A model generated the notes under the pieces. The model was not told where the DNA came from. It saw nothing but the letters and a program-made list of their open reading frames with translations, and did not search any database. Shown piece by piece: positions 1 through 64,000 of a stretch of 64,000 bases of DNA. This stretch comes from Rheinheimera sp. EpRS3 (GTDB taxonomy: Bacteria; Pseudomonadota; Gammaproteobacteria; Enterobacterales; Alteromonadaceae). Position 1 is the first letter of the stretch. Each line of letters begins with the position of its first letter. The translations under genes were made by a program, and so were the position numbers. Where the stretch lies: assembly GCF_001513785.1 (NCBI RefSeq), contig NZ_LNQS01000011.1:62001-126000 (forward strand). The letters are read 5' to 3'.

Positions 1-473
1 ATTTGCACTTCACCGCCCACAGCATACTGCTTGCCATCAGGGCCTAGCTCGTAAGAGTAGCTTGGCGCACCAGCGTAACGGCCGCCAACTGCTGCATGCG
101 CCTGCTCGTGGGTTTTTACTTCCTGATCCCGGGCTTTAAGCTCCTGAACTTCTTGTTGTTCCTGCTGCTCGGCTTGTTGTTTTGGCGCCTGCTCGCCTTT
201 CTCGTCTTGCTGGTTATCCGACTTTTCGCCACGGTCATCTATGGCCTGCTGTGTTTCTGTTTCTTTACCGCTGGCATCGTACAGGTTAACTTGCGCCCCG
301 CCATTGTTGCCAGACCGGGCTTTTTCATCAGTAGCAACCGGTTTTTCAGTACCGGGTTTTGCCGTTTCTTTTACCGGTTCAAATAAATCCCGCCGTACAG
401 CATCACGCCGCGCCATCTCCGTTGGCGGATTGGCGGTGTTAATACTGACATTAGGATAATTCGAAACCAGCAT
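1..473 (-). CDS. SprA-related putative metalloprotease, 3' part cut by window edge
   Basis: Reading from an ATG at 473, the frame stays open for 157 codons and runs off the window, so the C-terminus is missing. The N-terminal ~100 residues are a Gln/Glu/Lys-rich, low-complexity stretch (EKGEQAPKQQAEQQEQQEVQ). After it comes KTHEQAHAAVGGRYAG, which contains HEQAH, an HExxH zinc-metalloprotease signature, followed by APSYSYELGPDGKQYAVGGEV. This conserved block is what I remember as typical of SprA-related (putative metalloprotease) proteins. No signal peptide is visible. It lies 5 nt after the flagellar-rod-like gene and is probably co-transcribed with it. The substrate is unknown. Family assignment is from memory of the motif; reading frame and HExxH are seen directly. 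Confidence 0.75.
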   Translation of the reverse strand, partial: MLVSNYPNVSINTANPPTEMARRDAVRRDLFEPVKETAKPGTEKPVATDEKARSGNNGGAQVNLYDASGKETETQQAIDDRGEKSDNQQDEKGEQAPKQQAEQQEQQEVQELKARDQEVKTHEQAHAAVGGRYAGAPSYSYELGPDGKQYAVGGEVQ

Positions 474-478
474 TTTGC

Positions 479-784
479 TCAGACCCGGATATCTATCACC
501 GTACCCAACACCTCATCGGCGGTTTGGATACTTTTTACATTGGCCTGGGCGTTACGCTCTTCCTGCCCCAACTGCACTAAGCTGCTGGTTAATGAGCCTG
601 GTTGTTCTGCCGTTTGCAACTGGCGCGGCTGCTCTGCAGCCTGTGTTGGTGTAACGGCTTGCTCGGTTTCATTTAGCCGGTTGGCACGGGTTTGGCGATT
701 AATATCAATTGTCGCATCCGTGACACCAGCACTGGCTCGCTGAAAACCCTGCACACCAGAATACAACGCGGATTGAATGTCCAT
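479..784 (-). CDS. Small flagellar-rod-like hypothetical protein
   Basis: A 101-residue protein with ATG at 784 and an AGGAG ribosome site at 792-796 (7 nt spacing). The N-terminus (IQSALYSGVQGFQRASAGVT, then DATIDINRQT) has the spacing and composition of the N-terminal helix of flagellar rod/hook proteins (alanine- and glycine-rich helix, then an Asn-containing N/T motif). The rest is Gln/Thr-rich and probably disordered. It has no cysteines and no membrane segment. It lies directly upstream of the SprA-like gene. A flagellar role is inference from N-terminal resemblance only; no other flagellar gene is in the window. It may simply be a conserved small protein of unknown function. Confidence 0.7.
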   Translation of the reverse strand: MDIQSALYSGVQGFQRASAGVTDATIDINRQTRANRLNETEQAVTPTQAAEQPRQLQTAEQPGSLTSSLVQLGQEERNAQANVKSIQTADEVLGTVIDIRV

Positions 785-801
785 GGTACAACTCCTGCAA
801 C

Positions 802-831
802 ATTATCTGACAGTGGTTAATTATTAACCAA
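802..831 (-). promoter_or_regulatory. Candidate promoter with 15-bp palindrome
   Basis: On the minus strand, TTGGTT (826-831) and GATAAT (802-807) are separated by 18 nt, a plausible sigma-70 promoter for the small gene starting at 784. A perfect palindrome, GGTTAAT-t-ATTAACC (815-829), overlaps the -35 box and spacer and could be an operator. The protein that might bind it is unknown. Confidence 0.4.
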
Positions 832-884
832 AACGGACTAAAAAGAAAGCCAACACAAAAAGGGTTTAGCTGCAAACACCCGGC

Positions 885-1673
885 TCAGTTAAACGCCGGG
901 CTTAGCCATTGCCTGAGCCAATGCATAAATTCGTCCTGATGCGAAATAAACGGCGCATGTGATGCGTGCGCGGCTATGCTGAACCGCCCTTGTGGCTGCA
1001 ACTGCTGCAGTAAATCAGTTACTTTTACCGGTACTAATGAATCGAGCCGGCCAAAAAAGCCACTGACAGGCTGGGTTAATGCAGCAAACTCAGTGCGTAA
1101 ATCAGCTTTGAGCAACTGCAAGGCGCCCTCTACTGCATTAGCATCGGCCATTGGGTAAGCCATTATGGCTTGTTTCAGTACTTTAATGTCAGCGCGGGCA
1201 GTGCTGCTGCCCATCGCCTGAATGGCTAAAAAGCGCTCGATGGTCAGCGGCAGGTTTTCACTTAACGAACGGGCGAACTGCTGCATAATCGTCTCTGCCA
1301 TACCGGGCCAGTTGTGTTGTGCCAGAAAACAAGGCGATGCAGCAATTAACCCCAACTGATTTACTTTGTGCGGATAACGGTGTGCCAGTGCAATCGCTAA
1401 CAGGCCACCTAACGACCAACCGCAAACATAGCTTTGCGCTGGGATCTGTGCAGCCAGTATATCCACTACGGCATCAAGCTGATAAGGCTGTGGATATTCA
1501 CGGCATAAGCCAAAGCCGGGCAAATCCGGGGTCAGCAACTGCACCATGTCTTCCGGTTGGTCTTCCGGTTGGCGTTCCAGTTGCTGCGCCACACTTTGCC
1601 AGACGCCCTGATTTACCCCCCAACCATGTAACAACACCAATACCGGTTTGTCTGAAGTCATTTTCTCTGCCAT
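885..1673 (-). CDS. bioH: Pimeloyl-ACP methyl ester carboxylesterase BioH
   Basis: An alpha/beta hydrolase of 262 residues, close to the ~256 of E. coli BioH. Family knowledge: BioH cleaves the methyl ester of pimeloyl-ACP to end the BioC/BioH branch of pimelate synthesis for biotin. The oxyanion motif LLHGWG is at residues 14-19. The nucleophile elbow GWSLG puts Ser87 in place, with Asp211 (GRLDSLVP) and His239 (ASHAPF) completing the triad. Cytoplasmic, with no signal peptide. A second ATG at 1661 has a better-placed GAG upstream, so the true start may be four codons later. It is divergent from comF, as in the gammaproteobacterial bioH-gntX-nfuA neighbourhood. The intergenic gap is only 22 nt and holds a TTACAA/TTGTAA inverted repeat. 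Confidence 0.92.
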   Translation of the reverse strand: MAEKMTSDKPVLVLLHGWGVNQGVWQSVAQQLERQPEDQPEDMVQLLTPDLPGFGLCREYPQPYQLDAVVDILAAQIPAQSYVCGWSLGGLLAIALAHRYPHKVNQLGLIAASPCFLAQHNWPGMAETIMQQFARSLSENLPLTIERFLAIQAMGSSTARADIKVLKQAIMAYPMADANAVEGALQLLKADLRTEFAALTQPVSGFFGRLDSLVPVKVTDLLQQLQPQGRFSIAAHASHAPFISHQDEFMHWLRQWLSPAFN

Positions 1674-1695
1674 AGTTACAAAATTGTAAATTTAA

Positions 1696-2421
1696 ATGGA
1701 ATTTAATTTGCTAAGCCAGCTTTTATCTCAGTTTGGCCACTTGTGGCACCTGTTACTGCCCTCGCCTTGCCTGTGGTGTAGTTTACCGGTGCATAGTTCG
1801 GGCTGCCAGCTTTGCCGCTGCTGCCAGGAAGCATTGCCGCAACTGCCGTATCAGCTTTGCCATTTTAATTTGCTGTGGCTGCCGCAGGTAGCAAGAGGCC
1901 TGAAAAAACCAAGGTTTGACGCCCTGTTGAGTGTTGGTTACTACCGCCAGCCCTATCAGCACTGGCTGCAACGCTGGAAGTTTCAGCAGGATTATGGCGC
2001 CGGAGAGCTGCTGCAACAGCAGTTTGCTACTGTACTGACACAATACAAAGCACAATGCCATCAACTACCCGAAGCGATTTTTTATGTGCCTATGCACCGG
2101 GCCAGGCAACGCAAACGCGGTTTTAACCAGGCAGAGTTACTGGCACAAACAGCAGCAAAAGTGCTGGATATACCGCTGTTGCCGCTGTTACAGCGCACTG
2201 GCAGGCAGCAGGCGCAGGTTGGGTTAAGCCGCAAGCAGCGCCAGGCCAACTTACGCCATGCTTTTACCCTGCCGCCACAATCCGCTGTGCCGACACATCT
2301 GGCGCTGGTAGATGACGTTATTACCACAGGCGCCACGGCCAATGAACTATGTCGTCTGTTACGCCGCCATGGAGCTAAGCACATCAGCCTGTGGACAGTA
2401 GCGGTAACACTGGCTGATTAA
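1696..2421 (+). CDS. gntX: ComF/GntX-family phosphoribosyltransferase-like protein
   Basis: A 241-residue protein of the ComF family. The N-terminal part carries closely spaced cysteines (CLWCSLP, then CQLCRCC), the zinc-ribbon region. The C-terminal half ends in the PRPP-binding loop LALVDDVITTGATANE. Family knowledge: ComF-like proteins are linked to DNA uptake and use of DNA as a nutrient in naturally transformable bacteria, and the E. coli homologue GntX is needed for growth on DNA; no enzyme reaction is firmly established. It is divergent from bioH. Its stop codon overlaps the stop of the convergent M14 peptidase gene in a TTAA at 2418-2421. In relatives nfuA usually follows, but here it is displaced by about 2.6 kb. 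Confidence 0.85.
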   Translation: MEFNLLSQLLSQFGHLWHLLLPSPCLWCSLPVHSSGCQLCRCCQEALPQLPYQLCHFNLLWLPQVARGLKKPRFDALLSVGYYRQPYQHWLQRWKFQQDYGAGELLQQQFATVLTQYKAQCHQLPEAIFYVPMHRARQRKRGFNQAELLAQTAAKVLDIPLLPLLQRTGRQQAQVGLSRKQRQANLRHAFTLPPQSAVPTHLALVDDVITTGATANELCRLLRRHGAKHISLWTVAVTLAD

Positions 2422-4958
2422 TCAACCACCGCACTGAAGCTGCGGCCCAGATAAAGAGCATTCACTAACAGGCGGCTTGATCCATAAAAATACCCGCGAA
2501 ATACCGGGTTATCTGTCATGGCAATAACACGGCCTTTGCCAACATTGTGCGCCAATAACACCGCACTCTGGCTGATACGGGGTACATATTCTGCCGCAGT
2601 GTAACCGGCCAGTTGTGGTGTGGTGCTGTAAAGTGCGACATTAACAAATGGGAATGCTGATGGCTGCAGCAGCAAAGTACTGTTTTTAAATACCGGCACT
2701 GTAGAGCGGGTAAAGCCAAATGTTAGCGGGTGGCTTAAATCCAGCTCAGCCTGATAAATAGCGCCGGCAATACGTTGTTTACCTGCCAGTGACTCTTTGT
2801 CTTTATAGCTCAGATCATGGCTTGGGATCAGGCTGCTCATTTCCTCGCCTTGCCAGACACCCGCTTTAAGTAAGCCCGCCTTCGCCAGCCAGGCAGCACC
2901 GCGTTTGTGGCCCCACAACACACCACCATTATCCAGCCACTGCTTTAACCGGTTTACGTCTGCATCATTCCAGCCATTGTAGTTGCCATCTGGCAGCACT
3001 ATATGGCTATAGCGGGTTAGATCCAGTTGCTTTAACTGCTGCGGTTCAGCCATTGAAGGCGATACTCCCGCCAGCCGCTCCAGGTTATACCAGGCTTCAC
3101 CGGCCTCGGTAGAGCTAATACCCGGCCCTGCTATCAGCAGTACTTTTGGCATGCTAATCACTGCAAAATTATTGCTGCCCAAATCACTGCCTTGCGGTGT
3201 TAAACCAGAGCTGATTGCCTGCACCGGTAACGTAAAGCGCTGCTGTACACGTTGCAAACGGTCAAACCAGTCGGCTTGCTGTTGTAAACCTGCGGCTACC
3301 AACATAGTGCCCGCTGTCAGGCTTACTTCGTTATTGCCGCTTCTTGCAGTAAAGTCTGCCATGGCGGAGCGCACCACCAGATTTTCAGCCAGCAAAGCTT
3401 GCAACAATAGCGGAGCCTGTTGATCCTGCCAGCTAAACGCATAGGCATAAGCTCCAACAGGCAGCGACACTGGCGCAGCCGGGCGGGTTTGCCAGGTTTC
3501 TGTAAGGTTAGATTGTGCCGGCTCACGGTTTACACTATCAAAGCTGATGTTGTAGGCATAGGGTAAGGTCCAGGCAGATACATCATAAAAGGTGTTATCC
3601 GGAAAATTTTTCTCTGTACTGAACATCGCTTTAATCAACCGGTACTGCGGCTGCTGCAGTGGCACATAGTAGCTGCTTAATGCTGGGTATTTTTCGCTTT
3701 CATCCTGCCAGTCGCGGCTTAACTGATATACCTCTACATGATGGCGCTGCAATACGTCCAGCAGTGCTGCCAACCTTGTTTGATCAGCACTTTCTGTCAG
3801 CATATAGCCTTTTACTTTACTGTTTTTCGCTTGTTGCTGCGCCGATTTGTAAAACTCCTGCTGATAAGACAACAGCGCACTGCGGTTGTCTACCGCGCCA
3901 CGGATAGTGGATAAAGAAGTCGTCAGCTGGTTTTGGATAGTGGCACTAAAACTTAGCGGGCCGTTAATACTGTCTTGTAAATGGCCGCGGCTGCTGGCTT
4001 GTTCAAATAAAATGCCGACACTGCCCTGAATATCAGGATAGGTTGAGCCTTTACCAACATAAAAGTCATCAAAACTTTCTTCGGTATAATATAACTGCTC
4101 TGCCTGATCTAAAGCTGCAGCATGATATTTTGCCAGCGCCTTGGTCAGTTCAAAGTTACGCTTAGGGGTTAGCGGATAATTACGGCTGGGAATACCAGGC
4201 TGAAAGAAGTAACTGCTGTTGGTGCCCATTTCATGATAGTCGCCCACCACGTTGGGCAACCATTGCTGGTACTGAGCAATACGGGCACGGCTTTCCGGGT
4301 GCTGCAGCAATAACCAGTCACGGTTTAAATCAAACCAATAATGATTGGGCCGGCCATTTGGCCACGGCTCGTTATGTTCCCGATGCTGCGGGTCGGCTAC
4401 CGGTGCCGCCCCCTTGTGCATATTAGCCCATATGGCAAAGCGGTCATGGCCGTCCGGGTTTAGGGTAGGCTGTAGCAGGATAACAGCATTATTCAGCCAG
4501 TTGCGTACTTCTTCGTTGTCAGCAGCTGCCAGATATTGCGCCAGCAAAACCGCCGCATTAGCCCCGCTGGGCTCATTGCCATGCACACTGTAGCCCAGCC
4601 AGATAATCACCGGGGCATCGTTGTTAAGTTCTTCGCCCCGGCGCGCGGCAGCAATATGTTGCTGGCGGATTTGATCCAGCCGCTGCAGATTTTGCTCAGA
4701 AGATATGATCATTTGCAGCAACGGCCGTTGCTCGTGGGTATACCCGATGACCTCCAGCTGGGCCCGGCCTGATGCCGCCGCCAGTTTTTCAAAGTAACGC
4801 TGGATCTGGTCATGACGTGCATGCCACTCGCCAACCTGAAAGCCCAGCGCTTCTTGTGGCGTTGGCAGGGTTGAATCTGTCACCGCTGGCACATATGTAG
4901 TAGCTGCGGCACTGTAAAAACTGAGCAAAAAAGCGCTCAGAGCAATGTAATATTTCAT
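2418..4958 (-). CDS. Secreted M14-family zinc carboxypeptidase
   Basis: 846 residues from the ATG at 4958, which has an AGGAT site upstream. A longer in-frame extension to 5006 would bury the signal peptide MKYYIALSAFLLSFYSAAA and is rejected. The M14 fold is shown by the HxxE zinc motif (SVHGNEPSGANA), the FDLNRDWL segment, a later zinc histidine in VVGDYHEMGTNS, and a candidate catalytic Glu in ILFEQASSRG. The C-terminal half resembles a glutamine-amidotransferase-like or jelly-roll accessory region (MPKVLLIAGPGISSTEAG, then GGVLWGHKRGAAWL). Likely periplasmic or exported, trimming peptides. It sits between comF and nfuA and is transcribed against both. Substrate specificity cannot be read from the sequence. 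Confidence 0.88.
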   Translation of the reverse strand: MKYYIALSAFLLSFYSAAATTYVPAVTDSTLPTPQEALGFQVGEWHARHDQIQRYFEKLAAASGRAQLEVIGYTHEQRPLLQMIISSEQNLQRLDQIRQQHIAAARRGEELNNDAPVIIWLGYSVHGNEPSGANAAVLLAQYLAAADNEEVRNWLNNAVILLQPTLNPDGHDRFAIWANMHKGAAPVADPQHREHNEPWPNGRPNHYWFDLNRDWLLLQHPESRARIAQYQQWLPNVVGDYHEMGTNSSYFFQPGIPSRNYPLTPKRNFELTKALAKYHAAALDQAEQLYYTEESFDDFYVGKGSTYPDIQGSVGILFEQASSRGHLQDSINGPLSFSATIQNQLTTSLSTIRGAVDNRSALLSYQQEFYKSAQQQAKNSKVKGYMLTESADQTRLAALLDVLQRHHVEVYQLSRDWQDESEKYPALSSYYVPLQQPQYRLIKAMFSTEKNFPDNTFYDVSAWTLPYAYNISFDSVNREPAQSNLTETWQTRPAAPVSLPVGAYAYAFSWQDQQAPLLLQALLAENLVVRSAMADFTARSGNNEVSLTAGTMLVAAGLQQQADWFDRLQRVQQRFTLPVQAISSGLTPQGSDLGSNNFAVISMPKVLLIAGPGISSTEAGEAWYNLERLAGVSPSMAEPQQLKQLDLTRYSHIVLPDGNYNGWNDADVNRLKQWLDNGGVLWGHKRGAAWLAKAGLLKAGVWQGEEMSSLIPSHDLSYKDKESLAGKQRIAGAIYQAELDLSHPLTFGFTRSTVPVFKNSTLLLQPSAFPFVNVALYSTTPQLAGYTAAEYVPRISQSAVLLAHNVGKGRVIAMTDNPVFRGYFYGSSRLLVNALYLGRSFSAVVD

Positions 4959-5083
4959 AAATGATATCCTTTTGGCTGCGGCTAAGTTAGCCAGATCAGG
5001 CGGCAAAACTCAAGCGGGGCTGGCTTCAAAGAAACAGGAGGAGTATCATAGCCATTAACCTAGTAATTTAGTCAGGTACTATT

Positions 5084-5662
5084 ATGATCACGATTTCAGA
5101 ACAGGCACAGCTGCATTTTGCCAAGCTGCTGTCAAAGCAACCGGCCGGCACAAATATCAGAGTGTTTGTGGTTAACCCAGGCACGGCACAAGCGGAGTGC
5201 GGCGTATCTTACTGCCCGCCAGATGCAGTGGAAGACACCGACTTAACCCTGAATTTTAATGGCTTTGATGCGGTAGTGGACGCTGAAAGCCAGCCGTTTT
5301 TGGTGGATGCCGATATTGATTTTGTTACCGATCAGATGGGTTCGCAGCTGACATTAAAAGCGCCAAACGCCAAAGTACGCAAGGTGAGTGACGATGCCTC
5401 ATTAATGGAGCGGGTACAGTACGTTATCGACAGCGAAATTAACCCGCAACTGGCAAACCATGGCGGCAGAGTAAGCGTAATGGAGCTGACTAAAGACGGC
5501 GTAGCCATTTTACAGTTCGGTGGCGGTTGTAATGGCTGCTCACAAGTGGACTTAACACTGAAAGAAGGTATCGAAAAAGAACTGCTAAACCGTTTTAGCG
5601 GTGAGTTAAACGGCGTGCGTGACATTACCGAGCACCAGCGTGGCGAACACTCTTACTACTGA
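5084..5662 (+). CDS. nfuA: Fe-S biogenesis protein NfuA
   Basis: 192 residues against 191 in E. coli NfuA. The N-terminal A-type-like domain ([20 protein letters not shown], lacking the full cysteine set of a true A-type carrier) is followed by a C-terminal Nfu domain with [13 protein letters not shown]. Its CxxC is Cys149 and Cys152, the same positions as in E. coli. Family knowledge: the dimer holds a [4Fe-4S] cluster between the CxxC motifs of two subunits and passes it to targets such as lipoyl synthase, especially under oxidative stress. It probably has its own promoter in the 125-nt gap that separates it from the divergent M14 gene. Confidence 0.95.
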
Positions 5663-5751
5663 TATCAGCCGCTTACCTGACTAAAGCTGCGTTTAGCGCC
5701 CGCTTGTGCTATAAAACGGCTTCGTTTCATTGCCTTGCGGGTGTCCTGCCT

Positions 5752-6765
5752 ATGAAAAACTTTCTTTGTGTTGTTGCATTGCTGTTTAGCCTGACATTAC
5801 CGGCACAGGCGGCCGTAATGCTGATTTATCATCATGTAGCCAGCGATACTCCGCGTGTCAGCAGTGTTACCGCCGATGAATTGCACAGCCATTTGCAGCA
5901 CTTTAAAGACAATAACTTTCAGGTTATTGGTCTTGATGTGCTTATGGCTCAGTTACAAAAGGGCGAACCGGTGGCACCTAACAGCGTGGTGATCACCTTT
6001 GACGACAGCTACGAAAACAACTTCACCACGGCGCACCCTATCCTGCAGGAATTTGGTTATCCGTACACTATTTTCATCAGCCCCGGCAGCATAGACAAAG
6101 GCGATGGCCCTTTGCTGAACTGGCAGCAGGTGAAACAGATGTCAGACGACGGTGTACTGGTAGCAAACCATGCGATGTGGCATGAGCATATGGCCAGGCC
6201 CGAAGCGGGCGAAAGCCAGTCGCAATGGCGCGAACGGATGAAGCAAAGCATTCTGACGGCAGAAGATAAAATTGAGCAGGTAACCGGCCAGCGCCATCAA
6301 TGGCTGGCGTATCCTTATGGCGAATACAGCCGCGAACTGGAGCAGTTAGTTACTGAACTGGGTTTTATTGGTATTGGCCAGCAATCCGGCGCTATTGGTA
6401 ACCATACTGTATTAAGCCGTATTCCGCGGTATCCGGCAGCGGGACAATATGCTGATTTAAAAGATTTGGCGCAAAAGCTACGCACACTGGCGTTTAACAT
6501 TACCGATTATCACGGCGTTAACCCGGTTATCAGTACTAACCCGCCCCAACTGAAGCTATCACTAAAAGTAGAAGATTTTAACCGCAACCAACTGCAATGT
6601 TTTGCCGGTAGTGAAGTGCTGCAACCGCAGTGGCTGGACGATAGCACCTTTAGCGTTACCGCCAGCAAAGCGCTTAACCGCGGCCGTAGCCGCTATAACT
6701 GCACCGCGCCATCACTGAGCAATAAAGGCTATTTTTACTGGTATTCCCAGCCGTGGCTTAATTAG
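5752..6765 (+). CDS. Secreted polysaccharide deacetylase (NodB homology)
   Basis: 337 residues from the ATG at 5752. An upstream in-frame start at 5704 would put 16 unlikely residues before the signal peptide MKNFLCVVALLFSLTLPAQA. The mature protein begins VMLIYHHVASDTP, typical of PgaB-like deacetylases. The NodB core follows: VVITFDDSYENN with the catalytic Asp-Asp pair, then a metal-binding region NHAMWHEHM. It is probably periplasmic and removes N-acetyl groups from an amino-sugar polymer. The C-terminal ~90 residues (LKLSLKVEDFNRNQLQCF) form a small beta-rich add-on with two cysteines that could pair. No pga/ica-type genes lie nearby, so the polymer is unknown. Its 3' end overlaps the convergent SCO gene by 8 nt. 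Confidence 0.85.
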   Translation: MKNFLCVVALLFSLTLPAQAAVMLIYHHVASDTPRVSSVTADELHSHLQHFKDNNFQVIGLDVLMAQLQKGEPVAPNSVVITFDDSYENNFTTAHPILQEFGYPYTIFISPGSIDKGDGPLLNWQQVKQMSDDGVLVANHAMWHEHMARPEAGESQSQWRERMKQSILTAEDKIEQVTGQRHQWLAYPYGEYSRELEQLVTELGFIGIGQQSGAIGNHTVLSRIPRYPAAGQYADLKDLAQKLRTLAFNITDYHGVNPVISTNPPQLKLSLKVEDFNRNQLQCFAGSEVLQPQWLDDSTFSVTASKALNRGRSRYNCTAPSLSNKGYFYWYSQPWLN

Positions 6766-7399
6766 CGTTAAGCTTGTTAATCACTAATGGAAAATCTGCC
6801 AATAGCTGTTCGGCGTTTATAACCGGCAGCTCTCCCACCTGCATTGGCGGTTTAAACATGGCAACCAGTTGCCCCTGCGGGTTTATCAGCGCCACCGACG
6901 CACTGTGATCAACCAGATAGTCCTCCTGTGTTGTGCTGCTTAGTGCGTACATCAGCCCAAGCTGGCGTACAAAAGGGAACAGTTGATCATGGCCTGCTGT
7001 CATACCCAGCACATTCGCCTGCTCAAAATAGCTGACGTAATTATTAAGCTGCTCGGTGGTGTCCCGGTTCGGGTCCACCGAAATAAACCATACCTTAAGC
7101 GGTTGCTCTACCATTGCGGCTAACTCGGGCTGTACACCGGCCAGTTTAGCCAGGGTTAACGGGCAAATATCCGGGCAATAGGTGTAACCGACAAATGCCA
7201 GCGTCCATTGATTATATAAACGCTCGCGGTTTACTGTTTCACCATGCTGGTCAGTCAGCGTAAAGTCTGCCAGGGCTCTTGGCTGCGGATAAACCAGTGC
7301 CAGCTCTGGTTCAGCGCTGGCCTGCGAAAACTGATACAACAGTACACCGGCAACCATTGCAGCAACAGCAAGTAAAGCATAAATCAGATTACGAAACAT
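6758..7399 (-). CDS. SCO1/SenC-family copper chaperone of cytochrome oxidase
   Basis: 213 residues with an N-terminal membrane anchor ([20 protein letters not shown]). The thioredoxin fold carries [10 protein letters not shown], giving the copper-binding Cys75-x3-Cys79, and His165 in [10 protein letters not shown] supplies the third ligand. Family knowledge: SCO proteins deliver copper to, or reduce, the CuA site of oxidase subunit II in the periplasm. It is the last gene of the cox operon and overlaps the ctaB 3' end by 11 nt, so it is translationally coupled. A second, more divergent Cx3C protein lies four genes upstream (9313-9825). Confidence 0.93.
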
Positions 7400-8300
7400 A
7401 GATTGGCGATACCTTAAAGTAGTGGTCCACTAACAACAGCAGAAATAATACCATCAGATGGACAATAGAAAACTTAAAGGTTGCCATGGCAGTAGAGGCA
7501 TCGGCATTAAACTTCAGTTTCCAGGCGTACTGCATAAAACGCAGGTTTAGCACAGCACTGCCTACCAGATAAATAGCGCCACTCATGCCTACCAGGTAAG
7601 GCATTAAACAGACAATAAACAACAGCACCGTATAAAGACAGATCACACTTTTGGTAAATTCAATGCCATGCGTTACCGGCAACATCGGCATATTCACTTT
7701 GGCATAATCATCACGCCGGTGAATCGCCAGCGCCCAGAAATGCGGTGGTGTCCAGGCAAAAATAATCATCACCAGCAACAACGCATGGCTGTGGATCTCA
7801 CCGGTTATGGCTGTCCAACCCAGCAGCGGCGGCATAGCGCCGGCTAACCCACCAATAACGATGTTTTGTGGCGTAGCACGCTTTAAAAACATGGTGTACA
7901 CCACGGCATAGCCAAACAAACTAGCCAGTGTTAACCAGGCCGTTAGCGCATTTACTGCCACGTACAACAGCACAAAACCTACAAGCGCCAGGCTAAAAGC
8001 AAAGCCGGTAGCTTCAGCGGCACTAACACGGCCTTTCGCCACGGGCCGGCTGTAGGTACGGGCCATTTGCGCATCAATGCGTTTGTCTACCACATGGTTT
8101 ATCGCTGCAGCGGCGGCAGATAACAAACCTATACCCAGCGTGGCGGCCATTAAGGTGGTTAAATCTGGCAAGCGTGGCACTGCCAGCATCATGCCAACCC
8201 AGGCTGTCAGTACCAACAAAGCCACCACTTTGGGCTTGGTCAGCTCCAGATAATCGCGTGCCCGGTTAATGCCTGCGCGCGAACGTGTAATAGCAATCAT
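7389..8300 (-). CDS. ctaB: Protoheme IX farnesyltransferase (heme O synthase)
   Basis: 303 residues and many membrane helices of the UbiA prenyltransferase type. The first Asp-rich prenyl-diphosphate motif is [19 protein letters not shown] and the second region is [15 protein letters not shown]. It transfers the farnesyl group to heme b vinyl to form heme O, which ctaA then oxidises to heme A for the caa3-type oxidase encoded upstream. The start at 8300 follows AGGAG, and the gene overlaps the ctaA stop by 4 nt. Also called cyoE or cox10 in relatives; its place in this operon favours ctaB. Confidence 0.95.
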
Positions 8301-9298
8301 AAGCTCTCCTTGCCGGTGGTGTTGGCAGTTCGCAGTTGCATGTATATTATTACCAGCAACATTAATAAGTTAGCAGCAACAAAGTTGTGCGCTACCGCGT
8401 TTGCCAGCGGTAAATGCAACGCCACATTAAGCACACCCAAACTAAACTGCAGCAGTAACAACCCGGCTGCGGCTACAGTAAGCCGTTTTAATATTGTGCT
8501 GCTAACCCGGCGCCATAGTTGCAGCAGAAAAGCCGACAGCACAATTAACGTTACGACAGCGCCAAAGCGGTGAAACACATGCACTGTCTGGCGGGCTTCC
8601 GCCGACATTACTCCGTACTCGTAGTCGTCATGCCCCAGATGCAAATCAAACGCTTCACTGATATTCATGCGCTGCAGCCAGCCTGCCTCGCATACCGGTA
8701 ATTCTATGCAGGCCAGTGCGGCATAGTTCGCTGCAGTCCATCCGCCCAGTGCTATTTGCACTGTCAACACAGCAACGGCAATAATGGCAAAAGGTTTTAG
8801 CGATACCAGTTGTGGTTCATACACCCGGTAATCGGGGTGAAGTTTTAGCCAGTACACTGCCAGCAGGCTTAGTAGCGTAAAGCCGCCCAGCAAATGGCCC
8901 ATTACCACCAGCGGCAGTAAATTCAGTGTTACTGTCCACATGCCAAGTGCGGCCTGAAACACCACCAGCGCCAGCAAAGCTGTGGGTATTAACCTGCTGC
9001 TTTGTTTGCGCAGCAAGGCGACAAAAAATATAGCCGCGATTAACAGCCCCAGGCTGCCGGCGAAATACCGGTGTACCATTTCATTCCAGGCTTTATGCGG
9101 CTCAAGTGGCCGCTCTGGAAATGCTTCCATTGCCGCAGCAATATGATGCTCCTGCTTGGGCACCTTTAAAAAGCCATAACAACCGGGCCAGTCCGGGCAG
9201 CCAAGCCCGGCATCTGTCAGCCGGGTATAAGCCCCCAACAAAATAACGCCCATGGTAAGAAAAACGGCGATGGTCGCCAGCCATTGTTGTGTTTTCAT
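8297..9298 (-). CDS. ctaA: Heme A synthase CtaA
   Basis: 333 residues from the ATG at 9298, preceded by a GAGG site; a further in-frame ATG at 9316 overlaps the upstream gene and lacks a ribosome site. There are eight predicted helices of the CtaA/Cox15 type. Heme-ligand histidines appear in [32 protein letters not shown] and VAHNFVAAN. The extracytoplasmic cysteine pair CIELPVC, typical of class B/D heme A synthases, is present. It oxidises the heme O methyl to a formyl group. Together with ctaB it shows that the oxidase uses heme A. Confidence 0.94.
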
Positions 9299-9312
9299 AC
9301 GCTGGTTTCCTC

Positions 9313-9825
9313 TCATACGCTGGTCCGGTCATAGTTAAGCAGCTTAAGTAAGTCCTGCCGGATAGCTCTGGCAGTATCTGCCAACTCGGTTTTCACTAAC
9401 GGCACCGGATAACTGAGTAATACCAGTCCTTGCTGGTCGATCAGCAAAATGCGCTCCTGTAACGCTGCGGGCACAGGCTGCAAAGCGCTGTGACGGCTAA
9501 AGATTGTGTAATCTTCTGGCACGCCATGCTCACTGATTAACACGGGTTCAACTTGCACCTGCTTGCGCCCTAACCCAACATAAAGTTGCTGGATGGTAAA
9601 TAACGCCTGCTGACACGGCTTATCGCACTCGGCTTTGGGGGCAACAGCCAGCCGCCAATGCGCTTTGGCATTGGTTGCGGTTAACAGAAATACTTCGGTT
9701 TGCTGCCACTCGCCGTTACTGGAAACACCACGATTAAACCAGCCAAACTCCAGCACCAGCTTGGCGGCCAGCAATGGCAACGCGCAACACAAGACAAATA
9801 ACAGCAGAAATTTTTTCTTATTCAT
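9313..9825 (-). CDS. Cox-operon membrane-anchored SCO-like protein with Cx3C
   Basis: 170 residues with one N-terminal hydrophobic anchor (KKFLLLFVLCCALPLLAAKL) and a soluble domain facing the periplasm. The segment WRLAVAPKAECDKPCQQAL has Cys67-x3-Cys71 placed like the copper pair in SCO proteins. A later strand, ILLIDQQGLVLLSYP, resembles the thioredoxin-fold segment of SCO ([14 protein letters not shown] in the neighbour). The SCO histidine is not clearly conserved. It overlaps surf1 by 8 nt and precedes ctaA. I read it as an oxidase assembly factor with a degenerate thioredoxin fold. Function is inferred from context and the Cx3C motif, not from a named characterised family. Confidence 0.75.
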   Translation of the reverse strand: MNKKKFLLLFVLCCALPLLAAKLVLEFGWFNRGVSSNGEWQQTEVFLLTATNAKAHWRLAVAPKAECDKPCQQALFTIQQLYVGLGRKQVQVEPVLISEHGVPEDYTIFSRHSALQPVPAALQERILLIDQQGLVLLSYPVPLVKTELADTARAIRQDLLKLLNYDRTSV

Positions 9826-10549
9826 GTTTTGCTTTTCCCTGATGACTGGCTGCCAATGCTACGCCTACAACGGCAACTGCCAATAAAAACCATTGCAGTG
9901 CATAACCACGATGTTTCTCTGGTGATAATACAACTGGCTGATAATGCGGTATAAAATCACTGGCCTGTTGTTGGTACAGCAACGCCGGATAAAGATCATG
10001 GCCGCTTTGCTGTGCCAGAGCGGCATAATCGATTTGCTGGATCCGCATCGGCCACTGGCCATGATCTTCAGCATTCTGTCCCAGCAACATCAGCCCATCT
10101 ACCTTAGTACGCAGCAAACCATCCAGCGTAAACTCAGTGGCCATATCAAACTGTGGCAGTGTTTCACGGCTGTCAGCCCCCGCCAGCCAGCCCAGATTGA
10201 CCAGCATTGGCCGGTCTATACCTGCCGCTTGCACCGGCACTATTACGTCGTAACCCACTCTGCCGTTAACAATCTGGTTGTCGAGCAACCAGACATAAGG
10301 CGCCAGCCAAATGGCCTGGCCTTTTAGCGGCACGCCATCAACGTCGGCAGCTGCCAGCAAGGTTAAATCCGCAGGTGCGATAGCCCCATCTGCCTGTAAT
10401 TCGGCCAGCCGTGCAAGTTGTTCGGTTTTTTCACCGGCACGGCTTAACTGCCACCAGGACAAGTTGATTAAAATGGCAAAAGCAGTCAAAGTGAGGATGA
10501 CCCACAGCGTATTAAGTGCGAAAACCTGGTTAGCCAGCTTAACGCGCAT
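9818..10549 (-). CDS. SURF1-family cytochrome oxidase assembly protein
   Basis: 243 residues with a membrane helix at each end (TLWVILTLTAFAILINLSWW near the N-terminus; ALQWFLLAVAVVGVALAAS near the C-terminus) and a periplasmic loop between them. Family signatures include the N-terminal WQLSRAGEKTEQLARL, the central WLLDNQIVNGRVGYDVIVPV and the LVNLGWLAG stretch. Family knowledge: SURF1 helps insert heme A into oxidase subunit I. It lies between coxC and the SCO-like gene. The opposite-strand DUF2909 gene starts 26 nt upstream of it. Confidence 0.9.
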   Translation of the reverse strand: MRVKLANQVFALNTLWVILTLTAFAILINLSWWQLSRAGEKTEQLARLAELQADGAIAPADLTLLAAADVDGVPLKGQAIWLAPYVWLLDNQIVNGRVGYDVIVPVQAAGIDRPMLVNLGWLAGADSRETLPQFDMATEFTLDGLLRTKVDGLMLLGQNAEDHGQWPMRIQQIDYAALAQQSGHDLYPALLYQQQASDFIPHYQPVVLSPEKHRGYALQWFLLAVAVVGVALAASHQGKAKHE

Positions 10550-10575
10550 AACACCTACCCCGGAGAGTGTTACTT

Positions 10576-10785
10576 ATGTTGCTTAAAATTATTATCATAG
10601 CGCTACTACTTTTTATTATTGCTAATCTGGTGCGTGCAGGGCTGGTGATGCTGCGACAACCTCAGACAGAGGTAAAAATGTCGCGTTATCTTGGTCGCCG
10701 TGTCATGTTTTCTGCCCTGGTGCTGATACTGATCTTTATCGCGCAGGCGCTGGGGTTTTTAGACCAAAACCCCAGGCCTTACTAG
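10576..10785 (+). CDS. DUF2909 small twin-transmembrane protein
   Basis: 69 residues with two hydrophobic helices (LLKIIIIALLLFIIANLVRA and the FSALVLILIFIAQALGF region) joined by a short basic loop (KMSRYLGRR). I start it at the ATG at 10576 because GGAG at 10562-10565 is correctly spaced for it. A GTG at 10567 is too close to that site. It is the only plus-strand gene inside the cox operon, ending 2 nt before the coxC stop. Similar small two-helix proteins occur at this place in other gammaproteobacterial cox clusters (memory of DUF2909). A role in oxidase assembly is inference. A perfect 10-bp inverted repeat (CTGGGGTTTT ... AAAACCCCAG, 10750-10775) lies in its last codons. Confidence 0.75.
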   Translation: MLLKIIIIALLLFIIANLVRAGLVMLRQPQTEVKMSRYLGRRVMFSALVLILIFIAQALGFLDQNPRPY

Positions 10786-10787
10786 CA

Positions 10788-11666
10788 TCAGATCACATAG
10801 ACAAATACATACAGGCACAGCCATACCACATCAACAAAGTGCCAATACCAGGCTGCCGCCTGAAACGCGAAGTGTTTTTCTGGCGTGAAATGGCCTTTCA
10901 GTACCCGGAAAAATACAAACAGCAGAATAATGGCCCCAAGCGTGACATGCATACCGTGAAAGCCTGTCAGCAAAAAGAACGTATTGCCGTAAAAACCAGA
11001 TGCCAGTGTTAACCCCAAATCACGGTAGGCATGAATATACTCATACACCTGTAAACCAAGGAAAGTTGCACCCAGTAATAAGGTGACTAGGAGCATTATT
11101 TTAAGCTGACCGCGTTTATTCTGCTCCAACCCGGTATGGGCGAAATGCAGCGTAACAGAGGAAATAACCAGAATAGCAGTGTTAATCAGCGGTAAGCCGG
11201 TAGCTGGCATAGCCTGAGTTTCAATACCACCCGGTGTTTTCAGTAGTGGCCACATCGCTTCAAAGCTTGGCCACAAAATTTCAAACGTCATGGCGTTATT
11301 ACTGCCACCGCTCAGCCAATCCAACGCTATTACCCGGCCATAGAATAAGGCCCCAAAAAACGCCATAAAAAACATAACTTCAGAGACAATAAACCAGCTC
11401 ATACCCTGGCGGAATGAGCGGTCCATCTGCGCACTGTATAAACCACTCATTGATTCATCAATAACGTTTTTAAACCAGCCAAACAGCATAAAAATCAGTA
11501 CAACAAAACCGGCTGCCAGCATATAGCCACCAAAACCCGGTTGTTGCCTGGTTACTTCGTTAACATAGTTACCTGCGCCAAAGGCAATTAAAAACAGCGC
11601 CACAGCCCCGACTATTGGCCATGGGCTTTGGGCGGGAACATAATATTTTTCGTATGTTTTACTCAT
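10788..11666 (-). CDS. coxC: Cytochrome c oxidase subunit III
   Basis: 292 residues from the ATG at 11666 with GGGGA upstream; extending to 11714 would overlap ctaG. There are seven predicted helices of the CoxC/CtaE type. Family signatures include GMSWFIVSEVMFFMAFFGA, FLLTGFHGMHVTLGA and the C-terminal AAWYWHFVDVVWLCLYVFVY. Subunit III stabilises the catalytic core and contains no redox centre. It follows ctaG with a single-base gap, so translation is probably coupled. Inner membrane, part of the caa3-type oxidase. Confidence 0.96.
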   Translation of the reverse strand: MSKTYEKYYVPAQSPWPIVGAVALFLIAFGAGNYVNEVTRQQPGFGGYMLAAGFVVLIFMLFGWFKNVIDESMSGLYSAQMDRSFRQGMSWFIVSEVMFFMAFFGALFYGRVIALDWLSGGSNNAMTFEILWPSFEAMWPLLKTPGGIETQAMPATGLPLINTAILVISSVTLHFAHTGLEQNKRGQLKIMLLVTLLLGATFLGLQVYEYIHAYRDLGLTLASGFYGNTFFLLTGFHGMHVTLGAIILLFVFFRVLKGHFTPEKHFAFQAAAWYWHFVDVVWLCLYVFVYVI

Positions 11667-11667
11667 G

Positions 11668-12228
11668 TTATTCCCCAAGTTGTGACGACGCAGCAGTATC
11701 ACCGGCCCAGGCACTGGTTACGTCATACAACGTATACGACAGCGTAATGGTGGAAAACTGGCTGGGTAGTGCCGGGTCGACATAAAACTGTAACGGCATC
11801 AGCATGTTTTTACCGCCCGCTAACTGCTGCTGGGTAAAGCAAAAACACTCTATTTTATGAAAGTACAGCGCGGCCTGACCAGGGGACACTGATGGTACCG
11901 CCTGACCAACAATCATGCGCCCCGTTGGGTTTTCAGCCAGATAATTCATAATATGAATTTCACCGGGGTGCACCGTCATACGGCGCACTTCTGGCTTAAA
12001 CACCCAGGGCATTTCTTTGTTTGGCCGGGCAATAAACTCAATTACCACTTCACGGCTGGTATCAATCAGTGCCGCATCGGCACTGGCAGCTGTGACAGCG
12101 GTTTTGCCATTTAAGCCGGTCAGATCGCAGAACACGTCATATAACGGCACCAGCGCAAAACCAAAACCAAACATCGCCAATGCTGTTACAGCCAGCTTAA
12201 AGGTTAACGGTTTATGTTTTAGTGCCAT
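11668..12228 (-). CDS. ctaG: Cytochrome c oxidase assembly protein CtaG (Cox11)
   Basis: 186 residues, one N-terminal membrane helix (LAVTALAMFGFGFALVPLYD) and a periplasmic immunoglobulin-like domain. The copper-binding motif is in ALYFHKIECFCFTQQQL, where the CFC pair is the known Cox11 ligand set; the downstream MPLQFYVDP block also matches. Family knowledge: it delivers copper to CuB in subunit I. ATG at 12228 has AGGAG at good spacing. It lies between coxA and coxC, the usual order. Confidence 0.95.
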   Translation of the reverse strand: MALKHKPLTFKLAVTALAMFGFGFALVPLYDVFCDLTGLNGKTAVTAASADAALIDTSREVVIEFIARPNKEMPWVFKPEVRRMTVHPGEIHIMNYLAENPTGRMIVGQAVPSVSPGQAALYFHKIECFCFTQQQLAGGKNMLMPLQFYVDPALPSQFSTITLSYTLYDVTSAWAGDTAASSQLGE

Positions 12229-12237
12229 AACGCGCTC

Positions 12238-13821
12238 CTACTTAATTACCGGTGGCGTTTCAAAGGTGTGGTATGGCGCGGGAGAGGGTACTTCCCATTC
12301 CAGACCTTCGGCACCTTCCCATACCTGCGCTGTCGCTTTTTCACCGCCACGGGCACATTTCACCAGCACCCAGACGAAAATCAGCTGCGAGGCGCCAAAC
12401 AGAAAGCCACCAATACTGATAAAGGCATTAAAATCAGCAAACTGCAGGGCGTAATCCGGAATACGCCGCGGCATGCCTGCCAGGCCGACAAAGTGCATCG
12501 GGAAAAACAGCATGTTTACCGAGATCAAAGAGCACCAGAAATGCCATTGCCCCAGCTTCTCGTCATACATATGCCCGGTCCACTTGGGTAACCAGTAGTA
12601 AGCGGCTGCAATAATCGAGAACACCGCACCGGTTACCAGCACATAGTGGAAATGCGCTACGACAAAATAGGTATCGTGGTACTGAAAATCGGCCGGAGTA
12701 ATCGCCAGCATCAAGCCGGAGAAGCCGCCAATGGTAAACAGCACGATAAACGCCAGCGCGAACATCATTGGCACTTCAAACGTCATGGCGCCGCGCCACA
12801 TGGTAGCCACCCAGTTAAATACTTTTACCCCCGTCGGCACGGCTATCAGCATGGTGCAATACATAAAGAACAGCGCCCCGGCTACCGGCATACCAGTGGT
12901 AAACATATGGTGCGCCCAGACCAGAAATGACAGCAGCGCAATACTGGAGGTGGCATACACCATAGAGGCATAGCCAAACAGTGGTTTGCGGGCAAAGGTG
13001 GGCACTATGCTGGAGACGATACCGAAGGCCGGTAAAATCATGATGTACACTTCAGGATGGCCGAAAAACCAGAAAATATGCTGAAACAGCACCGGGTCGC
13101 CGCCACCTGCTGCATCAAAGAAACTGGTACCAAAGTATTTATCGGTCAGTACCATAGTCACCACACCCGCTAACACCGGCATGACCATAATCAGCAGGAA
13201 GGCGGTAATCAGCCAGGTCCAGACAAACAACGGCATTTTCATCCAGGTCATGCCCGGTGCGCGCAGGTTAAAGATGGTCACGATAACGTTAATGGCACCC
13301 ATGATGGACGAGATACCCATGATATGCACTGAAAACACAAATAACGCCGTACTGTCGCCGCTATAGGTGGTAGATAACGGTGCGTAGAAAGTCCAACCGA
13401 AACTGGGTCCACCGCCCGGCATAAACAGCGACATCAGCAGGATTAAAAACGCAAACGGCAGGATCCAGAAACTCCAGTTATTCATCCGCGGTAATGCCAT
13501 ATCCGGCGCCCCAATCATCATTGGTATCATCCAGTTTGCCAGCCCGGTAAAGGCCGGCATTACTGCACCAAATACCATGATCAGGCCATGTACTGTAGTC
13601 ATCTGGTTAAAAAAGTTAGGTTCAACAAACTGCATACCGGGCTGAAATAACTCAGCGCGGATCACCATCGCCATAGCACCGCCGATAAAAAACATAATCA
13701 GCGCAAACACCAGATACATGGTGCCGATGTCTTTATGATTGGTGGTATATAACCAGCGCTTTATGCCGGCGGGCTTATGGTCATGATGTTCGTGCTCATG
13801 ATCTGTCACTACTGCACTCAT
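12238..13821 (-). CDS. coxA: Cytochrome c oxidase subunit I
   Basis: 527 residues with twelve predicted helices. The active-site segments are clear: FWFFGHPEVYIMILPAFG gives the CuB His and the cross-linked Tyr, AHHMFTTG supplies the CuB His pair, and FVVAHFHYVLVTGA carries the heme a3 and heme a histidines. An N-terminal His-rich tail (HEHEHHDHKP) precedes the first helix. It reduces O2 at the heme a3-CuB centre and pumps protons. Conserved glutamate- or tyrosine-type proton path residues would place it in family A; I did not model this. It follows coxB with a 3-nt gap. Confidence 0.97.
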   Translation of the reverse strand: MSAVVTDHEHEHHDHKPAGIKRWLYTTNHKDIGTMYLVFALIMFFIGGAMAMVIRAELFQPGMQFVEPNFFNQMTTVHGLIMVFGAVMPAFTGLANWMIPMMIGAPDMALPRMNNWSFWILPFAFLILLMSLFMPGGGPSFGWTFYAPLSTTYSGDSTALFVFSVHIMGISSIMGAINVIVTIFNLRAPGMTWMKMPLFVWTWLITAFLLIMVMPVLAGVVTMVLTDKYFGTSFFDAAGGGDPVLFQHIFWFFGHPEVYIMILPAFGIVSSIVPTFARKPLFGYASMVYATSSIALLSFLVWAHHMFTTGMPVAGALFFMYCTMLIAVPTGVKVFNWVATMWRGAMTFEVPMMFALAFIVLFTIGGFSGLMLAITPADFQYHDTYFVVAHFHYVLVTGAVFSIIAAAYYWLPKWTGHMYDEKLGQWHFWCSLISVNMLFFPMHFVGLAGMPRRIPDYALQFADFNAFISIGGFLFGASQLIFVWVLVKCARGGEKATAQVWEGAEGLEWEVPSPAPYHTFETPPVIK

Positions 13822-13824
13822 TGG

Positions 13825-14967
13825 TTATTCCCCTTTACCTTGCATCACTGCGTGCACATCAGCGGCTTGCACCAGTTCGCCGGTATTGTTGCCCCAAGCA
13901 TTACGCTCATAGGTAATTACTGCAGCAATTTCTTTTAAACTCAGCTGCTTGGCATACGCTTGCATGGCGGTACCGGCTTTGCCGTTAAGCACAATATTAA
14001 TATGGCCGGGCATGTCTTCCAGCGCCATAGCGCTGCCTTTCAGCGCCGGGAAAATGCCTGGTAGGCCTTCACCATTAGGTTGGTGGCAAGCTGCACAATA
14101 AGCAGTATAAGTACGGGCACCTACGCTCATCAGCTCTTCCATACTCATGTTCATTGCCAGCAGTTCTTGTTCTTCAGCTTTTGCTTTTGCAATCCGCTCG
14201 GCTTCACCATTCACCCACTGCTCGTAGTCAGCCGGGCTCTTGGCAATCACCACTATGGGCATAAAACCATGATCTTTGCCGCATAGCTCAGCACACTGGC
14301 CGCGATAAACACCGGGCTCATCTACCCGGGTCCAGGCTTCGTTAATAAAGCCGGGGTTAGCATCTTTTTTAACAGCGAAGGCGGGTACCCACCAGGAGTG
14401 GATCACATCATCAGAGGTCATCAGAAAACGCACTTTTTTGCCGGTGGGGATCACCAGCGGCCGGTCAACTTCCAGCAGATAGTTCTCTTCTTTGGCAAAC
14501 CTGTTGATAATTTGCTCTTTGGGCGTGGCCAGCAAAGAGTAAAATTCAATATCGTTATCGAGGTATTTATAGTGCCATTTCCACTGCGAGCCGGTAACTA
14601 ACACAGTGACATCTGCCTCTGTGGTGTCTTCCATTGCAATAAGTGTTTTGGTGGCCGGAATGGCCATAACGATCAGAATTAATACCGGTATAGCGGTCCA
14701 GAGTATTTCTACTTTGGTGCTTTCATGGAATTGGGCTGGCTGCACACCCCGCGCTTTTCGATGGCGAACGATAGACCAGAACATGATCCCGAACACCACT
14801 GCACCGATTGCACAACAAATCCAAAAAATAGTCATATGCAAGTCATAAACCTGCTGACTGATTTCTGTTACGCCCTTGGTCATATTCAAAGGCATATCTG
14901 TTGCATCAACTGTTGCAGCTAAAAGCAGGGTTGGCAGCGACCAACGAAGACTACGCGTTTTCGTCAC
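13825..14967 (-). CDS. coxB: Cytochrome c oxidase subunit II fused to cytochrome c
   Basis: 380 residues with a GTG start at 14967 behind GAGGAG. A signal peptide is followed by two transmembrane helices (IFWICCAIGAVVFGIMFWSI, then VLILIVMAIPATKTLIAM) and a periplasmic cupredoxin domain. The CuA site is GQCAELCGKDHGFMPIVV, with the earlier His in DDVIHSWWVPAF. The C-terminal ~110 residues add a class I cytochrome c domain with YTAYCAACHQPNGEGLPG (CAACH heme site) and a likely Met ligand in LKGSAMALEDM. The fusion makes this a caa3-type oxidase. First gene of the operon. Confidence 0.96.
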   Translation of the reverse strand: MTKTRSLRWSLPTLLLAATVDATDMPLNMTKGVTEISQQVYDLHMTIFWICCAIGAVVFGIMFWSIVRHRKARGVQPAQFHESTKVEILWTAIPVLILIVMAIPATKTLIAMEDTTEADVTVLVTGSQWKWHYKYLDNDIEFYSLLATPKEQIINRFAKEENYLLEVDRPLVIPTGKKVRFLMTSDDVIHSWWVPAFAVKKDANPGFINEAWTRVDEPGVYRGQCAELCGKDHGFMPIVVIAKSPADYEQWVNGEAERIAKAKAEEQELLAMNMSMEELMSVGARTYTAYCAACHQPNGEGLPGIFPALKGSAMALEDMPGHINIVLNGKAGTAMQAYAKQLSLKEIAAVITYERNAWGNNTGELVQAADVHAVMQGKGE

Positions 14968-15274
14968 TGGACTTCTCCTCTGTCATTTTGCAAAGCAAAC
15001 TGCAGAAACTAAGTACACAGTACTACACGGCTCTTACCCACCCACACCGAACCCATGTATGAAGTTTCATCAGTTTATTATTGTTATTATTACCCGTGGT
15101 TTCGGGGCTAGCGCTGAAACCAAAAACTGACCCTGTTGTTATTTTTTAATCAGTTTCAGCCTAAGAATTATCCAAATCGGCCTCAGTGTAAACCCCTAAA
15201 TAACAAAAGCGCCGGCAAACCTAAGTGGTCATACCAGCGCTTGTTAACAAATAACTTATTGAGGTTAGTACAAA
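14968..15274. other. 307-bp intergenic region between the cox operon and lexA
   Basis: No gene is visible. The region holds the 5' leader and promoter of the cox operon (minus strand) and the end of lexA. The AT-rich middle contains a small inverted repeat, GGTTTC ... GAAACC (15098-15103 and 15116-15121), which would form a hairpin in the cox leader. A terminator-like stem for lexA lies at 15203-15242. I could not pick one convincing cox promoter. Confidence 0.6.
15203..15242 (-). terminator. Probable intrinsic terminator of lexA
   Basis: On the minus strand AAGCGCTGG (from 15242) pairs with CCGGCGCTT (to 15207) over nine positions with one G-T wobble and an 18-nt loop. TTTTGTT follows. It lies about 30 nt after the lexA stop. 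The long loop lowers confidence. Confidence 0.5.
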
Positions 15275-15892
15275 TTATAACCAACTGCCGTTACGAATAA
15301 CGCCTACAGCCAAGCCTTCAACAACAAAATGCTGAGCACGTAAGTCTACTTTAATCACATCAAAATTTTTATTTTCCGGTTGCAGTAATACGGTATTGCC
15401 GTCGCGCTGAAACCGTTTTACGGTAACTTCTTCATCAACACGCGCCACAATAACTTGGCCAGGCAGTGCCTGGGTGGTTTTATGCACAGCCAGCAAGTCA
15501 CCGTCCAGAATACCAATATCCTGCATACTCATGCCCTGCACCCGTAGTAGAAAATCAGCATGAGGTTTAAACAGACTGGCATCTACCTGATAATAATCCT
15601 GCACATGCTCTGTTGCCAGTATTGGCTGGCCTGCTGCCACTTTACCAATCAGCGGCAAGCCCAGTTGTTCTGGCTCATCGGTGTCTACCAAACGAATGCC
15701 ACGGGACGTACCTGGCATCATTTCAATTACGCCTTTTTTTGCCAGCGCCTTTAAGTGCTCTTCAGCCGCATTTGCCGACTTAAAGCCTAACTGCTGGGCA
15801 ATTTCTGCCCGGGTCGGTGGCATGCCGCTGTCTTGCTGATAGGTTTTTATCAGTTGCAGAATTTCTGCCTGTCTTGGTGTCAGAGGTCTCAT
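15275..15892 (-). CDS. lexA: LexA repressor
   Basis: 205 residues; the start matches the family N-terminus [17 protein letters not shown] winged-helix DNA-binding domain (residues 1-70, with [20 protein letters not shown] as recognition region) is joined to an S24 peptidase domain. The self-cleavage bond is Ala87-Gly88 (VAAGQP), and the catalytic dyad is Ser122 (GMSMQD) and Lys159 (VTVKRF). It represses SOS genes until RecA filaments trigger cleavage. A perfect SOS box lies 27 bases upstream of the start, so it is autoregulated. Divergent from plsB. Confidence 0.97.
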
Positions 15893-15918
15893 AGTGCTGG
15901 TTACCTGTACAGTGAATA

Positions 15919-15934
15919 CTGTCAGTATATACAG
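15919..15934 (-). promoter_or_regulatory. LexA (SOS) box upstream of lexA
   Basis: CTGTCAGTATATACAG matches CTGT-N8-ACAG exactly, with the TACTGT left flank typical of strong boxes. It is 27 bases before the lexA ATG and about 94 nt before plsB. A weaker, partial copy (CTGT at 15905 followed by TACT in place of ACAG) may give a tandem arrangement as at E. coli lexA. Confidence 0.88.
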
Positions 15935-16027
15935 CCAAAGTGCAAATGCAAGCGTGGGCTAACGCCTGCAATTTTCCAGCTAACGCTTCCATGTTATGCT
16001 AAGCGCCTTTTTTCCAGGGGGTCAGGT

Positions 16028-18469
16028 ATGTTTCGGCCAGTTAAGTTGTTTGCTGCCTTGTTAAAATGGCCGATGTGGCCATTGCTTAAGTACAAAGTTG
16101 TTCCGGAGCAACCGGTTGCCGAGCTGACGCTGGATACCAGCCGCCCGCTGTTTTATATCTGCACTACTGAGTCTGCCGCAGATCTGGCGGCAATAAGGCG
16201 TATTTGTGACAAACTGGCCCTGCCGGATCCGAATGACAATGTCAGCCTGAACGGCAGCATCCATCCCCGTACCTTATTTCTTGAAAAACCGCATACTCTG
16301 CTATTTAAACGCGGCAAAACCACTGCTTTGGCTCAGGGCCAGGCATTACTACAAGCCCATCTGGCTGATCCCGCATTAAACGCCCAGTTAATACCCGTAT
16401 CACTATTGTGGGGCCGGGCACCGGGTAAGGAAAACAGCATTAAAGGCCTGATAGGCGAAGCACATGCGCCTAACTGGCTGGCAAAACTGTTAATTGTGCT
16501 GGTATCCGGCCGCCATAGCCTGGTGCGTTTTAGCCGTCCGGTGTCGCTACAGCAAATGGCAGCGCAGTTTGGCAGCGAAGAGCAAACCGCACACAAGCTG
16601 CTGCGTATGTCACGCTTTCATTTTTATCGCCAGCGCCTGGCAGCGAACGGGCCAAAGCTGGTTAACCGCCCACAGTTATTTAATGCACTGCTGGCAGCAC
16701 CTGCACTGAAAAAAGCCATTGATGATGAAGCCAAAGCCAAGCGCATACCGGTAAAAGCCGCCCGGCAAGAAGCGCGTAAACTGCTGCTGGAAATTGCGGC
16801 TGACTACCGGGCTTCGACGCTACGCGTAGGCGACAGAGTACTGCGCTGGCTATGGCATAAACTCTACACCGGCATTAAGGTAAATAATGCAGATATGCTG
16901 CGTGATCTGGCACAAAAAGGCCACGAAATTGTCTATATTCCCTGCCATCGCAGCCATATGGATTACCTGCTGCTTAGTTATGTAATCTACCAGCAAGGGC
17001 TGGCCCCCCCGCATATTGCTGCCGGTATTAACCTGAATTTCTGGCCTGCCGGCACCATATTCCGCCGCGGTGGCGCATTTTTTATCCGGCGTAGTTTCAG
17101 CGGCAATAAACTGTATTCAGCGGTATTTCGTGAATATCTGTGCCAGCTGTTCAGCAAAGGCTATTCCATTAAATATTACACCGAAGGCGGACGTAGCCGC
17201 ACAGGCCGCTTACTGCAACCGAAAACCGGCATGCTGGCAATGACGTTGCAATCTATGTTGCGCGGTATAGAGCGGCCGGTAACGCTGGTACCGGTTTATC
17301 TGGGTTACGAGCATGTGATGGAAGTGAACACTTACCTGCGCGAATTAAAAGGCTCCGGCAAGCAGAAGGAATCGGCCTGGGGCGTGATAAAAGCCATCCG
17401 TAATCTGCGTGATTACGGCTATGGCTATGTCAACTTTGGCGAACCTGTAACATTGAATAACTATCTGAACCAGCACGTACCAGACTGGAAACAGGATATA
17501 GACGCGCTGGAAGCGCAAAAACCGCACTGGCTAAACCCGGTAGTTGCGCAATTGGCCGACAACATGATGCAGCGTATTAATCAGGCTGCAGCGCTAAACA
17601 GCATCAATCTGATAGCCCTGTGCTTACTGGCAACAGACAAACACACACTAACGCGTACTGAACTGGAACAGCAAATTGACTTCTATCTGGCACTGCAGCG
17701 GGCGGCACCTTACCATGGGCAAATGACACTGCCGCACGAGTCTGCCGGGCAGTTAATCGAGCATGCGCTTAGCCTGCAAAAGGTGCAGCAGCACAGTGAC
17801 AGTTTCGGCCAGTTAATCAGCCTGACCGACAACAATGCGATATTACTCAGTTATTATCGCAACAACGTGCTGCATTTATTTATGCTACCAGCCATTATTG
17901 CCTGCAGTATTTTGCATCAGCGTGACATCAGCCGGCAGCAGTTGAATACTGTGGTGCAACAGTTGTATCCACTGCTGCAACAGGAGCTGTTTCTTGACAT
18001 CAATTCAGTTGAGACTTACTGCAACGCTATATTGCAGCACCTGGTCGCTGGCGGGCTGGTTGAGCAAGACGGCGACAGCTACCGGGCACCGACACAACAC
18101 AGCAATGGTTACTTTATGCTTAGCTTGCTGGCTAACACCGCCGAACACACGTTACAGCGCTATGCCATGGTGTTACAGCTAATAGAAAACCAGGGGGCGC
18201 AAAGCCGCGCTGATCTGGAAAAACACAGCCATGATCTGGCGCAGCGCCTGTTAAGCCTGCATGGTATTACTGCACCGGAGTACTACGACAAACAACTGTT
18301 CAGTACGCTGCTCAATGCACTTAAAGACAATGGCTATACTCAAACCGATGAGCAAAGCCGTGTCAGCGCCACCGCGCAGCTGCATCAGTTAAAAGACACA
18401 ATCAGCCATTTACTGCGCAACGAAGTGCTACAAAGTATCCACAGCATTGTACCCACCAGAGCGCCTTAG
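16028..18469 (+). CDS. plsB: Glycerol-3-phosphate 1-O-acyltransferase PlsB
   Basis: 813 residues from the ATG at 16028, which follows AGGGGG; E. coli PlsB has about 807. A longer open frame upstream runs back through the lexA control region and is rejected. The four acyltransferase blocks are present in order: [11 protein letters not shown] (HX4D, block I), GAFFIRRSF (II), [11 protein letters not shown] (III) and LVPVYLGYE (IV). This inner-membrane enzyme adds the first acyl chain to sn-glycerol-3-phosphate. The divergent lexA-plsB pairing is conserved in gammaproteobacteria. The 3' end overlaps tesB in a shared TTAG at 18466-18469. Confidence 0.96.
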
Positions 18470-19335
18470 CGGCTGGTGGGGTAAGCGCGGATAACACCCT
18501 CTTGTATGGTAGAAGCAACCAGCACGCCATCGCGGTTAAAAAACTGGCCACGAACCAGCCCACGGCCGCCTGACGCGCTGGGGCTGTCTACGGCATAAAG
18601 CAACCAGTCGTCGAAGCGGAAATCCTGATGAAACCACATGGCATGATCAATAGTGGCTACCTGCATATTGGGCGCCATAAACGATTTACCATGCGGCTGC
18701 AGTGCTGTAGGTAAAAAGTTAAAATCCGAAGCATACGCCAGCAAGTATTTATGCACGCGTAAATCATCCGGCATAGCACCATTAGCTTTAAACCAGACAT
18801 AGCGCTTAGCAGGGCTGATCTGTGCTTTAAATGGGTTTTGAAAATCTACCGGCCGCATTTCAATCGGCTTTTCACAGATAAACTTACTGCGCAGGCTGTC
18901 TGGAATAAGCTCGGCATGCTGTTGATAAAACTCCAGATCGGATACCAGTTCCTCCGGGCCCGGTACTGTCGGCATCTGATCCTGGTGTTCAAAACCGCTT
19001 TCTTCTGCCTGAAATGACGCCGTTAAATAAAATATCGGCTTACCAAACTGAATGGCACTTACCCGACGGGTGCTGAAACTTTTACCATCACGAATATTTT
19101 CAACCTCATATACTATTGGCTTGCTAGCGTCACCCGGGCGCAAAAAATAAGAATGAAACGAATGTACTTTGCGCTCTTCGGCCATGGTTTCTTTTGCGGC
19201 AGATAACGCCTGCCCCATCACCTGGCCGCCGAATACCGCTTTAAAACCCAAATCCTGACTTTGCCCCCTATACAGGCCCTGCTCTATGGTTTCCAGTTTC
19301 AGTAATGCCAGCAAATTCTGTAATACCTGACTCAT
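18466..19335 (-). CDS. tesB: Acyl-CoA thioesterase II TesB
   Basis: 289 residues from the ATG at 19335 with AGGTGGGG upstream; E. coli TesB has 286. Double hot-dog fold. Family segments are [13 protein letters not shown] near the N-terminus, [26 protein letters not shown] and the C-terminal [15 protein letters not shown] with the catalytic Asp region. It hydrolyses medium- and long-chain acyl-CoA. The gene is convergent with plsB and divergent from the EVE-domain gene. Confidence 0.94.
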
Positions 19336-19405
19336 AGCCCCACCTTCTGTTCCGTTGCGGTAAAATATAATGATATTCTGCCGCAAACTACGGAGATCAG
19401 CAAAG

Positions 19406-19864
19406 ATGGCCTACTGGTTATTTAAAACAGAACCTTCCGAATGCAGTATTGATGATTTTGCCAATGCCCCAGACACAGCAATAGTGTGGGAAGGCGTACG
19501 CAATTATCAGGCGCGTAATATGCTGCGTGACGGTGTTAAGCTAGGCGACAAGGTGTTTATCTACCACTCCAGTTGCAAACTGATCGGAGTAGCTGGTATT
19601 GCCAGAGTTGTGCGCCCGGCTTACCCTGATCCCAGCCAGTTTAATTCTGCAAGTGTCTATTTTGACAGTAAATCTTCAACAGACAACCCGCGCTGGATAG
19701 CGGTTGATCTGGTATTTGAACGCAAACTGCCGGCGATAATTTCGCTGGACAAACTAAAAAGCTCCGCTAAGCTGAGTGAGCTGCCTGTTGTACAAAAAGG
19801 CAGCAGGCTTTCTGTTATGCCGGTTAACGAAGCGCAATGGCAAACCATAATGCAGCTTGGCTGA
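19406..19864 (+). CDS. EVE-domain protein
   Basis: 152 residues from the ATG at 19406, with GGAG about 10 nt upstream. It begins [17 protein letters not shown] and continues [15 protein letters not shown] and [19 protein letters not shown], which are the hallmarks of EVE (PUA-like) domains. Family knowledge: EVE domains bind modified bases in DNA or RNA and occur in modification-dependent restriction as well as in stand-alone housekeeping proteins. Here it stands alone between tesB and small unknown genes, so a defence role is not supported. Confidence 0.9.
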
Positions 19865-19918
19865 TTCGCATACCTGATGTAACATGAAATCTGTTGTCCC
19901 TGGTAGTTGGAGCCTGAC

Positions 19919-20149
19919 ATGACACACGAACGGCGCCAGATGGATAAGGATATACATTATTTCTGGGAAGATCTAAATCTGGCACAAAAGTTTTCTGTCG
20001 CTGAGTTACAGCGATTTGGTTATGATTTACTGTTCGTTCGCCATATGGCCGAAGGTAACCTTGCGGTGCTGACAGCTGGTGGCAAAATAGCTGCTATTGA
20101 TATTGAAGGGCAGATAGACACCGAGCCCGGCGTTATTCTACGACATTAA
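19919..20149 (+). CDS. Small hypothetical protein
   Basis: 76 residues. I choose the ATG at 19919 (GGAG at 19909-19912) over a TTG at 19907. The sequence is THERRQMDKDIHYFWEDLNL followed by a compact alpha/beta region ending IDIEGQIDTEPGVILRH. It has no cysteine, no membrane helix and no signal peptide. I do not recognise the family. Its good ribosome site, neighbouring-gene codon use and a hairpin just after the stop support it as a real gene. Confidence 0.65.
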   Translation: MTHERRQMDKDIHYFWEDLNLAQKFSVAELQRFGYDLLFVRHMAEGNLAVLTAGGKIAAIDIEGQIDTEPGVILRH

Positions 20150-20155
20150 ATGCAG

Positions 20156-20189
20156 ACTCAGGCGCTGTTAAGCTGCGCCTGAGTTTGTT
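20156..20189 (+). terminator. Probable intrinsic terminator after the 76-residue gene
   Basis: ACTCAGGCGC (20156-20165) pairs perfectly with GCGCCTGAGT (20175-20184) around a 9-nt loop, followed by TTGTT. The stem includes the last codons and stop of the convergent gene ending at 20158, so the sequence does double duty. Confidence 0.55.
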
Positions 20190-20655
20190 CCTCTGCCAAC
20201 GCCACCGCAACTGTACATAATTGCAAATACGACATCAGACTATTGTTCTGCCATAACGCCGTGAGACGGCTATGTTTGATCATCATCAACTCAAGCTGAC
20301 CAAACTCCAGCGTTTTATGCTGGCGTAAATACAATTTTATAGTTTGTTGCGCCGGTATAGCCTTGCTACAGGATTCGCGGGTCACTAACGGTAATAGCTG
20401 ACATAGCAATTGCACCGCTGCCAGTTCCTGCTTACTTAGCCTCGTCTCAACAGCCAGTTTAGCCAGCCGCTGCTCAAGCAGCATTTTTTGCTGCTCGGCT
20501 AGCTGAAACACCGCCTGCTGCATACGCAACAGTTCATGCTCACGTTGTTGCAGCTTAGCTTGCAGGCTTTTGTTTGTTTTACCTATCAGCTCCATCTGCC
20601 ACAATATATATAGCAACACTAAAACTAACACGCCTATCAACAACATCCACACCAT
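20158..20655 (-). CDS. Membrane-anchored coiled-coil hypothetical protein
   Basis: 165 residues, ATG at 20655 with AGGAAG upstream. One N-terminal membrane helix (MLLIGVLVLVLLYILWQMEL) is followed by a Gln/Leu/Glu-rich coiled coil of about 60 residues (LQAKLQQREHELLRMQQAVF) and a helical C-terminal domain containing two further cysteines. Topology is probably N-out with a cytoplasmic coil, but orientation is not certain. I do not recognise the family. It is on the same strand and 53 nt downstream of the DUF885 gene. Confidence 0.65.
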   Translation of the reverse strand: MVWMLLIGVLVLVLLYILWQMELIGKTNKSLQAKLQQREHELLRMQQAVFQLAEQQKMLLEQRLAKLAVETRLSKQELAAVQLLCQLLPLVTRESCSKAIPAQQTIKLYLRQHKTLEFGQLELMMIKHSRLTALWQNNSLMSYLQLCTVAVALAEEQTQAQLNSA

Positions 20656-20708
20656 ACTGCTTTACTTCCTGTTTATATCAGTTGTTGCGAGGCGATATGG
20701 CTAGATGG

Positions 20709-22454
20709 CTAGCCTTTTTGCTGCCGGGCAATATAAGCACGCACCTGTTGCTCCAGCACCGCCAGCGGTACACTGCCATTACTGAGTACTACGTCATGGA
20801 ACTCGCGTACATTAAAGTGCTCGCCAAGCGCTTGCTCTGCTTCTGCGCGCAGCTGCTTAATAGTAATTTCTCCTAACTTATAAGACAGCGCCTGCGCTGG
20901 CCAACTGATATAACGGTCTATTTCGGTCGTTACGTTGTGCATGGACAACGCGGTATTTTCAGCCAGAAAATCTATCGCCTGCTGACGGCTCCAGCCCATG
21001 GTATGCATGCCGGTGTCTACCACCAACCGTGCAGCCCGCCACATCTCATAGGTCAGGCGGCCAAAATTGTTATAGGGTTCCTGATAAAAACCCATTTCCA
21101 GCCCCAGATATTCAGCATATAACCCCCAGCCCTCACCAAAAGCTGAGGTATAAAAACTGCGACGGTAATCGGGCAACTCTGCATGTTCACGGGCCAGCGC
21201 AACCTGCAAATGGTGGCCTGGCACAGCTTCGTGCAGTGTCAGTGCTTCCATCTCGTATAATGGCCGACGGTCCAGTGCGTAGGTATTAACCCAGTAAAAA
21301 CCGGCCTGATCATCACGGGTTGGCCCCGAATAACGCCCTGTAGTGTATTTAGGCGCAATTTCTGCAGGCACCGGCACTACGCCATAAGGTGTGCGCGGCA
21401 GAGTTTTAAATAATTTTGGCAATTCAGCATCGGCCTTTTTTGCCAGATAAGCGGCATAACGCATCAGTTCATCGGGTGTTTTGGCATAAAACTGCGGATC
21501 GGTACGCAAGTACTGGATAAATTCAGCAAAACTGCCGGTAAAGCCTAGTTGATCAATTACCTGCTGCATTTGTGCCCGGATGCGTTTTACTTCATCCAGG
21601 CCGGTTTGATGTACCTGCTGTGGTGTCAGCTTTAACGTGGTGTAATGTTCCAGCCGGTTTTGGTAAAACGCAGCGCCATCTGGTAAAGCACTGGCGGCAA
21701 TAGTATCTCTGGCGCCTGGCAGATACTCATTGACCATAAAGTCATAAAATGTCTGATAAGCCGGGTTTACTGCCTGTGTAATCTGTTCAGTCGCTTGAGC
21801 GGTAAGTTGTTGCCACTCTGTATCGCCGATAAAAGCAGGCTTACGGCTAAATGGCTGATAAAACACACTTTGGCTAGGGTCCTGCACAATGTAAGAAATA
21901 ATGCTTTGCTCAAAGCCTTTAAGCACAGCCTTAGGTTGCGTTACGCCCTTGGCCAGGCCTTGCTTCATCCAGTCGGTTTGTTGTTGCATATAACGTGGCA
22001 TGGCAGCGAGCTTTTGCAGATAGTGCTGATAATCTGCCAGCGTTTTAAAACTACCACGCTGTACCATAAAGCCAAGATTGGTATGAAAGCCCGATTCTGA
22101 CGTTAACGGCATTAAGTGCGCGCCATAGCGGTATTCATCAATTTGATCAGCCAGACGATAGGCTAAAATGGCATGGTTAATCTGGTTTTGTTCAGACAAC
22201 GCTTTAACATCAACCTGTTGCAGCCGGGCCTGCCAACGCAGCCGTTGTTGTTGGCGCTGTTCCAGGGCTTGTGGCGACATGTCTGTCAGCTCGCCCGGTG
22301 CCGTTTCGTTTAACTCTTGTTGTGCCTGCCACAGTTGCTGTGCCAGTTCGGTAAACTGTTTATCGCTGTTGTGTGTTGTTGTTGCACACGCCGACAATAA
22401 AACTGTACACATTACAGTTAAAAATAGTGATTTAATATTTACAGTGGTTTTCAT
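20709..22454 (-). CDS. DUF885-family lipoprotein, putative metallopeptidase
   Basis: 581 residues from the ATG at 22454 (a GTG at 22469 is less likely). A lipoprotein signal ends in LLSAC with Cys23 as the lipidated residue. The C-terminal half has LTLHEAVPGHHLQVAL, an HExxxxHH metal site, and SAFGEGWGLYAEYLGLEMG, which supplies the downstream acidic residue. These are the hallmarks of the DUF885 family, thought to be M32-like metallopeptidases. It is probably held in the outer membrane facing the periplasm. Substrate unknown. Confidence 0.87.
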   Translation of the reverse strand: MKTTVNIKSLFLTVMCTVLLSACATTTHNSDKQFTELAQQLWQAQQELNETAPGELTDMSPQALEQRQQQRLRWQARLQQVDVKALSEQNQINHAILAYRLADQIDEYRYGAHLMPLTSESGFHTNLGFMVQRGSFKTLADYQHYLQKLAAMPRYMQQQTDWMKQGLAKGVTQPKAVLKGFEQSIISYIVQDPSQSVFYQPFSRKPAFIGDTEWQQLTAQATEQITQAVNPAYQTFYDFMVNEYLPGARDTIAASALPDGAAFYQNRLEHYTTLKLTPQQVHQTGLDEVKRIRAQMQQVIDQLGFTGSFAEFIQYLRTDPQFYAKTPDELMRYAAYLAKKADAELPKLFKTLPRTPYGVVPVPAEIAPKYTTGRYSGPTRDDQAGFYWVNTYALDRRPLYEMEALTLHEAVPGHHLQVALAREHAELPDYRRSFYTSAFGEGWGLYAEYLGLEMGFYQEPYNNFGRLTYEMWRAARLVVDTGMHTMGWSRQQAIDFLAENTALSMHNVTTEIDRYISWPAQALSYKLGEITIKQLRAEAEQALGEHFNVREFHDVVLSNGSVPLAVLEQQVRAYIARQQKG

Positions 22455-22740
22455 TTTGGTTATTCCCACAAAAAAGACGCTTCGATTGTATCTGCTTTAT
22501 TCACAGATTACAGGCAACTAAACCAGACAAAGCTGCTTTTTACCGTTTTTACTACCAAAGTACGGCTGGCGGAGTGTCGATAATCCGGCCAATCTGATGT
22601 TAAATTCGACAGCTGTATTTTTTTGTCTGACAGAGCTGTTGCCTGTCGCATAGAATCGCGTACTATGGGCTTAGCGATGTATTCGTTAACAATTCAGGTA
22701 ACCCCAGCCGGTGCCTGTCAGCGGAGTTATACGTGGTCTT

Positions 22741-23775
22741 ATGAAGTATCAGGATTCACTGGAACAAGCCAGCGAGAAAGCCGCGCAGGTAAAAGTATTT
22801 TTACAGCGTGCCGGCCTTGCAGCTCATCCGGTAAATTATGCCGTGTGCTACGACTATATCAGCGGTCATCACGCTGGGCTGTGCACTGCAATTGAGCATA
22901 AGCTGAGTGCAAAAACTCCGTTTGACGATTTTATTATGGCGGATTTATACAGCCGCTATCTGACGCCGGCGAATCCGCAGCAGGAACAATTACTGCAAGA
23001 TGCTTCCGGCATTGTCAGCCGCCTTACCGGCTATACCGATCTCGCCGCTGAACAGGTTGGCGATTATCTGCAACAGCTGGACTTCAGCTTACTGCAATTG
23101 CAGCAGCAACAGCAAAATGGCGAAAATATCCTTTCGACGGTTGAACAACTGCGCCAACAAACTCAGGAGTTCCGCTCCAGCCAGTATCAGTTGCAGCAGC
23201 AGTTGGAACAAGCCAACCAGCAAAGCCATCAGCTACGGCATGAACTAGAGCAACTTAAACTACAACGGCAGCTTGATCCACTAACCGGCTTATATAACCG
23301 CTCTGCAATGCAGCACCAACTGGAGTTATGGTTTACTGAGCAACCAGGCCGTCGCATAGCCGCTATTGCCATTGATCTGGACCATTTCAGCCGCTTTAAT
23401 CAGGATTATGGCAGTGCTATTGGCGACGTTATTTTGTCGAAAGTAGCGCGTAAAATCAGCAGTTATGTGCAAAGCAGTGGTTTACCTGTGCGCGCGGGCG
23501 GAGAAGAGTTCCTGATCCTGTTGCCTGATGTCGATTTGCGCAGTGCCAGTGAAATTGCAGAACAAGTCCGGCGCGGTGTGGAAAAACTGCGGTTTGTCTC
23601 CGCCCGCAGCAAAAAAGCCTTACCCAAAGTGACTATTTCACTGGGTGTATCCTTATACCAGCACAGCGAAAACTGGTATCAGTTTCTGGCGCGCACCACC
23701 GACGTATTAACGCTAGCCAAACAACGCGGCCGTAATCAGGTTGCCAGTGAAACCATGCTGGCACTGCCCGCTTAG
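22741..23775 (+). CDS. Diguanylate cyclase, GGEEF type without I-site
   Basis: 344 residues from the ATG at 22741; an in-frame GTG at 22711 is possible. The N-terminal ~170 residues form a helical sensor-like domain with a Gln-rich coiled coil ([20 protein letters not shown]). The GGDEF domain begins at [15 protein letters not shown], and its active site is [13 protein letters not shown]. The position five residues before GGEEF lacks the RxxD inhibitory motif, so feedback inhibition by c-di-GMP is not expected. No membrane helix. It likely responds to a cytoplasmic signal. It stands just upstream of the ubiE operon. Confidence 0.88.
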
Positions 23776-23858
23776 GTTTTAAAAAGCCAACAGATAAGTT
23801 GGCTGGCGCGGCTTTATCTTTTACACTAGCCACATTTCTTTGCCAACAGGCCTGCAGC

Positions 23859-24614
23859 ATGACCGATCACAACCCTAACACTACGCACTTTGGCTATAAA
23901 ACTGTTGCCGCCGAGCAGAAGGTGTCGATGGTAGCGAATGTGTTTCACTCGGTAGCCGCCAAGTATGATGTGATGAATGACTTAATGTCGCTTGGTATTC
24001 ACCGCTTATGGAAACGGTTTACCATTGACTGCAGCGGCGTGCGCCCTGGCCAGCAGGTGCTTGATCTGGCTGGTGGTACCGGTGATATCACGGCGTTGTT
24101 TTCAAAACGGGTCGGGCCGGCCGGTAAAGTAGTGCTGGCAGATATTAATGCCTCTATGCTTAATGTTGGCCGCGACAAACTGCGTGATCTGGGTTTGGTG
24201 AACAATATTGAGTATGTGCAGGCCAATGCCGAAGCCCTGCCCTTTGCCGACAACAGTTTTGACATTATCAGCATTGGTTTTGGCTTGCGTAACGTGACCG
24301 ATAAAGACGCAGCGCTACGCTCTATGTTTCGGGTATTAAAGCCAGGTGGCCGCTTGCTGGTGCTGGAGTTTTCCAAACCAGAACAGCAATGGCTAAGCAA
24401 AGTGTATGATCTGTACTCGTTTAAACTACTGCCCACTATTGGCCAGTTGGTCGCAAACGATAAAGAAAGCTACAAGTATCTGGCTGAATCTATCCGTATG
24501 CACCCGGATCAGGAAACGCTGAAAAGCATGATGCAGGATGCGGGTTTTGCTGAAGTCAGCTACCACAATCTAACCGGCGGCATAGTGGCACTGCACCGGG
24601 GTTATAAATTCTGA
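23859..24614 (+). CDS. ubiE: Demethylmenaquinone / 2-methoxy-6-polyprenyl-benzoquinol methyltransferase UbiE
   Basis: 251 residues from the ATG at 23859, the same length as E. coli UbiE. An upstream in-frame extension to 23799 is rejected. SAM-binding motif I is [15 protein letters not shown]; other signatures are the N-terminal [30 protein letters not shown] and the C-terminal [20 protein letters not shown]. It C-methylates the ring in ubiquinone and menaquinone synthesis. It overlaps ubiJ by one base (TGATG), starting the ubiE-ubiJ-ubiB operon. Confidence 0.97.
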
Positions 24615-25222
24615 TGTTGCCTTTACTGCCCCAGCTGCTGTGTGCCGTGGCAGAAAAAACCATGGCCAGGTTAATCGCTATGGACCCGAACGCCGCAGGC
24701 AGGCTTAGCCGGCTGCACGGTAAGCAGTTGTCGTTCCGACTGCGGGAATGGCCGGTTACGTTGGTACTTAGCGCCAATACTCGGGGCATTTTATTTAATC
24801 AGCATGACGAAGCTACAGACTGTGCCATTGCAACCGATTTAGCCAGCCTGCGCCTGCTGCGCGACCCCAGCCAGCTAACCAGGCTGATAAAAGCCGATGC
24901 ACTGCAGATAGATGGCGATATTCAGGTTGCGCAGCAATACAGTCATTTTTTCCAGCAACTTGATCCAGACTGGCAACAAACACTGTCTGCTTATGTCGGT
25001 GATGCCGCGGCACATAAAATTGCCGTCAGCATGCAGCAGATACACCAGTATCTAAGCAATAAAACTACTGCTTTGCAGCAGCTTGGCACTGAACTGGCAC
25101 AGGATGAGCTGCAGTTAACACCCACGGCCGCCGAAATGGCGCAGTTTAGTAGCGCAGTTAGCGAATTGGCAGCCAAAGCTGATGTTATGCAGCAGCAACT
25201 GCAAGCCCTCCAGGAGTTATAG
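24614..25222 (+). CDS. ubiJ: Ubiquinone biosynthesis accessory factor UbiJ (SCP2 domain)
   Basis: 202 residues, ATG at 24614 overlapping the ubiE stop. An N-terminal SCP2-type lipid-binding domain contains [20 protein letters not shown], with a hydrophobic strand pattern for a lipid pocket. The C-terminal ~45 residues form a coiled coil. Family knowledge: UbiJ works with UbiK in a soluble complex that shuttles ubiquinone intermediates. The gene order ubiE-ubiJ-ubiB is diagnostic. Its TAG stop overlaps the GTG start of ubiB by one base. Confidence 0.93.
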
Positions 25223-26850
25223 TGCGTATCAGCCGTTTTTATCAAATCCAGAAAACGTTGTTGCAGTTCGGCCTGGATGAACTGGTCCCCGCACAATGGC
25301 AACCCTGGTATGCGAGGATGTTACGCCGCAGTTTGTTCTGGTTGCGTAACCGCCATCTGGATCAGCCGGTTGGTGTAAGGTTGCGGCTGGCGCTGCAAAG
25401 CCTGGGCCCGGTCTGGGTGAAATTCGGCCAGATGCTTTCTACCCGCCGTGATCTGTTTCCACCACAACTGGCAGACGAACTGGCTAAACTGCAGGATAAA
25501 GTACCGCCTTTTGACGGAGCCCAGGCACAACTACTGATTGAACAGGCGCTGGAGCTGGACAATATTGCTCAGCTATTTGTTGATTTTAACCAAACTCCGC
25601 TTGCGTCCGCCTCAATTGCCCAGGTGCATACCGCACAATTACTGCAGGCCGATGGCACTGTGGCAGATGTTGTTATTAAAGTGATCCGCCCGGATATCAA
25701 GCGTCAGATTATGGCAGATTTAGCGCTGATGGAAACGCTGGCTGATGCTGCGGCCCGTTTCTTACCCGATGGTAAACGCTTACGACCACGCGAAGTGGTG
25801 TCAGAATACCGTAAAACCATTCTGGATGAACTGGACCTGCAGCGTGAAGCCGCCAACGCTATTCAGCTACGGCGTAATTTTGAAGGCTCGGACTCGCTAT
25901 ATATTCCCTTCGTCTACAGCGATTACAGCCGCGCTAATGTGATGGTGATGGAACGGATCTACGGCATACCTGTGTCTGATATCGCTGCGTTACAGGCACA
26001 AAATACCGATATGGAATTACTGGCCAAACGTGGTGTGGAAGTATTTTTTACTCAGGTATTCCGCGATAGCTTCTTTCATGCCGATATGCACCCGGGCAAT
26101 ATTTTTGTCTCACGGGAAACCCCGGAAAACCCGAAATACATTGGCATTGACTGCGGCATTGTTGGCACCTTAAATGCGGAAGATAAGCGCTATCTGGCAG
26201 AAAACTTTGTCGCCTTTTTTAACCGCGACTATAAGAAAGTGGCCCAGTTACATGTGGACTCCGGCTGGGTTCCGGCCCATACCAAGGTAGAAGAATTTGA
26301 GAGCGCCATTCGTACCGTATGCGAACCGATTTTTCAAAAACCGCTGGCAGAAATCTCTTTTGGCCATGTACTGCTGAACCTTTTCAGCACTGCCAGACGT
26401 TTTGATATGCAAGTTCAGCCGCAGCTGGTGTTATTACAGAAAACACTGTTGTATATTGAAGGCTTGGGGCGTCAGTTGTATCCGCAACTGGATTTATGGA
26501 AAACAGCGAAACCGTTTCTGGAAAACTGGGTTAAACAGCAGGTTGGTTTACCGGCTATATGGCGTCAGGTTAAAGAAAACCTGCCGTTTTGGGCAGAGAA
26601 GCTACCGCAGATGCCAAATCTGCTGCATCAGTATCTTGAACAAGGCCCCAGGCAGCAAAGACAACTGTTACAACAACTGCAGCAACTGGCCGGGCAACAG
26701 CAAAAGACCAGACAACAAATAGTTGCTGCTACCTTTGCAGCGGCAGCACTGATCAGTGCTAGTATAGTGTTCAGTATCGGCAGCCACACTTTGGCAGTAT
26801 TACTGCTGGCAGTAAGTGCAGGCTTTGGCGTTAAAGCATTAGTGCGATAA
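25222..26850 (+). CDS. ubiB: Ubiquinone biosynthesis ATPase-like kinase UbiB
   Basis: 542 residues, GTG start at 25222 behind CAGGAG. It belongs to the UbiB/ADCK atypical kinase family: the N-terminal KxGQ-type motif [17 protein letters not shown], then [11 protein letters not shown] for the Ala-rich loop, then the catalytic region [14 protein letters not shown] and GIDCGIVG for metal binding. The C-terminus has one or two membrane helices ([19 protein letters not shown]). It is required for ubiquinone production, probably by extracting lipid precursors from the membrane. Confidence 0.97.
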
Positions 26851-26922
26851 CAGATTTGTCATAACAACGACATATACTGCGCCAGACACAACCAGTGTCC
26901 GGCATTAATCAGAGGAAACACC

Positions 26923-27180
26923 ATGTTCGGCAATATCAGTATTTGGCAGTTACTTATTGTTTTAGCCATCATTGTTTTACTGTTTGGCACCAAAAAGCTG
27001 CGCGGCATAGGCACAGATTTGGGTTCAGCAATAAAAGGGTTTCGCAGTTCAATTAAAGACTCGCCATCTGATGATGAAACTGCAGAGCAACCTGCTCAGC
27101 TAAACGAACAAAGTAAAGCAGGTAGCAGCGCAGATAAAAATGCGGCTAGCGCGCCCAGCGACACTAAAGACAAAGTGTAA
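26923..27180 (+). CDS. tatA: Sec-independent translocase subunit TatA
   Basis: 85 residues. The N-terminal helix [20 protein letters not shown] is followed by the amphipathic segment [20 protein letters not shown] and a charged, disordered tail ending KDKV. TatA forms the pore-like assembly for folded twin-arginine substrates in the inner membrane. It starts the tatABC operon. Between ubiB and tatA a stem (GCC-a-GACAC / GTGTC-c-GGC, 26881-26903) is present without a T tract. Confidence 0.96.
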
Positions 27181-27501
27181 ATGGGCTTCTGGGAGCTGGT
27201 TGTTATTGGCATCGTAGCCTTGCTGGTGCTGGGGCCTGAGCGGTTGCCCGGTGCCATTCGCTCAGTGCAGAAAACAGTGCGCAGTATTAAGCAGTTTGGC
27301 CAGCAAATGCAGGCAGAGTTAAACGATGATCTACGCGCACATGAGCTGCATCAGAAATTAAAGGATGCAGAAGCTAAGGGTCTGCTTAACCTGACAGAGC
27401 AGGAAAAAGCTGCCCTGGCTGAGTTAAAACAAGCAGCGGCTGATGTAAACACGCCTATTTCGTCGATAACCAGCAGTAAAGATAATAAACATGAGCTTTA
27501 A
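27181..27501 (+). CDS. tatB: Sec-independent translocase subunit TatB
   Basis: 106 residues beginning directly after the tatA stop. The helix [20 protein letters not shown] with Glu-5-like and Pro signature residues identifies TatB, followed by [20 protein letters not shown] and a coiled charged region. TatB forms the receptor complex with TatC. It overlaps tatC by 11 nt, so translation is coupled. Confidence 0.95.
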
Positions 27502-28246
27502 CGCCAGCCCCGACAGTTTGCTTGGACATTTAATAGAGCTGCGCAACCGCCTGTTGCGCTGCGTAGTGGCGGTAATAATTGTCTTCGCTGGCTTGGCGGC
27601 TTTTGCGCAAGAGATATATCACATACTGGCCCAACCGCTAATGGCGGTGTTGCCGGAAAATAGCAGCATGATTGCAACCGATGTTGCCGCCCCCTTTTTT
27701 GCACCGTTTAAATTAACCTTTATTGTTGCGATATGCGTCGCCATTCCTTATATCCTGCTGCAAGTATGGCAATTTATTGCACCGGCTTTGTATAGCCGTG
27801 AAAAGCGGCTGATGGCTCCACTGGTGATGAGTAGCACTTTGCTGTTTTATAGCGGTATAGCCTTTGCGTACTATATTGTATTTCCTATTATTTTCGGTTT
27901 TTTTACCAGCGTTGCGCCTGAAGGTGTCACAGTAGCTACCGATATCAGTAACTACCTTGATTTTGTACTGAAGCTATTTTTTGCTTTTGGCTTATCGTTT
28001 GAAATCCCGGTCGCTATTTTGCTAATGGTGTGGACCGGTGTTACTACACGTGCCGAGCTGGCAGAAAAGCGGCCATACATTATTGTTGGCGCCTTTATTT
28101 TAGGTATGCTGCTAACACCGCCTGATGTGCTGTCACAAACCTTACTGGCGGTACCTATGTGGTTACTATTTGAGCTTGGCCTTGCACTCAGCCGCTTTTA
28201 TCAGCCAGCCACTACCGAAAACACAGAAGAAAAACAGGAAGATTGA
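27491..28246 (+). CDS. tatC: Sec-independent translocase subunit TatC
   Basis: 251 residues and six predicted helices. Family segments are [17 protein letters not shown] at the N-terminus (twin-arginine signal recognition) and [19 protein letters not shown] in the fifth helix. The C-terminal tail is rich in Glu and Lys. It is the core twin-arginine receptor in the inner membrane. Confidence 0.97.
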
Positions 28247-28248
28247 CA

Positions 28249-28746
28249 ATGAAATTAATGTTAGCTGCTTTAGTTGCCGTAACCAGCCTACCGGTTGCGG
28301 CTATACCATTAGATCAAGCGCTTGAGCTTTGCCGTGCAGAACAAAACGCCTTACGTCGCTTAACCTGTTATGACGCTATTTCGGCAGTAACAGCAAGTAC
28401 TACATCGCCAAGTAATACTGCTGTATCGCCAGCAACAACTGCAGCAGTGCCGGTTGCTAACACCGCTGTAAAAAAACAACCTGAAGCAGACTTTGGTATT
28501 GAGCACCGTAAAATAGACGAAGAAGCACCGGACCAAATTTATCTGAGCGTTAAAGAGGTGCGTTACAGCCCGCGTAAAGAACTGATTGTCGAGTTTGATA
28601 ATGGCCAGATTTGGCATCAAAGAGGCAATGATTACTACAGAATAAACGAAGGTGAGCAACACTATATAAGACGCGGAGCTTTAGGGTCTTTTCTTCTTGG
28701 TAACGATCAAAACAATCGCGCCATTCGAGTTACACGCGAGCAATAG
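28249..28746 (+). CDS. Small secreted protein with LxCYD motif
   Basis: 165 residues from the ATG at 28249 (AGGA at 28236-28239); a TTG at 28243 is rejected. A signal peptide (MLAALVAVTSLPVAA) is followed by IPLDQALELCRAEQNALRRL then TCYDAI: a Cys-x(n)-LxCYD helix pair like that seen in TagO/VasI-type T6SS-associated proteins and other small periplasmic proteins. A Thr/Ala-rich linker leads to a small beta domain (LSVKEVRYSPRKELIVEF). No T6SS gene is near. It is co-transcribed between tatC and tatD. Role unknown. Confidence 0.75.
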   Translation: MKLMLAALVAVTSLPVAAIPLDQALELCRAEQNALRRLTCYDAISAVTASTTSPSNTAVSPATTAAVPVANTAVKKQPEADFGIEHRKIDEEAPDQIYLSVKEVRYSPRKELIVEFDNGQIWHQRGNDYYRINEGEQHYIRRGALGSFLLGNDQNNRAIRVTREQ

Positions 28747-28747
28747 C

Positions 28748-29546
28748 ATGTCTAAATGGTGTGATATCGGTGTCAATCTGTTCAGCAGCCAGTTCGATAG
28801 CGACAGGGCTGCTGTAGTTGAGCGCGCCGCACTGGCCGGCGTAGCTCAATTAGTGCTGATTGGCAGCGATATCGATGAGAGCAGACAAAATATTGCTTTT
28901 TGCCAGCAACACCGCGGCTGTTGCAGTACAGCTGGCGTGCATCCACATCAGGCAGCTAATGTCAGGCCGGATTGGCTCATACAGTTGCAGGCATTAAGCA
29001 GACAAGCTGAAGTGATCTCTATCGGTGAGTGTGGTCTCGATTTTAACCGTGATTTTTCGCCCAGAGACCAGCAACAACTCGTTTTTGCTGAACAGTTACA
29101 ACTGGCCCGGCAGTGTGGCAAGCCGGTTTATCTGCATGAGCGCGATGCCTTTACTACTCAGCTTGCCATGCTAAAAGAGCACCAGATCAGCCATGGTGTA
29201 ACGCATTGTTTTACCGGCGATGTGCAGCAGTTAAAGGCTTATCTGGATCTGGGGCTTTATATAGGCATTACCGGCTGGGTGTGCGATGAACGCCGCGGTG
29301 AAGCACTGCAACAGGCGCTACGCTATATTCCATCTGACAGGCTGTTACTGGAAACCGATGCACCTTATTTGCTACCCCGCACTATGCAGCCTAAACCCAA
29401 AAGCCGCCGTAACGAACCCGCCTACCTGCCGGTTATTGCCCAAATGGTAGCCCGGCTAACTAACCGTACCATGGATGAACTGGCAACGCTGACATGGCAA
29501 AACAGCCAGCTGTTGTTTGGTTTTCAACCCTCATTGAGCACGGCTT

Positions 29547-29554
<8 letters not shown>
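28748..29554 (+). CDS. tatD: TatD-family metal-dependent deoxyribonuclease
   Basis: 268 residues from the ATG at 28748. It opens WCDIGVNLFSSQFDSDRAAV, like E. coli TatD. Metal ligands follow in TAGVHPHQAANV, ISIGECGLDFNRD (Glu), PVYLHERDAF, GVTHCFTGDVQQL and the terminal LLLETDAPYLLP (Asp). Family knowledge: Mg-dependent 3'-5' exonuclease linked to repair of oxidative DNA damage. One base after the LxCYD gene and overlapping the next gene by 8 nt. Confidence 0.94.
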
Positions 29555-33749
<4,195 letters not shown>

Positions 33750-33794
33750 AAACCTCCAGTTTTATCAGCTGGTTATCATGTTTACAGCAGTGCT

Positions 33795-35078
33795 TTACTC
33801 TTTGCTGTCAGCAAACAGGGTGCTGCCAACGGCAGTAGTGCCTGCCACTGCAACGCTACGCAAAATGTCCCACTCTGCTTTAACCCATTCCAGAGCATCT
33901 TCCCAGTCGCGCTCCGTTCTGACCGCAGTGGGCTGATTGTCCAGCAAAGCACTAAAACACTGCAGCGCTTTATCTGCCGAACATGCCATGGAAAAAGCGT
34001 CAGCTGTATCTCGGGCGCCTTGCTGCAGCTCTGCCAGCTGCTGTACCGGCGCTTCAACTAACCGGCGCAGCGCCGCACTGAATGCAGCGGTAGTTTTATC
34101 ATACAACAGCAAACCATTTTCACCGTCTTTTACCACTTCGCGCACACCGGGTGCATCTAATGCCACCACTGGCAAGCCAGCGGCCATAGCCTCGGCCAGC
34201 ACTATGCCCTGCGTTTCACTGCCTGAAGCAAAAGCAAATATGTTCATGGCGTGCAATGCATCAGTTAACTGTTGTTGCTGTAAAATACCTGTCATATGCA
34301 GCTTGTCGCTAATGCCGGCCTGCGCAAACACCTGCCGGATTGCCGCTTCAGACGGGCCGGCGCCCACCACCAGAAAATGCACTGGCGCGCATTCAACGGC
34401 AACATTTGCTACCGCATGTGCCAGAAACTCAAGGTTTTTCTCTGGTGCTAACCGTCCCAGATGGCCGATAACAACAGCGTCGGTGGGGATCTCCAGTTGC
34501 TGTCGCACTGCATCGCCGTTACCTTGAGCAAACCGCCCGGTACAAACACCGGTAGGGATCACAGTAACAGGTGTAGTCACGCCGCGCTGCTGCAACATCT
34601 CAGCAATGCTCTGGCTGGGTGCAATAATCTGATCGCATAAATTGGCATAGCGGGTTGCCAGCTCAACGGCAAAGCGTTGCATGGTGGCAGAATCCCCGGG
34701 TATATAGTGAGTATACTGCTCATACAAAGTGTGGTGGGTAAACACCAGCGGCAACTTGCGGTAACGGGCAGTGCGCAGCGCTGTCATGCCCAGCAGAAAC
34801 GGATGCTGCGAATGAATAATATCTGGCGCAAACGCATCCAGTATTTCACTGAGCTGATCATGGATTGGCAGGGCGACAGAAAAATCGCTGGCATTGAAAT
34901 TCTGGATTGCGGCAATACGCACTACATCTGTTTCATCTTCGGGCATATCAGCAAATTCCGGCGCAACGACCAACACCTTGTGCCCCAACTGGCGATACTC
35001 TGCCACAAAGGCTTCAACTGAGCGCGCCACCCCACCAACATGCGGGGTAAAAGTATTGGTGAATATCGCAATATTCAT
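33795..35078 (-). CDS. GT4-family glycosyltransferase
   Basis: 427 residues from the ATG at 35078 (AGGAG 10 nt upstream). A GT-B fold. The N-terminus NIAIFTNTFTPHVGGVARSV is close to that of alpha-glucosyl diacylglycerol synthases and related GT4 enzymes. Donor-site signatures are GHLGRLAPEKNLEFLAHA and the EX7E motif ETQGIVLAEAMAAGLPVVAL. The C-terminal ~60 residues (after AFSMACSADKAL) form a helical tail. Likely cytoplasmic or membrane-associated. Acceptor unknown; a lipid acceptor is inferred from the N-terminus and the TVP38 partner. Confidence 0.85.
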   Translation of the reverse strand: MNIAIFTNTFTPHVGGVARSVEAFVAEYRQLGHKVLVVAPEFADMPEDETDVVRIAAIQNFNASDFSVALPIHDQLSEILDAFAPDIIHSQHPFLLGMTALRTARYRKLPLVFTHHTLYEQYTHYIPGDSATMQRFAVELATRYANLCDQIIAPSQSIAEMLQQRGVTTPVTVIPTGVCTGRFAQGNGDAVRQQLEIPTDAVVIGHLGRLAPEKNLEFLAHAVANVAVECAPVHFLVVGAGPSEAAIRQVFAQAGISDKLHMTGILQQQQLTDALHAMNIFAFASGSETQGIVLAEAMAAGLPVVALDAPGVREVVKDGENGLLLYDKTTAAFSAALRRLVEAPVQQLAELQQGARDTADAFSMACSADKALQCFSALLDNQPTAVRTERDWEDALEWVKAEWDILRSVAVAGTTAVGSTLFADSKE

Positions 35079-35081
35079 TTG

Positions 35082-37331
35082 TTACGACTCCTGTTTACTT
35101 AGCGTCACAGAGCCGGCCACAGCCTGCGCTGTTTCTGTCTGATACCCGGGCAAGGCTATTTCCATTGCAGGTACACTGCCGTTATACCAATCAGCTTGCC
35201 ATTTCACTACAACACCCTCTTCAGCGCAGACAGTGATCTCTATACTAATACTGCCAAAACTGGTGGGGGCCGGGCCAAAGTAGACGGGCGTCCCCGGAGC
35301 CAGCCAGCGCTGGGGTACACCACTGCATAACATCAGATGCTGGCCTTCTTCACGGACAAAACAGTTACGTATCATCAGTAACCACTCGGCAGCCGCCCAT
35401 ACATGGTGGCCATCCCCCATACAACCGCCTCCGGTAGCCGGGTGAATAGCCTCAGGCCACTGCCCGGTAGGTGACGCCAGTGCAGCTACCGCATCCATTA
35501 ACGTCAGATAACGCGGGTCTTTCGCCCGCAACAAAACCTGCGCGACATGCAGGGTTAAGTAGGCATTTAGCCCCGAGTGAATCATGTCCTGATAAAAGGC
35601 ATCTTTAACAAAGCAGCGCTGCAACAAAAATTCGACCGTATCCAGCAGACGGGGATCGTCAGGCGCCAATAACTGTGCCGGATAGCCCGCAGCCAATGAA
35701 CCAATGGCTCCGGCATCCAGCCGCCGGTAAGGCGATGCCGGCATGCCGGGACGCTTTAAGCGTGTTGCGCAATGGGCCAGGCTTTTATCTATCGCTTTAC
35801 TAAAGCTGGCGGCGGCCTGAGCAAACTCGTGTTGTTGCTTCAGATCTGTATCGCCAAACAAGGCTGAAGCCGCCTGTAAACCAGCTACACCCCAAAAATC
35901 ATCCCAGTAGTAATAATCGTTTGGTCCAAGGTGTTCGGCACTAAAACCCGGCGGTAGTAAGCCGGCATGAGGTGCATCAAGGTTATCCGACAAGCGTTTA
36001 CGGATTATCCAGCGCGCGCCGCTTTGCACCGGACCATGCCAGTCGGCGGGCATTTTGCGGCCGGTCATATCAAAATAGCGCTTGAGGATCCACAACACTT
36101 CACCGTTGGCATCCCATTCGCCTTCCTGCGAGCGGAAATAGCCCAGTAATGTCTGGCGCGGTGGGAACTGATTCAGCGCCCGCTCGGCACGTTCAGTCAG
36201 GCCGGCGCATAGTAAGGCGTGAATAATAAAAGCCGCATCACGAAACCAGAACCGTTTGTAGGTATAAGGACCAGGATAAACATCTTCCGGCGAGTGCAAA
36301 ATTAGCGATGTGACAGCCGCGTCATATAAAAACTGATAGTGTGCATCCGGGCAGGTCAGCTTGCAGGTTTTCTGCTGCTCCTGCCGCCAGGCGTCTGTTT
36401 GCAGCTGCTCGTTACGTTCTGTTGTTAACGGCACAGACACTTCCAGTTCCTGCCATTCGTCAGCTGGCAACGCAAACAACGCTGCAGCAGTGACCATACC
36501 GACGTCACAGACGCCATCGGTCTGCTCCTGCGCATCGTTCAGATGAATGTAAACATCACCCTGGCGATAGGTGGAAACATGATGCCGCTCAGCCTTGCGG
36601 CTGAACTCTACCCGCTTATTATCATCAACCTGCCAGGCCGTTCGGTCTGAGTTTAACCTTACACGGTGAATAAAGCTGATGCCTTCCGGGTTTTGCGGCC
36701 GCAGCGCCAGCACCAGATAGCCCTGCTGGGCCGACTTTGCCCGCAACCGCAGTTTACATACCGCTATGCCATCCTCAAGCTCGACAGATGCCTGAGTGAC
36801 CAGCGCCATATCATGCAGCACAGTTTCTGTACTGATACTGACATCGCCAGCCATTCGCAATTCTTGCTGACACTGCACCGCTCTGGACGGCAACAAATAC
36901 TCACCCTGCTGCGGCATAATCCAGGCATCCAGAGACCAGCCATCCAGAAACGGCGTCAGCAGCCCTCTGGGGTCAACAATAGGTAACTCAGGGCAGTCCG
37001 GCAAACCTATTGCCGTCCAGTTACGATGGGTCAGGTTAATATGGGTAATGGAAAAAGCCCGCGGGATAAACGACGCATCGTAAGGGTCAAATTGCCGTTC
37101 AATCCAGTATGGCCATACCCAATCCAGATTATGCTGGATCACCCGGCTGTTAATCAGACCACGGGCATGAAACACCACTCCTGCACGTAGCAGCTCAATC
37201 GGTTCGCCCACTTCTGATGGCTGGGCAAAGTTATGCAGCCGCGCCAGTAAGGCAATAGGATCAATAAAACCATGTTTATGTGCAACATAGCGCACCACAT
37301 AACGCCACGGTAGCCATTTTAACCAGGTCAT
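35082..37331 (-). CDS. Six-hairpin glycosidase-like protein (amylo-glucosidase/trehalase fold)
   Basis: 749 residues; ATG at 37331 overlaps the TVP38 stop by one base. No signal peptide. A beta-rich N-terminal part (residues 1-330) precedes a helical toroid. YKRFWFRDAAFIIHALLCAG and EWDANGEVLWILKRYFDMTG are the kind of Trp-x-Arg-Asp and Glu-containing blocks seen in GH15/GH37/GH63-type (alpha/alpha)6 barrels. Catalytic acids cannot be named with certainty. Probably acts on an alpha-linked glycan or oligosaccharide in the cytoplasm. Its tight coupling to a GT4 gene suggests it processes that product or its precursor. Confidence 0.75.
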   Translation of the reverse strand: MTWLKWLPWRYVVRYVAHKHGFIDPIALLARLHNFAQPSEVGEPIELLRAGVVFHARGLINSRVIQHNLDWVWPYWIERQFDPYDASFIPRAFSITHINLTHRNWTAIGLPDCPELPIVDPRGLLTPFLDGWSLDAWIMPQQGEYLLPSRAVQCQQELRMAGDVSISTETVLHDMALVTQASVELEDGIAVCKLRLRAKSAQQGYLVLALRPQNPEGISFIHRVRLNSDRTAWQVDDNKRVEFSRKAERHHVSTYRQGDVYIHLNDAQEQTDGVCDVGMVTAAALFALPADEWQELEVSVPLTTERNEQLQTDAWRQEQQKTCKLTCPDAHYQFLYDAAVTSLILHSPEDVYPGPYTYKRFWFRDAAFIIHALLCAGLTERAERALNQFPPRQTLLGYFRSQEGEWDANGEVLWILKRYFDMTGRKMPADWHGPVQSGARWIIRKRLSDNLDAPHAGLLPPGFSAEHLGPNDYYYWDDFWGVAGLQAASALFGDTDLKQQHEFAQAAASFSKAIDKSLAHCATRLKRPGMPASPYRRLDAGAIGSLAAGYPAQLLAPDDPRLLDTVEFLLQRCFVKDAFYQDMIHSGLNAYLTLHVAQVLLRAKDPRYLTLMDAVAALASPTGQWPEAIHPATGGGCMGDGHHVWAAAEWLLMIRNCFVREEGQHLMLCSGVPQRWLAPGTPVYFGPAPTSFGSISIEITVCAEEGVVVKWQADWYNGSVPAMEIALPGYQTETAQAVAGSVTLSKQES

Positions 37332-38104
37332 CAGTCAGGCTCCTTTTGTGTGTCTTGTTCGGTATATTGCGCCAGCGCCCGGCTGGCCAGACGGTTAAGA
37401 TAAATAATCACTGCAATAGCCGCCAACAGGCCGCCGGCATACAAGCCCCACTCCCACATTGAACGCTCGCGTGAGGTAAAATCAAAGCTGGAAATGTCAG
37501 CAATTAACGACCCCAGATACACGTTGTGCACAGTAAACGGAATAAAACCCAGCAACGAGCCACCGATATATCCCCGTAGCGAGAACTGAGTTAAACCAAA
37601 AAAGTAATTAGAAATTTTACCGGGGAAAAACGGGATCAGCCGGGTTAGCAGCACTATCTTCCAGCCATTTGGCGTCAGCTCGTCGTTTACCAACTTTAGC
37701 TTTGCCCGCGCCATAACAAATTCTCTGGCACGCTGGCCAAAACAGTAGCGTGCAATCAAAAACGCTAACACGGCGCCAAAGGTGGTACCCAGTAATACAT
37801 AAACCGAGCCCGCCACCACGCCGAAAACAAAGCCGGCCCCCACGGTAAATAATGCCCCCGGCAGCAGCAACACCACTACCGCTGCCATAATTAACATAAA
37901 CAGCACCGGCGCCCAGGCGCCTTGTTGCTTAAACCACTCCAGCAGATGCAGCACCTCTTTATGCACACCAAAATGCACCAGCAATATCAGCACGACAGCG
38001 ACAAATAATAAGCTGCCAATAACACCCAATATCGCCGACATTTTGCTGTGTGGTTTTGATGGGCTCTTTGCCGTTTTACCGTTTTTTACAGTACCTGATG
38101 TCAC
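37331..38104 (-). CDS. TVP38/TMEM64 (VTT/DedA superfamily) membrane protein
   Basis: 257 residues from a GTG at 38104 with AGGAA upstream; an ATG at 38041 lacks a ribosome site. After a basic N-terminus come five or six membrane segments. The VTT-domain core is GALFTVGAGFVFGVVAGSVY plus FGAVLAFLIARYCFGQRARE, then LTRLIPFFPGKISNYFFGLT. Family knowledge: VTT/DedA proteins are implicated in phospholipid scrambling and membrane homeostasis. First gene of the operon, which suggests the operon's product is lipid-linked. Confidence 0.88.
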   Translation of the reverse strand: MTSGTVKNGKTAKSPSKPHSKMSAILGVIGSLLFVAVVLILLVHFGVHKEVLHLLEWFKQQGAWAPVLFMLIMAAVVVLLLPGALFTVGAGFVFGVVAGSVYVLLGTTFGAVLAFLIARYCFGQRAREFVMARAKLKLVNDELTPNGWKIVLLTRLIPFFPGKISNYFFGLTQFSLRGYIGGSLLGFIPFTVHNVYLGSLIADISSFDFTSRERSMWEWGLYAGGLLAAIAVIIYLNRLASRALAQYTEQDTQKEPD

Positions 38105-38201
38105 TATGGTTTATTTCCTAAGGTTATTTTGCTGCATCTTTGCTTACTATTTATTAACAGGTATAGCTTGCTAAGCTGTACGCCTGATGAACCTAATGCA
38201 G

Positions 38202-39116
38202 TCAGTCGGCTATCGCAGACTCCAGATCCAACAACAGCGCGCGTAGGCTGCAGAAATTTTCTGGCTCGGTAGCATCATGTGCCGCAAGTGGTAAAATATG
38301 CAGTTGAGCCCGCGCCAGCTGGTTTGACAACTGCCAGGCAGTACCACAAGGACAAATGGTATCGTAACGGCCCTGCACAATATCAACAGGTATAGCCTGC
38401 AAACGGGCGCTGTTACGTAAAATATAGTCCGGTGGCAAAAATGCCTGCTGCTTAAAATAATAGCTCTCAAGTAAAGCCATCTGCAGGCAACTGTCTGGGG
38501 CGCTAAACAGCGCTATTTTGGCCTCGTCTGGTGCCAGAAAAGAATTTACTGCTTCCCACCTGGCCCAACTGATAGCGGCTGCATTACGCTGTGGTTGGTT
38601 GGCTGTTGATAACTTTTCAAAATAGGCGGTAACCGGGTCGGCTGCATAATCGACCTGCTGAATAAAGCGCTGATACTCTTCCGGATATATCTGATTGGCG
38701 CCGTATAAATAGAACCAATCCAGTTCTTGTTGCCGGCATAAAAAAATACCCCACAGCACCATGCTTGCCACATGCTGTGGATAACGAATGCCATACAGTA
38801 AGCTTAAAGTACTACCCCAACTGCCCCCCGCCAGTATTAACTGTTCAACTTCCAGAGTACGACGTAGCAGTTCTATGTCAGCAATTAAATGCTCAGTCGT
38901 ATTAGCGGTTAACCGGTTTTCAAACGTGCTGTTACCGCAACCTCGCTGATCATAATAGATTACCGGGCGCTGCAGCTTGGCAAACAGCTGTTTGTTATCG
39001 GCCCTGACACCGGCACCGGGCCCGCCGTGGACAAACAATAACGGGATGTCTGCTGCAGGGTTTCCCTGCAACTCAAAATACAACTGGTGGCCATCACCAA
39101 CATTAAGATAAGGCAT
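38202..39116 (-). CDS. pip: Proline iminopeptidase-like alpha/beta hydrolase (S33)
   Basis: 304 residues, ATG at 39116 with GGAG 6 nt upstream. Family signatures: LLFVHGGPGAGV (oxyanion), DQRGCGNSTFENR and the nucleophile elbow LAGGSWGSTLSLLYG; WGIFLCRQQELDWFY is typical of the cap. A catalytic Asp in GRYDTICP and a terminal histidine in AAHDATEP complete the triad. Family knowledge: releases N-terminal proline from peptides, cytoplasmic. It follows chaB with a 21-nt gap and probably shares its transcript. The residue around the cap could shift specificity. Confidence 0.86.
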   Translation of the reverse strand: MPYLNVGDGHQLYFELQGNPAADIPLLFVHGGPGAGVRADNKQLFAKLQRPVIYYDQRGCGNSTFENRLTANTTEHLIADIELLRRTLEVEQLILAGGSWGSTLSLLYGIRYPQHVASMVLWGIFLCRQQELDWFYLYGANQIYPEEYQRFIQQVDYAADPVTAYFEKLSTANQPQRNAAAISWARWEAVNSFLAPDEAKIALFSAPDSCLQMALLESYYFKQQAFLPPDYILRNSARLQAIPVDIVQGRYDTICPCGTAWQLSNQLARAQLHILPLAAHDATEPENFCSLRALLLDLESAIAD

Positions 39117-39137
39117 CGGGGCTCCGTTAAATGCTAG

Positions 39138-39365
39138 TTACTTTTTCACCCATTTCCCCGCCTCATTCTTCTCGTAGCTATGTTTCACCGCAGCCCAGGC
39201 TACTTTATGCGCAACCTCTTCCCGGCTGTCATCGCCGCGGCGTTTATCCGGATCGGCATATTCATCCCAGGCACTGTTAAACGCCTCCTGGTAAATGTCC
39301 TGGGCATGGGCAGGTAAAGTGTCTCTTACGGTCTCTGGCAATTCGCGGTGATTGTTATAAGGCAT
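39138..39365 (-). CDS. chaB: ChaB-family protein
   Basis: 75 residues, ATG at 39365 with AGGAG 8 nt upstream. The sequence opens PYNNHRELPETVRDTLPAHA and continues YQEAFNSAWDEYADPDKR and AWAAVKHSYEKNEAGKW, all typical of ChaB. In E. coli chaB sits next to the chaA cation antiporter and chaC, but here it stands alone with the iminopeptidase gene. The molecular role of ChaB is not established. Confidence 0.85.
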   Translation of the reverse strand: MPYNNHRELPETVRDTLPAHAQDIYQEAFNSAWDEYADPDKRRGDDSREEVAHKVAWAAVKHSYEKNEAGKWVKK

Positions 39366-39511
39366 AAAATATCTCCTGCTGTCTGCATAGTTTGCTGTTT
39401 TAGTCTGAACGCAAAGCTCATGCCATTTTTCTTAACACTTAGGTTGGCGCCGAACTTGCAAACTCAATCAGTGCGACTCTTATTGCTTACTCAATCTTGA
39501 AGGAGGTTATT

Positions 39512-40108
39512 ATGAAACTGCGGATATTGCCCTTGCCGTTACTCGCTGCAGGCCTGTTATTAGGCTGCAACCCTGATCCTAACCCACCGTCTGCACCAGG
39601 TAGTGTTACCACACCGGCACCTATGCCCGGGAAAGCTGACGAGCAAGCTGCCGGCAACAGCATTAAAGTGCGGATGAATAAAGTCACTGCAGAGGGTGTG
39701 GGTGACAGTACAGGCACCATCATCATTACTGAAACAGCAGACGGCTTGGTATTTAAACCCGAGTTGCAGGGCCTTCAGGCGGGAGAGCATGGTTTTCACG
39801 TACATCAGAACCCCAACTGCGAACCGGCAATGAAAGATGGCGAACGCCAGGCTGCGGCCAGTGCTGGCAGCCATCTGGATCCGGCGGATACCAATCAGCA
39901 TGCGGGCTCGGACGGACAAGGTCACCTTGGTGACTTGCCGATGATCCGTGTTGATAGCAATGGTAACCAACAGGAAGTAACAGCCGGGCGGATGAAGTTG
40001 GATGACTTGAAAAACCGGTCATTGGTTGTGCATCAGCAAGCTGACGATTACACCTCCGCGCCTTCAGGCAGCAGTGGTAGCCCGATCGCTTGCGGCATAA
40101 TACAGTAG
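39512..40108 (+). CDS. sodC: Cu/Zn superoxide dismutase-like lipoprotein lacking the active-site arginine
   Basis: 198 residues from the ATG at 39512, behind a perfect AGGAGG. The lipoprotein signal ends LLLGC (Cys19), and a Pro-rich linker follows. The SOD core has all metal ligands visible: GEHGFHVHQNPNC (copper His pair), GSHLDP (bridging), HAGSDGQGHLGDLP (zinc) and SLVVHQQADDY (last copper His). The family's C-terminal Gly-x-x-Arg-x-Ala-Cys-Gly (for example GGPRMACGVI in E. coli SodC) reads SGSPIACGII here. The active-site arginine position is Pro191. Cys194 and the NPNC cysteine still allow the structural disulfide. Activity as a dismutase is therefore doubtful. Confidence 0.86.
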   Translation: MKLRILPLPLLAAGLLLGCNPDPNPPSAPGSVTTPAPMPGKADEQAAGNSIKVRMNKVTAEGVGDSTGTIIITETADGLVFKPELQGLQAGEHGFHVHQNPNCEPAMKDGERQAAASAGSHLDPADTNQHAGSDGQGHLGDLPMIRVDSNGNQQEVTAGRMKLDDLKNRSLVVHQQADDYTSAPSGSSGSPIACGIIQ

Positions 40109-40160
40109 TAACCTCTGCAGGTTGGTAAAAGGGGTATATACAGATATGCCGGTACTTGCT

Positions 40161-40198
40161 AACAGCCCGCTGCCATTGCTAATTGGTAGCTGGCTGTT
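40161..40198. other. Strong stem-loop between convergent sodC and gppA
   Basis: AACAGCC (40161-40167) pairs with GGCTGTT (40192-40198), and GCTGCCA pairs with TGGTAGC inside it with one G-T wobble, giving a near-continuous 14-bp stem. No T tract follows on either strand, so a bidirectional Rho-type or processing role is possible. The function is inference. Confidence 0.5.
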
Positions 40199-40253
40199 GG
40201 GCAAAAATTACACACTTTGCGGTAATATTTACCCGATTAACAGCTAGCAGTTT

Positions 40254-41795
40254 TTACTTGATAATCAGTTCCCAGCCGGTTTGTTGCTGATACTGCACTT
40301 CCTGCTCCAGCTCTGCGCGCATTAGCGGATGCTGATCCAGCCAACCTTCCGGCATGTTCAACGTTAATTGCTCGCCTTTACTGCTGATATTTACCTGCGG
40401 CAATACCTCATGCCGGCGACGCATAGATAAAATCACCGCCAAACGCAAAATACGTGTTAAACGTACCGTTAACAGCACTGATGTCATGGTTTGGCGGGCG
40501 ATAATTTCGCGGCTGATATCAGCCCGATGATTATGCACCAGCGCCATCACCAATTGCTGCTGGGCCCGGGTGAAACCGGGCAAATCGGAATGGTTAATAA
40601 TATAAGCACCATGATGATGGTGATTTTTATATTCAATCAGCAAACCCAGCTCATGCAGCAAAGCGCCACTTCTGAGCATGCTGTGGCCTTCAAACTTCTG
40701 CAAATCCCAGCGGCTTTGTAACTGATTGGCAAGCTCACAGGCCATTTCGGCAACCCGTTCGGCATGACGCTGGTCAATAAAATAGCGCACCATCAAACTG
40801 GCCACGGTGCGATTACGCACGTCAGTATGTTGCAGTTGCGGCAACATGCTGTACAACACGCCCTCACGCAGCGCGCCGCCGGACAATGTCATACCATTGA
40901 TGTGAAGCTTGCGAAACAATGCTATTAAAATAGCCAGACCAGACGGGAATACCTGCTTACGCTCTTGCGCCAGGCCAACAATGGTCAGTTGCTCCATACG
41001 GCCACACGCCAGTGCCTGCTGCATAATATCTTCCAACCGGCTTAGTGTGATCACTTCATCTTTGCCCTGAGCAACCAGTATTTCCTGCATCGCCTGCACA
41101 GTACCAGACGCACCTACTGCCAACTGCCAGCCGGTTTGCCGGTATTGCTCGGCAATAGATACCGCCTCTTGTTCTGCCGCAGCGATAGCCTGGCTAAAAT
41201 TATCTTCACTAAGCTCATCGTCGCTAAAATAGCGTTCCAGATAAGTGACGCAACCCATATTCAGGCTGGACAACAGCTGCGGAGTAAAACCGGCACCAAT
41301 CACTACTTCGGTGCTGGCGCCGCCAATGTCGATCACCAGCCGGTTGCTGTCACTGTTTGAGGTATGGGCTACGCCCAGATAAATAATGCGGGCTTCATCT
41401 TCACCGCTGATAACCGTCACTTTCTGGCCTAAAATGGCCTCAGCTTCTTTAAGAAAGGTTTTAACATTTTTTGCCAACCGCAGCGTAGCGGTGCCGACAA
41501 TACGGATATTTTGTGGCGGTATATCCTGCAACCGTTCAGCAAATAAAGCTAAACATTCCCAGCCGCGTTTCATCGCTTTGCGGCTAAGTACCAGATTTTC
41601 ATTTAAACCGGCGGCCAGGCGTACTTTGCGTTTTACCCGGCCTATAACCTGCACTGAGCCACCAACAACCTTGACCATCAGCATATGGAAACTGTTTGAG
41701 CCAAGATCAATCACCGCATAGATATCCTGATGCGGTGATTGGTCGGCAGACAGCGCCGGATTAACGAGGACGGTTGCGAGGAGCTCTTGCGCCAT
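40254..41795 (-). CDS. gppA: Ppx/GppA-family phosphatase (exopolyphosphatase / pppGpp phosphatase)
   Basis: 513 residues from the ATG at 41795, which lies inside the 3' end of rhlB. A longer in-frame extension to 41903 would overlap rhlB further and is rejected. The actin-like N-terminus [17 protein letters not shown] and the central [15 protein letters not shown] are the phosphate-binding motifs. The C-terminal HD-type region includes [19 protein letters not shown]. It hydrolyses pppGpp to ppGpp, and/or polyphosphate. The rhlB-gppA pair with divergent trxA is conserved in gammaproteobacteria. Confidence 0.9.
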
Positions 41796-43047
41796 TACTG
41801 CTACGTCCGCCCGGGCCACTGCGGCTGCCGGTTCTGGCCTGACCGGCGCGGCGGCGAACCCGCGGCTTCGGCGTTTTAATATCATCCAGCAGGGCGCTGG
41901 CATCGTATTGGCTTACCGGAACCACATGACGAATATAGTCTTCAATGGCTGTCAGGTTAAGCGCATAACGCTCGCAGGCAAAGCTAATGGCTTTACCGCT
42001 TTCACCGGCCCGGCCGGTACGGCCAATCCGGTGCACGTAGTCTTCGCAGTCATCCGGTAAGTCATAATTAAATACATGGCTTACTTTAGGAATATGCAGG
42101 CCTCGCGCCGCAACGTCGGTGGCAACCAGAATATCCAGCTTACCGCTGGTGAAGTCCTCTAAAATGCGCAGGCGTTTTTTCTGGATCACATCACCGGTGA
42201 GCAACCCAACGCGATGGCCATCAGCCTCCAGCCAGGCGTGTACTTCTTCACACCAGTGTTTGGTGTTAGCAAATACAATGGCTTTATCCGGCCACTCTTC
42301 TTCCATCAGTGTTAACAGCAATGGCAGTTTATGTTCGTCTGACGGATAAAACAGCTCTTCGCTGATACGGCTACCGGTCATTTCTTCCGGCGCAACATGG
42401 ATATGCACCGGCTGATTCATTTTCTCAAACGCCAGTTCCTGTACCTTATAAGACAAGGTAGCTGAGAACAACAAGCTCAAACGCTCTGTCGCCGGCGGCA
42501 TACGGTTAAACATAAAGCGGATGTCTTTAATAAAGCCCAAATCGAACATGCGATCAGCTTCGTCCAGCACCACTACCTGAATTTGTGATAAGTCGTACAA
42601 GCCTTGCTTTAAGTAATCTATTAAGCGGCCTGTGGTACCAATTAAAATATCTACGCCATTTTCCAACAGCTGGCGTTGAGTATCGTACCCCTCGCCCCCA
42701 TAAATTAAGCCAAGACGTAAACCGGCTTTATCAGCCAGTATTTTTGCGTCCTGATGGATCTGTACCGCCAGCTCACGCGTAGGAGCCATAATAATGGCGC
42801 GCGGCTGACCAGAACCTTTGGGCTCATGGGTAAGTAAATGGTGGAAAGTAGCGGTTAAGAACGCCAATGTTTTACCCGTGCCCGTTTGGGCCTGGCCGGC
42901 AATATCTTTACCAGCAAGAGCCAGTGGTAAACATTGGGCCTGAATGGGCGTACAATAGCCGTAACCTTGCGCGGTTAACGCGTCAAGAACCTGTGGCGCC
43001 AATGCGAAATCGGCGAATTTATGCGAAGTTAAGTGTGTTTTATTCAT
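41761..43047 (-). CDS. rhlB: ATP-dependent RNA helicase RhlB
   Basis: 428 residues from the ATG at 43047. DEAD-box motifs in order: [14 protein letters not shown] (I), [13 protein letters not shown] (Ia), [13 protein letters not shown] (II), [11 protein letters not shown] (III), [17 protein letters not shown] and [11 protein letters not shown] (VI). The C-terminal tail is basic ([19 protein letters not shown]). RhlB unwinds RNA in the degradosome with RNase E. Divergent from trxA across a 102-nt gap. Confidence 0.96.
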
Positions 43048-43149
43048 ACGGCGCTAAGCATAACCGTTACGCTTGCAATAAGGAACAGCCACGTTTAAAT
43101 TGATAACACTTTTTTGCAGCCGGGCTGCATCGTACTAGCGGAGACATAA

Positions 43150-43476
43150 ATGAGCGAAAATATTTTACAGGTTTCTGACGATAGTTTTGAAACCGACGTG
43201 CTAAAAGCTGATGCACCGGTTTTAGTCGACTTTTGGGCGGAATGGTGTGGTCCATGTAAAATGATCGCTCCTATTCTGGAAGACGTGGCAAAAGAATATG
43301 CCGGTAAAGTAACAGTGGCCAAAGTGAATATTGACCACAACCCCAACACGCCGCCAAAATTCGGTATTCGTGGTATCCCTACCCTGCTGTTATTTAAAAA
43401 TGGTCAGGTTGCTGCAACTAAGGTGGGTGCACTGTCGAAAACTCAGTTGAAAGAGTTTCTTGACGGTAACATCTGA
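43150..43476 (+). CDS. trxA: Thioredoxin 1
   Basis: 108 residues, ATG at 43150 with GGAG 6 nt upstream. The active site is [20 protein letters not shown] (WCGPC) with the cis-Pro in [13 protein letters not shown]. Cytoplasmic reductant for ribonucleotide reductase, methionine sulfoxide reductase and others. It precedes rho, as in E. coli, and ends in its own terminator. Confidence 0.98.
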
Positions 43477-43484
43477 ATAAATTG

Positions 43485-43513
43485 AAAAAAGGCGTATTTT
43501 TATACGCCTTTTT
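43485..43513 (+). terminator. Intrinsic terminator of trxA
   Basis: GGCGTAT (43491-43497) and ATACGCC (43502-43508) pair around TTTT, with an A-rich left side (AAAAAA from 43485) and TTTTT at 43509-43513. It lies 8 nt after the trxA stop and separates trxA from rho, so rho has its own promoter in the 158-nt leader that follows. Confidence 0.92.
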
Positions 43514-43671
43514 CTGTTTCAACGCTGGACGCACCAGTAGCCAACTGCTATTGTGTAGCCAATTAAACGTTCTAAACCACGCTTGTCTGTCGAAAAAACC
43601 ACTTCCAAACCTTATTTTATCGAACCGATAAGCATTACCCTGTTTATATATCAACAAGAAACCCAATCAAT

Positions 43672-44937
43672 ATGCATTTAACAGAACTGAAACTGAAGCC
43701 AATTAGCGAGCTGGTTGAATTGGCTGAGTCTATGGGCCAGGAAAATATGGCCCGCCTGCGCAAACAGGACATTATTTTCGCCATTTTAAAATCCCACGCC
43801 AAGAACGGCGAAGAAATTTTCGGTGATGGTTGTCTGGAAATCCTGCAGGACGGTTTCGGTTTTCTGCGCTCCAGCGACAGCTCTTACTTAGCCGGCCCAG
43901 ACGATATTTACGTTTCGCCCAGCCAAATCCGCCGCTTTAACCTGCGCACCGGCGACAGTATTTCCGGTTTAATCCGCCCGCCCAAAGAAGGCGAGCGTTA
44001 CTTTGCACTGTTAAAGGTAAACGAAGTTAACTTCGGCCGCCCGGAGCAGGCACGTAACAAAATTCTGTTTGAAAACTTAACCCCGCTGCATGCTAACTCA
44101 CGTTTGCGCATGGAACGTGGTAACGGCAGCCGTGAAGATATCACCGCCCGGGTACTGGATTTAGCTTCGCCTATCGGTAAAGGCCAGCGCGGCTTAATCG
44201 TGGCACCACCCAAAGCCGGTAAAACCATTTTGCTGCAGAACATCGCCCAGTCTATTGCCGCTAACCATCCGGATTGCGTGTTAATGGTACTGCTGATTGA
44301 CGAGCGGCCGGAAGAAGTAACCGAAATGCAGCGTTTGGTAAAAGGCGAAGTGATTGCCTCTACCTTCGATGAACCGGCCAGCCGCCACGTACAGGTGGCT
44401 GAAATGGTGATCGAAAAAGCCAAACGCCTGGTTGAGCACAAAAAAGACGTTATTATTCTGCTCGATTCTATTACCCGTTTAGCCCGTGCTTATAACACCG
44501 TGATCCCAAGCTCCGGCAAGGTATTAACCGGTGGTGTTGACGCCAACGCCCTGCATAAACCAAAGCGTTTCTTTGGTGCAGCACGTAATGTTGAAGAAGG
44601 CGGCAGCTTAACTATTATCGCTACCGCGCTGGTAGATACCGGTTCGAAGATGGACGAAGTGATTTACGAAGAGTTTAAAGGTACAGGTAATATGGAACTG
44701 CACCTGTCGCGTAAAATTGCTGAGCGTCGGGTATTCCCGGCCATTGAATTTAACCGCTCCGGCACCCGCCGCGAAGAACTGCTGGCTTCATCTGAAGAGC
44801 TGCAGAAAATGTGGATCCTGCGCAAAATTCTGCACCCGATGGATGAAACCGAGTGTATGGAGTTTTTGATAGACCGTCTGTTGATGACCAAAACCAACGA
44901 CGAGTTCTTCGATGCCATGAAACGGCAAAAAAGTTAA
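43672..44937 (+). CDS. rho: Transcription termination factor Rho
   Basis: 421 residues against 419 in E. coli. An N-terminal helix bundle, then a cold-shock RNA-binding domain ([20 protein letters not shown]), then the RecA-like ATPase with Walker A at [14 protein letters not shown], Walker B at [14 protein letters not shown], and the Q-loop/R-loop regions around [16 protein letters not shown]. The hexamer terminates transcription at C-rich, unstructured sites. Its own leader (43514-43671) is typical of an autoregulated rho. Confidence 0.98.
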
Positions 44938-44942
44938 CTGAC

Positions 44943-44968
44943 AAAACCGGCCTTCGTGCCGGTTTTTT
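44943..44968 (+). terminator. Intrinsic terminator of rho
   Basis: AAAACCGGC (44943-44951) pairs with GCCGGTTTT (44958-44966) around CTTCGT, followed by further T. It begins 5 nt after the rho stop. Nine perfect pairs. Confidence 0.92.
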
Positions 44969-45030
44969 CTTGCCTGTGGTTTAACGGCAAGACGTTGTAC
45001 TGCTTTATTTTTCACAGAAGGAAGTAGCAT

Positions 45031-46326
45031 ATGACACGCCCGCGCATAGTGGTTATTGGCGGAGGGGCTGGCGGCCTTGAGCTGGTAACCCGCTTAGGCA
45101 ATAAACTTGGCCGTAAAGGCAAAGCGCATATCACCCTGATTGACCACAACCAAACTCATATCTGGAAACCGCTGCTGCATGAAGTCGCCACCGGCACACT
45201 GGACGTGGAAATTGATCAGCTTAGTTACCGGGCCCATGCCGCAACCCACGGTTTTGATTTTCAGCTGGGTAGCTTTTACGGCCTGAACCGGCAGCAAAAA
45301 ACCATTACTTTAGCGCCGGTATATGCCGATGATGGCGAAGAGGTACTGGCGGCGCGTGAGCTGGCCTATGACTATATGGTACTGGCCATTGGTAGTGTGT
45401 CTAACCACTTTAATACGCCAGGTGTGGCTGAGCATTGTATTTTTTTAGACAGCCCTTCCCAGGCGCAGCGTTTTCAGCGCCATTTGCTGGGTGCCTATTT
45501 AAAGCTGAATTCACCCGGCCATCCGAAAGATAAATTAAATATCGCTATAGTGGGCGCCGGTGCTACCGGGGTAGAGCTAGCTGCCGAGCTGTATCATGCC
45601 GCCGCGGAGCTTAACCTGTACGGTTTTGCCGATTTACGTAAAGACCGGTTAAATATCAGTGTAATAGAGGCCGGGCCGCGTATTTTGCCCGCGCTGCCGG
45701 AACGAATTGCTAATGCAGCGTTAAAAGAGCTGCAAAAGCTGGGTGTGCATGTGCGCACCAGCACTAAAGTTACCGCTGCCGATGCCCATGGTTTGCAGCT
45801 GGGCGACGAACATCTGGATGCTGAGCTGATGGTGTGGGCCGCCGGTATTAAAGCGCCGGACTTTTTACATCAGCTCGACGGCCTGGAAAATAACCGCATT
45901 AATCAGTTACTGGTAAACAGCAAGCTGCAAACCACACTGGATAGCCACATTTACGCCATTGGCGATTGTGCCGGTTACCCACTACCCGACAATAAATGGG
46001 TACCGCCAAGGGCGCAATCGGCACACCAGATGGCCAGCCTGGTTGCGACGAATATTCTGGCGGAATTAAATGGCAAAGCGCTGCGCGATTTTAATTATAA
46101 AGACCACGGCTCGTTAATTTCACTGAGCCGTTTTGGTACTGTCGGCAGTCTAATGGGCAATTTAGTCGGTGGCGCCATGATGATAGAAGGCCGTATTGCC
46201 CGGCTGGCGTATATCTCTTTGTATCGTATGCATCAGGTTGCGCTGCACGGCTGGCTGAAAATGCTGGTGATCAGTTTAGTGGCCCGTATCAACCGCATCG
46301 TCCGGCCCCGGCTTAAGCTGCATTAA
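45031..46326 (+). CDS. ndh: Type II NADH dehydrogenase (NDH-2)
   Basis: 431 residues, ATG at 45031 behind AAGGAAG. Two Rossmann motifs: [20 protein letters not shown] for FAD, and [17 protein letters not shown] for [14 protein letters not shown] carries the FAD-binding Asp. The C-terminal amphipathic region ([20 protein letters not shown]) anchors it to the membrane. It passes electrons from NADH to quinone without pumping protons. Its last 51 bases also encode, on the other strand, the end of the periplasmic protein gene at 46276-47157. Confidence 0.95.
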
Positions 46327-47157
46327 CGTCTGCTGCTGTAGTTGCTGCAGATCAGTGCTCAACCGGCGTTGGGCACTGCTATCCAGCCAGCGCTGCATCG
46401 CTTGCAGATACTCAGTACTTTGCCACAACACTGGCAATACCTGATCTATCGCCTCGATTGCTGCCTGCCCTATACTATCCTGGCTACAGGTAACATAAGA
46501 CACACTGGCAACATTAGCCCCCACTATCGCCCGGTGTTCCAACGCTGCGGCTTCAGGCAACAACTGATTGTAATACTGCATCCGCTCAGGGTACTCCACC
46601 ACATAGTCCACCCGGTTACCTGCCAGCAGGCCTGCAGCATTGATCTCACTGGTAAAGGCGTGGCTGCTCAGATTACTGTCCGGGTGATGCAGCAGCGGCG
46701 CAATGACATCGGGATATAGCCGGTTCGGTTGAAACGCCCCTCTGATAGTTTTATCCAGCGCCAGCACGCGGATATCAGCTCCCTCTGGCTGCATGGCAGG
46801 ATGAGTAGTCAGTTTGCCGGCAATATAGCCCACCGCTACCGCCGGCCCTACTGCCATAGGTGTAGAGAACAACCGGCTTTGAGCACGCTCTTCTGAATAT
46901 AAAGTTCCCAGCGCGCAGCTAGCCGCGTCCGGTTGTTGAAAAATCTGCTCTAATCGTGCCAGGCTGACCAAACGGGTGTCATGGCTAAACTGCGGCAGCG
47001 CAGCCATAATCTGTTGTTGTAGTAAATCAAAGGTGCCCTGGCCCTGAAACGGGCCATTAACAATCTGATGCGGCGGCCAGTCGGTTTGCAGCCAGGTAAG
47101 TTGTGGCTTAGCGTATGCACTGCTGGCCAGCAGCAAAAGCAAACAACGTAATAGCAT
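46276..47157 (-). CDS. Periplasmic solute-binding-like protein
   Basis: 293 residues with a short signal peptide ([12 protein letters not shown]). The mature protein begins [20 protein letters not shown] and continues as a type 2 periplasmic-binding fold ([20 protein letters not shown]). This resembles the TIGR02285-type family of unknown function, members of which are often linked to signalling or metabolite sensing rather than ABC transport. No ABC permease is near. Its 3' end lies antisense to the last 51 bases of ndh. It is last in a run of minus-strand genes that starts at ybdL. Confidence 0.78.
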
Positions 47158-47226
47158 GGATGCGCCCCGAAATTGACTGCTTTAACTGTAGCCAATAATG
47201 GGGCACAACGTCAATCAGCCACTCAC

Positions 47227-48537
47227 TCAACCAATAGTATGGTGCACCAGTGGATACGGCTCTGCTGCCGTTGCCAGATCCAATGCTGCAAGGTACTCAT
47301 TTGCTGCTACTGCGGCGGCATCTTCGCTGGCGGCATGCACTTTGGCAATCACATCGCCCTGCTGTACCTTGCTACCTGTTGGCAGAATATGGCTAAAACC
47401 CACTGCAGGGTCAATTTGCTGGCTGGGGTGCGACCGGCCTCCACCTAAACGCACTACCGCCATACCTAAGCCCACAGTATTGTTGTAACTCAGGTAACCA
47501 CTTTGTGGCGCAATAATCTCCTGTACTACAGGCGCACTGGCCAGATACTGTTGTGGTTTTTCAATCAGATCCGCGGGCCCGCCTAACGCTGCCACCATTT
47601 TAGCGAAAATCTCTGCTGCTTTGCCTGAGCTTAAGCTGTGCTCCAGCGCCGCTACCGCCCTGGCCTTGTCCTTGTAAAGCCCACCCAGCATTAGCATATT
47701 AGCGCCCAGTTCCAGCGTAACCTGATGCAAGCGTGGCTCACGGTATTTGCCGGTTAAATAATCCAGCGTTTCCATCACTTCCAGCGCATTGCCGGCTGTA
47801 CTGCCTAAAATCTGGTTCATATCTGTCAGCAGTGCCCGTGTTGGCACCCCGGCACCATTAGCCACATTAACAATACTGCTGGCCAGCGCCGAGGCATCAT
47901 CGACGGTGCGCATAATGGCACCGTTGCCGATTTTGACGTCCATTACCAGCGCATCTAAACCTTCAGATAGCTTCTTCGACAAAATAGACGCCGTGATCAG
48001 CGGGATCGATTCCACAGTGGCAGTAACATCACGAATAGCATATAAACGCCGGTCGGCCGGCGCCAGCTGGCTGCTCTGGCCGACAATAACGCAACCCAGT
48101 TGCGGCAATAACTGCTGAATTTTTTCCAGCGGTTGGGTACAACTGTAACCGGGAATGGTTTCCAGTTTATCTACCGTGCCGCCGGTATGGCCCAGGCCGC
48201 GGCCGGCAATACTGGGCATATAAGCGCCGCAAGCGGCCACCATCGGCGCCAGCATTAAGGTGACTTTGTCACCAACACCGCCGGTGCTGTGCTTATCTAC
48301 CACCGGGCCGTTTAACTTACCTTGCCAGTTCAGTACCGTACCGCTGTCGCGCATGGCCAGCGTTAGCGCAACAATCTCATCGGTTTGCATACCGTTTAAA
48401 TAAATCGCCATTGCCAGTGCGGCTACCTGGCCTTCGCTGAAACTGTCGTCGGTTAAACCACGGACAAACTGCTTAATCTCGGCCTGACTTAAATTGCCAC
48501 CGTTACGTTTTGTTTTAATAATTTCCTGTGGGATCAT
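47227..48537 (-). CDS. deoA: Thymidine phosphorylase
   Basis: 436 residues, ATG at 48537 with GGAG 9 nt upstream. Family signatures: GPVVDKHSTGGVGDKVTLML (phosphate and nucleoside binding), MPSIAGRGLGHTGGTVDKLE and SEGLDALVMDVKIGNGAIM. The C-terminal domain has VRLGGGRSHPSQQIDPAVGF. Cleaves thymidine and deoxyuridine with phosphate. It follows cdd after 3 nt, so the two form a pyrimidine nucleoside salvage pair. Confidence 0.95.
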   Translation of the reverse strand: MIPQEIIKTKRNGGNLSQAEIKQFVRGLTDDSFSEGQVAALAMAIYLNGMQTDEIVALTLAMRDSGTVLNWQGKLNGPVVDKHSTGGVGDKVTLMLAPMVAACGAYMPSIAGRGLGHTGGTVDKLETIPGYSCTQPLEKIQQLLPQLGCVIVGQSSQLAPADRRLYAIRDVTATVESIPLITASILSKKLSEGLDALVMDVKIGNGAIMRTVDDASALASSIVNVANGAGVPTRALLTDMNQILGSTAGNALEVMETLDYLTGKYREPRLHQVTLELGANMLMLGGLYKDKARAVAALEHSLSSGKAAEIFAKMVAALGGPADLIEKPQQYLASAPVVQEIIAPQSGYLSYNNTVGLGMAVVRLGGGRSHPSQQIDPAVGFSHILPTGSKVQQGDVIAKVHAASEDAAAVAANEYLAALDLATAAEPYPLVHHTIG

Positions 48538-48540
48538 CTA

Positions 48541-48966
48541 TTAAGCTCCAACTTTAGTGCTGTTGGCCAGATAGGTGGGTGTAAAAGCCGCTGGCAGTAA
48601 TTCGCCTAAGCTCCAGTTTTGCTGCTGGTGCAAATGGTTGCAACTGGCGATAGGGGCATTGGGGCTAAAGAATTCCGCAATAACCTGGCGGCAGATACCG
48701 CACGGTGGCGTTAGCATGTCTTGCGGTGTGTACACCATCAGCGCGGTAAATTTGCGCTCACCTGCCACTACTGCTGCGCCTATGGCGTTACGCTCGGCAC
48801 ATACAGTGCCACCATATGAAGCATTTTCAACGTTGCAGCCGGTATAAATTTTACCGCTGTCGGCCAGTATCGCCACGCCAACGGGGAATTTGCTGTAAGG
48901 CGCATAAGCCTGCGCGGCGGCTTGTTGTGCTGCCTGTTGCAGGGCAGCCCAGTTAATTTCGCTCAC
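48541..48966 (-). CDS. cdd: Cytidine deaminase
   Basis: 141 residues with a GTG start at 48966; the upstream ATG is out of frame. Zinc motifs are GGTVCAERNAIGAAV (Cys and catalytic Glu) and TPPCGICRQVIAEF. This short, tetrameric-type enzyme converts cytidine and deoxycytidine to uridine and deoxyuridine. It heads the cdd-deoA pair. The MFS gene upstream lies 55 nt away on the same strand. Confidence 0.94.
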   Translation of the reverse strand: MSEINWAALQQAAQQAAAQAYAPYSKFPVGVAILADSGKIYTGCNVENASYGGTVCAERNAIGAAVVAGERKFTALMVYTPQDMLTPPCGICRQVIAEFFSPNAPIASCNHLHQQQNWSLGELLPAAFTPTYLANSTKVGA

Positions 48967-49021
48967 TGGTTAAACTCATGTTAGTTATGGCCGTATAGTG
49001 TTACTGCGAATACGGCTGTGG

Positions 49022-50185
49022 TCAAGCCCTGCCTAAGCGGCGCTGAAACAGCCACAAACAGCCAAATAGCCAGATACTGGCCAGTGGTATCAGCCAGAAT
49101 GCCTGTGCAATACCGGCCTGCTGCGCCCACACTCCGGTTAACAAACCGGCAAACTGGAAGCCAATTGAGCTGCCAATACTGGCGATGCCAGACAATACCG
49201 GACCATTGTCGCTGTCCAGATCCATAGCAGTAGATAACATTAGCGGAAACAAACCACCCACACCCAGCCCCAACAGCAAGTTACCCAGCGCCAGCAATTC
49301 GCTACCATTACTTAACTTCACCACAAAGGCGCCTGCCACCGTAAAAGCCCCCAGCAGCAACATAAGTTGAGCACTGCTTAACCAACGCAATAGCAGCGCA
49401 AAACCAAGCCGGCTAAGCACCATACCACCGGTAAACCAGGCCAGCAGCAAACGGGCATCTTCAGCCTGATAGCCCAAACCATCTACCGCGTAACTGACAA
49501 ACCAGTTACCCTGGCCCCATTCTGCTGCGCCGTACCCTACCATCACCAGTAACAGCAATAAAAAAATAGGCTGGCGCAGCACGGTAATATAAGACAGGCT
49601 TTTACTACCACTGTGGCTGCGCCCGGCCAGTACAGGCTGCATTCTGGCAACCTGCCAGCTGTATAAGCCGACAAATAGCAGGCATAGCGCAATAATACGG
49701 ATTGGCCAACGCCAGTCATCCAGCACCCAGTACAGCATCACCACCCAAAGCGGTGCTGTTAAGGTGCCCAGGCTAAACATAAAGTCCATCAGGCCCATCA
49801 TAGCTGCACGTTTATTGGCAAACAGCCGGGCAATAAGAGTATGGCCGATGGTGAACATCACGGAGTAGGTTAATCCCACCAGCACAATCAGCGGCAGCAA
49901 TAGCTGCCAGTTGCTGACCGCTGACAACAGGCTTAACAAAATCGATTCAGTAATGGCTAAAAATGCAAATAAGCGCAGAAAATGGAAACGCTGCACATAT
50001 TTGCCGCCTATGATGGCGCCGACAATAGTGCCCACCGACATTAAGCTGAAAAACACGCCACTGATCGCCGGCGCCATATTTAACGCTTTTGCCATGTCGG
50101 GCAGTAACATACCCCAGAGAATAATAAGGTTACCCAATAAGAAGAAACCGCTGAAGATCACCGCGGTGGGGTGTAAGCGCGACAT
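49022..50185 (-). CDS. MFS transporter
   Basis: 387 residues, ATG at 50185 with AAGGAG upstream. Twelve predicted helices; the motif-A-like segment GGKYVQRFHFLRLFAF follows helix 2. It resembles the FHS/fucose-permease-like branch of the major facilitator superfamily. Position between yafV (methionine salvage side) and cdd-deoA suggests import or export of a nucleoside or a salvage intermediate, but the substrate cannot be read from the sequence. Confidence 0.83.
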   Translation of the reverse strand: MSRLHPTAVIFSGFFLLGNLIILWGMLLPDMAKALNMAPAISGVFFSLMSVGTIVGAIIGGKYVQRFHFLRLFAFLAITESILLSLLSAVSNWQLLLPLIVLVGLTYSVMFTIGHTLIARLFANKRAAMMGLMDFMFSLGTLTAPLWVVMLYWVLDDWRWPIRIIALCLLFVGLYSWQVARMQPVLAGRSHSGSKSLSYITVLRQPIFLLLLLVMVGYGAAEWGQGNWFVSYAVDGLGYQAEDARLLLAWFTGGMVLSRLGFALLLRWLSSAQLMLLLGAFTVAGAFVVKLSNGSELLALGNLLLGLGVGGLFPLMLSTAMDLDSDNGPVLSGIASIGSSIGFQFAGLLTGVWAQQAGIAQAFWLIPLASIWLFGCLWLFQRRLGRA

Positions 50186-50236
50186 AGCCGCTCCTTGTAA
50201 TACCGGTAAATGAAAATACTGCAGGACTGTAGAAGC

Positions 50237-51019
50237 TTAGCTCAGCACAAAAGCATCAGCATCCAGATGGGCCGGAAATTGTTGCCGGTACTGTTTAAGC
50301 TGTGCATAGTCTAACGTAGCACACAGCACTGCAGGTTGTGCCACGGCCTGATCTGCGACAACCTGCCCCAGATAATCGACAATCAGGCTGTCACCGCTGT
50401 ATTGTACGCCATTGCCGTCGGTGCCAACCCGGTTGCAGCCCAGCACAAAGGTCTGGTTCTCGATTGCCCGTGCCAGTAGCAACGTACGCCAGGCATGGCG
50501 CCGGGCCGCCGGCCAGTTAGCAACATACAGCGCGACATCGTAATCAAGGCAATTACGGCTAAACACCGGAAAGCGCAGGTCATAGCATACCTGCAATAAA
50601 AAGCGCCAGCCGCGCCAGTTCACCACTACACGCTGATCACCAGCTATATATGCCTGATGCTCACCTGCCATGCGAAACAGATGCTTTTTGTCATAGGCAG
50701 TTACCTGGCCTTCTGGTGTCACAAAATAACAGCGGTTAACACACCCCTTATCTGTACGGGTAGCCACCGAGCCCACCAGTGCAGCGCCAATCTGCTGCGC
50801 CTGTTGTTGCAGCCAACCCAGGGTGTCGCCTTCGGGTTCAGCAATATGCTCGCTTTGCATCGAAAAGCCCGTAGTAAACATTTCCGGCAACACAATGATA
50901 TCCGCTGCCTGAATACGGCTTATCTGCTCTGCCAGCTGTTGCCGGTTTGCCATCGGGTTTTGCCACTGTAGTGCAGTTTGCACCAGCGCAACATTAAGCG
51001 GCATTGTTATATCCGACAT
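50237..51019 (-). CDS. yafV: Omega-amidase YafV (nitrilase superfamily)
   Basis: 260 residues, ATG at 51019 behind GGAGG; a second ATG five codons in is also possible. The nitrilase triad is visible: Glu in IIVLPEMFTTGFSM, Lys in YDKKHLFRMAGEH and Cys in FLLQVCYDLRFPVFS. Family knowledge: YafV hydrolyses alpha-ketoglutaramate, the product left when a glutamine-dependent aminotransferase remakes methionine from KMTB. It overlaps ybdL by 13 nt, supporting that coupling. Confidence 0.9.
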   Translation of the reverse strand: MSDITMPLNVALVQTALQWQNPMANRQQLAEQISRIQAADIIVLPEMFTTGFSMQSEHIAEPEGDTLGWLQQQAQQIGAALVGSVATRTDKGCVNRCYFVTPEGQVTAYDKKHLFRMAGEHQAYIAGDQRVVVNWRGWRFLLQVCYDLRFPVFSRNCLDYDVALYVANWPAARRHAWRTLLLARAIENQTFVLGCNRVGTDGNGVQYSGDSLIVDYLGQVVADQAVAQPAVLCATLDYAQLKQYRQQFPAHLDADAFVLS

Positions 51020-52152
51020 AACACCTCCGCAGCAGCTTTTAGCGTGCTGCTTTGTTTAGCAAAGCAAAAACGGATGATCCGGCGCTGTGGTGGCTGGTTA
51101 TAAAACACCGATAACGGGATGGCCGCCACTTTGTGCTCAGTTGTCAGCCAGCGGCAAAACGCCACATCATCCAACTCACTAATGGCGCTATAATCCGCCA
51201 GTTGAAAATAGGTACCCTGACAAGGCAATAGATGCAGCCTGCTGCCTTGTAACAGGCTGACAAACTGATCACGCTTCTGCTGATAAAACCCCGCCAGGCC
51301 ACTAACCTGCTGCGGTTGCTGCTGTAACATGGCCGCAATAGCATATTGTGCCGGAGTAAAACTGGAGAAGGTGACATACTGATGTATTTTGCGAAATTCT
51401 GCCGTCAACGCCGCCGGCGCGATGCAATACCCCAGTTTCCAGCCGGTAACATGGAAGGTTTTACCAAAGGATGAAACGATAAAGCTGCGCGCGGCCAGTT
51501 CAGCAAAGTTATTAGCGCTTAGCTGCACCGCGCCATCAAACACCATATGCTCATACACTTCGTCGCTGATGCAGTACAAATTACGCTGCAGCACCAACTG
51601 CTGCAACTGCTGCCAGTCATCAAGGTTAAACACCATGCCGGTTGGGTTATGCGGACTATTAACAATAATCAGTTTGGTCCGGGCTGTGATGGCATCAGCC
51701 ACTTGTTGCCAGTTAATCCGGTAATCCGGTGCATTAAGCGCAATATGCACGGCTGTGCCGCCGTTTAACTCAATTGCCGGTACATAGCTGTCGTAGGCCG
51801 GATCAAAAACAATCACTTCATCCCCCGGCGCGACTACGGCACTAATAGCAACAAACAGCGCTTCTGTCGCACCGCTGGTTACCGTTACCTGCTGCTCGGC
51901 ACACACTGCCCGGCCATAACAGCGTTGCACCAAAGCGGCAATTTGCTCACGTAACGGTACAATACCCGGCATAGGCGCATATTGGTTAAGCCCCTGCTGG
52001 CTGTAATCGGTAAGATACTGCAGCAATAAGCTATCAGGTGCAAAATCGGGGAAACCCTGAGATAAATTAATGGCTTGGTGCTGGGCAGCCAGTTGCGACA
52101 TCTGGCTGAAAATAGTAGTACCAACGGCTGGCAGTTTGCTTTTGAGTGTCAT
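51007..52152 (-). CDS. ybdL: Methionine aminotransferase YbdL
   Basis: 381 residues, a class I/II PLP aminotransferase. It opens KLPAVGTTIFSQMSQLAAQH and has NLSQGFPDF, the substrate-binding loop of the methionine/KMTB-preferring group. NSPHNPTGMVF and SSFGKTFHVTGWKLGY contain the cofactor contact and the Schiff-base Lys. It amidates KMTB to methionine, the last step of the salvage pathway, with yafV removing the keto-product. It is divergent from mtnB, with a MetJ operator between them. Confidence 0.9.
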   Translation of the reverse strand: MTLKSKLPAVGTTIFSQMSQLAAQHQAINLSQGFPDFAPDSLLLQYLTDYSQQGLNQYAPMPGIVPLREQIAALVQRCYGRAVCAEQQVTVTSGATEALFVAISAVVAPGDEVIVFDPAYDSYVPAIELNGGTAVHIALNAPDYRINWQQVADAITARTKLIIVNSPHNPTGMVFNLDDWQQLQQLVLQRNLYCISDEVYEHMVFDGAVQLSANNFAELAARSFIVSSFGKTFHVTGWKLGYCIAPAALTAEFRKIHQYVTFSSFTPAQYAIAAMLQQQPQQVSGLAGFYQQKRDQFVSLLQGSRLHLLPCQGTYFQLADYSAISELDDVAFCRWLTTEHKVAAIPLSVFYNQPPQRRIIRFCFAKQSSTLKAAAEVLCRI

Positions 52153-52167
52153 GCGGGCAAGAAAAAG

Positions 52168-52195
52168 TTGCGAAAACCGGCTTGAATGCTATCAT
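52168..52195 (+). promoter_or_regulatory. Candidate promoter of the mtnBCD operon
   Basis: TTGCGA (52168-52173) and TATCAT (52190-52195) are separated by 16 nt. The MetJ site begins 18 nt downstream of the -10 box, a fitting position for repression. Other promoters in this A/T-rich gap are possible. Confidence 0.4.
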
Positions 52196-52213
52196 TTAGC
52201 CCGTTTTATGTAT

Positions 52214-52237
52214 AGACATCTAAACGTTCAAACGTAT
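52214..52237 (+). promoter_or_regulatory. MetJ operator, three tandem met boxes
   Basis: AGACATCT, AAACGTTC and AAACGTAT lie in direct contact (52214-52237) in the 105-nt gap between ybdL and mtnB. The first differs from the AGACGTCT consensus at one base, the next two at three. The tandem 8-bp register is the mark of a MetJ site. It could repress both mtnBCD and the divergent ybdL-yafV when SAM is high. Confidence 0.8.
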
Positions 52238-52257
52238 AACAACCAGGCCTGATAATA

Positions 52258-52890
52258 ATGAATGACTCTGCCCAGCTGCATCAGATTAACCCCAATGCCA
52301 TTGCGTTGTGCGCATTAGGGCGCTGGATCGCCAGCCGCCATTGGGTGCCCGCTACCGGCGGCAATTTTTCTATTCGCAGCACCGAACACAGCGCCTTGAT
52401 TACAGCTTCTGGCAAAGACAAAGGCGAATTAAGCCCGCAAGATTTACTCCCCGTCAGCTGGCTGAATAATCAGCTAACCTGCCCTGGCACACCGTCTGCC
52501 GAAACAGCACTGCATGCGCAACTTTATCAGTTGGATAGCCGGATTAAAGCCGTACTGCACACCCACTCAGTGCACGCTACGGTGTTTTCGCGGCTGATAA
52601 ACCAGGACAGCTATAACTTTCAGGGCTACGAAATGCAAAAAGCCATTAGCGGTAACAGCAGCCATGAAGCGCCCTGCCCGCTGGCGATATTTGACAATAC
52701 CCAGGACATCCCGGCACTGGCACAACAAGTAGCTCAGCGCTGGCAGCAGCAACCACTGAATTTTGCGTTACTGGTGCGCGGCCATGGCCTTTATGTTTGG
52801 GGTTACAGCCTGGAACAGGCAAAAAGGCATTTAGAAGGTTGGGAGTTTCTTATAAACTGCGAGCTGGAACGATTAAAGCTAACAAGGTAA
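52258..52890 (+). CDS. mtnB: Methylthioribulose-1-phosphate dehydratase MtnB
   Basis: 210 residues of the class II aldolase/adducin fold. HW-type entry VPATGGNFSIR is followed by SAETALHAQLYQLDSRIKAV and the zinc site VLHTHSVHATV; RGHGLYVWGYSLEQAKRH is the C-terminal family block. It dehydrates MTRu-1-P to the diketone used by MtnC. First gene of mtnBCD. Confidence 0.95.
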   Translation: MNDSAQLHQINPNAIALCALGRWIASRHWVPATGGNFSIRSTEHSALITASGKDKGELSPQDLLPVSWLNNQLTCPGTPSAETALHAQLYQLDSRIKAVLHTHSVHATVFSRLINQDSYNFQGYEMQKAISGNSSHEAPCPLAIFDNTQDIPALAQQVAQRWQQQPLNFALLVRGHGLYVWGYSLEQAKRHLEGWEFLINCELERLKLTR

Positions 52891-52893
52891 ACC

Positions 52894-53577
52894 GTGAAGT
52901 ATTCCGCCATTATTACTGATATTGAAGGCACCACCAGCCGGATAAGTTTTGTTACCGATATACTCTTCCCCTATGCCGCCCGTGAATTGCCTGCCTTTAT
53001 CCGGGCCAATACGACACAGCCCGATGTAGCAACCGCGCTGGCCACCTGCCGCGAACTGATGCAGCAGCCTGAAGCCAGTGCAGAGCAGATTATTACCCAA
53101 TTACTGGAATGGATAGCTGAAGATAAAAAAGTAACACCGTTAAAAACCTTACAAGGTATGGTGTGGCAACATGGCTACCAAAGCGGTGCTTTTACCGGCC
53201 ACCTGTATGCCGACGCAGCTGAACAATTACAGCACTGGCACAACCTTGGTATCAGGCTTTATGTCTATAGCTCTGGTTCTGTGCAGGCACAACAGCTGTT
53301 GTTTCAGTACAGCGACTATGGCAGTTTAACGGCGTTGTTTAGTGGTTATTTCGACACCCGTGTTGGCGCCAAAGGTGATATTTCATCTTATGCCGCTATT
53401 TTGCAGCAGTTACAGCTGCCGCCAAAGCAGGTGTTATTTTTGTCTGACGTAGTAGCCGAACTCGATGCCGCCAGAGCGCTGGGTATTGCCACAGTGCAAT
53501 TGATCCGTGAAGGCCAGCCTGCAGCAGATCACTCCATTGCCCACAGTTTTGACCAGATCCAGGAGCAGATACCATGA
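52894..53577 (+). CDS. mtnC: Enolase-phosphatase E1 MtnC
   Basis: 227 residues, GTG start at 52894 (AAGG upstream). HAD motif I is the variant TDIEGTTSRISFV, typical of MtnC. Motif II YVYSSGSVQAQQL and motif III/IV VLFLSDVVAELDAARALG complete the fold. It enolises and dephosphorylates to acireductone. Starts 3 nt after mtnB and overlaps mtnD. Confidence 0.96.
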   Translation: MKYSAIITDIEGTTSRISFVTDILFPYAARELPAFIRANTTQPDVATALATCRELMQQPEASAEQIITQLLEWIAEDKKVTPLKTLQGMVWQHGYQSGAFTGHLYADAAEQLQHWHNLGIRLYVYSSGSVQAQQLLFQYSDYGSLTALFSGYFDTRVGAKGDISSYAAILQQLQLPPKQVLFLSDVVAELDAARALGIATVQLIREGQPAADHSIAHSFDQIQEQIP

Positions 53578-54116
53578 GCCGGTTAACTGTTTATGCCAGC
53601 GACAACGCTATAACCCCGTTGCTTGACACCAGCGACAATGAACAGATCTGCACTGAGCTGGCCAAAGCAGGCATCCGCTTTGAGCAATGGCAGGCCGGCG
53701 CGACCGTAACCGCTCAAAGCAGCAACGACGCTATCCTGCAGGCTTATGCGGCAGATATTCAGCGCTTAAAACAAGAACGTGGTTATATTACTGTTGATGT
53801 TATCTCGCTTAGTGCCAATCACCCCGACAAAACCGCGTTGCGGCAAAAATTTCTGGCAGAGCATACACACAGTGAAGATGAAGTACGCTTTTTTGTTCGT
53901 GGCCAGGGCCTGTTTTGCCTGCACATTGCCGGTAACGTGTATCAGGTGTTATGCCAACAAAACGACCTGATCAGCGTACCCGCAGGAACCACACACTGGT
54001 TTGATATGGGCAGTGAGCCGGAATTTACCGCCATACGGCTGTTTAACAATGCCGATGGCTGGGTAGCCAACTTTACCGGTAATGCTATAGCCCGCAATTT
54101 TCCCCTGCTGGCATAG
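53574..54116 (+). CDS. mtnD: Acireductone dioxygenase MtnD
   Basis: 180 residues of the cupin fold, ATG overlapping the mtnC stop (ATGA). Metal ligands are His, His and Glu in AEHTHSEDEVRFFVRG plus a distal His in AGTTHWFDMG. With iron it makes KMTB, the direct methionine precursor that YbdL aminates; with nickel it makes an off-pathway product, so the outcome depends on metal supply. Confidence 0.95.
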   Translation: MSRLTVYASDNAITPLLDTSDNEQICTELAKAGIRFEQWQAGATVTAQSSNDAILQAYAADIQRLKQERGYITVDVISLSANHPDKTALRQKFLAEHTHSEDEVRFFVRGQGLFCLHIAGNVYQVLCQQNDLISVPAGTTHWFDMGSEPEFTAIRLFNNADGWVANFTGNAIARNFPLLA

Positions 54117-54369
54117 CCCTGCGCCAGTATACTGATATAAATAACAATTTTTCTACATATCGAATTATCAGCAGCTATATTTTGATGCAATTGCTGCGCT
54201 AAACTGGCGCAGTCAACCTGCAGTCTCGATCACTAAGCTATGATTTTACTTGTGATCAGCATTGGTGCAGTTTATGCAGTACGTTAAGCATAAATTCAGT
54301 GTTGTTAATCATAATGCAACCTTCGTCGACTATAACCATCGGCTAACAAATGAGATTGAGTGCTACATA

Positions 54370-55254
54370 ATGCCAATGCATACACCCATGCGCGGCCTGC
54401 GTTGTTTTTGTGTCGCGGCAGACTGTTTAAGCTTTAAAGAAACGGCAAAACGGCTGTACCTGACACCCTCTGCGGTAAGCCACCAGATTAAACAGCTGGA
54501 AGACAACCTCAACCTGCAATTATTTGAACGTCAGACCCGTGCCATAGTGCTGACAGAAACCGGCAAACGTTTTTATCAATCTATTCAGCCGCTGATGCAG
54601 CAACTGGCCGCGACAATAGGCGAATTCAGCCAGGTACAACGGATGCTGGAAGTCAGTATTTCGATGCCCGAATTTTTTGCCAGTGAATTATTTGTGCCCC
54701 GGTTGATTGGCTGGTCAGAACAATACCCAAATATTAACCTGAAGCTGGAAACGGTAAAATCACGCCGCGACAGCCAGAAATACACCGATCTGTCGATTAT
54801 TCTGTCGGGTAAAAAGCCGGAAGAAAACATCTCCTACGATTTATTCCCCATCAGCTATGTACCAGCCTGCAATGCCCAGCAGTACCAGCAATGGCACAGT
54901 AAAGGCTATCGCATTCTGGAAAAGGTGCCGCTGCTGTTGCATCAGGCCCGCCCTTACGCCTGGCATCGCTGGGCAGAACACGTGGGGTATCATAATTTCA
55001 GGCCAAAACAAATTATCCAGCTGGACAGCATGTTCAGTGTAGCGCGCGCTGCACAGCAAGGCTTAGGTGTTGCGCTGATCCCGCTGCCTATCAGCAATGG
55101 CTGGTTCAGCAACGGCAGCCTGCAGCGTTTGTTCGAGCAAGAACTGCTTAGCCGCGATCGCTACTATCTGGTGCGGCACGACAACGATCCCCACCGCGAT
55201 GAAATTCAGTTGTTGATCGACTGGATCTTGCAAAGCTTTCATTTAGATAAGTAA
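54370..55254 (+). CDS. LysR-family transcriptional regulator
   Basis: 294 residues from the ATG at 54370; later in-frame ATGs at 54376 and 54388 are also possible. The winged helix-turn-helix is FKETAKRLYLTPSAVSHQIK with QLFERQTRAIVLTETG behind it, then a periplasmic-binding-type sensor domain. It follows mtnD after a 253-bp gap with no gene and ends in a strong terminator. Its target is unknown; neither the MetJ sites nor any T-N11-A pair I could confirm identifies it. Confidence 0.85.
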   Translation: MPMHTPMRGLRCFCVAADCLSFKETAKRLYLTPSAVSHQIKQLEDNLNLQLFERQTRAIVLTETGKRFYQSIQPLMQQLAATIGEFSQVQRMLEVSISMPEFFASELFVPRLIGWSEQYPNINLKLETVKSRRDSQKYTDLSIILSGKKPEENISYDLFPISYVPACNAQQYQQWHSKGYRILEKVPLLLHQARPYAWHRWAEHVGYHNFRPKQIIQLDSMFSVARAAQQGLGVALIPLPISNGWFSNGSLQRLFEQELLSRDRYYLVRHDNDPHRDEIQLLIDWILQSFHLDK

Positions 55255-55288
55255 ACTCCTCCCCTCTTTCGTTGTATGACAAACATTA

Positions 55289-55330
55289 GCGACTTATAGG
55301 TGAATTTATTTCACCTGTCGCATTTTTTTT
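55289..55330 (+). terminator. Intrinsic terminator of the LysR gene
   Basis: GCGAC (55289-55293) pairs with GTCGC (55317-55321), and AGGTGAA (55298-55304) with TTCACCT (55310-55316), giving a 12-bp stem with a small TTAT bulge. A run of eight T (55323-55330) follows. It begins 35 nt after the stop. Confidence 0.85.
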
Positions 55331-55419
55331 TATCGTTTGTCAAGTTTAGTGCTTTTGCTCAAACTTACACCTGCAGACCGATAGCGGCTGCCTGGATGGG
55401 AAATTGGGAGCAACACACT

Positions 55420-55944
55420 ATGAAAGCGAGATCAGTTAAATTAGGCAGTTCTTTGGCGTTGATGCTGATGGCCTCGGGTTCATTTCTCGCATCAGCCAAC
55501 ACCAATGGCTATAAAATGGTACTTATTGAAGATACTCCTGGCGTAGCCGCCTTACAGGCCGGCCAATTTGATCAGGGTATCAGCGAAACATTAAACAGCA
55601 GTGCAGAAGTAGATAACTTCTCACGTCAAATGAGCCTGTGCGTTGGCTTTACCAAAAGCGGCAAACTGGAGCAGGCATCAGGTGCATGCGACAGCGCGGT
55701 ATCTGCCTCACAGCAGTTTCACCAGGTTAGCAGCAGCGACAAGCGTGAAATGCGTGCTTACGCTCTGACTAACCGTGGCGTACTGCGCCTGTTACAAAAC
55801 AATAACCTGTCAGCACTGGCCGACTTTAAACGCGCAGCTGAGTTAAACCGCAGCGACGTAAATCAGCACAACCTGCAACGGTTAGAGTTAGCACTGAACA
55901 AAGCCAACAACGGCTTAGACATCGCGATGGTGTCAGCAGAGTAA
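55420..55944 (+). CDS. Secreted TPR-like hypothetical protein
   Basis: 174 residues from the ATG at 55420 (GGGAG 9 nt upstream). A signal peptide (SSLALMLMASGSFLASA) is followed by an all-helical part with TPR-like spacing: MSLCVGFTKSGKLEQASGAC, AYALTNRGVLRLLQNNNLSA and DFKRAAELNRSDVNQHNLQR. Two cysteines (in SLCVG and GACD) could pair. I do not recognise a named family. The 3' UTR that follows forms the hairpin array described separately. It has its own promoter, since the LysR terminator precedes it. Confidence 0.78.
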   Translation: MKARSVKLGSSLALMLMASGSFLASANTNGYKMVLIEDTPGVAALQAGQFDQGISETLNSSAEVDNFSRQMSLCVGFTKSGKLEQASGACDSAVSASQQFHQVSSSDKREMRAYALTNRGVLRLLQNNNLSALADFKRAAELNRSDVNQHNLQRLELALNKANNGLDIAMVSAE

Positions 55945-56114
55945 GTAACTTCTGCGATGTAACAGTAACAAAGGTTATTGCAGAGTAAGCGCCTGCATTA
56001 ACCTCAAAGGAAACAACCAGCAGTAAACAGAGTAAGCGCCTGTTTACTGCAACAAAGATTACACTCCCCCGTGTATGCAGAGTTACTACTCCCCGGTGTA
56101 ACTCTGCTTTTTTT
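55936..56114 (+). ncRNA. Candidate structured RNA / hairpin array in the 3' UTR of the TPR-like gene
   Basis: Four inverted repeats in a row. (1) AGGTTATTGCAG (55972-55983) pairs with CTGCATTAACCT (55993-56004), 12 bp with one mismatch. (2) GCAGTAAACAG (56020-56030) pairs with CTGTTTACTGC (56040-56050), 11 bp perfect. Both loops are the same nine bases, AGTAAGCGC (55984-55992 and 56031-56039), within an identical CAG-AGTAAGCGC-CTG, while the outer stems differ in sequence but each is self-complementary. (3) TACAC / GTGTA (56060-56075) presents loop TCCCCC. (4) GCAGAGTTAC / GTAACTCTGC with loop containing TACTCCCC is the terminator. A smaller GCAGA/TCTGC stem spans the stop codon (55936-55955). 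I infer a processed or independent regulatory RNA; no promoter inside it was identified. Confidence 0.55.
56077..56114 (+). terminator. Intrinsic terminator after the hairpin array
   Basis: GCAGAGTTAC (56077-56086) pairs perfectly with GTAACTCTGC (56098-56107) around an 11-nt loop, TACTCCCCGGT, followed by TTTTTTT (56108-56114). This is the 3' end of the TPR-like gene transcript. Confidence 0.9.
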
Positions 56115-56157
56115 ATTTGTGCCCGATAAAACATCATGGCAACGACTGCAACAGCCG

Positions 56158-57183
56158 TTAAGCAAACTGCTTTAACACCCCGGCGGCGATATCAGCTTGT
56201 GAGTAAACGCCGGTATCCAGCACCCAGCCGGTAACTAACGCCGCGGGTGTTACATCAAACGCCGGGTTAAATACCACCGCATCTTCCGGTGCCCAAATCG
56301 CTGTGCCAAAAGCTCCGCTGACACCGCGAACTTCATCACCATGGCGTTGCTCAATCGGTATAGCGCTGCCGTCACTGCAGGCTAAGTCTACCGTGGTATG
56401 CGGTGCCACCACATAAAATGGCACCTTGTGATAATGTGCCAGCACCGCCAGCGAGTAAGTACCGACTTTATTAGCGAAGTCACCGTTGGCGGCGATGCGA
56501 TCGGAGCCGACAAAAATACGGTCGACCTGACCGCGGGCCATTAGCATGGCGGCCATATTGTCACAAATAAGCTGATATGGAATACCCAACTGCTGACATT
56601 CCCACGCCGTTAAACGCCCGCCCTGCAGCAATGGCCGGGTTTCATCTACCCACAGGCGGATATTTTTACCCTGCTGATGTGCCAGATTAATTACGCCGAG
56701 GGCAGTACCTACACCAGCTGTGGCCAGGCCTCCGGTATTGCAGTGCGTTAACAGCTGTTCGCCCTGCTGTACCAAAGCGGCGCCATGGCGCGCCATATTC
56801 AGGCATAGTTGTACATCTTCAGCGAACAGTTGCCCGGCACAGTCAATAGCAGCCGTTTTAAAATCACTCTGTGCCAGTGCTGCTATCATGCTGTCGAGGT
56901 TATTCATCAGGTTAACTGCCGTAGGCCGGGCTGCACGCAGCACTTCTGCATCCAGTAACAACTGCTCACGGCTGTCGCCCACGCTGGCCCTGTAGGCCAA
57001 TAATAAACAAGCACCAATACCAATAGCAGGCGCACCGCGTAACTGTAGTGCTTTAATCATGGTAACCATGTCGTTAACTGTATGGCACAGAAGCCATTTT
57101 TGTTGTTGTGGCAATAAGGTCTGATCCAGCACATACAATTCACCCTGTATGGTTTTCAGGCTGAGTGCCGTTAAGTTTTTCAT
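56158..57183 (-). CDS. mtnA: Methylthioribose-1-phosphate isomerase MtnA
   Basis: 341 residues, ATG at 57183 with AGGAA upstream. Family signatures: [20 protein letters not shown] with the catalytic Cys, [18 protein letters not shown] and [20 protein letters not shown] with the catalytic Asp. It converts MTR-1-P into MTRu-1-P, which feeds MtnB. Divergent from mtnK with a perfect met box between them. Its 3' end faces the hairpin array across 43 nt. Confidence 0.96.
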
Positions 57184-57206
57184 AGCTTATTCCTGTTTAG
57201 CGTTGC

Positions 57207-57214
57207 AGACGTCT
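57207..57214. promoter_or_regulatory. Perfect met box (MetJ site) between mtnA and mtnK
   Basis: AGACGTCT, the exact MetJ consensus, lies at 57207-57214 in the 87-bp gap between the divergent mtnA and mtnK genes. The flanking 8-mers are poor matches, so binding may need one strong and one weak box. The location supports MetJ control of both genes. Confidence 0.65.
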
Positions 57215-57270
57215 ATAAGGTTTGCGATTATGCAGCCCTGCTATTTTCAACACAAGCGATGAGAGCCAGG

Positions 57271-58473
57271 ATGACAGACTACCGTACCTTTACCACTGAC
57301 GATGCAAAGCGCTTTGCCGATGAGCACAGCGGCCTGTTTGGCGATCACAGTAAATTAAGCTGCGAAGAATTTGGTGACGGCAATCTGAACCTGGTATTTC
57401 GGGTTGAAAACGACAAAGGCACCAGCCTTATTGTAAAACAGGCGTTGCCTTATGCCCGCTGTGTAGGCGAAAGCTGGCCGCTGACAGTAGACCGGGCCCG
57501 CATTGAAGCCGAAGTATTGTTAAAACACCGCAAATTGTGCCCGGACCATACCGTAGAAGTGCTGCATTACGATGCCACACTTGCCGCCATCCTGATGGAA
57601 GATTTAAAAGATTACCGCATTGCACGTACTGAGCTAATAGCCGGTAAACAACTTGAACATCTGGCACCACAGCTGGCGACCTATCTGGCCAATACGCTGT
57701 ACTACACCAGTGATTTCGCCTTAACAGGCCCAAACAAAAAGCAGCAGGTTGGCCAGTTTTTAAACCCGGAGCTGTGTCTGATTACTGAAGATTTGTTTTT
57801 TACCGACCCCTACTGCAACCACGAGCGCAATAATATTCACAGTGAAATACGGAATGACGCCCTGCAACTATGGCATGACGAAGCGCTGCAAGCCGAGGTG
57901 GCACAACTCAAAGCCGGCTTTTTATCTCAACCTCAGGCGTTACTGCATGGCGATGTGCATACCGGCAGCATCTTTATTAATGACGATAACTGTAAACTGA
58001 TCGATGCTGAATTTGGCTTTTATGGTCCTATTGGCTTTGATGTTGGCAGCCTGATAGGTAATTTGCTACTGAACTACCTTGGTCATTTCGGCCTGACACA
58101 AGACACTGACACTCGCCAGCGCCATCAGGATTATCTGCTGTCGCAAGTACAAACCTTGTGGCAGAACTTTGAAAAGCAATTTAAACAGCTAATGAGCAAT
58201 GAATGCCGTGAACCGACACTGCAAAACAGCGTATACCAGCAACGCTTTATACAGCAGGTGTTTGCCGATGCTCTGGGTTATGCTGGTTGTGAGCTAATCC
58301 GCCGTACAGTTGGCCTGGCCCATGTTGCCGATTTAGACAGTATCAGCGACGGCACCTTACGCGGGCAGAGTGAGCGCAAAGCGCTGAAGCTGGGCCGCGA
58401 ACTGATTATGCAGCGCAACGAGCTTGCAGGTATAGAACAAGTCCTTACGCTGGTACGATACCTGCAAAATTAA
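57271..58473 (+). CDS. mtnK: Methylthioribose kinase MtnK
   Basis: 400 residues from the ATG at 57271 (GAG 7 nt upstream); an in-frame ATG at 57259 lacks a ribosome site. Aminoglycoside-phosphotransferase-like fold: SLIVKQALPYARCVGESWPL (ATP lysine), LLHGDVHTGSIFIN (catalytic Asp) and KLIDAEFGFYGPIGFDVG (metal-binding Asp). It phosphorylates methylthioribose to MTR-1-P. Together with mtnA it forms the entry to the pathway, which implies that MTA is cleaved to MTR by a nucleosidase encoded elsewhere. Confidence 0.95.
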   Translation: MTDYRTFTTDDAKRFADEHSGLFGDHSKLSCEEFGDGNLNLVFRVENDKGTSLIVKQALPYARCVGESWPLTVDRARIEAEVLLKHRKLCPDHTVEVLHYDATLAAILMEDLKDYRIARTELIAGKQLEHLAPQLATYLANTLYYTSDFALTGPNKKQQVGQFLNPELCLITEDLFFTDPYCNHERNNIHSEIRNDALQLWHDEALQAEVAQLKAGFLSQPQALLHGDVHTGSIFINDDNCKLIDAEFGFYGPIGFDVGSLIGNLLLNYLGHFGLTQDTDTRQRHQDYLLSQVQTLWQNFEKQFKQLMSNECREPTLQNSVYQQRFIQQVFADALGYAGCELIRRTVGLAHVADLDSISDGTLRGQSERKALKLGRELIMQRNELAGIEQVLTLVRYLQN

Positions 58474-58497
58474 CCCGGGGTAAAAAAGCCCTCCATC

Positions 58498-58534
58498 AAA
58501 AAGACACCACGGCCATTTATCTGGCTGTGGTGTC
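58498..58534 (-). terminator. Intrinsic terminator of the redoxin gene
   Basis: On the minus strand GACACCACAGCCA (from 58534) pairs with TGGCCGTGGTGTC (to 58503) with a single G-T wobble, followed by TTTTT (58502-58498). It lies 16 nt after the redoxin gene stop and just after the mtnK stop on the other side, so it may serve both. Confidence 0.85.
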
Positions 58535-58549
58535 TGTGTTGGCAGCTAA

Positions 58550-59149
58550 TTAATACTTAATGCTGCAACCATAAGGCTTGGTAACGGCCGGGTCGGGCTT
58601 TCCACCAGCTAGTACAGCTTTGGCGGCGTTGGCAAAAAGTGGTGTGGCTTTGCTGATATCGTCCACTTTGGCAGACGGAATACTGTCGATACCCCCCATA
58701 TACTGCAGCACACCGGCTTTATCGATGACATACATATGTGGTGTGGTTTTAGCGTCATAGGCTTTACCTACTACACCGCTTTCATCAAATACCACGGCCG
58801 TAGGTGCTGCATCGCGGCTGGCGGTAAGCTCATCTGCTTTAGCCGGGCTAACATGCCCTTGTTTGCCCGGTGCCGAAGAAATAACAGTAAGCCATACCAC
58901 ATCCTGCCCGGTCAGGTCACTCTGCAGCGCCTGCATATTGCCACTGTAATGTTTCACTACAAACGGGCAATCATGGTTAGTCCATTCCAGTACCACATTT
59001 TTACCGGCAAAATCTTTTAAGCTATGGCTATTACCTTTGGTATCCACCACAGTAAAGTCAGGGGCCGCTGTGCCTACTTGTGGTGCCGCACTTAAACCCA
59101 GTGACAATAATGCTGCCGAGGCAGTCAGTACCAGATGACGTAATTTCAT
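58550..59149 (-). CDS. Secreted thioredoxin/redoxin-family protein
   Basis: 199 residues with a signal peptide (LVLTASAALLSLGLSAA). The AhpC/TSA-type thioredoxin fold begins VGTAAPDFTVVDTKGNSHSL and has LEWTNHDCPFVVKHYSG with a single active-site Cys, lacking a CxxC. The C-terminal part carries MYVIDKAGVLQYMGGIDSIP. A separate Cys in PYGCSIKY near the C-terminus might resolve it. Probably periplasmic. It stands downstream of, and on the same strand as, the DsbD-like gene, so the two may form a redox pair. Confidence 0.85.
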   Translation of the reverse strand: MKLRHLVLTASAALLSLGLSAAPQVGTAAPDFTVVDTKGNSHSLKDFAGKNVVLEWTNHDCPFVVKHYSGNMQALQSDLTGQDVVWLTVISSAPGKQGHVSPAKADELTASRDAAPTAVVFDESGVVGKAYDAKTTPHMYVIDKAGVLQYMGGIDSIPSAKVDDISKATPLFANAAKAVLAGGKPDPAVTKPYGCSIKY

Positions 59150-59186
59150 AATGTTTACTCCTGTATTATCCAGGCCTGTCAGGCCG

Positions 59187-61247
59187 TTAAGGTTGACTAC
59201 TCAGTCGCGCTAACGTCTGCGGCAAAGTGTCAGGGGTTAAAATCTGTGGCAGTACTTGTGGCGGCTGTCCCGGCCAGTACAACACATACAACGGCACACC
59301 ATCACGCTGATACAACCGCAAATACTCGGTTATAGCGCTGTCACGCAGTGTCCAGTCGCCTTTTAAGTAAGTAACATCGTACAACGCCAGCGCGGCTTTG
59401 CTGCTGTCAGTGTTTAGCGCCATCCGCTCGTTTACCAGACAGGTAATACACCAGTCTGCGGTCATATTAACCAGCACCGGCTTACCCTGCTCACGCAGCT
59501 GCTTAAGTGTAGCGGCAGACCACGGCTGCCAGTGTTGTGTATCACTGCTTTGCACCTGTGGTGCTGCCTGTTTGGGCGCCAGCACAGGTAACACCAAAGC
59601 AAGCAGCACCAGCAACAGCGCAAAACCTGCACCAACGCGACCAGCCTGAGCCAGTTGCTTACGGCCCCATAACCAGCACGCAGCGGCCACACACACCAGG
59701 CCAATTAACAGCAATGCCTGAGCATCAACCCCGGCCTGACGGCCATATACCCACAGCAGCCAGACTGCACTTAAATATAACGGATACGCCAGCACCTGCT
59801 TTAATGTGTCCATCCAGGCACCGGGTTTGGGTAATAGCCGGGCAAAACCCGGCACAAACGCCAGTAACAAAAACGGCAGTGCCATGCCCAACCCCAACGC
59901 CGCAAATACCAGCAGCGCCACAGGGGCGCTTTGGGTTACCGCATAGCCCAGTGCAGAGCCCATAAAGGGCGCGGTGCATGGACTGGCCACCACAACTGCC
60001 AGTACACCGGTAAAGAACGAGCCTTTGCCACCTTTAGCGGCAGTAAGCGCTCCGCCAGTGTTCATCAAGCCCAAGCCAAATTGCACAACGCCGGATAAAC
60101 TTAACCCCAGCGCAAACAGCAAATACACCAGCAACGCCACCATATAGGGGCTTTGTAACTGAAAGCCCCAGCCAATAGCAGCTCCGGCGGCACGCAACAT
60201 AATAAGCAGCAACGCCAAGGTAACAAAACTGAGTACCACTCCGGCACTGTAGAATAGCGCATCACGCTTTTGCTGTGCCTGTTGTGTGCTGTTAGCAGCA
60301 ATACTCAGCGCTTTTAGCGACAATACCGGGAATACGCAGGGCATTAAATTCAGGATCAGGCCGCCGGCTGCGGCCATCAGTAAAATTAACCACAACGCCG
60401 TGCTGCTTTGCTGGCCCTCAGTTACCAGAATTTCGGCAGCTGTTTGACGGCTTTTTGTCAGTTGCACACTGTAGGCAGTATCTGCACTCACCAATACCAG
60501 TTCAATTTGATCATCCACGCCGGAAAAATAGGTATTTAGTGGTTGTTGCAGCAGTAACTGCGTGCCCTGCTGGCTGATTTGCTGCTTTGCTGCATGATCA
60601 ACCAACTCAGTGGCCGCGACAAAAAACACCGTTATATCTGTCGGTTGCTGCCAATCGATTACGGCAGAAAAAGCCCCGCCGGAGGTATCAAACTGGCCAC
60701 TGATATTAAGCGGCTGCGGCAGTTGCTGCTGGGCCTGGCGAAATAAAGCGCTCTGCTCGTCCGCTAAAAGAGCATTGCTGGCTACCGATAACGTCAGGCT
60801 GAATTGTGCTTCGGCCGGAATACAGATTTCTTCACATACCAGCCAATCGGCCTGTAACTGAATATCAATAGTGTCAGAGGCATAATCAGCCGCAATGCTA
60901 AGATCAGACAGCAAAACCGTGTTGCCTTCAAAACCGTAATTTACCAACGGCGGTATAGCGATAGCATGTGGCGTCGGCCATTGAATATCACCAGCCGTTA
61001 CGCCTTCAGGCAACTGCCAGCTTAAGCTGGTCGCCAGGCCCGAGTCACCGGGGTTTTGCCAGTAGGTATGCCAGTGTTCATCCGGCACAAAATGCAGCGC
61101 CAGCCGCACAGTTTGCCCCGGCGTTACCTGCTGATACTCACTTACCAATTCTGCTTTAAGGTGTTTTGCCGTTTGCCAGCCGGTAGTAGCTGCATGCCCG
61201 CTTATCAGCATACTGCAATAAAACAGCAAAAAAATTACCCTGCGCAT
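59187..61247 (-). CDS. DsbD/ScsB-type thiol-disulfide interchange protein
   Basis: 686 residues from the ATG at 61247 (GAGAG upstream). Signal peptide RVIFLLFYCSMLISGHA, then an N-terminal DsbD-alpha-like domain (VTPGQTVRLALHFVPDEHWH) with LVCEEICIPAEAQF holding a Cys pair. About eight helices follow, with LMPCVFPVLSLKALSIA and VVASPCTAPFMGSALGYAV carrying the electron-relay cysteines. The C-terminal thioredoxin domain has VNMTADWCITCLVNERMALN. It moves reducing equivalents from cytoplasmic thioredoxin to periplasmic partners. The nearby trxA and the redoxin downstream are plausible ends of the chain. Confidence 0.92.
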   Translation of the reverse strand: MRRVIFLLFYCSMLISGHAATTGWQTAKHLKAELVSEYQQVTPGQTVRLALHFVPDEHWHTYWQNPGDSGLATSLSWQLPEGVTAGDIQWPTPHAIAIPPLVNYGFEGNTVLLSDLSIAADYASDTIDIQLQADWLVCEEICIPAEAQFSLTLSVASNALLADEQSALFRQAQQQLPQPLNISGQFDTSGGAFSAVIDWQQPTDITVFFVAATELVDHAAKQQISQQGTQLLLQQPLNTYFSGVDDQIELVLVSADTAYSVQLTKSRQTAAEILVTEGQQSSTALWLILLMAAAGGLILNLMPCVFPVLSLKALSIAANSTQQAQQKRDALFYSAGVVLSFVTLALLLIMLRAAGAAIGWGFQLQSPYMVALLVYLLFALGLSLSGVVQFGLGLMNTGGALTAAKGGKGSFFTGVLAVVVASPCTAPFMGSALGYAVTQSAPVALLVFAALGLGMALPFLLLAFVPGFARLLPKPGAWMDTLKQVLAYPLYLSAVWLLWVYGRQAGVDAQALLLIGLVCVAAACWLWGRKQLAQAGRVGAGFALLLVLLALVLPVLAPKQAAPQVQSSDTQHWQPWSAATLKQLREQGKPVLVNMTADWCITCLVNERMALNTDSSKAALALYDVTYLKGDWTLRDSAITEYLRLYQRDGVPLYVLYWPGQPPQVLPQILTPDTLPQTLARLSSQP

Positions 61248-61373
61248 AGCTCTCTCATATAACGCTCTCAAATAGTGCATTTGTGTATCGATACGAGCCT
61301 ACACTGCTTTTGATCATGCCACCGACAAAATAACCACAAAACTCCGCTAAGTTGAGTATTTTTTGCGACAAAA

Positions 61374-61382
61374 TGCTATATT
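61374..61382 (+). promoter_or_regulatory. Candidate extended -10 promoter of the TonB-dependent receptor
   Basis: TGC-TATATT (61374-61382) is an extended -10 form. A weak -35-like TTGAGT (61352-61357) is 19 nt upstream. The 5' leader is then about 95 nt long. No Fur-like box was convincing. Confidence 0.4.
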
Positions 61383-61483
61383 AAGCCCGTTTAAACGTAA
61401 CAAATGCTGTGGTCACTCCAGCAAATTAACCGTTAATAAACGCACACAAAAAAATCGCAATCCTCAACAAAAGGTTCATCTTA

Positions 61484-63727
61484 ATGAAGCTATTTACTAA
61501 GTCGGTGTTGTCAGCGGCCATTCAGGCCGGCCTGTTTAGTGCAGCTGTTGGTTTTTCTCCTGTGTTACTGGCACAGGAAAGTGACAAAGACCAAAGCGGC
61601 AAGCAGCAGGAACTGGAAACCATTACTGTTACCGCGCAAAAGCGCAGCCAGAGTATTCAGGAAGTGCCAATCTCTATCGCCACCCTGTCCGGCGAGAAGT
61701 TTGACACCATTTTCTCTTCCGGTGATGACATTACAGCTTTGGCCATTAAGGTGCCAGGCCTGTATGCCGAAACCTCTAACGGTCGTGCGGCACCACGTTT
61801 TTATATCCGTGGTTTGGGTAATACTGATTTTGACTTAGCTGCATCACAACCGGTGTCCATTATTATGGATGACGTGGTGATGGAAAACGTGATTTTAAAA
61901 AGCTTCCCGCTGTTTGATGTGCAACAGGTAGAAGTGATCCGCGGCCCGCAAGGTACACTATTTGGCCGTAACACTACAGCCGGTATTATCAAATTTGACA
62001 GCGTAAAGCCAACCCAGGATTTTGATGCCTATGTTAAATCTACCGCCGGCACCCTCGGTATGTTTAACCTGGAAGGCGCTGTGGGTGGCGGTTTAACCGA
62101 TGAACTCTCTGCACGTATGTCACTGTTATCACAGCATCGCAGTAACTGGGTAGACAACAGCTACACCGGCGAAAGCGACGTTATGGGTGGTTACAATGAA
62201 CGCGCCGGCCGGTTACAGTTTTTGTATGAAACAGCCGACTTCGATGCGCTGTTAAATGTACATTCCCGCAATTACGACGGCACATCGAGCCTGTTTCGCA
62301 AAAATATTCTGACTCCGGGCAGCGACAAGCTAAACGAAAATTATGATCGCGATACGGTGGCTTATGACGCTGATGGCTACAATCGCCAGAGTTACGATGC
62401 CTGGGGCGCCTCACTGAAGTTTGACTTCCGCTTTGATGGCATGACACTTACCAGCATTTCAGCACTGGAGCGCGCAGATGGCGGCGGTATTGGCGATATT
62501 GACGGTGGCAATCCCGGCCAGGCCGGTCCTGCTAACCCGGACAATGCGGTCACTGAAGATCAGTTAAAAGATTTAAAACAGTATACTCAGGAAATCCGTC
62601 TGGCCAGCGACACCTCTGGTCCGCTAAGCTGGCAGGCCGGTGGTTTTTACTTCGACTCAACCTTTGGTGTAAACAGTATTGACGGTTTCTTCGGTGCCAC
62701 TGAAGTGTTCCACGGCAATACCAGTTGGGCGCTGTTTGGCCAAACTACCTATAAATTCACCGATAAACTGGATGTTACCGCCGGTATCCGTTATACCGAC
62801 GATGTAAAAACCTTCTCGGTAGGCCAGCAAAATGTTGACGGCTTTGCTCTGGTTATCGGCGCAGCACAAATTCAGCAGTATGATCCCATCAAGGTATCTG
62901 ACGACCAAATCAGCTGGGAGCTAAGCGCCAACTACCGTTTAACCGATAAAACCAGCTTATTTGCCCGTGTGGCAGAAGGTTTCCGTGCCCAGTCTATTCA
63001 GGGCCGTGATGTGGCGTTTGAAGCACCGCCGTCAGTCGCTGATTCAGAAACCATTACGTCATTTGAAGTGGGCGCTAAATCAGACTTACTGGACAACACC
63101 TTGCGCCTCAATGGTGCGGTATTTTACTACACCATTGACGACATTCAGTTATCTGCCATTGGGGGTGAAACCCAAGGCAACCAGCTGATTAATGCTGACA
63201 AAGGCGTCGGTTACGGCTTTGAGGTTGACTTTGATTACCGCGTGCTGACCAACCTGAGCCTGGGCGGCGGTTTTAGCTACAATAAAACCGAACTGAAAGA
63301 CGACAACTTAACAGTAGCACCATGCGGCTCTGGCCTGTGTACCGTGCTTGACCCGCTTAACGCGCAGGATTTAGCACTGATCAACGGTAACCCGTTCCCG
63401 CAGGCGCCAAAAACTATTCTGACGTTAAACGCGCGCTATGATTTCCCGGTACAGGGTGGTGAGATTTATGTTTACGGCGATTATCAGTTACAGGGCAAAA
63501 CCAACCTGTTTTTGTATGAATCAGCCGAGTTTAAATCAAACAACAACTACGAAGCCGGTTTACGCCTAGCCTATGTTAATTACGACAGTAATTACGAAGT
63601 AGGTGTGTTTGGCCGTAATATTACTGATCAGGACAACCTGAAAGGTGCTATCGACTTTAGCAACCTGACTGGTTTTGTTAACGAGCCTCGCACCTTTGGT
63701 GTTGATTTTAAAATCAGCTTTTATTAA
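61484..63727 (+). CDS. TonB-dependent receptor
   Basis: 747 residues, ATG at 61484. A signal peptide (VLSAAIQAGLFSAAVGFSPV then LLA) is followed by the TonB box ETITVTAQKR, a plug (EVPISIATLSGEKF, RFYIRGLGNTDFDLAASQPV, VQQVEVIRGPQGTLFGRN) and a beta barrel that ends in KISFY with terminal aromatic. It imports a scarce ligand across the outer membrane using proton-motive force. Its CIRCA-like repertoire (no siderophore cassette nearby) leaves the ligand unknown; sugars, thiamin-like compounds or metals are all possible. A single extracellular disulfide is likely (APCGSGLCTV). Confidence 0.92.
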   Translation: MKLFTKSVLSAAIQAGLFSAAVGFSPVLLAQESDKDQSGKQQELETITVTAQKRSQSIQEVPISIATLSGEKFDTIFSSGDDITALAIKVPGLYAETSNGRAAPRFYIRGLGNTDFDLAASQPVSIIMDDVVMENVILKSFPLFDVQQVEVIRGPQGTLFGRNTTAGIIKFDSVKPTQDFDAYVKSTAGTLGMFNLEGAVGGGLTDELSARMSLLSQHRSNWVDNSYTGESDVMGGYNERAGRLQFLYETADFDALLNVHSRNYDGTSSLFRKNILTPGSDKLNENYDRDTVAYDADGYNRQSYDAWGASLKFDFRFDGMTLTSISALERADGGGIGDIDGGNPGQAGPANPDNAVTEDQLKDLKQYTQEIRLASDTSGPLSWQAGGFYFDSTFGVNSIDGFFGATEVFHGNTSWALFGQTTYKFTDKLDVTAGIRYTDDVKTFSVGQQNVDGFALVIGAAQIQQYDPIKVSDDQISWELSANYRLTDKTSLFARVAEGFRAQSIQGRDVAFEAPPSVADSETITSFEVGAKSDLLDNTLRLNGAVFYYTIDDIQLSAIGGETQGNQLINADKGVGYGFEVDFDYRVLTNLSLGGGFSYNKTELKDDNLTVAPCGSGLCTVLDPLNAQDLALINGNPFPQAPKTILTLNARYDFPVQGGEIYVYGDYQLQGKTNLFLYESAEFKSNNNYEAGLRLAYVNYDSNYEVGVFGRNITDQDNLKGAIDFSNLTGFVNEPRTFGVDFKISFY

Positions 63728-63748
63728 TTGCTGAGTTAGGTATAACAG

Positions 63749-63775
63749 CCGGTTCGTCTGTATTGGACGAACCGG
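63749..63775 (+). terminator. Stem-loop downstream of the TonB-dependent receptor
   Basis: CCGGTTCGTC (63749-63758) pairs perfectly with GACGAACCGG (63766-63775) around TGTATTG, followed by TTTGC. It begins 21 nt after the stop. The T tract is short, so termination may be weak. Confidence 0.6.
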
Positions 63776-63861
63776 TTTGCTCACACCAACACGCCGTAAA
63801 CCCATCCCTGGGGGCTCGATTCGGCCATCCTGGCCTGCAACGGTTGGCTTAGAGCAAACCG
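63773..63861. repeat. Intergenic repeat-like element bounded by 10-bp inverted repeats
   Basis: CGGTTTGCTC (63773-63782) and GAGCAAACCG (63852-63861) are exact inverted repeats enclosing small hairpins CCCATCCCTGGG (63801-63812) and GGCCATCCTGGCC (63823-63835). CGCCGTAAACCCATCCCTGG and the GGCCATCC core resemble dispersed intergenic repeats I remember from several gammaproteobacteria. Copy number in this genome cannot be read from one window. Confidence 0.5.
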
Positions 63862-63984
63862 CTTCTCCCTATGGCGTTCACATCACTTTCATCCAGCGAA
63901 TAAATCTGCGCTTTCATCGATTCTGATTGCACACTTGCTTTGCCCCACTTAGTCTGTCGCCATAGTATTTTTCTGGAGCAACAC

Positions 63985-64000
63985 ATGCCGGATTTTCGCA
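63985..64000 (+). CDS. Start of a gene that runs off the window
   Basis: ATG at 63985 with GGAG at 63975-63978 (6 nt spacing) opens a frame beginning Met-Pro-Asp-Phe-Arg. Only five codons are visible, so no family can be named. It is separated from the TonB receptor by the repeat-like element. Confidence 0.4.

Follow-up and report, generated by a model that had tools for sequence, protein, structure and literature searches.

The nearest worked example for an RNA with C-rich loops is LhrC of Listeria, in which, according to the available part of the report, a stem loop and the terminator loop both contain UCCC, and both motifs bind a G-rich sequence ahead of the start codon of an mRNA (PMC4132741). 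A C/U-rich terminator loop that pairs with G-rich targets is described for RepG of Helicobacter in an excerpt of a second report (PMC8295292). Other small RNAs are derived from the 3' ends of mRNAs, and the accessible portion of a third source lists CpxQ, which spans almost the whole 3' UTR of cpxP, OppZ and NarS among them (PMC9438474). In Xanthomonas, the 3' UTR of a periplasmic protein's mRNA is the source from which RsmU is processed, an RNA that is confined to one genus and binds a global RNA-binding protein; the same partial text states that it carries GGA motifs and binds RsmA, and that binding was also reported after a change of the motif (PMC7694677). The pan motif consists, as its excerpted description has it, of stems with conserved bulged A residues, which mostly occur in tandem and for which binding of a dimeric protein has been suggested (PMC2864571).

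An element that can be compared with these RNAs lies behind a gene for a TPR-like protein in Rheinheimera sp. EpRS3. The window, which is the whole stretch of 64,000 nucleotides that was analysed (positions 62,001 to 126,000 of contig NZ_LNQS01000011.1), contains the following features:

55337..55419, forward strand: upstream element TTTGTC, promoter-like pair and 5' leader with the Shine-Dalgarno sequence of the TPR-like gene
55420..55944, forward strand: TPR-like gene (open frame), 174 aa, candidate exported product; its mRNA bears the array
55936..55955, forward strand: weak stop-codon hairpin GCAGAG-TAAGTAAC-TTCTGC with TAA in the loop (fold)
55972..56004, forward strand: array hairpin 1, tip AGTAAGCGC at 55984-55992 (fold, comparison)
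56020..56050, forward strand: array hairpin 2, tip AGTAAGCGC at 56031-56039 (fold, comparison)
56060..56075, forward strand: C-loop hairpin TACAC-TCCCCC-GTGTA (word match in 14/14 carriers)
56077..56114, forward strand: intrinsic terminator with a C-rich loop and a 7-T tail (fold and conservation)

The array region folds at -58.2 kcal/mol, compared with -36.6 +/- 3.9 kcal/mol for dinucleotide shuffles (z -5.6; none of 200 shuffles as low), and hairpins 1 and 2, each folded alone, were better than all 200 letter shuffles. The stem of hairpin 1 has 12 positions with one mismatch and that of hairpin 2 has 11 perfect pairs, as the original prediction had counted them; its description of two hairpins with identical AGUAAGCGC tips on different outer stems, followed in the 3' direction by two C-rich loops and a terminator, proved accurate as well. 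The core of the C-loop hairpin, ACAC-TCCCCC-GTGT, occupies 56061-56074, and the terminator consists of a hairpin part (56077-56107) and seven T (56108-56114). The exposed loops predicted in the window, UCCCCC in the C-loop hairpin and CCCC, provide a motif of the UCCC type. The array resembles LhrC in that both a stem loop and the loop of the terminator carry such motifs; as described there, however, LhrC is a multicopy small RNA and not a 3' UTR product, the available text mentions no AGUAAGCGC hairpins (PMC4132741), and no sequence relation between the two was found by way of Rfam. RepG differs from the array in that, in its excerpt, it is transcribed from an intergenic region. CpxQ, OppZ and NarS are, like the array, RNAs from the 3' end of an mRNA, but no repeated identical tips are described for them in the part of the source at hand (PMC9438474). 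As a genus-limited 3' UTR RNA, RsmU is similar and, as far as its excerpt goes, shows that such a fragment can bind a global regulator; RsmU has GGA motifs, whereas the near-invariant tip of the array is devoid of GGA. The pan motif is found, according to the same excerpted description, upstream of pantothenate operons, unlike the array, which has no Rfam match.

The block of tip hairpins, C-loop hairpin and terminator is present in 14 of the 31 genomes of the genus, always directly behind the TPR-like gene. Homologues of this gene occur in 28 of the 31 genus genomes and in 77 of 196 family genomes, and the 3' regions of 51 loci were read (28 in the genus and 23 in other genera), with only 39 bases of sequence after the stop codon at L040. 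The carriers are the 14 closest TPR homologues (80-100% identity). The remaining 14 homologues of the genus (39-54% identity) lack the tip, the C-loop hairpin and this terminator; eight of them (L019-L026) end in a short GC-rich terminator hairpin. The block is also absent behind the 23 homologues of other genera as far as their sequence reached. In a protein tree of 36 rows, the 14 carriers lie on one side of a branch with a support of 98/92, so that one gain suffices to explain the distribution.

With a model of the array core, 14 of the 395 family genomes were recovered, all at E 1.2e-14 or better, and in a search of the genus the hairpin model R1 recovered the 14 carriers at E 2.7e-9 or better, the best value among the other 17 genomes being 0.016. 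On the window, R1 scores hairpin 1 at E 7.7e-11 and hairpin 2 at E 4.3e-11, both of which are rows of its own training set; for G205 and G166, whose hairpin windows overlap, it reports one of the two hairpins. Since both models were built from carriers, these strong scores show only that nothing else resembles the carriers. The remaining 381 family genomes and the other 17 genus genomes contain no convincing array match, and the one further weak match of the core model, L133 (E 0.068), contains neither a tip word nor a C-hairpin word in the 150 bases on either side of its centre. Comparing relatives with covariance models, as had been proposed, thus gave a strongly positive result. Six of 394 genomes matched at E <= 0.001 in an order-wide search; three are carriers, and the other three matches (L142-L144) were rejected and lie under open frames of at least 470 codons. 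Rfam 15 gave no match above the gathering cut-off in the window and in five of the 13 other carriers, and a permissive setting returned a single match at chance level, to U12 on the opposite strand (E 9.8). The titles and opening lines of abstracts in the Rheinheimera small-RNA and RNA-seq literature that was searched do not contain the element. We regard the array as a new candidate RNA family without an Rfam 15 match, which is of a known general kind and has an unusual repeated, near-invariant tip.

The 14 genomes contain 30 intact tip hairpins, one to three per genome. Covariation was measured in 27 distinct 35-base hairpin windows, many of them from close relatives; rough clustering gives six stem groups. 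Of 297 stem cells 88.2% are paired; shuffles gave 59.6% (0 of 500 as high), and slid controls did not exceed 48.1%. Changes on both sides affect 97 cells, compared with 37.3 by shuffling (again 0 of 500 as high). Two of the five measures were not above the shuffles: further pair types showed no excess (26 vs 26.4), and the 10 of 11 pairs with changes on both sides were reached by 26 of 500 shuffles. When the 30 array hairpins were folded alone, 19 beat all 200 letter shuffles and 11 were matched by 1 to 17 of them. The near-invariant stretch is G-AGTAAGC[GA]C-C, of which nine bases form the tip. In a 14-row alignment of the core, differences amount to 1.6% in the tip, 44% in the outer stem, 54% in the linker and 8.5% in the C-hairpin; among the 27 hairpins, the tip differs at 0.8% of the compared sites and the outer stem at 66%. 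This disparity speaks against a simple barrier at the transcript end, i.e., an exonuclease block or a terminator for the facing gene, in which identical tips would be recent duplicates, because recent duplication alone is insufficient to explain it. Stable hairpins at a 3' end would suit such a barrier, and a terminator scan reports the reverse strand of hairpin 2 (56050-56020) as a terminator-like site that faces mtnA transcripts; however, mtnA is not always the neighbour, and we consider a barrier highly improbable. Compensatory stem changes and conserved unpaired bases, as expected of a structured RNA, were found together, and at the level of sequence comparison the pattern points to selection on both pairing and the exact tip. 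The same claim in the original prediction is strongly supported by the comparison of 14 genomes. The array is a compact bacterial RNA element of one genus branch whose nine-base tip was kept while its stems turned over. A wobble test in 22 distinct stems gave 10 G-T or T-G against 8 C-A or A-C, and the strand of the array is assigned because of the gene and the terminator, not because of these counts.

The tip is predicted to fold as G-A(bulge)-GU-AAGC-GC-C, with a bulged A and two inner pairs, and its single varying column, which changed once from G to A, turns the inner pair U-G into U-A, as the bulged-A model allows. The operator hairpin bound by the coat protein of RNA phages also has a bulged A, two pairs and a four-base loop. 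The loop of the array, AAGC, is not the phage loop, however, and nothing points to a coat-like protein. A bulged A, two pairs and a four-base loop would be a plausible protein site, and it is conceivable, though unlikely, that the hairpins mainly serve as a sponge of the CsrB or RsmU kind, which titrates an RNA-binding protein recognising G-A-GU-AAGC-GC-C. The near-invariant tip, the differing stems and the repeated copies fit a sponge, for which RsmU is a precedent in the excerpt cited (PMC7694677). However, no second locus with full tip and stem is present among the sites read, hence no regulon to titrate is visible, although partial-tip hairpins do exist at L135, L137 and L140. In addition, GGAG occurs in only 6 of the 27 hairpins, so that GGA is not a conserved loop, and L018 has one intact hairpin only, plus a further copy with a decayed tip.

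The suspicion that the loops might be only parts of a DNA repeat family was not borne out, as the full tip with its stem was seen at one locus per carrier genome. The genome of the window contains 28 sites with up to two mismatches from the 15-mer (6 for the reversed control), all of which were read in considering a DNA repeat, which was rejected; except in the two array copies, the consecutive pairs beside the tip number four at most, and copies at several unlinked loci, the mark of a dispersed repeat, were not found. Seven weak extra R1 matches were also read, to the exclusion of those at E above 0.1 and in array-less genomes: five lie in long open frames, L137 at the start of one and L135 between genes. 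L135 (G214, near 1767-1800, R1 E 7.2e-4) is an 11-bp hairpin, CTCACAGCAGAGTAAGTTCTGCTGTGAG, with half of the array tip; it holds AGTAAG but lacks GCGC, and L137 and L140 hold GAGTAAG. The three partial-tip hairpins are treated as chance, without proof. Tip-like words without matching flanks are present at L018 (+534) and L033-L035 (-590).

The tip complement GCGCTTACT is commoner than its reversed control, with 68 vs 6 sites in the genome of the window (G000) and 70 vs 13 in G198. Leaving out the two array sites, 66 of the 68 were classed by open frames only; they lie mostly in long open frames, and no clear ribosome-binding-site target was seen among them. Six sites of G000 are located outside long frames, and Rfam gave no match at these six loci. 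A perfect palindrome, GTAAGCGCTTAC, lies outside long open frames at L246 (contig C8 of the same genome, near 713365) and is of the kind bound by LacI-type regulators. The frequency of GCGCTTACT and the palindromic copy could be explained by a DNA-level feature, i.e., a dispersed repeat, a transposon-linked hairpin or operator half-sites, GTAAGCGC being half of GTAAGCGCTTAC. This explanation is largely refuted and has very little probability left: full hairpins were seen at one locus per carrier, and the stems keep their complementarity over 11 pairs despite sequence change, which an operator does not need. Furthermore, viral contigs with the 15-mer are rarely paired and plasmids gave no match at E 1e-5. 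A phage origin was considered and rejected; only 2 of 49 viral contigs with the exact 15-mer show at least six consecutive pairs beside it, and 3 of the 49 carry it in a 54-base repeat.

In every one of the 14 carriers, the array follows the stop codon of the TPR-like gene and precedes an intrinsic terminator, which is the position of a 3' UTR-derived small RNA. A consensus scan of 55240-56200 revealed no promoter-like site, but the scan also missed the promoter-like pair of the gene itself, so that its silence over the array carries little weight. Within the gene, synonymous change reaches its maximum over the last seven codons (0.55), and the sequence that follows the stop codon varies as well (0.46 in a gapped alignment), which makes a conserved promoter just before the array unlikely. 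Together, the lack of a promoter-like site and of a synonymous drop at the gene end favour release from the mRNA. The original prediction allowed for an RNA either cut from the TPR-like mRNA or made beside it; the latter, taken as transcription from a promoter of its own, received no support from the synonymous change or from the scan, weak as that is, while the position fits the former, for which we infer the release itself.

Ranked first, with a chance that we put at about even, is a reading in which the TPR-like mRNA has a structured 3' UTR specific to one clade, and this 3' UTR is processed to a small RNA with C-rich anti-Shine-Dalgarno loops. Transcription would start at the TPR gene's own promoter, and a cut of the 3' end in the variable spacers would yield a small RNA of roughly 95-170 nt in the window, to whose U-tailed terminator Hfq or ProQ might bind. 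Its two C-rich loops would pair with G-rich ribosome-binding sites of other mRNAs, thereby masking the Shine-Dalgarno sequence. The AGUAAGCGC hairpins may be docking sites for a putative RNA-binding protein or RNA, and their usual presence in several copies would provide avidity or redundancy. Next in rank, possible but clearly less probable, is a cis-acting 3' UTR element without a free small RNA, the hairpins of which bind a protein controlling stability, translation or localisation of the TPR-like mRNA. Indeed, the array is tied to one gene in 14/14 carriers and lies inside its transcript, an internal promoter was not recognised, and the leader and first codons of the gene are also unusually conserved. 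However, the first codons have low synonymous change in the array-less clade as well. Moreover, relatives within the genus that lack the array have retained the gene, which in eight of them (L019-L026) ends in a plain short terminator; thus, the array is not needed for expression in general. A cis-acting element would also leave the C-rich terminator loop without explanation.

For the small RNA ranked first, we infer that it is the C-rich loops that would pair with Shine-Dalgarno regions; their common core is too short for a useful genome-wide target prediction. ACAC[CT][CT]CCCCGTGT, the C-rich loops and a tail of 6-8 T are present in 14/14 carriers, and the C-loop hairpin and the terminator hairpin resemble each other in sequence by our own reading. 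The four inner pairs of the C-hairpin are invariant, and the outer one varies on one side only and is broken in one row, giving no covariation support. In the 14-row alignment of the terminator, 3 of 10 predicted pairs change on both sides, one of them in a gapped loop region; a mechanical scan did not list the terminator at 56077-56114, the assignment of which relies on fold and conservation. Predicted pairing of the 3' UTR with the leader of the same gene did not exceed chance in 12 of 14 genomes, where between 16 and 57 of 100 shuffles were as low; the corresponding counts were 2 of 100 for L013 and 9 of 100 for L016.

The sequence around the stop codon suggests, without proof, that the array grew from a stop-codon hairpin. 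Together with its closing G, the tip reads GAGTAAGC, and eight of the 14 carriers (L005-L010, L012, L017) have GA(G/A)TAAG at the gene end. GAATAAGC is found there in L012 and L017 only among the carriers, and in seven of the 14 array-less genus relatives (L019-L025). L011, L014, L015 and L018 share GA(G/A)TAA, and the gene ends of L013 and L016, GACTAGCC, do not fit the tip. As GA(G/A)TAA is a glutamate codon followed by a stop codon, the resemblance is modest. The stop-codon hairpin of the window is weak (14 of 200 shuffles as low), that of L012 has a 10-bp stem with the loop AATAAGCA (0 of 200 as low), and seven others were matched by 5 to 54 of 200 shuffles. R1 matches weakly over the stop codon in 4 of 14 carriers (G197, E 0.011; G202, 0.028; G204, 0.038; G215, 0.67). 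A duplicated stop-codon hairpin, with its context GA(G/A)TAAG(C), may have given rise to the tip, and if this origin is true, it illustrates how the end of a coding gene can develop into a 3' UTR regulator. In a bolder and improbable version, the AGUAAGCGC hairpins, duplicated from the stop-codon hairpin, would be a new code for an undescribed RNA-binding regulator and would be combined with two anti-Shine-Dalgarno loops in one 3' UTR-derived RNA, giving a regulator with two heads that is released along with an exported protein. Once found, the tip's partner could reveal a new RNA-binding specificity.

The 174-aa protein has a TPR_1 match with E 1.4e-5 and 25.2 bits, which is below the Pfam gathering score of 27.8, and, with its N-terminus judged by eye, is probably exported. 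A promoter-like pair, TTGTCA-17-CAAACT, was read by eye at 55337-55365 and adjoins TTTGTC[AG], which is found up to 200 bases upstream of the TPR gene in 50 of the 51 loci read. A gene for a LysR-type regulator lies directly upstream of the TPR-like gene (the pair covers 54262-55944 of the window), and the pair recurs in 42 of the 51 loci at 53-100% identity. The lysR-TPR pair and the upstream TTTGTC[AG] (50/51) suggest a conserved regulatory module. Downstream, mtnA is located within about 1.5 kb in 9 of 14 carriers and also adjoins the array-less TPR copies in L020 and L023; the placement inside a methionine salvage locus therefore holds for the window but is incidental. Overall, the observation in the original prediction is confirmed, on stronger grounds than the window alone could offer, and its interpretation is supported in part. 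Neither lysR nor mtnA has a match within 1.5 kb of the TPR-like gene in L013 and L016, and the array keeps its place behind this gene even where both neighbours differ, as in these two. A threonine dehydratase-like open frame, assigned by eye, is present upstream of the TPR-like gene in both, and an ABC-transporter-like frame lies downstream of the array in L013.

In other genera, a small ORF of 30-59 aa with a conserved (S/A)QW(D/N) follows the TPR-like gene within 420 bases in 16 of 23 loci (L033-L037, L043-L048 and L050-L054), compared with 0 of 28 loci of the genus; three of these ORFs gave no Pfam match at E <= 1. The 5' leader of the gene is similar in 13 of 14 carriers, that of L015 being the most divergent. 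It contains a hairpin at 55373-55391, GCAG-A-CCG-AUAG-CGG-CUGC, which carries an unpaired A. The corresponding hairpin of L018, GCAG-A-CCA-AACA-UGG-CUGC, shows a compensatory change and keeps the unpaired A.
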